Part shown: piece after piece, positions 1 through 31,536 of the stretch
Position numbering within the stretch: the stretch's first letter is position 1
Layout: the number at the start of each line of letters is the position of its first letter
IMG/VR virus record: IMGVR_UViG_3300017527_000247
Coordinates: 1-31,536 of that record
From: a virus
Reading direction: 5' to 3' (one strand)
Length of the DNA stretch: 31,536 nucleotides
The notes under the pieces: model-generated
What the model was told of the DNA's origin: nothing
The model's database searches: none
The model's input: only the letters and a program-made list of their open reading frames with translations
Position numbers and translations under genes: made by a program

Positions 1-2
1 AA

Positions 3-827
3 ATGGGTAGACAAATGCCTTGGGATGCAATTCCAGACAGTAACGTGTTTCCTACGGGAAACTTTCATGTGACAGGTGTTAAGTTAGAGGAACGTTTTAG
101 CAACAATGGTAAGTTGATGTATTCCGCTGATATGCAAATCCTCGAACACCCCAACACAGGGATGTACACCAACATGCACCACTTTGAAAACTTTGTGATT
201 GGGTCGGATGAAGATTTGACGGCAGATGTGCCGGGTACGTGGCAGCAAAGCTTTGGGGCCAAAAGACTGAAACAGATGTTGAAGGCGGCTCAGGTCAGCG
301 AGCATGCCGACATGGATAAGATCTGCGCCGGTTTTAATGGGGTTCAGTTTATCTTGAGTCTGAGGTGGTTTCGTGAGCCTGAGCTGAACAAGGACGGCAC
401 GCCGAACCAGTACGCCGGTCAGGAGAGAAATGATGTGACGGGGTTTGCGAAGATCGGCGCGAAAGAGCCGATGATTGAGCCGCAGAAGGGTGCTGTTGGT
501 CCTGGTGCGAAGCCTGCGCCGGTTGCGCCGGTTGCTCCTCCGGTTAGTGGGCTACCCGTTGGCCCACCTGCGGTTGCACCACCTATAGCGCCGCCTCCGG
601 TCGGTGTGCCTGTTGCAGGGCCGCCACCCACCGCGCCGCCTACTGCTGTACCTCCGGTTGGACCGCCTGTTGTTAATGTTCCGCAGACTCCGACTCCTGC
701 GGTGACACCCGTTGCAGGCGGTGGTCAGATGCTTCCGTGTAACGTTTGTGGTCAGCAAGTACCTGCGGAGCAGTTTGCACAGCACATCGGTCAATGTATG
801 GCTAATCAGGCGAATAAGGTGGGTTAG
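3..827 (+). CDS. SSB-like phage protein (DUF669-type N-terminus) with Pro-rich linker and C-terminal UBZ4-like zinc finger
   Basis: The first ~150 residues read like phage single-stranded-DNA-binding proteins of the DUF669 type: a beta-rich start, a W-x-x-x-F-G-A-K-R-L-K-x-M-L-K-A-A segment near residue 85, and a Y-A-G-Q-E-R-N-D-V segment near 140 that matches the 'YNGQ-RN-V' closing motif of that family. Residues ~166-234 are a low-complexity Pro/Val/Ala linker. The end carries C246-x2-C249-x11-H261-x3-C265, the spacing of Rad18/UBZ4-type zinc fingers. The likely role is ssDNA binding in replication or recombination, with the finger as an interaction module; this is inferred. The ATG lies only two bases from the window edge, and an alternative ATG sits at 15, so the true start may be outside. 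It opens the + strand block. Confidence 0.55.
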   Translation: MGRQMPWDAIPDSNVFPTGNFHVTGVKLEERFSNNGKLMYSADMQILEHPNTGMYTNMHHFENFVIGSDEDLTADVPGTWQQSFGAKRLKQMLKAAQVSEHADMDKICAGFNGVQFILSLRWFREPELNKDGTPNQYAGQERNDVTGFAKIGAKEPMIEPQKGAVGPGAKPAPVAPVAPPVSGLPVGPPAVAPPIAPPPVGVPVAGPPPTAPPTAVPPVGPPVVNVPQTPTPAVTPVAGGGQMLPCNVCGQQVPAEQFAQHIGQCMANQANKVG

Positions 828-960
828 TCGGTTCAGTGTGGTACGGGGCAGATGCAGGTTAGATAAAAGGGTCCATGAGGTCTTTCATCAACTTCGGTCA
901 CAGGTCATGGCATTAAACCCGGTCAAGCAATGTTAGCTGCCTCGTGTCACTTTTAAACAA

Positions 961-968
961 AAAGGAGG
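961..968 (+). promoter_or_regulatory. Strong ribosome binding site deciding the start of the next gene
   Basis: AAAGGAGG lies five bases before ATG 974. It places the start at 974 rather than at the in-frame ATG 944, which has no such signal. The rest of the 146-nt gap 828-973 shows no convincing gene, promoter or hairpin. Confidence 0.75.
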
Positions 969-973
969 TAAAA

Positions 974-1675
974 ATGTCAGATCAATTAACAGTCGTACTC
1001 AACCAGGAACTTGCGGTTAAAATGTCCGAGCCACAGTTCACTGCGTTGATGCAGAATATCTCTGCGTATGAGGTACAAAGTACCAACGTGCGCGTGACTA
1101 ACGATGTCGAGTATCAGTTGGGAGCAGACTCGCTGGTCGCCATTGCTGAAGTAGCCAAGTCTCTTGAGCACATGCGAAAAGGCATTGTGGCATATCCGAA
1201 TACATTCGTTAAAACGGTTAATGATATGTTTCGCGGTTTGAAGGATCGCTGCGTAAAAACACGACAACGCATTGAGTATCACGTTGTTAGTTACAAACAG
1301 AAAAAAGATGCTGCGTTCGCTCAGCAACAAGCCGCCGAAGCCGCCGCCGCGCAAGAGCAGATGCAGCTCCCTTTAGATGCTGACACAGACGAGGCACCGC
1401 CTGAGCCGCCTCAGCCTCCGCTTCAGAGCACCAAGGCGAGCAACGGGCGGGGCAGTGTGAGCTACAGAAAGGGTAAGCCTACCGTTGAAGTGCTTAACCC
1501 CGCCAAGCTGGTCCGTGCGTCGCTAAGTGAGAAAAATAAAGTACCTACCGACGTTATATCAATTGATGCGGCTGCGCTAAGGCGTGCCGTTGATGCCGGG
1601 ATTTATACAGTCAAGCAGTGGGAAAAGTACGGTGTGAAGGTCACTGAGACGCAGGAAACGGTTGTGAGGACGTAA
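974..1675 (+). CDS. Coiled-coil phage protein, possibly recombination-associated
   Basis: This 233-residue protein has a helical, charged N-terminal half. The stretch K-S-L-E-H-M-R-K-G through V-S-Y-K-Q-K-K-D-A (residues ~62-115) resembles a common family of phage coiled-coil proteins usually encoded beside ssDNA-binding and recombination genes. It is followed by an Ala/Gln run and an acidic Pro-rich linker (~residues 125-150). A basic C-terminal domain (~160-220) ends in 'AALRRAVDAGIYTVKQWEKYGVKV', which looks like a small helical DNA- or protein-binding unit. No catalytic motif is visible. The upstream SSB-like gene supports a DNA-metabolism role, but this is inference. A possible continuation of the frame to ATG 944 was rejected because of the strong Shine-Dalgarno at 961-968. 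Confidence 0.6.
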   Translation: MSDQLTVVLNQELAVKMSEPQFTALMQNISAYEVQSTNVRVTNDVEYQLGADSLVAIAEVAKSLEHMRKGIVAYPNTFVKTVNDMFRGLKDRCVKTRQRIEYHVVSYKQKKDAAFAQQQAAEAAAAQEQMQLPLDADTDEAPPEPPQPPLQSTKASNGRGSVSYRKGKPTVEVLNPAKLVRASLSEKNKVPTDVISIDAAALRRAVDAGIYTVKQWEKYGVKVTETQETVVRT

Positions 1676-1677
1676 CT

Positions 1678-1845
1678 ATGTGGTACAGATGGATCTGGTG
1701 GCAAATGAGCGCACAAAGTGAGTGGCTTGATGAGATGGGCAATCCAAGCTTCATCGTTTGGGTGTCGGTTAATCCCAAGTTCCTTGAAGCCGATCATGAT
1801 TTGGATTACCTCCTCTCCATTCCGGACTGGACTGGAGCGCATTGA
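1678..1845 (+). CDS. Hypothetical Trp-rich small protein (55 aa)
   Basis: An ATG at 1678 follows the previous stop by two bases, with GAGGA at 1666-1670 as a plausible ribosome binding site. The 55 residues begin MWYRWIWWQMS and include eight tryptophans in total, five of them in the first 16 residues. No family is recognised. It fills an otherwise empty 200-nt gap in a tightly packed co-directional operon, which supports it being real. It could also be non-coding spacer. Confidence 0.45.
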   Translation: MWYRWIWWQMSAQSEWLDEMGNPSFIVWVSVNPKFLEADHDLDYLLSIPDWTGAH

Positions 1846-1875
1846 TGACAAGCTTGATAGTATACTGGAGGGATT

Positions 1876-2103
1876 ATGACACGCACTGGATACCTGTGGT
1901 ACGAAGATGATCAATTAGAGGAGCCTATCGTTGAATGTTGGGACTCAATCAAAGCTGAGACTGACGCTGCTTACCTGTTCGGTGATGAGGGCTACGAAGA
2001 CAACGTGTGGCTGCCTAAGTCGCGGGTGGAGGTTAAAAAGCTTGTGAATGGCTACGAGGTCGAGATACCTTACTGGTTGGCAAAAAAGAAAGGATTGGTT
2101 TGA
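1876..2103 (+). CDS. Small acidic phage protein (75 aa), 'WLPKS...WLAKKKGL' type
   Basis: It has a good ribosome binding site, GGAGGG at 1868-1873, just ahead of ATG 1876. The ending V-W-L-P-K-S-R-V-E-V ... I-P-Y-W-L-A-K-K-K-G-L matches a pattern seen in small phage proteins encoded in replication and recombination clusters, whose function is not known. The first half is strongly acidic (E/D-rich) and the end is basic. The stop is one base before the next start, so the two genes are probably translationally coupled. Confidence 0.65.
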   Translation: MTRTGYLWYEDDQLEEPIVECWDSIKAETDAAYLFGDEGYEDNVWLPKSRVEVKKLVNGYEVEIPYWLAKKKGLV

Positions 2104-2104
2104 T

Positions 2105-2287
2105 ATGGCCGAAGCTATAAACATAATAATTGACGAAACAGATCCCGAATACCCCGTGTTAGTTGAGATTGAGCTTGATAGCGGTAAGTCAATTTCGATT
2201 GGCAAGAGGTTTCAAGAAGACTTGGCTGACGAAGATTCAAACATTGTGGTACTTCGCATAACACCCGAAGACATCGAAGATGCCTAA
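2105..2287 (+). CDS. Hypothetical small acidic protein (60 aa)
   Basis: ATG 2105 sits directly after the preceding TGA (2101-2103), with AAAGAAAGGA just upstream inside the previous gene. The protein is short, acidic and predicted mostly beta (alternating I/V segments: N-I-I-I-D, V-L-V-E-I-E-L, N-I-V-V-L-R-I). Its last eight bases overlap the start of the polymerase gene. No family is recognised. Tight packing on both sides supports coding. Confidence 0.6.
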   Translation: MAEAINIIIDETDPEYPVLVEIELDSGKSISIGKRFQEDLADEDSNIVVLRITPEDIEDA

Positions 2288-4808
2288 CCTCGTCAAAGGA
2301 GAAGGGCCACTCGACGCACGCATTGTGCTGATAGGTGAAGCCCCCGGCCCCACCGAGAATGCTTTAGGCCGTCCTTTCATGGGTGCCAGCGGCAACATGC
2401 TTGGCGACTGGTGGCGTCCGCTTGGCCTGTCTCGCGGTCAGATCCGCATTGATAACCTTTTACAGCGTATGCCGCCGGGGAGTAAGATTGACAATGCATC
2501 GGTTGAAGAGGTTGTTGAAGCTATACAGCATTTACGACAGAGGATCACCGAGCTGCGTTACCCCTGCGTCATCGTACCCACGGGTAACTATGCTACCTTT
2601 GCTCTCACTGGCAAGGGAAAAGTCAAGGCAGCGATTCGTAAGGCTTTGGGTGAGGAAGTTACAAGCACTCAGGCGGAAAAGAAGGCAGGTATCTTATCGC
2701 TAAGGGGCAGCGTCTATCAATACACGGATCTCAGTGGGCGCAAGATGAAGCTCATCCCGACCGTACACCCTTCACGGTTTTTACACGGCAACCGACATAA
2801 GCAAGGAACGGCAATTGCAGATTGGAAACGTATCATTCGAGAAAGCGCATCCCCGGACTATCGGCCAGTTAATAGGACTCACGTTATTGAACCCACAGAA
2901 CATGAGGTCGCCAAATATGTTAAGTTTGTTAAATACTACGAGAAAGATATTAGATTGTCTTTGGATATTGAGACTTGGGGAGGAACGCTTACGTGCGTGG
3001 GATTCTCCCATAAATCTGATTACTCGATCACGATTGCGACCACTTCCAAGAGACAACGCGATACGTTTTTGCCTTATGTTAAGACGCTATGCGATACGCA
3101 GTGCGAAAAGATCCTACAAAACGGCCTCTATGACTACTACTGGCTCTCCCACTTCGGAATAAAGCCCGTCAACTGGAAGTGGGATACGATGGGTATGGCA
3201 CACGCAATCAATCCCATTGGGCAATTCACACTTGAGTTCCTGTGCTCAATCCACGTCGATGATTACCAGTACTGGAAAGACGAGGCTAAAGATGCTGAAG
3301 AGATTAAGAAGTATGCTCGTGACCTGCAATCGTTATGGGTCTACAACGGTCTCGATTGCTGCTATACCCACGAGTTACAGGAGCAACTCGCCATTCAGGT
3401 TCAAGAAGCTGGTCGAATGGAGTTTTACTTCCATCACTACCGGGATTTATTTATTCCGTTGCTCGGACTCATGCGGCATGGTGTTAAGGTTGATACTAAA
3501 GCGCAAGCTGCGTGGTGCAAAGAATTGATGCTAAACTGCTCAGCAATACGCGAAGAATTGACTCAGCTCGCTGGTGAGGATTTGTTCGCACAAAAGGATT
3601 TCTCCAATGTGAAGCTAAGGCGCTTCTTCTATGATAAACTCAAGATCCCAAAGAAGATGAAGATCACAAAGGGCGTGGGAGGTAAGAAGCGCACCGTCAC
3701 ACTGGACAAGCACGCATTAAATGAGTTCATCATGAAGTCGCATCAGCCTAAGCTTAAAAAGAAGTACGAACCGGCGCAGGCTCCTGCGATGCTGATCCTA
3801 AATTTTCGTCGCAGCAAAAAGAAAGCCGATACGATGAAAGGAGCGTGGGACAAAGATGGATATATTCGTTGCGAATACAAGTTTAAAACGGAGACTGGAA
3901 GGCTCGCCTCTGCTCGAAATCCCAAGCGCAAAGGTTACAACCTTCAGAATCCTTCGCGGAAAATTAGACATACATTTCTACCGGATAAAGGTTGCGTTTT
4001 TATCAAGATCGATCTTAGTCAGGTTGAGGATAGGGTCGTCAAGATGCTCACGGGAGCTGACCGCATGGTTAGGTTAGCCAATTTGCATCCGAGTGAGTTT
4101 AATGCGCACACGTATAATGCAGCTCGGATATTTGGGGTTTCCGAAGATGATGTAACTAAAGATCAGTATATGTTAGGTAAGAAGGCGGTGCATGGTGCGC
4201 AACGTGGTATGGGTGGTGTGTTGCTGAGCCAAGAGTTGCTGGCTGATGAAGATGCACCGCTTGTCATATCACCCGGCGAGTGCCAGAAGATGATTGATAA
4301 GTACCTTCAAGATCACCATGAGATCAGGGATATTTACTTTCCGGGGATACGAAAAGAGTTGTGGGATTATAAGTGTCTGACCAACACGTGGGGTAGGATC
4401 TGGAACGTTGGCGAGTATGTCGAGTGGGATGAGGATTTGTATCGCAGAGGATATAGTTTCAAGCCGCAGTCCGAGAATGCGGATCTGTTAAACCAGTGGG
4501 GATTGCTTGAGGCGTACCGTTTCATTAAAGCCAACCGGATGAAGACGCGGATCAACTTACAGATGCACGATGAGTTGATTGCAAGCTGCCCACTCAGTGA
4601 AGCGTATGATTACACTCAGTTCGTCGTCTACCACCTTGAACAGCCTCGTTGGTACTACGGTAATAAGCTGGCGGTGCCTGCTACGATAACGGTTGCAAAA
4701 GATTGGGCTGATGACAGGTACGAGTTTAAGCGGTTGCCTAACCAGAAGGACTTTGAACAGGTTGTGCAATGCGTTTTAGAGGAGATTGAGTATGACCAAC
4801 GGCAATAG
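2280..4808 (+). CDS. Fusion of family 4-like uracil-DNA glycosylase and family A DNA polymerase with 3'-5' exonuclease
   Basis: The product has 842 residues. The N-terminal ~190 residues look like a family 4 uracil-DNA glycosylase: G19-E-A-P-G23 with G-R-P-F-M-G following, an N-L-L-Q-R-M-P-P-G segment, and T161-V-H163-P-S165. The family's N-terminal iron-sulfur cysteines are absent. Next is a DnaQ-like exonuclease with D229-I-E231-T (Exo I), N281-x3-D285 (Exo II) and Y355-x3-D359 (Exo III). The polymerase domain has motif A at D578-L-S-Q-V-E, an O-helix region G633-K-K-A-V-H638-G-A-Q-R642-G-M-G, and motif C at H763-D764-E765. It should be the replicative polymerase, with the glycosylase domain either removing or sensing uracil in template. 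Similar glycosylase/polymerase fusions are known in phages such as SPO1. Its start overlaps the previous gene by eight bases. The O-helix Arg is unusual. Confidence 0.92.
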   Translation: MPNLVKGEGPLDARIVLIGEAPGPTENALGRPFMGASGNMLGDWWRPLGLSRGQIRIDNLLQRMPPGSKIDNASVEEVVEAIQHLRQRITELRYPCVIVPTGNYATFALTGKGKVKAAIRKALGEEVTSTQAEKKAGILSLRGSVYQYTDLSGRKMKLIPTVHPSRFLHGNRHKQGTAIADWKRIIRESASPDYRPVNRTHVIEPTEHEVAKYVKFVKYYEKDIRLSLDIETWGGTLTCVGFSHKSDYSITIATTSKRQRDTFLPYVKTLCDTQCEKILQNGLYDYYWLSHFGIKPVNWKWDTMGMAHAINPIGQFTLEFLCSIHVDDYQYWKDEAKDAEEIKKYARDLQSLWVYNGLDCCYTHELQEQLAIQVQEAGRMEFYFHHYRDLFIPLLGLMRHGVKVDTKAQAAWCKELMLNCSAIREELTQLAGEDLFAQKDFSNVKLRRFFYDKLKIPKKMKITKGVGGKKRTVTLDKHALNEFIMKSHQPKLKKKYEPAQAPAMLILNFRRSKKKADTMKGAWDKDGYIRCEYKFKTETGRLASARNPKRKGYNLQNPSRKIRHTFLPDKGCVFIKIDLSQVEDRVVKMLTGADRMVRLANLHPSEFNAHTYNAARIFGVSEDDVTKDQYMLGKKAVHGAQRGMGGVLLSQELLADEDAPLVISPGECQKMIDKYLQDHHEIRDIYFPGIRKELWDYKCLTNTWGRIWNVGEYVEWDEDLYRRGYSFKPQSENADLLNQWGLLEAYRFIKANRMKTRINLQMHDELIASCPLSEAYDYTQFVVYHLEQPRWYYGNKLAVPATITVAKDWADDRYEFKRLPNQKDFEQVVQCVLEEIEYDQRQ

Positions 4809-5109
4809 CGACGACTTAACGAAGAAAGTACTTTCGGGGCTGAAGCCTGACGCGGCGATGGTAGTCGAAAGCATGAAGAAAGCTAACGATACGATAGCGA
4901 TGCTCATCAATCAACTAAAAGTTGCTGAGGCCAGCCGAACCGAGATGTTCATTATACTTGGGACTGTGCTCAATAAGTATGGCAGGAAAGTGGTGTTGGC
5001 TGACGAGGACATGATTGCACTGGATCCGGTGAACTACGTTGTCACAGCGGAGCTTGTTGATGACACAGGGGAGCGGATTATAAGACTTAAACATGTGGCT
5101 TCTGTATAG
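4792..5109 (+). CDS. Hypothetical coiled-coil protein (105 aa)
   Basis: The start is taken as ATG 4792 with GGAGA at 4781-4785; a TTG at 4786 in the same frame is less likely. The gene overlaps the polymerase 3' end by 17 bases. Residues ~10-60 are helical and heptad-like (K-K-A-N-D-T-I-A-M-L-I-N-Q-L-K-V-A-E), and the C-terminal 45 residues look beta-rich (V-V-L-A-D-E-D-M-I-A-L, Y-V-V-T-A-E-L-V). No family is recognised. Its place between polymerase and ATPase suggests an accessory replication factor, which is inference. Its TAG abuts the next ATG. Confidence 0.65.
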   Translation: MTNGNSDDLTKKVLSGLKPDAAMVVESMKKANDTIAMLINQLKVAEASRTEMFIILGTVLNKYGRKVVLADEDMIALDPVNYVVTAELVDDTGERIIRLKHVASV

Positions 5110-6315
5110 ATGGATAGCATCCTATCAAAAACAACCAACCTCGTCAAGCTGTACCTGCACACCTGCGGAGACAACAGCGACATCCCGCAAGCCTATCACC
5201 TGTGGTCGTGCCTGTCGATGATAGGAGCCTGCGTTGCAGACCGCGTATACTTCCATCGCATCAAAGAGTGGCCTATCTACCCTAATATGTATGTGTTTCT
5301 GATAGGCGAGTCGGGCAGCGGCAAGAACTTCGCAATCAATAAGATGGAGGAGTACGTTCAAGAGCTGCCGCTTGTCAACTATCGCAGGCTCAGGACTACA
5401 GCTCAATACCTGTTGGATATGTTAGGTAAGCCTACCATTGATCCGAACACGGGTCAAAGGATACTAAGCAACACAGCGGTTTATCTGTCGATGCCTGAGA
5501 TCAGCGCCTACATTCAAAAAGGTGAGCACGCCGACACTTTGATACAGATGATGACCGAGCTGTACAGCGGCACAAGTGACTTCACCGATGGCACACGGAT
5601 GCACGGTGAGACGACAGTTAGAAACTGCTGTATTAATTGGATCACAGGCAGCACGAAGCACTGGTTACTAAAGGCAATGACGCCCGACACGGTGCTAAGT
5701 GGGTTCTTCGCACGCATCATCACGGTTTACCCGGAGGAGGAGAAGAAGCGAGACGGTAAGACCAAGCGCGTGTGGGATGACGTGGGTTATCCAGAAGATT
5801 ATGACATGGTAGTGCAACACATTAAAGCAAGAGTGATGGCACTGACTACCGTTGAAGGCGAGATGTTCATGACCGAAAAGGCTCACGCTTATGTCAGGCA
5901 ATGGAATGCGAACCGGCCTGAGCCTACCGACGAGCTGATACGCCCCTGGTGGAAGCGGCAGCGTGAGGCGATAGCAAAGATTGCCATGATACTGTGCCTT
6001 GCAGATGGGAGAGGGCCGGTGATCAGGCAGCCTCACGTCAGTGCAGCCATTAAGATCTTGGGGTCGGTTGAGAGCAACCTGCCTGACTTGATTGACTTTT
6101 CGCAGCACACACCGAGCACCGAGAAGGAGCTGGCGGTTAAAGCAGTTATTAAAAGGCGTGGTAAGGTGGGCAGGACCGACCTCGCACGTACCTTATCGCG
6201 CACAGTCAACAGCAAAGAGCTGTCGATGGCTATTGTTGGGCTGAGAGACAAGAAGTTGGTTAGGGAGGAAACTTCGCCTACGGGTGGTAAGATTTATGTT
6301 TGGGAAGGAGGATAG
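5110..6315 (+). CDS. DUF3987-like AAA+ ATPase, putative replicative helicase, with C-terminal winged helix
   Basis: The 401-residue protein carries a Walker A motif G66-E-S-G-S-G-K72. A hydrophobic strand ending M-P-E130 stands in the Walker B position. I-T-G-S-T (~178-182) is a sensor 1-like segment, and G-F-F-A-R (198-202) is a probable arginine finger. The stretch W-W-K-R-Q-R-E-A-I-A-K-I-A-M-I-L-C-L-A (~278-296) is typical of DUF3987 proteins, which are linked to primase/helicase functions. The last ~70 residues, with K-R-R-G-K-V-G-R-T-D-L-A and a final beta hairpin, look like a winged helix. No primase domain is present. The start codon directly follows the previous stop and lacks a clear ribosome binding site, suggesting translational coupling. 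Confidence 0.75.
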   Translation: MDSILSKTTNLVKLYLHTCGDNSDIPQAYHLWSCLSMIGACVADRVYFHRIKEWPIYPNMYVFLIGESGSGKNFAINKMEEYVQELPLVNYRRLRTTAQYLLDMLGKPTIDPNTGQRILSNTAVYLSMPEISAYIQKGEHADTLIQMMTELYSGTSDFTDGTRMHGETTVRNCCINWITGSTKHWLLKAMTPDTVLSGFFARIITVYPEEEKKRDGKTKRVWDDVGYPEDYDMVVQHIKARVMALTTVEGEMFMTEKAHAYVRQWNANRPEPTDELIRPWWKRQREAIAKIAMILCLADGRGPVIRQPHVSAAIKILGSVESNLPDLIDFSQHTPSTEKELAVKAVIKRRGKVGRTDLARTLSRTVNSKELSMAIVGLRDKKLVREETSPTGGKIYVWEGG

Positions 6316-6316
6316 G

Positions 6317-6523
6317 ATGGCTTACCAAAGAAAGCCAACAACGAAGGACATAATGACAGAAGATCAAATCCAAAAATGGATGGTCATTACATCGGATCAA
6401 CTCAAAGATTTGCGTAATAAGCGTAAGTTTCCCTTTGTATCAATCACGACTACCAAACGTATGTATTGGGTTGAGGATGTCGTAAATTGGTTAAATCTTA
6501 ATCGCACGAATATACCTGAGTAG
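6317..6523 (+). CDS. Small helix-turn-helix (excisionase/MerR-like) DNA-binding protein
   Basis: This 68-residue protein has a strong ribosome binding site, AAGGAGG, overlapping the end of the ATPase gene. The order T-S-D-Q-L-K-D-L-R-N-K-R-K-F-P ... R-M-Y-W-V-E-D-V-V-N-W-L follows the HTH_17/excisionase layout: helix, basic recognition part, wing with an aromatic residue, and a closing 'V-x-x-W-L' helix. Such proteins act as phage regulators or recombination directionality factors. No integrase is visible, so regulator is as likely as excisionase. It is the last gene of the + strand block and sits beside the repeat-bearing junction at 6540-6602, a possible binding target. Confidence 0.6.
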   Translation: MAYQRKPTTKDIMTEDQIQKWMVITSDQLKDLRNKRKFPFVSITTTKRMYWVEDVVNWLNLNRTNIPE

Positions 6524-6539
6524 TGCGGTTATTACGCAT

Positions 6540-6602
6540 CCACGCAGTGACCTCACGTAGCGTCACGTAGCACCGGAAAGAGGTTGTTTTATACCTGCGT
6601 GG
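6540..6602. repeat. Nested inverted and direct repeats at the convergent gene junction
   Basis: An 8-bp inverted pair, CCACGCAG (6540-6547) and CTGCGTGG (6595-6602), encloses the direct repeat TCACGTAG (6553-6560 and 6563-6570) and a smaller inverted pair GTGAC/GTCAC (6547-6551, 6562-6566). It lies in the 143-nt gap between the HTH gene and the small membrane-protein gene. It could be an operator, an origin element, an attachment site or a weak terminator. No T-run follows the arms, so a classical intrinsic terminator is doubtful. Confidence 0.5.
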
Positions 6603-6666
6603 CATCGGTTATTTTTACCCCCTTACTGTGGTATGCCTTGAGGGGCGATCGTCCAAGGAGCGTTAA

Positions 6667-6813
6667 ATGTGGAAGTTTCTATTAGCTACGGCAGCATTGC
6701 TGGCAATCAAGGTTACTTACGGGGTAATTCTGTTTTTCATGCTATCGCATTTCTTAGTCTGGAAGCTCAAGTTCTTCCCCCATGTTACTATAGAATTGCT
6801 GCGCTTCTGGTGA
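6667..6813 (+). CDS. Putative small membrane protein (48 aa), holin-like by size only
   Basis: ATG 6667 has an excellent ribosome binding site, AAGGAG at 6655-6660 with six bases spacing, and the frame ends in tandem TGA-TAG stops. The protein starts MWKFLLATAALLA and stays hydrophobic to about residue 31, enough for one transmembrane helix or a short hairpin, followed by a basic, aromatic C-terminus. Its 3' end overlaps the opposing ejection-protein gene by 60 bases. No family is recognised. Small single-helix proteins of this kind include pinholins and antiholins, but no endolysin is next to it, so lysis function is only a guess. Confidence 0.5.
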   Translation: MWKFLLATAALLAIKVTYGVILFFMLSHFLVWKLKFFPHVTIELLRFW

Positions 6814-8868
6814 TAGTCCAGCCATTTCTTTGATGGATTTCCTGTTCTGTGTTATAGCAACTAAAACGGCACGCTGGAAAGCACTACTTCCCGTGCCTTT
6901 TGCAAACCCATCTGTGATGGTTCGCATTAATCGTGGATTCGATATAACACGTGAAAACGCCCACGGCGTGAATAAGACACCAAAGCCACCTAAAGCAATT
7001 CTCTCAATCGGTTGTCCCATTCCATACATAATTCCTGAAGCGGCTGACATGAGCGCTCCGGCTTGTATGATCTTCATGACAATGTTCGATTCATCGGCGC
7101 TTTGCGTAAGCTCAAGAGTGGATGCGGCAGTGCGTGCGCTTTTCGTAACGTCTGCACCAAATATTTCATTCGTAAACTCAGGTCCGTTACGTGCTTCAGC
7201 CGTGTCAAGTAGTTTGCGAAGCTTTGCCCCGCTTACTACCCCCGTTTTCTTGTCAACAGACATAGATAAAAGCCAATGACGTAAAGGTTGCTGGACAGCT
7301 TTTTCATAATCAACAGAGGTGAGTGCTTCAGAAGTCTTAAAAAACTTTTTCAAAGCGCCCAGCCGGTCAATTCCCCCACTACCGGACAACATGCCGAGAA
7401 CCGCCGAAGGCTTCTCATCACCAATCTTTTTAAACAGCTCCTCAATTATTCTTTTCTCAGTGCGTTCATAGTTTTTGCTGGCGAAATCGTTTGCCTCCCT
7501 AAACTTTGTATAAGCCGCTTTTCCTCGTTGTGCTGCTTCCTGCGCTGACTTTGGGTCTAAAGCAACTGTTGGATCTAATGTTATCGCACTCATCCCATCT
7601 TTCATCGCGTTGTCGAGACGCTTCTTGAACTCACCTGCAATTCTCTTTTGTGAACCTGATATTTTCTTCCCAAAGAACTTCCTGTTAAGCATTCGGTACA
7701 GATCGTATGCCGCTTCGACAGGTATTTCTTCCGGCATGTTCTCGAAGACTGCGTTAGCTCTGGCGCTTGGAAGCATCTTGATGATTTGAGCAGCTTCATC
7801 CGCTGTTTTGAACATAACTTGCTCGCCTATGCCAAGCTTGTCGAGGAAGTCCGGATTGCTCGCCGCGACCTTGGCAAAAACGTCTCTGGCATCAGCGCTT
7901 TGAAAATTATCTATCAGGTACTTAAAGGAATCTTTGATGTTTACATTTACTCCTTTGCCGTAAGCTAAATCACGAAATTCTTGGAAGAGATGGCTGGTGC
8001 CTTTCTCGACAGCTAAGCTATCCTGGTTGAAAAGCACCGCAAGTGACTGCCCAAACTGCTTTGGAGTTGTCGCATGGTTAGCGTTGATAAAGCTCCTAAC
8101 AAAGTCGCTGAGTACTTCCTCGTTTCTCAAATCAATTTTACGCATTCGCGCACCGCCGCCAAACGATGAACGAGCGAACGTTCCAATGGTGCTGGATAAA
8201 TTCTTTCGCCCCGTATTTAATTGATCAAGTGGTAGGCTAAAAGGAGTTGACGCTTCTCGGATGCCAAATGGTTGCGGATCAAATGTACCCAACAAAGCTT
8301 GTCCTTCACGCACATCCGGCTGTGTTCCTCCCATTACATCAGAACGACCAAGTTTTCCGGGCAAAAATGGGCGACCATAAACGAACTGTTTAAGCTTTCC
8401 GACTACTTTATTCGCCCAAGGAAGTAGGAAACGATCACCTCCGTATGACAAGCCGCCGCTGACGGTAGCCTGCCCAAGGTGCCTTGCCTTTCTCTTCATA
8501 AAATCCATGTTGTTTTGATAAGCGGGATCTTCGTAGCGTTCCTCTAACTCACTTGCGGTAAGATCACTCAATCCCGTGATCAGACCAAGCGCAACAGGAT
8601 TCATGGTGAAAGCCGATGCCGCAATGGGAATGCCGGTGCGAACAACATCAACAGCTCCCTCATGGGACTCCGCTTCGCTTACTCCCGGTAGAAGATCCTC
8701 GCCAGCACCAATGTCAGCAGCTTCAATTAATTCTCGCTGCTTACCAAGTTCTCCGCTTGTTTGAGCGGTCTGTTGTATGACCTCACTAATCTCTTGGTCA
8801 GACATGTCCATTGGAAACTCAACTTGCTCCCCGTCGACTTCATATATCTTAAATTCCTGTTTAGGCAT
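6754..8868 (-). CDS. Putative internal virion / DNA ejection protein (704 aa)
   Basis: This is the last gene of the - strand structural block. The N-terminal ~60 residues contain a short 'EFKIYEVDGEQVEFP' opening common in large podovirus internal proteins. Two Gly/Ala-rich hydrophobic stretches follow, near residues 80-105 and 600-650, the kind that may enter the host membrane. Most of the middle is helical and charged. No lytic transglycosylase or protease motif was found. Position after three other Ala/Gly-rich proteins fits the ejection-protein cluster of short-tailed phages. Its start overlaps the stop of the preceding gene by one base (TAATG). The 3' end is crossed by a small gene on the other strand. 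Confidence 0.6.
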   Translation of the reverse strand: MPKQEFKIYEVDGEQVEFPMDMSDQEISEVIQQTAQTSGELGKQRELIEAADIGAGEDLLPGVSEAESHEGAVDVVRTGIPIAASAFTMNPVALGLITGLSDLTASELEERYEDPAYQNNMDFMKRKARHLGQATVSGGLSYGGDRFLLPWANKVVGKLKQFVYGRPFLPGKLGRSDVMGGTQPDVREGQALLGTFDPQPFGIREASTPFSLPLDQLNTGRKNLSSTIGTFARSSFGGGARMRKIDLRNEEVLSDFVRSFINANHATTPKQFGQSLAVLFNQDSLAVEKGTSHLFQEFRDLAYGKGVNVNIKDSFKYLIDNFQSADARDVFAKVAASNPDFLDKLGIGEQVMFKTADEAAQIIKMLPSARANAVFENMPEEIPVEAAYDLYRMLNRKFFGKKISGSQKRIAGEFKKRLDNAMKDGMSAITLDPTVALDPKSAQEAAQRGKAAYTKFREANDFASKNYERTEKRIIEELFKKIGDEKPSAVLGMLSGSGGIDRLGALKKFFKTSEALTSVDYEKAVQQPLRHWLLSMSVDKKTGVVSGAKLRKLLDTAEARNGPEFTNEIFGADVTKSARTAASTLELTQSADESNIVMKIIQAGALMSAASGIMYGMGQPIERIALGGFGVLFTPWAFSRVISNPRLMRTITDGFAKGTGSSAFQRAVLVAITQNRKSIKEMAGLSPEAQQFYSNMGEELELPD

Positions 8869-10541
8869 TATTTTATAACCTCAAACTTACCTGTTTTACG
8901 GTTGTATCGTTTAGTTGCCTTGTTTTTCGTTTTGCGGGGGAGTGCAGCTTTTTCGGCATTGCCAAGACGCTTGTTCAACAGCTCTAACATGCTACCCAAC
9001 TTTTGCTGCATTTCGTCTGCGGATGAGAAATCCCCGACAGTGATCCGCTCGGCTCGCTTAATGTCTCCCTCGTTTAAGACACCGCGCTCTGATGCAACGT
9101 TTCGGGCCATGACAGAGAGCAATCCTTGACGCATACTCTCATACACACGGGCATCGACATCCTTGCCTGTGAACCGCCCGGTCTTCAAATCGTAAGCCTG
9201 TTTCAAAATGGAAAAGAATTGCGGTTTGGCTGTGATGAGTTTGGTAGCCATTCCTTTGAGGTTCTCAAGCTGATCGATTGCATCCCATACGCTTGCACGG
9301 TTCTTCTGCACCCACGGAGGCACTTCGATCAGACCCATCTTCTTAACTTCTCCCATTGTCGTACCGGCAGGCACTTGCAATGACTCAGCGAGTTGACTGC
9401 TAACTGGTCGCCTGTCAGCTAAGGCGAGATCCACCTCACCAACACGCTCCTTACGGCTGACTTCGCGACTTATTGGCCCGGTTCCCTGTTCTTCCTCAAA
9501 GATCTGTTGCGCAGCCGCTTCAGCGCCAAGCGTTTGAGCCTGTCTAACCATACCAGCAACCGCTCCTTTTTCTTTGTTCGCTGCTTCACTTGCTTGAATA
9601 GCTTGTTGTTGGGTGATGTCACGCGGGTCCGAGATACCGAATAACTGAAACGCTTTCTGCGCAGTTGTAGCGGAAACCGGCGGGCCTTCCATGTTTACGA
9701 TACGATTGTGTTCCTCTTCTGGCATATAACCACCCATGTCAACACTGACAGCACGTAAAGCATAGTGAAGAGTCGCTGCTTTAATCGCTTGATGCGATAG
9801 CTTCAATCCACCCTTTTGAGCAGCACCGGCAACAGCTTTTCGGACTTCATCGCTTTCGTACAGCTTTCTGACAGCCTTTCGATAAGTTGCTTCGGATAAT
9901 TCCATGCGACGCTCAGGATTAAGCAAAGCGATAACTTGTTGCGAAGGTAAGCGTTTCGTTGAAGCAACCACCGATTCAATGGCTTGCTCATCCAATGCAA
10001 TCGGGAGCGTGTTAGGGTTAGCTTCCTTTAATTGGCTTCGTGTTCTTTGGAATATGTTGAACCACTCAGCATTCAATGCGGCTGTATCCCTGCCTACTTG
10101 AATATTTACGTTGCCAGTTGCGGCATTAATACTCATTCCTTTCGCAAACATATTAGCCTGAGAATCTGTGAGAAGTTGCTTCGTCGGCAATATGGGAACA
10201 TCGCTTATTTCACCAGGCCGTGCATGGGCTGGCAACTCAGGCATTGCGTCGGGTGTTGGAGCAGCTTCGCCTTGCGGCGCTTCTACTGAAGGCGCGGTTG
10301 TTGGCTGCTGAGCGCCTGTTGTGGGCTGTTGTTGCCCTCCGCCAATCATTAACCGATTAAATATCATGCCTAAGCGATCATCGACGCGAGCATCTTCCAT
10401 CGCTTTATAACGATTCTCAGCTTCCATCACTGACAGTTCGCTGGACAGTTCACGCTTTTCACGAGCACGCCCTGTGATTTCTTTAGCAGCAAGACCACCA
10501 CCAAGTATCATAGCAGCTATTGCTGGAATAGGTATAGGCAT
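8868..10541 (-). CDS. Putative internal virion / ejection protein (557 aa)
   Basis: ATG 10541 is preceded by TAGGAGGTTAAG, a strong ribosome binding site. Residues 4-21 (I-P-A-I-A-A-M-I-L-G-G-G-L-A-A) form a hydrophobic segment, followed by charged helices. A Gln/Pro/Ala-rich low-complexity linker spans ~residues 70-105. The remaining ~430 residues are helical with Gln/Glu-rich stretches, and the end is very basic (K-T-K-N-K-A-T-K-R-Y-N-R-K-T-G-K). No enzymatic motif was recognised. Size, composition and place between two other such genes support a protein packed in the head and ejected with DNA. Confidence 0.55.
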   Translation of the reverse strand: MPIPIPAIAAMILGGGLAAKEITGRAREKRELSSELSVMEAENRYKAMEDARVDDRLGMIFNRLMIGGGQQQPTTGAQQPTTAPSVEAPQGEAAPTPDAMPELPAHARPGEISDVPILPTKQLLTDSQANMFAKGMSINAATGNVNIQVGRDTAALNAEWFNIFQRTRSQLKEANPNTLPIALDEQAIESVVASTKRLPSQQVIALLNPERRMELSEATYRKAVRKLYESDEVRKAVAGAAQKGGLKLSHQAIKAATLHYALRAVSVDMGGYMPEEEHNRIVNMEGPPVSATTAQKAFQLFGISDPRDITQQQAIQASEAANKEKGAVAGMVRQAQTLGAEAAAQQIFEEEQGTGPISREVSRKERVGEVDLALADRRPVSSQLAESLQVPAGTTMGEVKKMGLIEVPPWVQKNRASVWDAIDQLENLKGMATKLITAKPQFFSILKQAYDLKTGRFTGKDVDARVYESMRQGLLSVMARNVASERGVLNEGDIKRAERITVGDFSSADEMQQKLGSMLELLNKRLGNAEKAALPRKTKNKATKRYNRKTGKFEVIK

Positions 10542-10554
10542 CTTAACCTCCTAC

Positions 10555-11025
10555 TTAAAAATTATATCTAAAAGGACTCATCATCGCACCAAGCCATTGC
10601 GCATTTGCCCCTGACTGTTGAGCTTCCGCTCCGGCTGCACTGCCCATCCCCGATACCACTGTTTGATTAGCGCCGGTGACAAAGCCGGGGATTTGCTGTA
10701 ACATCGCTTGGATGATGTTTGCCGGCACTGCGGCAGTCGCTTGTTCACCTTGCATCATAGTTTGCGAACGGGTGCGTTCACCAAACGGTGTGCCGCTTAG
10801 ACCGGATTGGGCCAGTTGTGTGTCAAGTGCTCGCATTGCATTGCTGGTAGCTGTACGAGACTGCTCTTGTGCTTTTGATATGATAGGCATACGAGCGCCT
10901 ACCCCACCAGTAGTTAATGCTTCATAGTATTGGTCAATTAAACCTTGACGTGTAGGCGTTGTCTCGCCCCAAAACTGCTGTACTATGTCTTGTAAATCTC
11001 CTCCAGCTTTGCTTCCACCATCCAT
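10555..11025 (-). CDS. Putative internal virion protein (156 aa), podovirus injection-protein type
   Basis: AAGGAG lies close before ATG 11025. The protein is Gln/Ala/Gly/Thr-rich, with an A-L-D-T-Q-L-A-Q-S-G-L-S-G-T-P-F-G segment near residues 67-83 followed by a long amphipathic helix. This pattern is typical of small ejection-cluster proteins in short-tailed phages that sit before the larger internal proteins. It ends in the aromatic, basic S-P-F-R-Y-N-F. There is no catalytic motif. A structural or injection role is inferred from context and composition. Confidence 0.55.
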   Translation of the reverse strand: MDGGSKAGGDLQDIVQQFWGETTPTRQGLIDQYYEALTTGGVGARMPIISKAQEQSRTATSNAMRALDTQLAQSGLSGTPFGERTRSQTMMQGEQATAAVPANIIQAMLQQIPGFVTGANQTVVSGMGSAAGAEAQQSGANAQWLGAMMSPFRYNF

Positions 11026-11038
11026 GATTCACTCCTTA

Positions 11039-11977
11039 TTATTTTCTGCCTGAAGTTGCTCCTCCAGAGCCGCCTTTTCCACCGCCATTGCCTGACTTGT
11101 CGGCCTTGTCAGCATCCAACATACTGCCAATCACGCTGCTCATGGCTTCCGGTTCTCCACTGTATAACCCTTTTGCAATGGGATCGCCACTCGTTTCGGT
11201 AAGACCCCAACCACCTCTTAAACCGGCTGACAGCGCCTCGGCACCGGCTCGACCAGCTTCAGTCGCAGACGGGCCAAACCCAAGAAGAGCACCAATAGCG
11301 TCCATCGCGCTCTTCGGTGAACTTCTCGCAGCAGCTCTTCCCGTGTTTATGGCTGCGCGTGCCACAGGGGTATCAAGCGGTGTATCCTCTGCCAGCCAAC
11401 CCTCTTCAGCAATCTCGTCGGCTATACTGCTTGCACTACTTGAGCTAACCGCGAGATCAATTAGTGACTTTACAAACGAACCTGGCCCCAACGCACCGCT
11501 GGCAAGAGCACCAATTGAAGCCTCACCAATCAGTCCCGCAGGAGCACCCATCAACGTTCCCATCAAGGCTGTAGCTGCGCCACTCCTGACACCCCTGCCT
11601 GCCATGCCTGTAAGCATGTCAATTGCCGCATCTTGGCTGAGCGTGTTTCTTACTCCTTGAACGCCTGTGCCAATCTTACCGTATTCGACTGGTGCTCGCT
11701 CAACTCCAGCGTCACGTTTGCCAAAAGCTGTGGGTGTTTTATCCTGCATCTCTATGGATGGTTTACTGATTGACTCAAGAGCTAATCCACGAAGAAGTCC
11801 CGGCTCGGCTTTTGCATCAGCTTTTGATGCTGCTCCCGTAGCTGCTTCCATTTCTTTTTGCTCTGCTTGCCTTTTCTTTTCGTCGTCGCTAAGCTTATCA
11901 CTGTAAAGCGTGGACATGCGGCGAAGCGTATCGAACATCAGCAACATTTCTTCGATTGTGAAGCTGTTCTTTAGCAC
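11039..11977 (-). CDS. Putative Gly/Ala-rich virion (ejection-cluster) protein (312 aa)
   Basis: The chosen start is GTG 11977, which has AAAGGA about seven bases upstream. It makes an 80-nt overlap with the preceding gene. ATG 11947 or 11938 would shorten the overlap but lack a better signal. An N-terminal helical part with a charged coiled coil (D-D-E-K-K-R-Q-A-E-Q-K-E) is followed by a Gly/Ala-rich hydrophobic region (~residues 130-170: A-T-A-L-M-G-T-L-M-G-A-P-A-G), suggestive of membrane insertion. The tail is Gly/Ser/Lys-rich. No family is recognised. The function is inferred from its position between the GNAT-like gene and the ejection proteins. Confidence 0.5.
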   Translation of the reverse strand: MLKNSFTIEEMLLMFDTLRRMSTLYSDKLSDDEKKRQAEQKEMEAATGAASKADAKAEPGLLRGLALESISKPSIEMQDKTPTAFGKRDAGVERAPVEYGKIGTGVQGVRNTLSQDAAIDMLTGMAGRGVRSGAATALMGTLMGAPAGLIGEASIGALASGALGPGSFVKSLIDLAVSSSSASSIADEIAEEGWLAEDTPLDTPVARAAINTGRAAARSSPKSAMDAIGALLGFGPSATEAGRAGAEALSAGLRGGWGLTETSGDPIAKGLYSGEPEAMSSVIGSMLDADKADKSGNGGGKGGSGGATSGRK

Positions 11978-12521
11978 TTAATGTCCTTTGTACTGTTAAA
12001 TAAAGTTTACCTTGTTTGAATTTTTCCTCGGTTAAGACACACAGCCATCCCTTGTCTTGGTCACATAGATTAGGTATCGGACCAAGAATATCATAACCCA
12101 TGTCTTTAAGCAACTTTAGCAATGACACTTGTTTGGTGATTCCCATGATGGTCAGCTTGCCCATTGTGAATAGGAGTTCGTGAACTGTGCTGCCGACTTG
12201 GGCGTGGCGCTTAGTCGCACGGCATGATGGGTCTTTCCATGCGGACAGGAATACAGCGTAAGGTGAAGTGGGAACTGGTCGTACCCAATAAGCGCTTTCT
12301 ATCTCGCCGCTATCATGCAGTGTATAGGATAGCATATTAGGTGCTTGAAACATACTGAAAAAACCCGATAATGGTTGAGCGCTTTGTGCTGCAAATCGAT
12401 TGATCTCACCTGAGTTGGTTAGCTTGTCCCACCAGCGAGCAATCACGTAATCCTCATCGAAGGTGCCTTGGTATAAGCGAATACCAAGCTTTGCAACCCT
12501 GTTTGTTAATTCTTCGCTCAC
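11898..12521 (-). CDS. GNAT-like acetyltransferase-fold phage protein (207 aa)
   Basis: Residues ~70-165 follow the plan of phage GNAT proteins found beside ejection-protein genes: a beta strand with 'ESAYWVRPV', an R-A-T-K-R-H-A helix where the acetyl-CoA-binding loop would be, a helix ending E-L-L-F, a strand 'KLTIMGIT', then L-L-K-L-L-K-D-M-G-Y-D-I-L-G-P-I-P, equivalent to 'A.rLGF...G'. The canonical Q/R-x-x-G-x-G/A pyrophosphate loop is not clear, so it may be an inactive structural relative. The last ~30 residues overlap the next gene's 5' end and look compositionally different. The start overlaps the nozzle gene stop by four bases. Confidence 0.45.
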   Translation of the reverse strand: MSEELTNRVAKLGIRLYQGTFDEDYVIARWWDKLTNSGEINRFAAQSAQPLSGFFSMFQAPNMLSYTLHDSGEIESAYWVRPVPTSPYAVFLSAWKDPSCRATKRHAQVGSTVHELLFTMGKLTIMGITKQVSLLKLLKDMGYDILGPIPNLCDQDKGWLCVLTEEKFKQGKLYLTVQRTLSAKEQLHNRRNVADVRYASPHVHALQ

Positions 12522-15319
12522 TCAAGTTCCTCCTGTCTCAAATAAACCTCCGCACTGACGCGGTAGATCTTAACCCAATCATCAACAGCGCCTGTGATGC
12601 GAATGCCAAACTCATTGCACATACGATTGACGTGCAGTACATCAACGCCGCGATTGAACTGGCTGATTGTGCCAAGGTTGGTTTCACTGCCGTCATGCTC
12701 AAGGTAGACGGTTAAGGTTTCACCGCTGGCATCTCCTGATTGGTGATCAACAAGGATCTGTTTGACAAGCCCACCTTTGTCATCACCGATGCGTATGTGA
12801 TTTGTCTCAAGATCTATGTTGATGTCATTGGAGTTGTCGTCCGTCTCTCCTTCTTTTTCAAGATCGTAGATACCATCTGCGTTGGTCCCTGCTCCAATGA
12901 TGTCGGCGTCTTCAGCGTAGTGCAGTGACTTGGCGGCAAGATCGCCAATGTCGCGCCAGGTTCCGCGACCAACATCGCAGGCAATCAGTTGAGTTTCATC
13001 ACTTATCAGATACTCTCCGCGACCGTAGCAGGCAACGACTCCATCGAATGACGATAGCGCACCGGCAGATTGGCCCCTGAATAATAACTGGATGTTTTCT
13101 TTGGATGCCTTGGCCGATGAGCTGCCGTTGAAGACGCGAACGGCATCCTGTGCTTCGTACATGATACCTATCGGTGTCTCGATGACGGTGTGCGGCTTGG
13201 TCGTGCCAGGGACGCCGCCCATACGACGTGAGAAGTAGGGATTGGTCCCGGCTATCTGATAGACACCTGCTTCACCAAAGACGAAGGGAGTGTCTTTCCA
13301 CATTACTCCTTTTTGCAATGGGAGGTCGTCAGTGGCAACTTCGATGAACCCGTCCATTGCTTCTGCGCGTCCGACGGGGGAGTAGTAGACGCGACCACGC
13401 TCACCGGCTTGGGTGCGTGTGATCCAAAACATCGATGCGTTGTATGGGCCGAAGCAATCATCGAACCATGTGTAAGGTTTGGCGTTGTCGGTAGGCAATT
13501 CGGTTGATAGGAGTTCGTCGTCGGATGTGTTGTCTGTGTAGGTGGTGGTGCCACTTGCAAGAGCAGTAAGATACAAGTAACTGCTGCCACCGCCTGCTGT
13601 TCTCCAGATCTCCACGTGGCTTACTTGTGCGTCCTCTGATGCGGGTATGTTGGTCAGGTCAACTGATGTCGAGCCACCCGCGAGATCAATGGTTGCTGAG
13701 TTGGCGTAAGCTACCGTTGGCGGGGTAAATGTGCTTGTCTCAGCAGCGGTTCCCTTCAAGATACGAAACTCATCTATCCACCCGTTGAGTGAGTATCCGC
13801 GAGAAGAACCCCCGATGGTGAATGCCGCGCCTACATCGGGGATGGAAAATGAGCTGGAGTTTGTATCCAACGCAGTTCCATCGACAACTATGGCCCAAGT
13901 GTTCGTGTCACCATCCCAACCACGGATAGCTGCCACGTGATACCATGTGTCATTTGCCGGACTCCAAGCTGCGTGAAATGCTGATTCTGATCCGCCTTGG
14001 CGCACGTTCCAATATAGCCGTGATGTTCCTGGGTAGTAATAAAAGGAATGAAATAAGCTCGACGATGAGTACTGCTCAAAAAGCATTGCGGTTGCTTGCG
14101 CGTTGAAGCGCAACCAGAAATCTATTGTGAATGCATTGCTACCAAAGTTAAAGTCAGCGTGAGTTGCAATGCTTAGGTAGTCTCCGGTGCCGTCAAATAA
14201 TCCTGACGCGGTGCCGAACTTTTTCTGAGCTGTGTCTAACTGAGCATTCCCGGTCGCTGTGACAGTGTGAGATGATGCGCCGTTGTCTGTGAAAGTGGTT
14301 GAGGTGTCTGCGCCGTCACAATGAAGCAACAGTTTTGTACTGGAGTCGGCAACGGCGGGGTCACTGCGCGAGCCGGTTTGATCATTGTAGTACGTTAAGC
14401 GGTATTTATAAACTGCTCCGTCATCAAGGTTCCCACCGGCTCCACCATCTGCAACGCCCATTGTCTGCGCAGGGATGTCTATGCCCCAATCAACGGCGTA
14501 GTGCGCTTTACGTAACATGACTTCATCAATGTACCAATCGCCGGAAGTTGATGTGTCGGACTCAAATACGATGTAGGCACCTGCGCCACCTTTGCCGGAT
14601 GCTTCTTGGTAGGTGAACGTTATTTCGTTCCATTTGTCTTGTGTAAGTCCTGTGTGAAGCGTGTTGTAAGCCCAATCATCGTCGGCTCCGTTGCGAACGC
14701 GGATGCGTACAGTGGTGCCATCATCAGGAAAGACTTGGCAAGTTACTTTATACCAATTGAGAGCTACGGTAGAAGCAGTTAAGACATCACTTTCGATACC
14801 CTCGTTTGCTGCGTCGGGCGTGAATTTACGGCTGTATGAATCAGCGTAGATTTGTGTTGTGCTGCGTTCGTTGGTCGCCGGTGTACCGTAGTTTGACCAG
14901 TTCGCGTCAGCTTCCATTGTGCCATTGGTGATTAGCTCTGTGCTCTCTGAGTAAGCGTAGTCACCGACCTTAAAAAGATCATCACCACCTGCTACGAACA
15001 GGTAATCCTCTTGACCGGCAGTGGGCGGCATCGCTGTGAATGCGAGACGGTCGCCGGAGAGGGATTGCTTAACAACATCGGTTTCGGAGTAGAAATCAGT
15101 TGAGACACCTGAGTACCAGCGGTCATCGAAGTAGACAAGGGAGTGCGCTGCGTTGAGCGCGTGTAGTTGAGCACTGCCTTCACGAGTGCGATACAAGCCA
15201 TCTAAGACAGGATGGATGGAACGGTTTCGACGCGTGGTTCCTTCAGGCATCTCACTCACATCAGATCCAAGGTACAAACCATTGGTGAAACGTTTGAAAT
15301 GTACGGTCTTTTTAGGCAT
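12518..15319 (-). CDS. Tail nozzle/stabilisation-like protein with inserted carbohydrate-binding and LamG-like domains (933 aa)
   Basis: The start (residues ~1-125, 'FTNGLYLGSDVSEMPEGTTR...') and the region after ~550 ('DDCFGPYNASMFWITR', 'GRVYYSP', 'VFGEAGVYQIAG', 'RVFNGSS', 'GRGEYLIS') resemble beta-propeller nozzle or tail-stabilisation proteins of podoviruses. Two modules are inserted. Residues ~128-272 look like a CBM4/9-type domain, starting E-L-I-T-N-G-T-M-E and ending W-Y-I-D-E-V-M-L. Residues ~328-541 look like a concanavalin/LamG domain, with L-L-H-C-D-G, F-D-G-T-G-D-Y-L, F-T-I-D-F-W-L-R, W-Y-H-V-A and N-G-W-I-D-E-F-R-I. The LamG unit interrupts an Fn3-like sandwich (strands at ~306-321 and ~541-600). 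The likely role is the tail tip, sealing DNA and contacting host sugars. The length is large for a nozzle, and the insertions explain that. Confidence 0.7.
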   Translation of the reverse strand: MPKKTVHFKRFTNGLYLGSDVSEMPEGTTRRNRSIHPVLDGLYRTREGSAQLHALNAAHSLVYFDDRWYSGVSTDFYSETDVVKQSLSGDRLAFTAMPPTAGQEDYLFVAGGDDLFKVGDYAYSESTELITNGTMEADANWSNYGTPATNERSTTQIYADSYSRKFTPDAANEGIESDVLTASTVALNWYKVTCQVFPDDGTTVRIRVRNGADDDWAYNTLHTGLTQDKWNEITFTYQEASGKGGAGAYIVFESDTSTSGDWYIDEVMLRKAHYAVDWGIDIPAQTMGVADGGAGGNLDDGAVYKYRLTYYNDQTGSRSDPAVADSSTKLLLHCDGADTSTTFTDNGASSHTVTATGNAQLDTAQKKFGTASGLFDGTGDYLSIATHADFNFGSNAFTIDFWLRFNAQATAMLFEQYSSSSLFHSFYYYPGTSRLYWNVRQGGSESAFHAAWSPANDTWYHVAAIRGWDGDTNTWAIVVDGTALDTNSSSFSIPDVGAAFTIGGSSRGYSLNGWIDEFRILKGTAAETSTFTPPTVAYANSATIDLAGGSTSVDLTNIPASEDAQVSHVEIWRTAGGGSSYLYLTALASGTTTYTDNTSDDELLSTELPTDNAKPYTWFDDCFGPYNASMFWITRTQAGERGRVYYSPVGRAEAMDGFIEVATDDLPLQKGVMWKDTPFVFGEAGVYQIAGTNPYFSRRMGGVPGTTKPHTVIETPIGIMYEAQDAVRVFNGSSSAKASKENIQLLFRGQSAGALSSFDGVVACYGRGEYLISDETQLIACDVGRGTWRDIGDLAAKSLHYAEDADIIGAGTNADGIYDLEKEGETDDNSNDINIDLETNHIRIGDDKGGLVKQILVDHQSGDASGETLTVYLEHDGSETNLGTISQFNRGVDVLHVNRMCNEFGIRITGAVDDWVKIYRVSAEVYLRQEELE

Positions 15320-15452
15320 CGGCTTTATCCGCGATCTTTTCTGCTATGCGCAGCAGTATGACATTTAACTGACGGATGATGTCAGTTATGGCTGCATCTG
15401 CATCATCAGTCATTGGTGTGTGGACTACGTATGTTTCTTCCGGCTCGCCCAT
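15312..15452 (-). CDS. Hypothetical small acidic helical protein (46 aa)
   Basis: ATG 15452 overlaps the previous stop by one base (TAATG), and the stop region overlaps the nozzle start by eight bases. That is how real genes in this operon are joined. A longer reading from ATG 15500 would run far into the upstream gene and is not favoured. The C-terminal half (A-A-I-T-D-I-I-R-Q-L-N-V-I-L-L-R-I-A-E-K-I-A-D-K) is an amphipathic helix suited to oligomerisation. No family is recognised. Lying between neck genes and the nozzle, it may be a virion or assembly accessory. Confidence 0.6.
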   Translation of the reverse strand: MGEPEETYVVHTPMTDDADAAITDIIRQLNVILLRIAEKIADKADA

Positions 15453-16015
15453 TATAGTATTCCTGTGAATGCTTTTAGAAACCCTGCCATGCCAAGGCAA
15501 GCTTCGGACATTTCCTTGTCTTGATGCCCCGATGGATACGCGAACTCTTCCGCAAGCATCTCAAATGCGATTGGAAGAGCGAGCCACTCAGGGATGTCGG
15601 TGGTGCGATTCTCACCGAATAGAAAAGTGTCGTTGTCTACCTCAGTTGTGTCCGGTGTAGGGAAGAGGCGTACAGCACGGGAGTCACCCTCATAAAAAAT
15701 ATAGGCAATGGGTGTGCCTCCTGTGGCAGCCGTGGCTCGCCAGTCTTCATCGTAGGCTTCCAGCTCACTTGACGACGCCACAACTAAATGAGTTGCGCCG
15801 TGAAATATTGCGAGAATGGTGATGGCAGTCGTTGGGTAAGAGTACTCAGCGGTCCCATCGGTGGGCGTGAAGGTTTCCGTATCGACAAAGGGTGCTGATG
15901 AGCGAGCGAAGCGATCCAGGATGTCATCAAAGGAGTCCTCCAATGTCATGTCCGTGCCGGTGTCATGTGCGAAGGTATCGGCAAAGGTCACTATGTTAGC
16001 GCGTGTCATCGTCAT
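15452..16015 (-). CDS. Putative head-tail adaptor (neck) protein, paralogue of the next upstream gene (187 aa)
   Basis: This is a beta/alpha protein with S-Y-P near residue 60, E84-L-x-A-Y-D-x-D-W92, and V-R-L-F-P-T-P-D (~115-122). The last is the 'LYPTPD'-like strand typical of small podovirus adaptor proteins that sit between portal and nozzle. After it come I-P-E-W and a helical ending with A-x-E-M-L-A-E-E-F-A. The same E-L-x-A-Y-D-x-D-W motif occurs in the 205-residue protein upstream, so the two are probably diverged tandem duplicates. The start overlaps that gene's stop by four bases (ATGA). A neck role is inferred. Confidence 0.55.
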   Translation of the reverse strand: MTMTRANIVTFADTFAHDTGTDMTLEDSFDDILDRFARSSAPFVDTETFTPTDGTAEYSYPTTAITILAIFHGATHLVVASSSELEAYDEDWRATAATGGTPIAYIFYEGDSRAVRLFPTPDTTEVDNDTFLFGENRTTDIPEWLALPIAFEMLAEEFAYPSGHQDKEMSEACLGMAGFLKAFTGIL

Positions 16016-16629
16016 AGCTCGGTTCCCGCGAAGCCTATCCCAAGAGTCTCACTTAACTCCTTGAGTTTGCTGTCGGCCTCTTTAAAGTTTCTGAGATGTA
16101 TATGAAATATCGCTTCTGCGATGTCGTATACGATGTCTTCATCTTCGTCTTCGATGTCGAAGGCGTCAGTCGCGTCATCGATGGTGGTTGTCTCGCCTGC
16201 GTAGATTACGGTCGCAGTGGTGTTGGTTGTGCGTGCCGGGTAAGTGACAAACATATCAGCGCCAATAGGTGCCCATACTTCGTGACGAGAGGCGGTGCGA
16301 GTAAACCAGTCACGGTCATAGGCGAATAGTTCACGCCAGTCAGTTAGCTTTATGAGTGTGCGGTTGCTTACTGAAATGGACACGATAGTCATGCCTTCGG
16401 GAGAGGTCAGTTTTGTGCGCGTGTCAAACAGCAAAGTGTTTGCATCAAGCGTGATGTCCTTTGAGGTTAGAATGCGTTTGTAGCGTGCATTGAACATCTT
16501 TTGCACGAGATCAAGGACTTGCCAGCCAAGTGCGTTGCTAATGCCAACCACTCCGAAGGCTCGTAAGCGTGTACGAAGCTTTCCTATGAGGGTACTGTCA
16601 GCTAAGCTTTCTTCTGTGAGTACTGGCAT
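16012..16629 (-). CDS. Putative head-tail connector (neck) protein (205 aa)
   Basis: The N-terminal half (~1-70) is helical and basic. The middle holds E100-L-F-A-Y-D-R-D-W108, a P-I strand, and Y-P-A-R-T-T (~130), aligning with the neighbouring adaptor's E-L-x-A-Y-D-x-D-W and F-P-T-P-D. V-I-Y-A-G-E-T-T-T-I and a terminal helix I-A-E-A-I-F-H-I-H-L follow. This layout fits small connector proteins attached below the portal ring. The ribosome binding site is AAGGAT with a TAAATA spacer before ATG 16629. It follows the tailspike gene by twelve bases. Confidence 0.55.
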   Translation of the reverse strand: MPVLTEESLADSTLIGKLRTRLRAFGVVGISNALGWQVLDLVQKMFNARYKRILTSKDITLDANTLLFDTRTKLTSPEGMTIVSISVSNRTLIKLTDWRELFAYDRDWFTRTASRHEVWAPIGADMFVTYPARTTNTTATVIYAGETTTIDDATDAFDIEDEDEDIVYDIAEAIFHIHLRNFKEADSKLKELSETLGIGFAGTEL

Positions 16630-16641
16630 TATTTATCCTTG

Positions 16642-18465
16642 TTATGAGTATATGATGCCAAATGTTTCCCATGTGCCGGGATTGCCCTCGACTGTGCATC
16701 TCCATCCCGCAGGTTCACCATCCGCAGGTTCGCTATTCCAACACGTATCACCTACCCGAAACGAAATATCCGTCAACCCCGTTTCAGGCGATTCACTATA
16801 TGCAAACTGCGAGCGTCCATAATCGTTTGTGTGTCCCAAACCAGGGACTTGCGTGTTATGATTGCATAATGTTTGATATATATTGAACGCATCGGCATCT
16901 GTCGCTATATATGTCCAATCAAGATGCGGTAGTATGAACAAATTGTCACACGCAGCGGTTTCCGCTGTAACAATATAACCTGTGCCGGTTGGTTTAACCA
17001 AGTATCCTTCAACAAGAAATTTGTTTGAATAAACTTTTGCGCCTACAACATAAATCCCGCCTTGATTAGCCAAGCTGTGCAGTTCAAGATTTCCGAACCT
17101 GAAAATATTCATACAGATTTTTTCAGGAGTAGCTTGATTCGCAACCAAAGCGACGCACAAATCATTGTATGTCATGTACGTAACATTAAAGATCATAGTT
17201 TCAATAGCGGCGTCGGTTCCCCCGGTAGTACCAGCTTTCATGTGAATACCGTAATCACATCCTACAATCGTACCAACATCAATTACCCACATCCCGACAT
17301 GATCATCTTCCTGAGTACAATCAACGTTAATACCAATGTAGCAACCCACAATCCGACACACCTCCATTCGGCAACTATCACCAGCAAGGATTGTGATCGC
17401 TATATTATCCTTATCCCCTACCTGATTCCAATCCGCGTAATCTGGCCCTAAAATTGTGCCGATTTCAACGTGTTTTTCTTCTGCATGTTCGGAATAATCG
17501 AAGCGGAAAAGATACCCTGCACGGGTAGAGTTAGCTAATGCGGTAAAGTGCGCTTTCGGTGCATGAAGGTTGCATGTAATGGTTGATATAGAGCTGTGAG
17601 CAATATAGTACCACCCTTGACGGATAACGACAGTTGCATCCTCTATTCCGCCGGTGCTTCCCACAACATCAGCGGCAGCGATGGCTTTATTCAAAATGGT
17701 TGTATCGTTGCTACCGTTCGGGAACGTACCCCACCATTCAGGGTGAATTTCGGTTGTTCCGTTGGCTTTGAAAGTGACGGTTATGCTTGTGCCAAAAACT
17801 TGATGGAAGATGTCTACACCAAAGGCGCTGTTGATCTGTAAATCACCTGTGCCATCAAGGATAGCTCCTTTCTCCGGTTTGAGTATCATCGTTATCGGGA
17901 CTTCGATGTTCGTCGTGACATCGTAATCATTGTTTCCGATGACCCGGACTTCGCATTCATCACCATCAGCATCGGCGATGTGCCACGCAAGGGTGTTGGT
18001 GATCGCGTCATTGCCCTGATCAGTGGATGCGCCAGTGACAAGGGTGCGTCGCTCATCTGCTTTATCCGACTTGGCGGTGTCCAGTGCTTCTACCTTATCA
18101 TAGACAGCATTTTGAGACGGTGCGTGTGTTGTGTCACCGTTCCACCCTGCGCCGTAAGCAGCATCCTCCACGTCATTGTACGGGATAACTTGTAGATAGT
18201 CCCACGTCTGACTGGTGTAGCCTGTCTTGCTGACGACATATTTGAAGCGTTGCGAGGCTGCGTAGTCCGTTGTGTCAACATAAAATGCGAAGGTTCCCGC
18301 TGAGTCGGTCAAGATAGCACTGTCGGCATCTGCACTGCCGCCGCTTACCTGCGTGTAGATGGTTGCTAAAGTGTCGGTGCCAGCGAGGTAGACTGTGACC
18401 GTTGCCGAATCAAGCACGTTGCCTTCGGGGTCAAATACGTTGTGTTGGTAAATATAACGAGCCAT
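16642..18465 (-). CDS. Tailspike with N-terminal Ig/regulatory-like domain and pectate-lyase-type beta-helix (607 aa)
   Basis: Residues ~1-95 form a beta domain starting 'YIYQHNVFDPEGNVLDSATVTVYLAG' (in two stretches around residues 4-30), like carboxypeptidase-regulatory-type anchors of phage fibres. A stalk-type motif G-D-T-T-H-A-P-S-Q-N-A-V-Y-D-K follows (~108-124). Then comes E-x-H-P-E-W-W-G (~236-243) with N-D-T-T-I-L-N-K-A-I-A-A-A, the usual entry into pectate-lyase-superfamily spikes. The rest is a long right-handed beta-helix with regular I/V and N/G spacing. It is likely a receptor-binding spike or polysaccharide-cleaving enzyme at the tail. Catalytic residues cannot be assigned. It sits between two neck genes, an unusual place for a spike. 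Confidence 0.75.
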   Translation of the reverse strand: MARYIYQHNVFDPEGNVLDSATVTVYLAGTDTLATIYTQVSGGSADADSAILTDSAGTFAFYVDTTDYAASQRFKYVVSKTGYTSQTWDYLQVIPYNDVEDAAYGAGWNGDTTHAPSQNAVYDKVEALDTAKSDKADERRTLVTGASTDQGNDAITNTLAWHIADADGDECEVRVIGNNDYDVTTNIEVPITMILKPEKGAILDGTGDLQINSAFGVDIFHQVFGTSITVTFKANGTTEIHPEWWGTFPNGSNDTTILNKAIAAADVVGSTGGIEDATVVIRQGWYYIAHSSISTITCNLHAPKAHFTALANSTRAGYLFRFDYSEHAEEKHVEIGTILGPDYADWNQVGDKDNIAITILAGDSCRMEVCRIVGCYIGINVDCTQEDDHVGMWVIDVGTIVGCDYGIHMKAGTTGGTDAAIETMIFNVTYMTYNDLCVALVANQATPEKICMNIFRFGNLELHSLANQGGIYVVGAKVYSNKFLVEGYLVKPTGTGYIVTAETAACDNLFILPHLDWTYIATDADAFNIYQTLCNHNTQVPGLGHTNDYGRSQFAYSESPETGLTDISFRVGDTCWNSEPADGEPAGWRCTVEGNPGTWETFGIIYS

Positions 18466-18469
18466 GTGA

Positions 18470-19420
18470 TTATCCTGGGTATGACCAATTGGTTAAAACG
18501 TGATCCCGCGCTGTCCTGATGTCTCCACTTCCCACACGACCACCAAACATTGACAGGATGAAAGCTTTGTCATCGATGCCCTGGTCGGTTCCGGCAGCCT
18601 CCTGTATGCGGCGCTCCCACCGAGTTTCCTGGGCAAACTCATCATTGCGCCACGAGTTAGCCCCTTCGTGGTCGCCTTTCTGACGCGACTTGGATTTTAA
18701 GTAGCGATAAGCATCAACGAGTGCGCCTTCCTTTAAAACGTATGGGTCGATTTGCGCGGGGATGGTGCTTCCGATAGTCAGCTCAGTCGGGAGATCCCAA
18801 TAGACGTAATGGACTATCTCAGACGATGCGCTGTATGGATAGAACTCAACCATTAAATAGTTATTTGAGTCAACGCCTATCTGAGCTACTGCTTGTGGAT
18901 ACTGGTCGGTTAAGATGCGACCGGGATACGAGCGATCCATCTCTTCGACGGACATGACACTGAGCGGTAGACGCAAGCGAGTTAAGATGAAATCTCCCAA
19001 CCAGCGAGCTGTGGTGTCCAGTGGATGGTGTCGCTTGACTGCCTTGTACGCACCAGCGGCTACAGCATCTTCACTGAATGCCGTAGTGAGGGTGATGGAA
19101 GTTTCGCCACCCACTGACGCAATTTTGTACCACGCCGATGATGGCTTGAGATACCAATACTCCTGCGAGCCTGAGCCTATGTTGGTTTCCCATGTAGTGC
19201 CGGACCCTGTGACAGTCGTGGAGTCGCGTGTGGTTGTCAGTGTGCCTGTGTCATAGGTGGCGGGTATTTGGATCTCACCTACTTTGCGTAAGTGACGGAA
19301 GCGCACGCGGCTGACAAGTTGCTTATAACGGTTGTCAACCCAACGTGCAGCAATAAGATACCCCTCGTTAATTGCCAGGGAGCCTACGATGTCTCTGGCA
19401 AGCTCATCGACGGTTGCCAT
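18470..19420 (-). CDS. Putative neck/head-completion protein with inserted beta domain (316 aa)
   Basis: The N-terminal ~45 residues are helical ('RDIVGSLAINEGYLIAARWV' and a following basic stretch). Residues ~57-130 are a beta insertion with T-G-T-L-T-T-T-R-D-S-T-T-V-T-G-S-G-T-T-W, W-Y-K-I-A-S-V and T-S-I-T-L-T-T-A-F, a module often seen inside phage head-tail joining proteins. Then come Y-P-x-A-V-A-Q-I-G ... M-V-E-F-Y-P-Y, I-P-A-Q-I-D-P-Y-V-L-K-E-G-A-L-V-D-A and a charged helical end. The 'Y-P' strand followed by a C-terminal helix matches adaptor-type neck proteins. The start immediately follows the stop of a 35-residue gene. Confidence 0.6.
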   Translation of the reverse strand: MATVDELARDIVGSLAINEGYLIAARWVDNRYKQLVSRVRFRHLRKVGEIQIPATYDTGTLTTTRDSTTVTGSGTTWETNIGSGSQEYWYLKPSSAWYKIASVGGETSITLTTAFSEDAVAAGAYKAVKRHHPLDTTARWLGDFILTRLRLPLSVMSVEEMDRSYPGRILTDQYPQAVAQIGVDSNNYLMVEFYPYSASSEIVHYVYWDLPTELTIGSTIPAQIDPYVLKEGALVDAYRYLKSKSRQKGDHEGANSWRNDEFAQETRWERRIQEAAGTDQGIDDKAFILSMFGGRVGSGDIRTARDHVLTNWSYPG

Positions 19421-19528
19421 TTATTTATCCTTTTTCTTCGCTGGTTCCTCTTTCTTCTTTTCCGGCTTCTGTGGTTTAGGCGTTTGGTTGGCCCTGTAGC
19501 GCATCGCGGGTAAACGAAACTTAGCCAT
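19421..19528 (-). CDS. Tiny basic Lys/Pro-rich protein (35 aa)
   Basis: ATG 19528 overlaps the end of the 64-residue gene and has a G-rich ribosome binding site, GGGGGGTG, four to five bases upstream. The TAA (19421-19423) directly abuts the next ATG at 19420. The protein reads MAKFRLPAMRYRAN followed by a Lys/Pro/Glu run. It is short, but its tight fit between two genes argues for it being translated. No family is recognised. It is the third of three consecutive small basic proteins and may be a DNA-binding or disordered virion accessory. Confidence 0.5.
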   Translation of the reverse strand: MAKFRLPAMRYRANQTPKPQKPEKKKEEPAKKKDK

Positions 19529-19715
19529 TTTTCACCCCCCTCTTTCGCGGTTTGGGTTTCTCCTTGAGTTTCTTCTTGGCCTCTTCTTCCATTTGAAACC
19601 TTTTGACGTGAGCTGCAACTTCGTCGCGGACACCTGACGGAAGCTCATTGATTTGCACTAAGCCGTGTATCACATCATGCGCAGCTCCTTGGACAGTACT
19701 GCCTTTATATCGCAT
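19521..19715 (-). CDS. Small basic protein (64 aa) with helical body and Lys-rich tail
   Basis: AAGGAGTAGTTG precedes ATG 19715. The N-terminal 40 residues look helical (V-Q-G-A-A-H-D-V-I-H-G-L-V-Q-I, S-G-V-R-D-E-V-A-A-H-V-K-R-F). The C-terminal 20 residues are mostly Lys/Glu/Pro/Arg, probably disordered and nucleic-acid binding. No family is recognised. It follows the 77-residue basic gene after a single base and overlaps the 35-residue gene. Confidence 0.6.
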   Translation of the reverse strand: MRYKGSTVQGAAHDVIHGLVQINELPSGVRDEVAAHVKRFQMEEEAKKKLKEKPKPRKRGVKNG

Positions 19716-19716
19716 A

Positions 19717-19950
19717 TCAACTACTCCTTACAACGCGCACCCTGCGTCTTGGACCCTTTCCGATGTGCTTGGGTAAGCGCTTTGTTTTGGTTGAAGTGAA
19801 CTCAGCCAACTGCTCATCGGACATCGACGCAGCTATCTGCTTCACTTTGTTTAAGACACGTTTGGGTACGTCGGACGCTTTAAGCTTTCCAGCCTTGTAA
19901 TCGCGTGCCATTCCCATAATGCCGTGCTGTGCTTTTGACTTGGCAGGCAT
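19717..19950 (-). CDS. Small basic protein, DUF3008-like (77 aa)
   Basis: It opens M-P-A-K-S-K-A-Q-H-G-I-M-G-M-A, close to the 'MPAKSKAQQ...MG' start that marks DUF3008-type small basic proteins of phages and bacteria. A helical middle (V-P-K-R-V-L-N-K-V-K-Q-I-A-A-S-M-S-D-E-Q-L-A-E-F) and an Arg-rich end follow. GGAGG lies six bases before ATG 19950. The function of the family is not established. It is placed just after the capsid genes. Confidence 0.6.
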   Translation of the reverse strand: MPAKSKAQHGIMGMARDYKAGKLKASDVPKRVLNKVKQIAASMSDEQLAEFTSTKTKRLPKHIGKGPRRRVRVVRSS

Positions 19951-19962
19951 GTTTGCCTCCTG

Positions 19963-20358
19963 TTAGCCGTCTGTTGCAAGCAACGCTGTTAAAGCAACTA
20001 CGGTATCCGACCCTGCGCCAAACCAGTTTAAAAACTGTGTCCGGCTTTTTTTGCCTAGTCCAAGATCGACTTGACCACAAGATAAAATAATCTTTGTGCC
20101 CTCCTTTTGAGCGGCAGTCAAAGCGTTATATTCAGTCGCATCTATGCACTCTAAGACTGCGTAAGCCTGGAATACATCGGGCTTAGCAGCCGCAGAATCA
20201 GCAAAATGTAGATGACCTCTTATGAAGTGACCCGTTGCGTTGCACTCAGGGCAAGGTACAATCACCGGCTCTGAAGGCGGCGTAGAGACTTGGTAATTTC
20301 CCGTGCCTCTGCACCGCCAACAATCTGCGTGATACTCAAACAAAGTGTCAATACTCAT
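19963..20358 (-). CDS. DnaJ-type zinc finger fused to a small phage head-neighbour domain (131 aa)
   Basis: The first 45 residues hold two C-x-x-C-x-G-x-G-like knuckles, C13-W-R-C16-R-G-T-G and C36-P-E-C39-N-A-T-G, the arrangement that binds zinc in DnaJ. Residues ~65-131 (Y-A-V-L-E-C-I-D-A-T-E-Y-N-A-L-T-A-A-Q-K ... I-I-L-S-C-G-Q-V-D-L ... T-V-V-A-L-T-A-L-L) match a small domain commonly encoded next to capsid genes in tailed phages ('EYNALTAAQK...L.G.VNL'). The fusion is unusual. It may help capsid folding or head completion; this is inferred. AGGAGG precedes ATG 20358. Confidence 0.6.
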   Translation of the reverse strand: MSIDTLFEYHADCWRCRGTGNYQVSTPPSEPVIVPCPECNATGHFIRGHLHFADSAAAKPDVFQAYAVLECIDATEYNALTAAQKEGTKIILSCGQVDLGLGKKSRTQFLNWFGAGSDTVVALTALLATDG

Positions 20359-20369
20359 TTGACACCTCC

Positions 20370-21320
20370 TTATGCCGTATGGTCGTATGTACCAGCAATA
20401 AGGTTGGTTGTGGCAGCTCCACCGAGTTTACTATGGTCAAGACCACAGATAACATATGCTTCATAAGCAGCAGCCACAACGTCAGTTACGTTGTAAAACA
20501 CGCAACGTGTATCGAAGAACAGCACGCCGTTGCCCAATCCATCACCTTCAATGGCAAGCGTCATAGCTGTGCCGGTGTTAATGAATTGACAGTTCAAGAA
20601 CATTGCCACGCCTTCGCCCATACCGGCAACAGTCTTCAAAAAGTTGCCATCGGCACCGGCGTCTTGGTTCATGACGAATATACAGTCCTCAAAAACCACA
20701 CGACAAGAACGGTCGGACGCACCGTACAACTCGACCAAATCAACAGCTCCCCAGGCAATTGTATCATTACCAAAGTAGCATTTGTTGAAGTACGCTTCGT
20801 TGCAGTTGACACGCACAAGGTCGAAGGTAGCTGTGTCGGCTTCGGTTGCATGACCACACAGAAAGTGGCAATAATGAAAAGCATTTCTCTCGCCACTGAC
20901 AGTCAAGCAGTTTAGATTGGTCGCACTGTTTCTGCCATACATGAAATACAGGTTGTGAAAGCTGTTTCCATACCCACTGACGGTCAGTAAAGGCGCGAAG
21001 TTTGCGCTGTGACCAATGCGAGAACGCATGTTCATACGCATTTTCGGCGACATGCCAACCAAGTGAGAGCAGTTAAGATCCCACGTAACGGCTGCCGCTT
21101 GGCTGTGACTATCGGGAGTCAGCAACAATACGTCGTTGCGCCCTGTCGTCATCTTTGATTCAGCCGTCACCAATGATGTGTGAAAACGATCCGGGTCAAC
21201 CAAATCGGTCCAATACGAGTAAGGCTCATACGCGCCGGAACGAGCGCACATATGAATTTCACCAACACCCGGAACAACATCGGCAAGCGAGGCTGCAAGT
21301 GCTTTGATTCTTTGTTTCAT
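20370..21320 (-). CDS. Capsid-adjacent right-handed beta-helix protein (316 aa)
   Basis: After a ~25-residue helical start, residues ~80-290 show repeated short strands with N, C and F at turns (F-H-N-L-Y-F, F-H-Y-C-H-F, F-N-K-C-Y-F, F-E-D-C-I-F, F-L-N-C-Q-F), about one turn every 25-35 residues. This is the signature of a parallel beta-helix. It follows the major capsid gene by a 41-nt gap that carries AAGGAG. A beta-helix right after the capsid gene suggests a head-surface fibre or decoration rather than a tailspike. No catalytic residues are obvious. Confidence 0.6.
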   Translation of the reverse strand: MKQRIKALAASLADVVPGVGEIHMCARSGAYEPYSYWTDLVDPDRFHTSLVTAESKMTTGRNDVLLLTPDSHSQAAAVTWDLNCSHLVGMSPKMRMNMRSRIGHSANFAPLLTVSGYGNSFHNLYFMYGRNSATNLNCLTVSGERNAFHYCHFLCGHATEADTATFDLVRVNCNEAYFNKCYFGNDTIAWGAVDLVELYGASDRSCRVVFEDCIFVMNQDAGADGNFLKTVAGMGEGVAMFLNCQFINTGTAMTLAIEGDGLGNGVLFFDTRCVFYNVTDVVAAAYEAYVICGLDHSKLGGAATTNLIAGTYDHTA

Positions 21321-21361
21321 TTTAACACTCCTTGATTTCTCGAATTTAAGAGTTATGTAAT

Positions 21362-22261
21362 TTAGCCGGTACTGCCATCAACCCCACGCCAAGTTGCATA
21401 ACCTTTCGTGTGACGTTGATAGACTGTGGCAATCGCGTTCTTTGTCCACGGATCATCGAACATATCGAAGATCGGATGATCTCTCCACAGAAAGTTTACG
21501 TCGTGCTGACCCTTCGCAGCGCACAGATACCAGTAAGTTGAAGTGGTCAAGTAGTGAACTACCATCCACGTCATGTCCTCTTCGATCAGTGCGTTGACCT
21601 CGTTGTCGGTTGTGTAAGCCTTCTGCGGACTTCCTAAGATCTCACGTGCCACGAACTTATTCTCAGGTGCGATAAGGATCTGTGAAGGAGTCATCAAGCG
21701 TGGTAAGTCGCGCTCATCGGTCATGTTCTCAAAACGAGTTATGCTGTTTTGCAACCCGGTTTGAGAGAAGCTTATGTCCGGTGAGGGACGGTTCGCACGG
21801 CTGGTGCCGTCAAGACCTGTATGCGCTGTTGAGCACAGTGACTCACTGGCGGTGAAGCCTGTGTAAGAAGTGCTAAAGCCATTGTTCATAACTGACCAAG
21901 CATCGACTTCCTGCCGGTTGCGGGATGAACGGGCAAGCTCGCGAACCATTTCACGCATAATGCCGTAAAGTTCGTCTCGCCACGCTTCCCAAGTTATTTC
22001 CACAGCCATACCGAACGGCGCTGCGGTGTAAGTCTTGGTGCTTCCCATCAGGATGTCGTCCGTTGTGAATTGCTCACCTTGATCCTTGCCGGGTAGCGTA
22101 CCAAGTCCCGAAACCTGCTGATCGGTCAGCGGGTTCCATTCCATGTCTTCAACGTTAAAGAACAGCGGGAACTCTAAAGGACGTTCCTTGCCGGTCTCAA
22201 CGTAGACCCTTCTTAAATCAGGAGCGAGAAGCTCTGATATTGCTCCAGTGTTTGTAGGCAT
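21362..22261 (-). CDS. Major capsid protein candidate (HK97-type, gpT-like)
   Basis: This 299-residue protein has an E-F-P-L-F-F-N-V-E-D-M-E-W start, an F-T-T-D-D-I-L-M-G-S-T-K-T-Y segment resembling the E-loop/P-domain of Mu gpT-like capsids, a helix rich in R/E/M (W-R-D-E-L-Y-G-I-M-R-E-M-V-R-E-L-A-R, ~95-112) as the spine helix, and L-M-T-P-S-Q-I-L-I-A-P near residue 190, the strand typical of HK97-fold capsids. It sits after the decoration candidate and scaffold genes. The leader before ATG 22261 carries CAGGAGG. No other protein here fits the capsid better. Confidence 0.75.
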   Translation of the reverse strand: MPTNTGAISELLAPDLRRVYVETGKERPLEFPLFFNVEDMEWNPLTDQQVSGLGTLPGKDQGEQFTTDDILMGSTKTYTAAPFGMAVEITWEAWRDELYGIMREMVRELARSSRNRQEVDAWSVMNNGFSTSYTGFTASESLCSTAHTGLDGTSRANRPSPDISFSQTGLQNSITRFENMTDERDLPRLMTPSQILIAPENKFVAREILGSPQKAYTTDNEVNALIEEDMTWMVVHYLTTSTYWYLCAAKGQHDVNFLWRDHPIFDMFDDPWTKNAIATVYQRHTKGYATWRGVDGSTG

Positions 22262-22313
22262 TTTAAAATCCTCCTGTTAAGTTTCTCGCTTCCCTCTTTT
22301 CTCTCTCTCTTTG
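22262..22313 (-). promoter_or_regulatory. Polypurine leader with ribosome binding site before the capsid gene
   Basis: On the sense strand this 52-nt gap is almost all purine over ~25 bases (GAGAGAGAAAAGAGGG), then AGGAGGATTTTAAA before ATG 22261. Such an unstructured leader may favour high capsid translation. A similar purine tract occurs at 29932-29958. No hairpin terminator or promoter consensus was found. Confidence 0.4.
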
Positions 22314-22847
22314 TTATACTTCTACATCTATTTGACGCCAAGATGCGTTAACCACAAAACCAACCTGACCACCGGACGTTCCGATGGCATCGATTAGTTC
22401 AACAACCGTAACACAGTCAGCACTGGATGCCGGACTCATATCAACACCGTAATGCGTGTCGCCGGACAGTTTAGCAAGTCCAGCTTTAGCTCCAAGATGC
22501 GTTGCTTGAACCAACGTTACCAAAGCGCCGGTGCTGTTATCAATCAACTGACCCTTAAATATCATGCCAGGTAAGGCAGGCGTCACGCCGACTTTACTGG
22601 TGTTGGATGCGCTGCCAGCTCCGTCTTCCTGTAGAAACCCTAAGAGATAGTCTCCACTGGCAGCAGGTTTAACTTGGTCAGCCGAACTCACAGAAGCGGT
22701 GTCACACACATTGATATATCCACTTGTGATTTGAACCGGCGCTCCCTTTACTGCCGCTAACGAAGCAGCTTGCGCTATTTGTAAAGTAGGGGTTGAAGAC
22801 AAACCCAAGCGCCTGTGAGGTTCAATCCTTTTTGTTACTGTAGCCAT
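22314..22847 (-). CDS. Putative capsid decoration/stabilisation protein (177 aa)
   Basis: This Ala/Ser/Gly/Val-rich protein is beta-rich, with G-A-P-V-Q-I, Y-L-L-G-F-L-Q-E-D-G-A-G and P-G-M-I-F-K-G-Q-L segments and a final strand W-R-Q-I-D-V-E-V. This layout is common in head-decoration proteins encoded directly before the major capsid gene. Its start overlaps the stop of the Cys-motif gene by one base (TAATG), preceded by AAGGAGAAAA. It has no catalytic motif. A minor capsid role is inferred from position and composition. Confidence 0.55.
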   Translation of the reverse strand: MATVTKRIEPHRRLGLSSTPTLQIAQAASLAAVKGAPVQITSGYINVCDTASVSSADQVKPAASGDYLLGFLQEDGAGSASNTSKVGVTPALPGMIFKGQLIDNSTGALVTLVQATHLGAKAGLAKLSGDTHYGVDMSPASSADCVTVVELIDAIGTSGGQVGFVVNASWRQIDVEV

Positions 22848-23713
22848 TATTTTTTCTCCTTCTTTGATTTAGCTTTCCGCTTTTCTCCCTTCTGCTCAGA
22901 TGTAAGATCACCTCCTTTGGTTACTGTTGTTTGTAAGTCTTTTGCAGTGTATTTACGTGATATGACGTTGAATGTATCTTTTCCCATCATATCAACTGCC
23001 GTATGATCGCCAATTGAATTAGCATATCTTAACCACTTATCCAAAGTTTTATCTTTCAACCAAGCTGGCTGTGTATCAACGGTATTTGGGCAGTGTAAGA
23101 TGTCTTCAAGCTTGCGTATAAGATCAATCTCATCAACGGTTTGCGGTGCATCCCACCACTCACTATCACCAGGAATTGCTTGCTCAAACTCAGTACAGGA
23201 ACGTTTAAGAAATACAGTGTCTTGTAGGTGTTGCCCATCAATCTCATCGTTTGGCAGATATTCCGTGATCATGTGAAGCATAATTTCTTTAACCTGCAAT
23301 CCCTCAGCCAAGCTGTGCGTATATTGAAACACGGCATACGGTTTATCAGTGTAATCTCTAACGTCAAGACCAGCTTTACCGGGTATCGGGTTGACGAAGT
23401 TATAAACGAACGGCACTACATACATTAAGTTATTTACTTGGATAAGCTCCTTGACGTTGCGTGGCTTAGTAACAACTTTCCAACAATTGTAACGGCAAAA
23501 GCTATGGATTACACCGAATTGTTTAAAAAGTATCGCGTGCCATAAAGAGCAATTTCGGCAATCCTTTGATCCGCTGACGTGTATCCAATAAGGCGCAGTC
23601 AACAAAGCTGTTCGAACTTCAAGCATACCATCTTTAGGTATCAAAATTCCCCTTGCTATAAGCTCATCAATCTTTTTCGATATTACATCATCGAACCAGT
23701 GCTCATACCACAT
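22847..23713 (-). CDS. Cys-motif protein, copy B (288 aa), unknown function
   Basis: No named family was recognised. It shares with the protein at 29167-29931 a conserved core: C55-[SA]-[LF]-W-x-A, C73-R-x-N-C77-W-K-x-V-x-K-P-R-N-V-x-E-L, a [LM]D-x-R-x-Y segment at ~116-121, and L-K-R-x-C173-T-E. It also shares a C-terminal region with W-L-K and I-G-D-x-T-A (~218-239). Four shared cysteines in the order C-x17-C-x3-C...C suggest a zinc or iron-sulfur site. The last ~20 residues are a Lys/Glu-rich tail. It lies between the 234-residue gene and the decoration gene, with one-base overlaps at both ends, so it is produced with the head genes. Confidence 0.7.
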   Translation of the reverse strand: MWYEHWFDDVISKKIDELIARGILIPKDGMLEVRTALLTAPYWIHVSGSKDCRNCSLWHAILFKQFGVIHSFCRYNCWKVVTKPRNVKELIQVNNLMYVVPFVYNFVNPIPGKAGLDVRDYTDKPYAVFQYTHSLAEGLQVKEIMLHMITEYLPNDEIDGQHLQDTVFLKRSCTEFEQAIPGDSEWWDAPQTVDEIDLIRKLEDILHCPNTVDTQPAWLKDKTLDKWLRYANSIGDHTAVDMMGKDTFNVISRKYTAKDLQTTVTKGGDLTSEQKGEKRKAKSKKEKK

Positions 23714-24417
23714 CAGCCACCTGCCTTTCCCGGCGGAGGCATATAAGGCACGGTTCCGTTTCTAAGCATTGTGTCTACGCCCTTTGAAGCTGTCTGGATA
23801 GCACCTTGATTCTTGGCACTGCCTTCCATAACATCCATCAAGTTTTTACCTTGACGACCGAAGTTGACCTGAGATGCGTCGGCATGAACTTTAATGCCTT
23901 TGCCTTGGTAGCGTTCCCCAAGTTCTACGAGGCCGCTGCCGACACCTTCTTCACGTGCTCGGCGCTTGCGCTCTTCCATTGCATCGATGGCAAGTGCGCG
24001 TTGCTCAGATATACTCATTAAAATAGTGTCACCAATGACACGGTATCCACGAGCGTCTTTTAGTTCGGGGCATTCGGGATCGGCTGATTGCACAACGGTC
24101 CAACCGAGGCGGCGCTTTTTAACGATCTCGCGACCGCGTTGGCCTTCGTAGCACCAACAGTAGCGAAGACCGGATTGAGCGTTATCGACGTGCAGTTCGT
24201 CCAGTAATGATAGAATCTCGTTGTCAAGGTCTATCGTCGCCGGATCAAAGCCGTAGCGCTCCTGTTCCTCTGACGCTTCTTCGGCTGCTTGTTCGAGGGC
24301 GTCCGTGCGCTCAGCGAGTTGCTCGTCTCGCTTCCAACCAGCATTTTCAAGACCCGGATCAATGGCGTCGGCGTCTTCCGTGTTTATCACTTTAATAGGC
24401 TCTTTTCCTTTAGGCAT
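23713..24417 (-). CDS. Hypothetical head-module protein (234 aa)
   Basis: ATG 24417 is chosen over ATG 24435 because GAGGAGGGGG lies directly before it. Residues 1-70 are acidic and helical. Residues ~80-135 form a compact domain with Y-C-W-C-Y-E, a basic K-K-R-R-L-G-W-T-V-V-Q and A-R-G-Y-R-V-I-G-D-T-I-L-M-S-I. A helical Arg/Glu region and a Gly/Met/Pro-rich tail follow. Similar layouts occur in uncharacterised proteins in podovirus head operons. Position after the scaffold candidate suggests a minor head component, which is inference. Confidence 0.5.
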   Translation of the reverse strand: MPKGKEPIKVINTEDADAIDPGLENAGWKRDEQLAERTDALEQAAEEASEEQERYGFDPATIDLDNEILSLLDELHVDNAQSGLRYCWCYEGQRGREIVKKRRLGWTVVQSADPECPELKDARGYRVIGDTILMSISEQRALAIDAMEERKRRAREEGVGSGLVELGERYQGKGIKVHADASQVNFGRQGKNLMDVMEGSAKNQGAIQTASKGVDTMLRNGTVPYMPPPGKAGG

Positions 24418-25288
24418 TCTCCCCCTCCTCTTCATTTAGATACTCTTTGTTCTTCTCGTAGTAATCCTCCCATCCACCTTCGTAGCCGAGACTGCGATAA
24501 TAGTTGTCAGGTGTGCGATGACGTGAACCTTTGATGGATCGCATGGCTTCTGTTGATAGGATCTGGTTTGGCGCGGGTATGCCACCGTTTGGTGCTCGTT
24601 GCTCTTGGCGGCCTGATGCAGCTCCTGCGAGTGGATCTTGTGTAGCTTCATCCTGCTCACGCAGCCATTCCTGCTTTTTGACCTCTTCAAGCACGACTTG
24701 GTTCTCACCGACAGCGAGGTTGTAAGCACCCATCTTCGCTTCAGGGTTCATGCGTTGGTCAACCGGAAGCTGGTTTGAATAATACTCGTAACGGTCTTTG
24801 ACCTCCTTGATATTTAAGTAAGGCATATCAGATGATACAACCTTTGAAGCTATCGCGTCAATAGTTGCCATTCCAGCATCAATACGGGGATCTGTCTGAC
24901 CGGCCATCATTTGCCCCTGAAGTTCGCCGCGCTCAAGCATAAGCTTGTTCTGATCGGCCAGGATGGTTCCGAGTTTTCCTTGGTATTGAGCGTCATCAGC
25001 TTTCTTGGTTAGATCGGCAAGAGCTGTATCTATTTGTGCGATGCGTGCCTTTTGATCTTTGTGAGGATCTTCAGGCGGTGCCACGGGGGTTGCCGGTTGC
25101 CTGTATGTGTTGTCGCTCATAACTTTGATGCTCTCAGCCATCGTTCCAATTGACGCTTGCAATGTGTTAAATTGCTCCGTTGTCACGTAAGTTTGCTCCG
25201 GCGGTGTTGTGACTGCGCCATCGACAGGCGGATCGCTTGCCGGTGGAGCCTGCGCCGGTTCATCTGGTTTGCTCTTGAATAAAGGCAT
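24410..25288 (-). CDS. Putative scaffolding protein (292 aa)
   Basis: The start is ATG 25288, with GAGAGGAGG just upstream; the in-frame ATG 25309 lies farther back and is not needed. The protein has a Pro/Ala-rich N-terminus (~5-35), a long highly charged helical stretch (~70-170: A-L-A-D-L-T-K-K-A-D-D-A, L-G-T-I-L-A-D-Q-N-K-L-M-L-E-R-G-E-L-Q), and a Lys/Glu-containing acidic C-terminal tail. Composition, size and position between portal and capsid genes match podovirus scaffolds. It overlaps the next gene by eight bases. No protease domain is visible. Confidence 0.6.
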   Translation of the reverse strand: MPLFKSKPDEPAQAPPASDPPVDGAVTTPPEQTYVTTEQFNTLQASIGTMAESIKVMSDNTYRQPATPVAPPEDPHKDQKARIAQIDTALADLTKKADDAQYQGKLGTILADQNKLMLERGELQGQMMAGQTDPRIDAGMATIDAIASKVVSSDMPYLNIKEVKDRYEYYSNQLPVDQRMNPEAKMGAYNLAVGENQVVLEEVKKQEWLREQDEATQDPLAGAASGRQEQRAPNGGIPAPNQILSTEAMRSIKGSRHRTPDNYYRSLGYEGGWEDYYEKNKEYLNEEEGENA

Positions 25289-25508
25289 TTTGTTCCTCCT
25301 CTCTCTCATAAGTTAAAATCGTGTTGCGCATGTTGCTGTATGCGTTTGATGCGCCTGCTGCTACCCTAGCTTCGTCTGACTTTCCTTCTGAAAGCTTATC
25401 ACGCATCTTGGAAAGCTCCTCACTCTCCCACCTGTTTAAGCACTCGAAGAATGATTGAAGCGAAGCCGTGTCTGTCACTAATCTCTCAATCCATGCTGGT
25501 TTATCCAC
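25260..25508 (-). CDS. Small helical protein after the portal gene (82 aa)
   Basis: ATG 25508 overlaps the portal stop by eight bases. The protein is acidic and helical, starting M-D-K-P-A-W-I-E-R-L-V, with S-F-F-E-C-L-N-R-W-E-S-E-E-L and an A-G-A-S-N-A-Y segment. Small proteins of this type commonly follow portal genes, but no function is assigned. Its 3' end overlaps the scaffold gene start by 29 bases. Confidence 0.55.
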   Translation of the reverse strand: MDKPAWIERLVTDTASLQSFFECLNRWESEELSKMRDKLSEGKSDEARVAAGASNAYSNMRNTILTYEREEEQNAFIQEQTR

Positions 25509-27414
25509 CCTGTCCTCCCATCACTCCTGGCGGTCCTGCCGCTGGTTGTTGTATCCCTCCGTTGGGCGCTGCACCGCCACCACCTGCGGTGGGCATGTTG
25601 CCCATCAATTGTAAGACTGCTTGGCGTGGCCGGTCAGCCGTAGCAGCGTCTATTGCCTCTTCAACTTCAACTAAAAATATGTTCGGGTCGCGGACCTGAT
25701 CAAAGGTTCTGAGTGTGCGTTCTATGATTTCGCCAGCAGCTTCAGCGATCCGTTTTGCCACGTCCGCGACCGAAGGTGGTGTCTGTGGGTTTGCTGCTAT
25801 CGTTACAAGCTCAAGTGTTCGTGTGTAATACTGAGATAAGATGCCTACGAGTTGGAAGGTAGCCTGTCGTTCGGCTTCCTTATTGACCGAAGGCGATGCG
25901 GCGGTTAACTCGACTTGTATACCCTCATCGAAGTTTTCTTTTCGCAGCATGTTTATTACACGCAAGCCGTCTTCAACACCGAGGATTTGAGAGATATGCA
26001 CGAAGACTTTCTTCTTACCTGCAAGGACTTTTTCCTGATAGCGATACAATGCTTGGCGGACAGCGCGTGCGAAGGCATTTCGCATACCACCGAAAGCCGG
26101 TGCGAAGCGCTTATTTGATTGCGCCATCATTGATATGGCCGTGATGCCTGGTGTGCGACTGCCCATCTGACCTCCACCGGACGGCATCGACATTTCATTG
26201 ACTCCTACGCGGCGCTCGGCAAGCTGTGTTACCATCAATTGCGCATTCCACAGTGAGGGGTAGACTTCACCCATCTGCTCGGCTACAAGATCTTCTTTTG
26301 GGTTGGACAGCTCAACGACTTTATTTGGGAATAGTGTCATGTTCGCCGGTATGCGTCCCGTTGCGCCCTTCCAGATGCGGCTGTTGGCAAGAAGGATATT
26401 GAGAGTGCCGTAGTTATGAATGTCAGTGAGTTCCTTCTCGTAAGGCATAATCATTTCAAGCACGCCCATTCCGTTGAACAGGTGCGGTCGGCGCTGGTAT
26501 ACCATCTTTTCGATTGGGCGGCGGTCGTAGGGGTTGTATCCGACGTGCAGGATGTTGCGTGAGGTGCGGTCCCATACGACATAGAGATCTTCGTCCAGCC
26601 CATCCTCGTCGATGTCGAAGTAACAATAGATGTCGAAGATTTCGTAAAGGTTGCCCTTGCGCTCCATACCCGTCATCTGCCGTCCAAGGATTTCGCGGCG
26701 GGTGCGCACCCAATCTTTTGTGCCTGCTGGGTTTATGCCCAATGTGTTCCAACCATTTCTCCTTGAGATTGCTTCTATTTCCTGTGCTGTGTACCAGAAA
26801 CGAAGGCCGATCCAAAGAGCCTCATCGGGGTCATCTACGCTACCACCAGGTGCGAAGGTGTCTTCAGGTGGGTGGCAACGGATGCGTGGGTGGGCTGCGA
26901 GGACTTTAGCTACCTTAGTTTTCTTGCGACGCTCGGTCCAAGGAATGTAGAATACACCTGTACCGAGTTGCACGTTATCAATGATGCATTCATCCCCGCT
27001 GTCTTTGATGCCAAGTTCGTTTTCGGTTATAAAGTTTACGAAGCGTTGCAGTGCTTTTACCGAAGCGGCGTATTCCTTGTCGTTCTTGCGCTTTGGCATA
27101 CCGCGCACGGTTACAAACGGTTCGACGCCGAAAAGGGTATCGTAGGCTTGCGCGTAGATGGCATCTGCTGAAATTGCGCCGAGAGTTACTTCGATGTTCG
27201 GTGCATTTTCAATCGGGAAGTTCTTGACAGGGTTTTTCGATACGCCGTCGTACATACGCATTAGCTCACGCCACAAGACTTCAAGCGGGTGGCGCGTTGA
27301 TAAGGCGTCTTCGAGTTCGACTGTGATAAAAGACTTCAGTGCGTTGACACGCTCTTCACCAAAGGAGAGGCGTGCGTCGCGTCGGTTGCTGTGTATGTCT
27401 ATGTACTTAGGCAT
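25501..27414 (-). CDS. Portal (head-tail connector) protein (637 aa)
   Basis: The sequence has hallmarks of podovirus portals: an N-terminal helical region with I-E-N-A-P-N-I-E-V-T-L (~68-78), a G-T-G-V-F-Y-I-P-W segment near 152-160, H-P-P-E-D-T-F near 182, a beta stretch with I-F-D-I-Y-C-Y-F-D-I-D-E-D-G, N-G-M-G-V-L-E-M-I-M-P near 315-325, and a long helical C-terminal part ending in a Gly/Pro/Gln-rich tail. Twelve such subunits would form the DNA-passage ring. The start is ATG 27414 with AAAGGTAAAAG before it, identical to the leader of the beta-helix gene upstream. No terminase lies directly upstream, which is unusual. Confidence 0.8.
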   Translation of the reverse strand: MPKYIDIHSNRRDARLSFGEERVNALKSFITVELEDALSTRHPLEVLWRELMRMYDGVSKNPVKNFPIENAPNIEVTLGAISADAIYAQAYDTLFGVEPFVTVRGMPKRKNDKEYAASVKALQRFVNFITENELGIKDSGDECIIDNVQLGTGVFYIPWTERRKKTKVAKVLAAHPRIRCHPPEDTFAPGGSVDDPDEALWIGLRFWYTAQEIEAISRRNGWNTLGINPAGTKDWVRTRREILGRQMTGMERKGNLYEIFDIYCYFDIDEDGLDEDLYVVWDRTSRNILHVGYNPYDRRPIEKMVYQRRPHLFNGMGVLEMIMPYEKELTDIHNYGTLNILLANSRIWKGATGRIPANMTLFPNKVVELSNPKEDLVAEQMGEVYPSLWNAQLMVTQLAERRVGVNEMSMPSGGGQMGSRTPGITAISMMAQSNKRFAPAFGGMRNAFARAVRQALYRYQEKVLAGKKKVFVHISQILGVEDGLRVINMLRKENFDEGIQVELTAASPSVNKEAERQATFQLVGILSQYYTRTLELVTIAANPQTPPSVADVAKRIAEAAGEIIERTLRTFDQVRDPNIFLVEVEEAIDAATADRPRQAVLQLMGNMPTAGGGGAAPNGGIQQPAAGPPGVMGGQGG

Positions 27415-27425
27415 CTTTTACCTTT
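27412..27425. repeat. 14-bp direct repeat, left copy (at portal start)
   Basis: CATCTTTTACCTTT. On the - strand it is the ribosome binding site plus start codon of the portal gene, AAAGGTAAAAGATG. An identical copy lies at 29161-29174. Confidence 0.8.
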
Positions 27426-29163
27426 AAGTTATATTAATTCCAATACCGATCCCACACAAACCACGGGCCTCAGCGAAAACATAAGCACCTATTTCCCATC
27501 CTGCTCCATAGTCATCTTGATCTAATGTTGCTACGTTGTCAGGCCAAGAAGAACTGGGATTTAAGGCGTCTGTGTAGTCGTCACCCAAATCTATGCCTAC
27601 ATTAATCGCAGGTGAGCTGCCTTGTAATGTAAAATCCTCCGATGCTGGATTGGTAAATAAAGGATCTCCGGTTATATTACCGGATACTGTGTCTCCATTG
27701 TTGCCATTCTCGGCGTTAAACTCCGTGACAGTGAGATCAGCTCCCCTATATCTAACAAAATCTGTTACACCGGATTTATAAAATAAATTGTTTCTATATA
27801 TATTGCCGCCTGCCCCGGCTGCTATCTCTACAGCGTAATTATCATCTCCATCGTAGCTGTCTTCACCACAGTTCATGAAGATGTTATTTGTAACCTCATT
27901 ATTTGCAATCGCTGCTTGAGCGCTCACATAAATACCAGATTCGGGACTACCATAAAATACATTATCATAGATTTTATTATGATGCGATTCCGTGCTAAGA
28001 AAAGTAAGGGATAAATGATAACTGTAACCACTATGATCATACGGCGGAGAAATCATTTGCCCAAAAACATTATTAAAAACTTCATTGTAACTACCACTTA
28101 AATTTATCTTTGTCTTCATGTCGGTTACAAAGTTTCGATAAAACTTGTTATTTATGCAGGTTGAAGCAGCACTGCTTCCAAATGCAAGGGCTTTCGGGTC
28201 ACCCATTCCCGACCCTGCACCTGGGGCATCGATTAAATTTTCATAAATTTCATTATTTTGATTTACCCTACTGGAAATGCCATTCAACCTTACAGCATTA
28301 TGCGCCCAATCCCGTATGGTGTTGTTGTACACTTTCCAACCTTGGGAACCTTCATCCAATTGTACCCCAACAGCATTTCTTTCTCCATTATAATCAAGCG
28401 TTAAATGATCGTTATTGTCTATCGTACAATTTTTGATTTCTCCGTTAAGTATATCATAAGCATCATCCCATGTTTTGATTTGGATACCTACTTGACCAGA
28501 ATCTTCAACGCGACAATCATCAAATATTATCCCTTCAGAATCTTCAGAAGCAGAAGATGTCTGCACCAAAAGAGTATATAAACCACCCTTAAACGTTATC
28601 CCCTCAAACGTCAAAAAGGATTTGTTATTCACCCGCAACGCACTTGCAAACGCACCCCCGTAATTAGCCGCATCCATTGTCGAGTAATTATCAGCAGGGT
28701 TAGACGTTGAGTATACATAAACCCTGTCGTTGGGATTATCCCACCACCAGCGATATGAGGAGTCTATATCATTTTCATCTTGCGCCTCACTATATTCTGT
28801 ACCATCAATCCAGAGTCTGCCGGGGTCACTTGCAAGGCTACCAATATACCAGACATCTCCTCCCCCATCCGTCCAATTACCCGCCGTATCCCACTCTCTG
28901 AGATCAGTAACCATATTAATTGTCGGCGCATCTCCACTTTCAGCTTCATAGGTAATCGGGTTACCAGAAGTCCCTGAAGACGGTGGGTCCAACCTGGTTG
29001 TATAATCTCCACCGTCATCACATAAAATTATTATATCACCAGCACTAAAAGTTTCCGCATCGTGTACGGCTATATTCATGCAGTTGGCTTGCGTGCTTCC
29101 CGGCCCCGTTGCTGCTCCTTTATTCGCTGCTGTGCCATCGACTCTCATGTAGTAAGTAGCCAT
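27424..29163 (-). CDS. Right-handed beta-helix spike, putative polysaccharide-binding or -cleaving protein (579 aa)
   Basis: The first ~120 residues (T-Y-Y-M-R-V-D-G, G-D-I-I-I-L-C-D-D-G-G, N-P-I-T-Y-E-A) and the following turns are typical of pectate-lyase-like beta-helices. From ~180 to 520 there are repeated N-N-x-I / F-E-G-I-T-F / I-Y-D-N-V-F-Y / V-T-N-N-I-F coil turns of 20-25 residues. It ends A-L-N-P-S-S-S-W-P ... G-A-G-W-E-I-G-A-Y, the closing motif of that fold. A tailspike or depolymerase is the usual role in phages. Catalytic residues cannot be assigned by eye. It is encoded just before the portal and is bounded by an exact 14-bp repeat. Confidence 0.7.
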   Translation of the reverse strand: MATYYMRVDGTAANKGAATGPGSTQANCMNIAVHDAETFSAGDIIILCDDGGDYTTRLDPPSSGTSGNPITYEAESGDAPTINMVTDLREWDTAGNWTDGGGDVWYIGSLASDPGRLWIDGTEYSEAQDENDIDSSYRWWWDNPNDRVYVYSTSNPADNYSTMDAANYGGAFASALRVNNKSFLTFEGITFKGGLYTLLVQTSSASEDSEGIIFDDCRVEDSGQVGIQIKTWDDAYDILNGEIKNCTIDNNDHLTLDYNGERNAVGVQLDEGSQGWKVYNNTIRDWAHNAVRLNGISSRVNQNNEIYENLIDAPGAGSGMGDPKALAFGSSAASTCINNKFYRNFVTDMKTKINLSGSYNEVFNNVFGQMISPPYDHSGYSYHLSLTFLSTESHHNKIYDNVFYGSPESGIYVSAQAAIANNEVTNNIFMNCGEDSYDGDDNYAVEIAAGAGGNIYRNNLFYKSGVTDFVRYRGADLTVTEFNAENGNNGDTVSGNITGDPLFTNPASEDFTLQGSSPAINVGIDLGDDYTDALNPSSSWPDNVATLDQDDYGAGWEIGAYVFAEARGLCGIGIGINIT

Positions 29164-29174
29164 CTTTTACCTTT
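29161..29174. repeat. 14-bp direct repeat, right copy (at beta-helix gene start)
   Basis: CATCTTTTACCTTT, identical to 27412-27425. It contains the start codon and ribosome binding site of the beta-helix gene and the last codons of the Cys-motif gene. Confidence 0.8.
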
Positions 29175-29931
29175 TTACCTCATGATAAGTGACGCTGTTC
29201 ACTACAAGCTTTTCCCATATACCGGGATCACCGCTGTAGCGTTCAGCGGCTTCGCGAGCGGTGGGGTCGCCTATTTCGATTGCACGCTTAATCCAACGCT
29301 CTTTGATTTCAGTCTTTAACCATTTAGCCTGAAAACCATGCAGCTCCGTGAAGTCGAAAAGATCGCACAGGCGGCGTTCCAAATCAAGTTCACGCTTGGT
29401 TATCTCGTCCCACTGATCAGAGGGTTTTATGCGTTCCATCTCGGTGCAGCCGCGCTTTAGAATGATTGGAATGCGCTTGGGCCTTACAGCATTTTTTAAC
29501 ATGGTATAGTACTTGCGCCCTTCTTCCAACGTGTCAGCGTACACGAAACCGGCCCAGGCACCATAAGAGTAGTTTCGCAAATCCATTCCGATCTTTGATG
29601 GAAGGTCGAGATTTCTCATCGTGTCGTATGTCTCAAATAGCTCAAGCACGTTCCTTGGTTTGATCACAGTTTTCCAACAGTTCGTCCGGCAGTTTGTTGG
29701 GATCAGGCTAAAGCGCATTGTGCATACCGCATTCCAAAAAGCACAAAACTTTTTGCGCACGTCGAAGTTGATAAAAATCCACGGTATGTTGCGTGCGCCC
29801 TGCGGGTCTTTTGGGATCAATTTGCCAATTGTGCCGATCTTGTACTCATTTTTCAGTAAATCGTTAAGGCATTGACTGAAACTGTGAGTTACACTTGTGT
29901 TAAGTTTGTCGAACGGTAATTTTCTATACAT
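29167..29931 (-). CDS. Cys-motif protein, copy A (254 aa), unknown function
   Basis: This is the paralogue of the 22847-23713 protein. Shared features are C63-x-x-W, C81-R-x-N-C85-W-K-x-V-x-K-P-R-N-V-x-E-L, M-D-L-R-N-Y (~116-121), L-K-R-G-C162-T-E and a closing W-L-K / I-G-D-P-T-A region (~204-225). An extra cysteine at 70 is not shared. The end (Y-S-G-D-P-G-I-W-E-K-L) differs from copy B's Lys-rich tail. The four shared cysteines suggest a metal or cluster site. A purine-rich leader with AAAGAGGAAA precedes ATG 29931. It is encoded directly upstream of the beta-helix spike. No enzyme family was recognised. Confidence 0.7.
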   Translation of the reverse strand: MYRKLPFDKLNTSVTHSFSQCLNDLLKNEYKIGTIGKLIPKDPQGARNIPWIFINFDVRKKFCAFWNAVCTMRFSLIPTNCRTNCWKTVIKPRNVLELFETYDTMRNLDLPSKIGMDLRNYSYGAWAGFVYADTLEEGRKYYTMLKNAVRPKRIPIILKRGCTEMERIKPSDQWDEITKRELDLERRLCDLFDFTELHGFQAKWLKTEIKERWIKRAIEIGDPTAREAAERYSGDPGIWEKLVVNSVTYHEVKR

Positions 29932-29958
29932 TTTCCTCTTTCCTTTCTCTTTTCTCTC

Positions 29959-30411
29959 TTATGCAACAGTGAAAATTCCGCTGCTGGCACTAAATTGCAG
30001 CGTTAAGCTACCACTCACGTTATTTTTGTTCGCAGCAAGATCAGCGTAGCAGATAAGCGGTGAACTGGCATCTGCGCCCGGATCTTCCGCTATGACAGCG
30101 TAGCGAGCGTCGCTGAAACCGGACGAATGCTGTGAATAAGCTGACGGATCATTTGCGTCAACGGTCACAGTCCCCGATGATAAAGTAACTGTTACGCTGG
30201 CAAGAGTTTTACGTGCGTAGTTTGATCCAGTGACTTCAGTTGAACCTGCGATAGCGTCTGCGATGTCTTGATCAGTTGCTTTCGCCGGAGCGTTTGAGGA
30301 GTCAACCAAGAGAAGCACTATAGTATCCCCGTTAAAATCAATGAAGGCATTTGGCTGCGAAGAACCATCGAGCTGTCCCTGCAAAAATTTATCATACATT
30401 ACCCAAGCCAT
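29959..30411 (-). CDS. Conserved phage structural-type protein (150 aa)
   Basis: The order M-A-W-V-M-Y-D-K-F-L-Q-G-Q-L-D-G, D-F-N-G-D-T-I-V-L-L-L-V, G-S-N-Y-A-R-K-T-L, then D-A-R-Y-A-V-I-A-E-D-P-G-A-D-A-S-S-P-L-I, and G-I-F-T at the end follows a widespread phage family of ~150-residue beta-rich proteins ('YxxFK..LLDG.IDLDTDTI.VALL', 'ARYAVIY...SPLIAYIDFG', 'GIFTL'). That family lies in structural modules and its function is not established. The start overlaps the preceding stop by one base, with AAGGAGG upstream. Confidence 0.6.
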   Translation of the reverse strand: MAWVMYDKFLQGQLDGSSQPNAFIDFNGDTIVLLLVDSSNAPAKATDQDIADAIAGSTEVTGSNYARKTLASVTVTLSSGTVTVDANDPSAYSQHSSGFSDARYAVIAEDPGADASSPLICYADLAANKNNVSGSLTLQFSASSGIFTVA

Positions 30412-30683
30412 TAGACTGTACCTCCTTGTTTGAGTATTAAAGTTACTTCATAACGCCTGAGAGAATCACGTAATGCTTGCTCCTTCTCAGGTGTGCATGT
30501 GTCTTGTTCTAAAGCTTTCCTAATTCTTCTGATCCTTCCTTTGAGACGTTCGATTTGCAGGTTCTCCCCTGGGTTCACGACAAGGCCACCGCCTTGCGTG
30601 CCAGTTCGCGCAGCCGCATTTGTTGGTGCATCTCGTGTAACCGTCACCGTCTCGGAAGGTTTCTTATCTTTAAAGGGCCACAT
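30411..30683 (-). CDS. Hypothetical coiled-coil protein (90 aa)
   Basis: A strong AAGGAGG lies before ATG 30683. The first 40 residues are polar and probably disordered (S-E-T-V-T-V-T-R-D, Gly run). Residues ~42-85 form a basic coiled-coil-like helix (L-Q-I-E-R-L-K-G-R-I-R-R-I-R-K-A-L-E-Q ... L-R-D-S-L-R-R-Y-E-V-T-L-I-L). No family is recognised. It lies between the repeat protein and the 150-residue structural-type protein, with a one-base overlap to the latter. Confidence 0.55.
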   Translation of the reverse strand: MWPFKDKKPSETVTVTRDAPTNAAARTGTQGGGLVVNPGENLQIERLKGRIRRIRKALEQDTCTPEKEQALRDSLRRYEVTLILKQGGTV

Positions 30684-30692
30684 TATTCCTCC

Positions 30693-31536
30693 TTAGTCTA
30701 TGCTTATGTTTATACCAAGTTTATATAAACCACGCCTCACAACAGCAGCCCCGGCTTCAAGTACGGTTAAGGCTTTACCGACGTAGGTTATCGTTCCATT
30801 TGCGATGTTCTGTGTTACGTCGAAAACGGTGTTCAGTGCTTTGCCGGTGTATGTGATCGTGGCGTCTGCTATCAACACAACAATGTTTAGAAAAACTCCA
30901 AGTGTTTTACCCGTATAGGTTACAGCCGCATTTGCTATTTTAACAACCTCGTCAAAGCGTATGCCCAAAGTTTTACCTGCGTAAGTTATCGCTGCCCTCG
31001 TTATTTCAATCACCTCTGCCCCACCAATCACGAGAGTTTTGCCGGTGTAAGTTACTGTCGCCCGGACAATGGAGACTATTTCATCAAATACGATGTTTAG
31101 TGTCTGTCCAGTGTAAGCAACTGCGGCATTGGCTATCGTAACCATCTCATCGAATATTATGCCGAGGGTCTTGCCGGTGTACGTTACGGCTGCATTAGCG
31201 ATGCCAACAACTATCGCTAAAAAGTCCGCAAGCGCTCTACCTGTGTATGTGATCGCTGCGTTGCTAATCGCGACGATTTCGTCGAATACGATGCCAAGTG
31301 TTTGCCCTGTGTACGTTACCGAGGCGTTGCCAATCGGGACGGCTTCATCGAATACGACGGTAAGAGCGCTTCCTGTGTAAGTTATTGAAGCGTTTCCAGG
31401 TGTCTCCGTAACGCCAGCGGCTGTGTACTCATCAGCACCAGGATCAGGAGTAGAAGCATCCCGGCTATCTCCATCAATATCATCTGTGATGTTAGGATTG
31501 CCGTTTGTATCCAGTGACGGCCAACCAGCCTCTGAA
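30693..31536 (-). CDS. C-terminal part of a beta-helix-type protein with ten 22-residue tandem repeats (runs off the right edge)
   Basis: The frame is open from the stop at 30693 to the window end, so the start is outside; the internal ATG at 31145 is inside a repeat and is not a true start. The first ~40 visible residues (W-P-S-L-D-T-N-G-N-P ... D-I-D-G-D-S-R-D-A-S-T-P-D-P-G-A-D-E-Y) match the closing motif of pectate-lyase-like beta-helix proteins ('DIDG..R......DIGADEY'). Ten repeats follow (30738-31397), and then a ~15-residue end. It is probably a surface-exposed fibre or spike that uses the repeats as a stalk or adhesive tip. The function is inferred. Confidence 0.65.
   Translation of the reverse strand, partial: SEAGWPSLDTNGNPNITDDIDGDSRDASTPDPGADEYTAAGVTETPGNASITYTGSALTVVFDEAVPIGNASVTYTGQTLGIVFDEIVAISNAAITYTGRALADFLAIVVGIANAAVTYTGKTLGIIFDEMVTIANAAVAYTGQTLNIVFDEIVSIVRATVTYTGKTLVIGGAEVIEITRAAITYAGKTLGIRFDEVVKIANAAVTYTGKTLGVFLNIVVLIADATITYTGKALNTVFDVTQNIANGTITYVGKALTVLEAGAAVVRRGLYKLGINISID
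30738..31397 (-). repeat. Ten tandem 66-bp (22-residue) coding repeats
   Basis: The consensus per unit is [AG]-N-A-x-[IV]-T-Y-T-G-[KQ]-[TA]-L followed by about ten residues, often V-F-D-E-x-V-x-I. On the - strand unit 1 starts at 31397 and unit 10 ends at 30738, each exactly 66 bp. T-Y-T/A/V-G is kept in nearly all units (Y at the seventh place in all ten). Nucleotide sequences differ between units, so the protein pattern is selected rather than freshly duplicated. Confidence 0.85.

What the first reader, a model, noticed from the sequence alone, without database searches (positions are those of the whole stretch)
22847..29931. Duplicated four-cysteine protein family inside the structural operon
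Two genes (22847-23713 and 29167-29931), ~5 kb apart in the same operon, share C-x17-C-x3-C-W-K-x-V-x-K-P-R-N-V-x-E-L and a later L-K-R-x-C-T-E, plus a common C-terminal region. Four cysteines are conserved although the rest has diverged widely. That pattern suggests a zinc or iron-sulfur site, in a place where only head and tail proteins are expected. I know no named family for it. The two copies have different tails (Lys-rich in one), which hints at separate partners.
Basis: partly seen in the sequence, partly recalled or inferred. Interest (0 to 1): 0.65.

Follow-up and report, generated by a model that had tools for sequence, protein, structure and literature searches.

The report
Unnamed four-cysteine protein beside phage capsids
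A previously unnamed family of four-cysteine proteins sits beside the capsid genes of many uncultured phages and also turns up in bacterial clusters that make modified peptides, which suggests an enzyme that chemically alters proteins rather than an ordinary shell component.

Summary
In detail: the two minus-strand genes are paralogs (32% identity, E 3e-31), and their four cysteines are not a two-sequence coincidence. In 82 distinct homologs the cysteines are conserved 82, 81, 82 and 82 times, along with three lysines, a KR-x-CTE motif and a tyrosine. The family is in no library searched (Pfam, PHROGs, NCBIfam, PDB, 50,697 cultured phages), yet at least 136 IMG/VR stretches encode it. Of 113 distinct proteins, 94 lie on DNA that also carries a major capsid gene, from six capsid families. 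One copy is usual. The window's two genes belong to two old clades with different fixed positions, not a recent duplication. Three bacterial homologs lie in lasso-peptide-type clusters with kinase, sulfotransferase and 2OG-oxygenase genes. Two AlphaFold models of 25%-identical members weakly match the fold shared by eIF4E and the phospho-Ser/Thr lyases (BLES03, LanKC, LanY), and the invariant K, K, Y, K fall on the strands that carry the lyase active site. My best reading is a metal-site, protein-modifying enzyme, perhaps a beta-eliminating lyase, acting on late virion proteins. No phage kinase was found and profile alignment does not support lyase homology, so chemistry and substrate are inferred.

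The parts
22847..23713 (-). P0001: capsid-slot copy of the four-cysteine family, 288 aa, Lys-rich tail
   Evidence: tree clade of 9 capsid-adjacent members
23444..23551 (-). P0001 motif C55-x17-C73-x3-C77-W-K79...L90
   Evidence: sequence; conservation
23189..23209 (-). P0001 motif L169-K170-R-S-C173-T-E175
   Evidence: sequence; K170, C173, T174, E175 82/82
29167..29931 (-). P0002: second-clade copy, 254 aa, next to a PHROG 644 gene and upstream of the portal gene
   Evidence: tree clade of 5 members away from the capsid gene
29638..29745 (-). P0002 motif C63-x17-C81-x3-C85-W-K87...L98
   Evidence: sequence; conservation
29440..29460 (-). P0002 motif L158-K159-R-G-C162-T-E164
   Evidence: sequence; conservation
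21362..22261 (-). major capsid protein (context)
   Evidence: PHROG 4523 / 133 / 371, E 4e-7 to 1e-4
22314..22847 (-). small protein between P0001 and the capsid gene, probably decoration (by position)
   Evidence: conserved cluster c16 in 7 loci; role inferred
23713..24435 (-). conserved late protein of unknown role, abuts P0001
   Evidence: cluster c15 in 7 loci; no Pfam
24410..25309 (-). scaffold-like protein (by position)
   Evidence: cluster c14; role inferred
25501..27414 (-). portal protein (context)
   Evidence: PHROG 332 / 1216
27424..29163 (-). beta-helix tail-spike-like protein between P0002 and the portal gene (context)
   Evidence: PF13229 Beta_helix E 2e-11
29959..30411 (-). PHROG 644 protein, neighbour of P0002-type genes
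   Evidence: E 1.5e-14; recurrent neighbour

Best explanation
The two genes belong to an unnamed family of phage late proteins with a Cys4 metal site built onto a beta-alpha-beta-beta-alpha-beta core like that of the eIF4E / phosphothreonine-lyase fold group. The most likely role is enzymatic: the metal site (zinc or iron-sulfur) holds together a pocket of invariant Lys (K87, K113, K159 in P0002), Tyr (Y131), near-invariant Arg (R119) and acidic residues that acts on side chains of ribosomally made proteins. On the lyase model, K113 would take the alpha-proton, K87 would stabilise the enolate and K159 would protonate the leaving group, giving dehydroalanine or dehydrobutyrine from an activated (phospho or similar) Ser/Thr. 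In bacteria the substrate would be a lasso-type peptide activated by the neighbouring HPr-kinase-like enzyme. In phages it would be a capsid, decoration or tail protein. SHOWN: the family, the invariance, the capsid linkage, the lasso-type linkage, confident models. INFERRED: metal binding, enzymatic role, lyase chemistry, virion substrate.
For: Invariant Cys4 plus K79, K113, G115, K170, T174, E175 (82/82, P0001 numbering) and Y131, R119, R171 (80/82) at about 25-30% overall identity: the pattern of a functional site, not of a shell protein. Parity along the strands puts K87, K113, Y131 and K159 (P0002) on one sheet face (model; inference). Three bacterial homologs form one clade (SH-aLRT 99, quick tree) and sit in lasso-type clusters: Thalassobaculum plasmid with lasso PqqD, B2 transglutaminase-like, Asn synthase, two sulfotransferase-like, two HPr-kinase-like and a 2OG-oxygenase-like gene; two Acidobacteria with the gene overlapping a 2OG-Fe(II) oxygenase gene, then HPr-kinase-like, sulfotransferase and Asn synthase. 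HPr kinase homologs phosphorylate Ser of lasso precursors (PMC8498205). Structure: models of P0002 and of a 25%-identical bacterial homolog both match eIF4E (Z 6.4 / 7.5), ThurKC lyase domain (5.6 / 6.0), LxmKY chain B (5.0 / 6.0) and 1ztp = BLES03 (5.0 / 5.1). PMC4159009 joins SpvC-like lyases, BLES03 and eIF4E in one fold. BLES03 residues K128, K159, R169, Y175, K204 compare with K87, K113, R119, Y131, K159: same residue types and order, spacings 31/10/6/29 against 26/6/12/28. ThurKC K65, K94, Y122, D152 lie in the same order.
Against: All Z-scores are below 8, where common arrangements also score; no Foldseek hit reaches E 1e-3. Profile-profile comparison with LanKC lyase domains gives probability 1.5-8% and an alignment that does not pair the catalytic residues. 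No Pfam model matches even weakly in more than one member. No protein kinase in 34 phage contigs and no HPr-kinase-like gene near the phage copies, so the phage enzyme would need host phosphorylation or a different activated group. R119 is missing in the lasso-cluster homologs, and the lyase histidine (ThurKC H67) has no counterpart. Always lying among structural genes also suits a structural role.
Confidence: 0.35

Rival explanations
1. A zinc-stabilised head-assembly or minor virion protein: the Cys4 site is structural and the conserved basic residues bind a capsid partner or DNA. It would be a head-completion factor or chaperone made beside the capsid gene.
For: 94 of 113 family members lie on DNA with a capsid gene, all on the same strand; 66 lie within 1.5 kb downstream of it and 9 one gene upstream. 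Six capsid families are involved. Usually one copy per contig.
Against: Homologs in lasso-type clusters, where there is no virion. Strict conservation of Lys, Tyr, Thr, Glu across partners from six capsid families. The P0002 clade sits away from the capsid gene, next to tail/lysis/packaging genes. No match to any PHROG head or connector family.
Confidence: 0.3
2. A nucleic-acid- or nucleotide-binding late regulator: the basic sheet face binds RNA, DNA or a nucleotide, as eIF4E binds caps and the E2/LANA domains bind DNA with a similar sheet.
For: The best structural scores are to eIF4E (Z 6.4 and 7.5), and LANA/E2 DNA-binding domains recur.
Against: These are generic matches below Z 8. A regulator gives no reason for the close capsid-gene linkage or for a place in lasso-type clusters among tailoring genes.
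Confidence: 0.15
3. A protein-modifying metalloenzyme of another chemistry, for example an Fe-S- or zinc-dependent transferase or a redox partner of the 2OG oxygenase, with no relation to phospholyases.
For: Gene overlap with the 2OG-Fe(II) oxygenase in Acidobacteria and a 2OG-like gene in the Thalassobaculum cluster. In some phages the next gene encodes a CxxCxxCC (PF03692) protein.
Against: No 2OG oxygenase (PF13640) in 44 phage contigs. No sequence or clear fold match to any known enzyme of such kind.
Confidence: 0.15

Closest known systems
Phospho-Ser/Thr lyases of the OspF/SpvC, LanKC/LanL, LanY and BLES03 group (PMC4159009, PMC10604976, PMC9486802)
   Same: Weak but repeated fold match (LanKC and LanY lyases, BLES03, eIF4E); order Lys, Lys, (Arg), Tyr, Lys/Asp on four strands; presence in RiPP-type clusters beside kinases.
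   Different: Added invariant Cys4 site; no catalytic His; no detectable sequence relation; phage copies have no partner kinase on the contigs searched.
eIF4E
   Same: Best-scoring solved fold for both models (Z 6.4 and 7.5).
   Different: No sequence relation; prokaryotic viruses; invariant Lys/Tyr/Cys set unlike the Trp cap pocket (from general knowledge, not tested).
Lasso-peptide tailoring enzymes (HPr-kinase-like kinase, 2OG hydroxylase, sulfotransferase; PMC8498205)
   Same: Three cellular homologs sit among such genes.
   Different: This protein is not one of the tailoring enzymes named in that review's passages read here; most members are in phages.
CxxCxxCC proteins (PF03692)
   Same: Small Cys-rich, putatively metal-binding proteins, encoded next to the family in several phages.
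   Different: Different Cys pattern and separate family; neighbours, not relatives.

Membership tests
Phospho-Ser/Thr lyase fold group | Common alpha/beta fold | tested here: inconclusive
   ThurKC lyase Z 5.6/6.0 (108-109 residues, 3.6-3.9 A), LxmKY chain B Z 5.0/6.0, BLES03 Z 5.0/5.1; eIF4E higher; all under 8
Phospho-Ser/Thr lyase fold group | General-base Lys and partner Tyr on neighbouring strands (SpvC K136/Y158, CaoY K219/Y236) | tested here: inconclusive
   K113 82/82 and Y131 80/82 (2 Phe) on strands 2 and 3, 18 apart (17 in CaoY, 16 in BLES03); equivalence rests on strand order, coordinates not available
Phospho-Ser/Thr lyase fold group | Acid catalyst: His (OspF, LanKC) or Lys (proposed for BLES03) | tested here: inconclusive
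   No invariant His in the family; invariant K159 at the BLES03 K204 position by strand order
Phospho-Ser/Thr lyase fold group | Sequence-profile relation to LanKC lyase domains (not required between branches of the group: PMC4159009) | tested here: not met
   hhalign probability 1.5-8%, residues not paired
Phospho-Ser/Thr lyase fold group | Partner kinase | tested here: inconclusive
   HPr-kinase-like gene beside all three bacterial homologs; none found in phage contigs
Phospho-Ser/Thr lyase fold group | Beta-elimination activity | not testable with these tools
   needs protein
Cys4 metal-binding protein (Zn or Fe-S) | Four conserved cysteines | tested here: met
   82, 81, 82, 82 of 82
Cys4 metal-binding protein (Zn or Fe-S) | Cysteines converge in space | tested here: inconclusive
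   Strand order places C85 and C162 side by side and C81 next to them; distances not available
Lasso-peptide tailoring gene (bacterial members only) | Location with lasso B1/B2/C genes | tested here: met
   Thalassobaculum plasmid: PqqD, B2, Asn synthase. Acidobacteria: Asn synthase and tailoring genes, B1/B2 not identified among the main ORFs inspected in 20 kb. Phage members: no such genes seen
Known phage structural families | Match to a PHROG or Pfam head, tail or connector model | tested here: not met
   76 members scanned; PHROGs: two single weak hits to families without a function name; Pfam: none at E 0.01

The most novel reading that the evidence does not exclude
A large, uncultured part of the tailed phages encodes a metal-site beta-eliminating enzyme beside the capsid gene. 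It would install dehydroalanine/dehydrobutyrine in virion proteins, allowing covalent (lanthionine or lysinoalanine-type) cross-links of the shell, a chemistry not described for phage capsids in the papers searched here and shared by descent with a lasso-peptide tailoring enzyme.
Probability: 0.1. Interest if true: 0.95.

Novelty: new variant of a known kind. Interest (0 to 1): 0.62.

Why it matters
A family found in at least 136 stretches of metagenomic viral contigs and absent from 50,697 cultured phage records is a blind spot of phage annotation. It goes with the capsid gene across six capsid families, so it probably does something general for heads. Its homologs in peptide-modification clusters give a concrete, testable guess: post-translational chemistry on virion proteins. 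If the lyase reading holds, it adds a metal-containing branch to the phospholyase group, and lasso-type clusters with this gene may make dehydrated peptides.

Tried and rejected
Recent tandem duplication: rejected, the two copies fall in separate clades with fixed positions; relatives keep only one or the other (L098 has only the P0002 type and an empty capsid slot; L122 shows the P0001 type, one copy in its 51.7 kb contig). Two copies as the rule: rejected, 40 of 43 contigs have one. Known family by sequence: none in Pfam, PHROGs, NCBIfam or PDB. Cultured phages: no tblastn match with five different queries. 2OG oxygenase partner in phages: none by PF13640 in 44 contigs. Kinase partner in phages: none. 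Profile homology to LanKC lyase: not supported. BLES03 profile comparison: no member found to compare with (uninformative). More bacterial members: sampling about 400 Acidobacteriota and 300 Bacteroidota genomes gave only those already known. Viral structure library: no match under E 1e-3. The Bacteroidetes MAG hit L092 is a 3.3 kb contig whose protein groups with a viral-contig member, so it is probably a phage contig. The careful tree search did not finish; the quick tree is used. Literature: no paper found on phage eliminylation or dehydroalanine in phage capsids.
Full report
WHAT IS THERE. The window is a 31.5 kb virus record (G000). Its late genes lie on the minus strand. In transcription order: a repeat protein (30693-31145), a small ORF, a PHROG 644 protein (29959-30411), P0002 (29167-29931), a beta-helix tail-spike-like protein, the portal, a small ORF, a scaffold-like protein, a conserved unknown (23713-24435), P0001 (22847-23713), a decoration-like protein, and the major capsid protein (21362-22261). 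P0001 shares its first and last bases with its neighbours' ends, so it is tightly packed in the operon.

OBSERVATION. The two proteins are paralogs: 32% identity over 218 positions, E 3e-31.

FAMILY. Single-sequence searches found only near relatives. A six-sequence alignment found 95 viral stretches and 3 bacterial-genome contigs; the 76-sequence alignment A2 found 136 viral stretches with one motif. In 82 distinct homologs the columns C55, C73, C77, C173 (P0001 numbers) are Cys in 82, 81, 82 and 82. K79, K113, G115, K170, T174 and E175 are invariant; R119, R171 and Y131 are 80/82. Spacing is C-x16..29-C-x2/3-C-x75..104-C; CxxC is commoner than the window's CxxxC. No member has a curated family: PHROGs gives two single weak hits, Pfam and NCBIfam none, PDB none. 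No match in 50,697 phage records with five queries.

COPY NUMBER AND POSITION. Of 43 contigs, 40 have one copy and 3 have two; the window also has two. On the tree the P0002 group (5 members, SH-aLRT 99) lies away from the capsid gene, usually after a PHROG 644 gene and before packaging or portal genes. The P0001 group (9 members, 99) is always one gene from the capsid gene. L098 carries the same kind of portal/scaffold/capsid cassette as the window with only the P0002 type and nothing in the P0001 slot; L122 is the reverse. G003 and G010 pair a P0002-type copy with a capsid-side copy from another branch. So the window's pair is two old lineages kept together. This tree is the quick one; the careful search did not finish.

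CAPSID LINKAGE. Of 113 distinct proteins, 94 are on DNA that also holds a capsid gene from one of six families (PHROG 9953/14242, 334, 10, 1357, 212, and the window's 4523-like). All 94 are on the same strand as it; 66 are within 1.5 kb downstream of it and 9 are one gene upstream. Loci were fetched around the gene, so same-strand placement is partly expected in a late operon; the short distance across different capsid families is the informative part.

BACTERIAL HOMOLOGS. Three form one clade. In a Thalassobaculum plasmid the gene (WP_322335124.1) is beside genes for a lasso PqqD chaperone, a lasso B2 protein, an Asn synthase, two sulfotransferase-like, two HPr-kinase-like and one 2OG-oxygenase-like protein. 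In two Acidobacteria it overlaps a 2OG-Fe(II) oxygenase gene, followed by HPr-kinase-like, sulfotransferase and Asn synthase genes. Such kinases phosphorylate Ser of lasso precursors, and 2OG hydroxylases act on lasso precursors (PMC8498205).

STRUCTURE. AlphaFold2 gave confident models for P0002 (pLDDT 90.7, pTM 0.85) and for the 25%-identical Acidobacteria protein (83.4, 0.79), with the same order of elements, a beta-alpha-beta-beta-alpha-beta core. Foldseek gives nothing below E 1e-3. VIA-align ranks for both models eIF4E, ThurKC's lyase domain, LxmKY chain B and 1ztp (BLES03) among other ferredoxin-like sheets. PMC4159009 reports that SpvC-like phosphothreonine lyases, BLES03 and eIF4E share one fold, with DALI Z of only 5.6-5.8 from SpvC to the other two, so Z 5-7.5 here is in the range of accepted members but also of chance matches. 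The active sites described are ThurKC K65, H67, K94, K117, D152, R163 (PMC10604976), CaoY R187, K219, R229, Y236 (PMC9486802) and BLES03 K128, K159, R169, Y175, K204. The family's K87, K113, R119, Y131, K159 (P0002) follow the same order, one on each of the four strands plus the Arg after strand 2. Strand parity puts the Lys and Tyr on one face. Profile alignment did not reproduce it.

METAL SITE. C81 and C85 precede strand 1, C162 follows strand 4, C63 starts the helix before. Strands 1 and 4 are neighbours in this topology, so the set can meet at one end of the sheet, next to K87 and K159. That is inference; Zn and Fe-S cannot be told apart here.

MECHANISM. Conserved reactive residues, a likely metal site, and two unrelated contexts that both centre on a ribosomally made product (a peptide in bacteria, virion proteins in phages) point to protein modification. 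Elimination of an activated Ser/Thr side chain is the most specific version. Against it: no kinase in the phage contigs, no conserved His, no sequence relation. I give protein modification with this fold 0.35 and a structural role 0.3.

VERDICT. The exact chemistry is open.

Noticed in passing
window 2280-4808 (+): DNA polymerase A gene with an N-terminal uracil-DNA-glycosylase-like domain (PF03167, E 8e-20) and a 3'-5' exonuclease domain in one ORF.
   Followed up: partly
L029, L043, L045, L048, L058, L070, L072, L073 (gene after the family member), also L138: A CxxCxxCC (PF03692) protein gene follows the family gene in phages that mostly have the PHROG 334 capsid; a second small, probably metal-binding neighbour.
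   Followed up: partly
L024:7193-7441, L027:6654-7151, L032:7016-7267, L036:1279-1773: Short zinc-ribbon-like proteins (CxxC...CxxC-type), some with a long C-terminal extension, lie just after the family gene.
   Followed up: no
window 19963-20358 (-): 131-aa late protein with CxxCxGxG-like repeats (weak DnaJ zinc-domain / Anti-TRAP match).
   Followed up: no
window 30693-31145 (-) and cluster c25: Protein made of repeats like 'VTYTGKTL' that recurs upstream of P0002-type copies; length varies widely (about 110 to over 500 aa).
   Followed up: no
window 3-827 (+): Replication-region protein with a Pro-rich linker and a C-terminal CxxC...HxxxC zinc-finger-like motif (weak Sgf11 match).
   Followed up: no
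L164:1177-2829 and L165:1327-2733: Acidobacteria proteins with a LanKC-type lyase plus kinase region (profile positions 41-431 and 41-423) in ORFs of 551 and 469 aa, apparently without the cyclase domain.
   Followed up: no
L021 and L023; L048 and L049; L051 and L052: Family proteins with the same length and score on contigs from different samples, so near-identical phages recur; not examined further.
   Followed up: no
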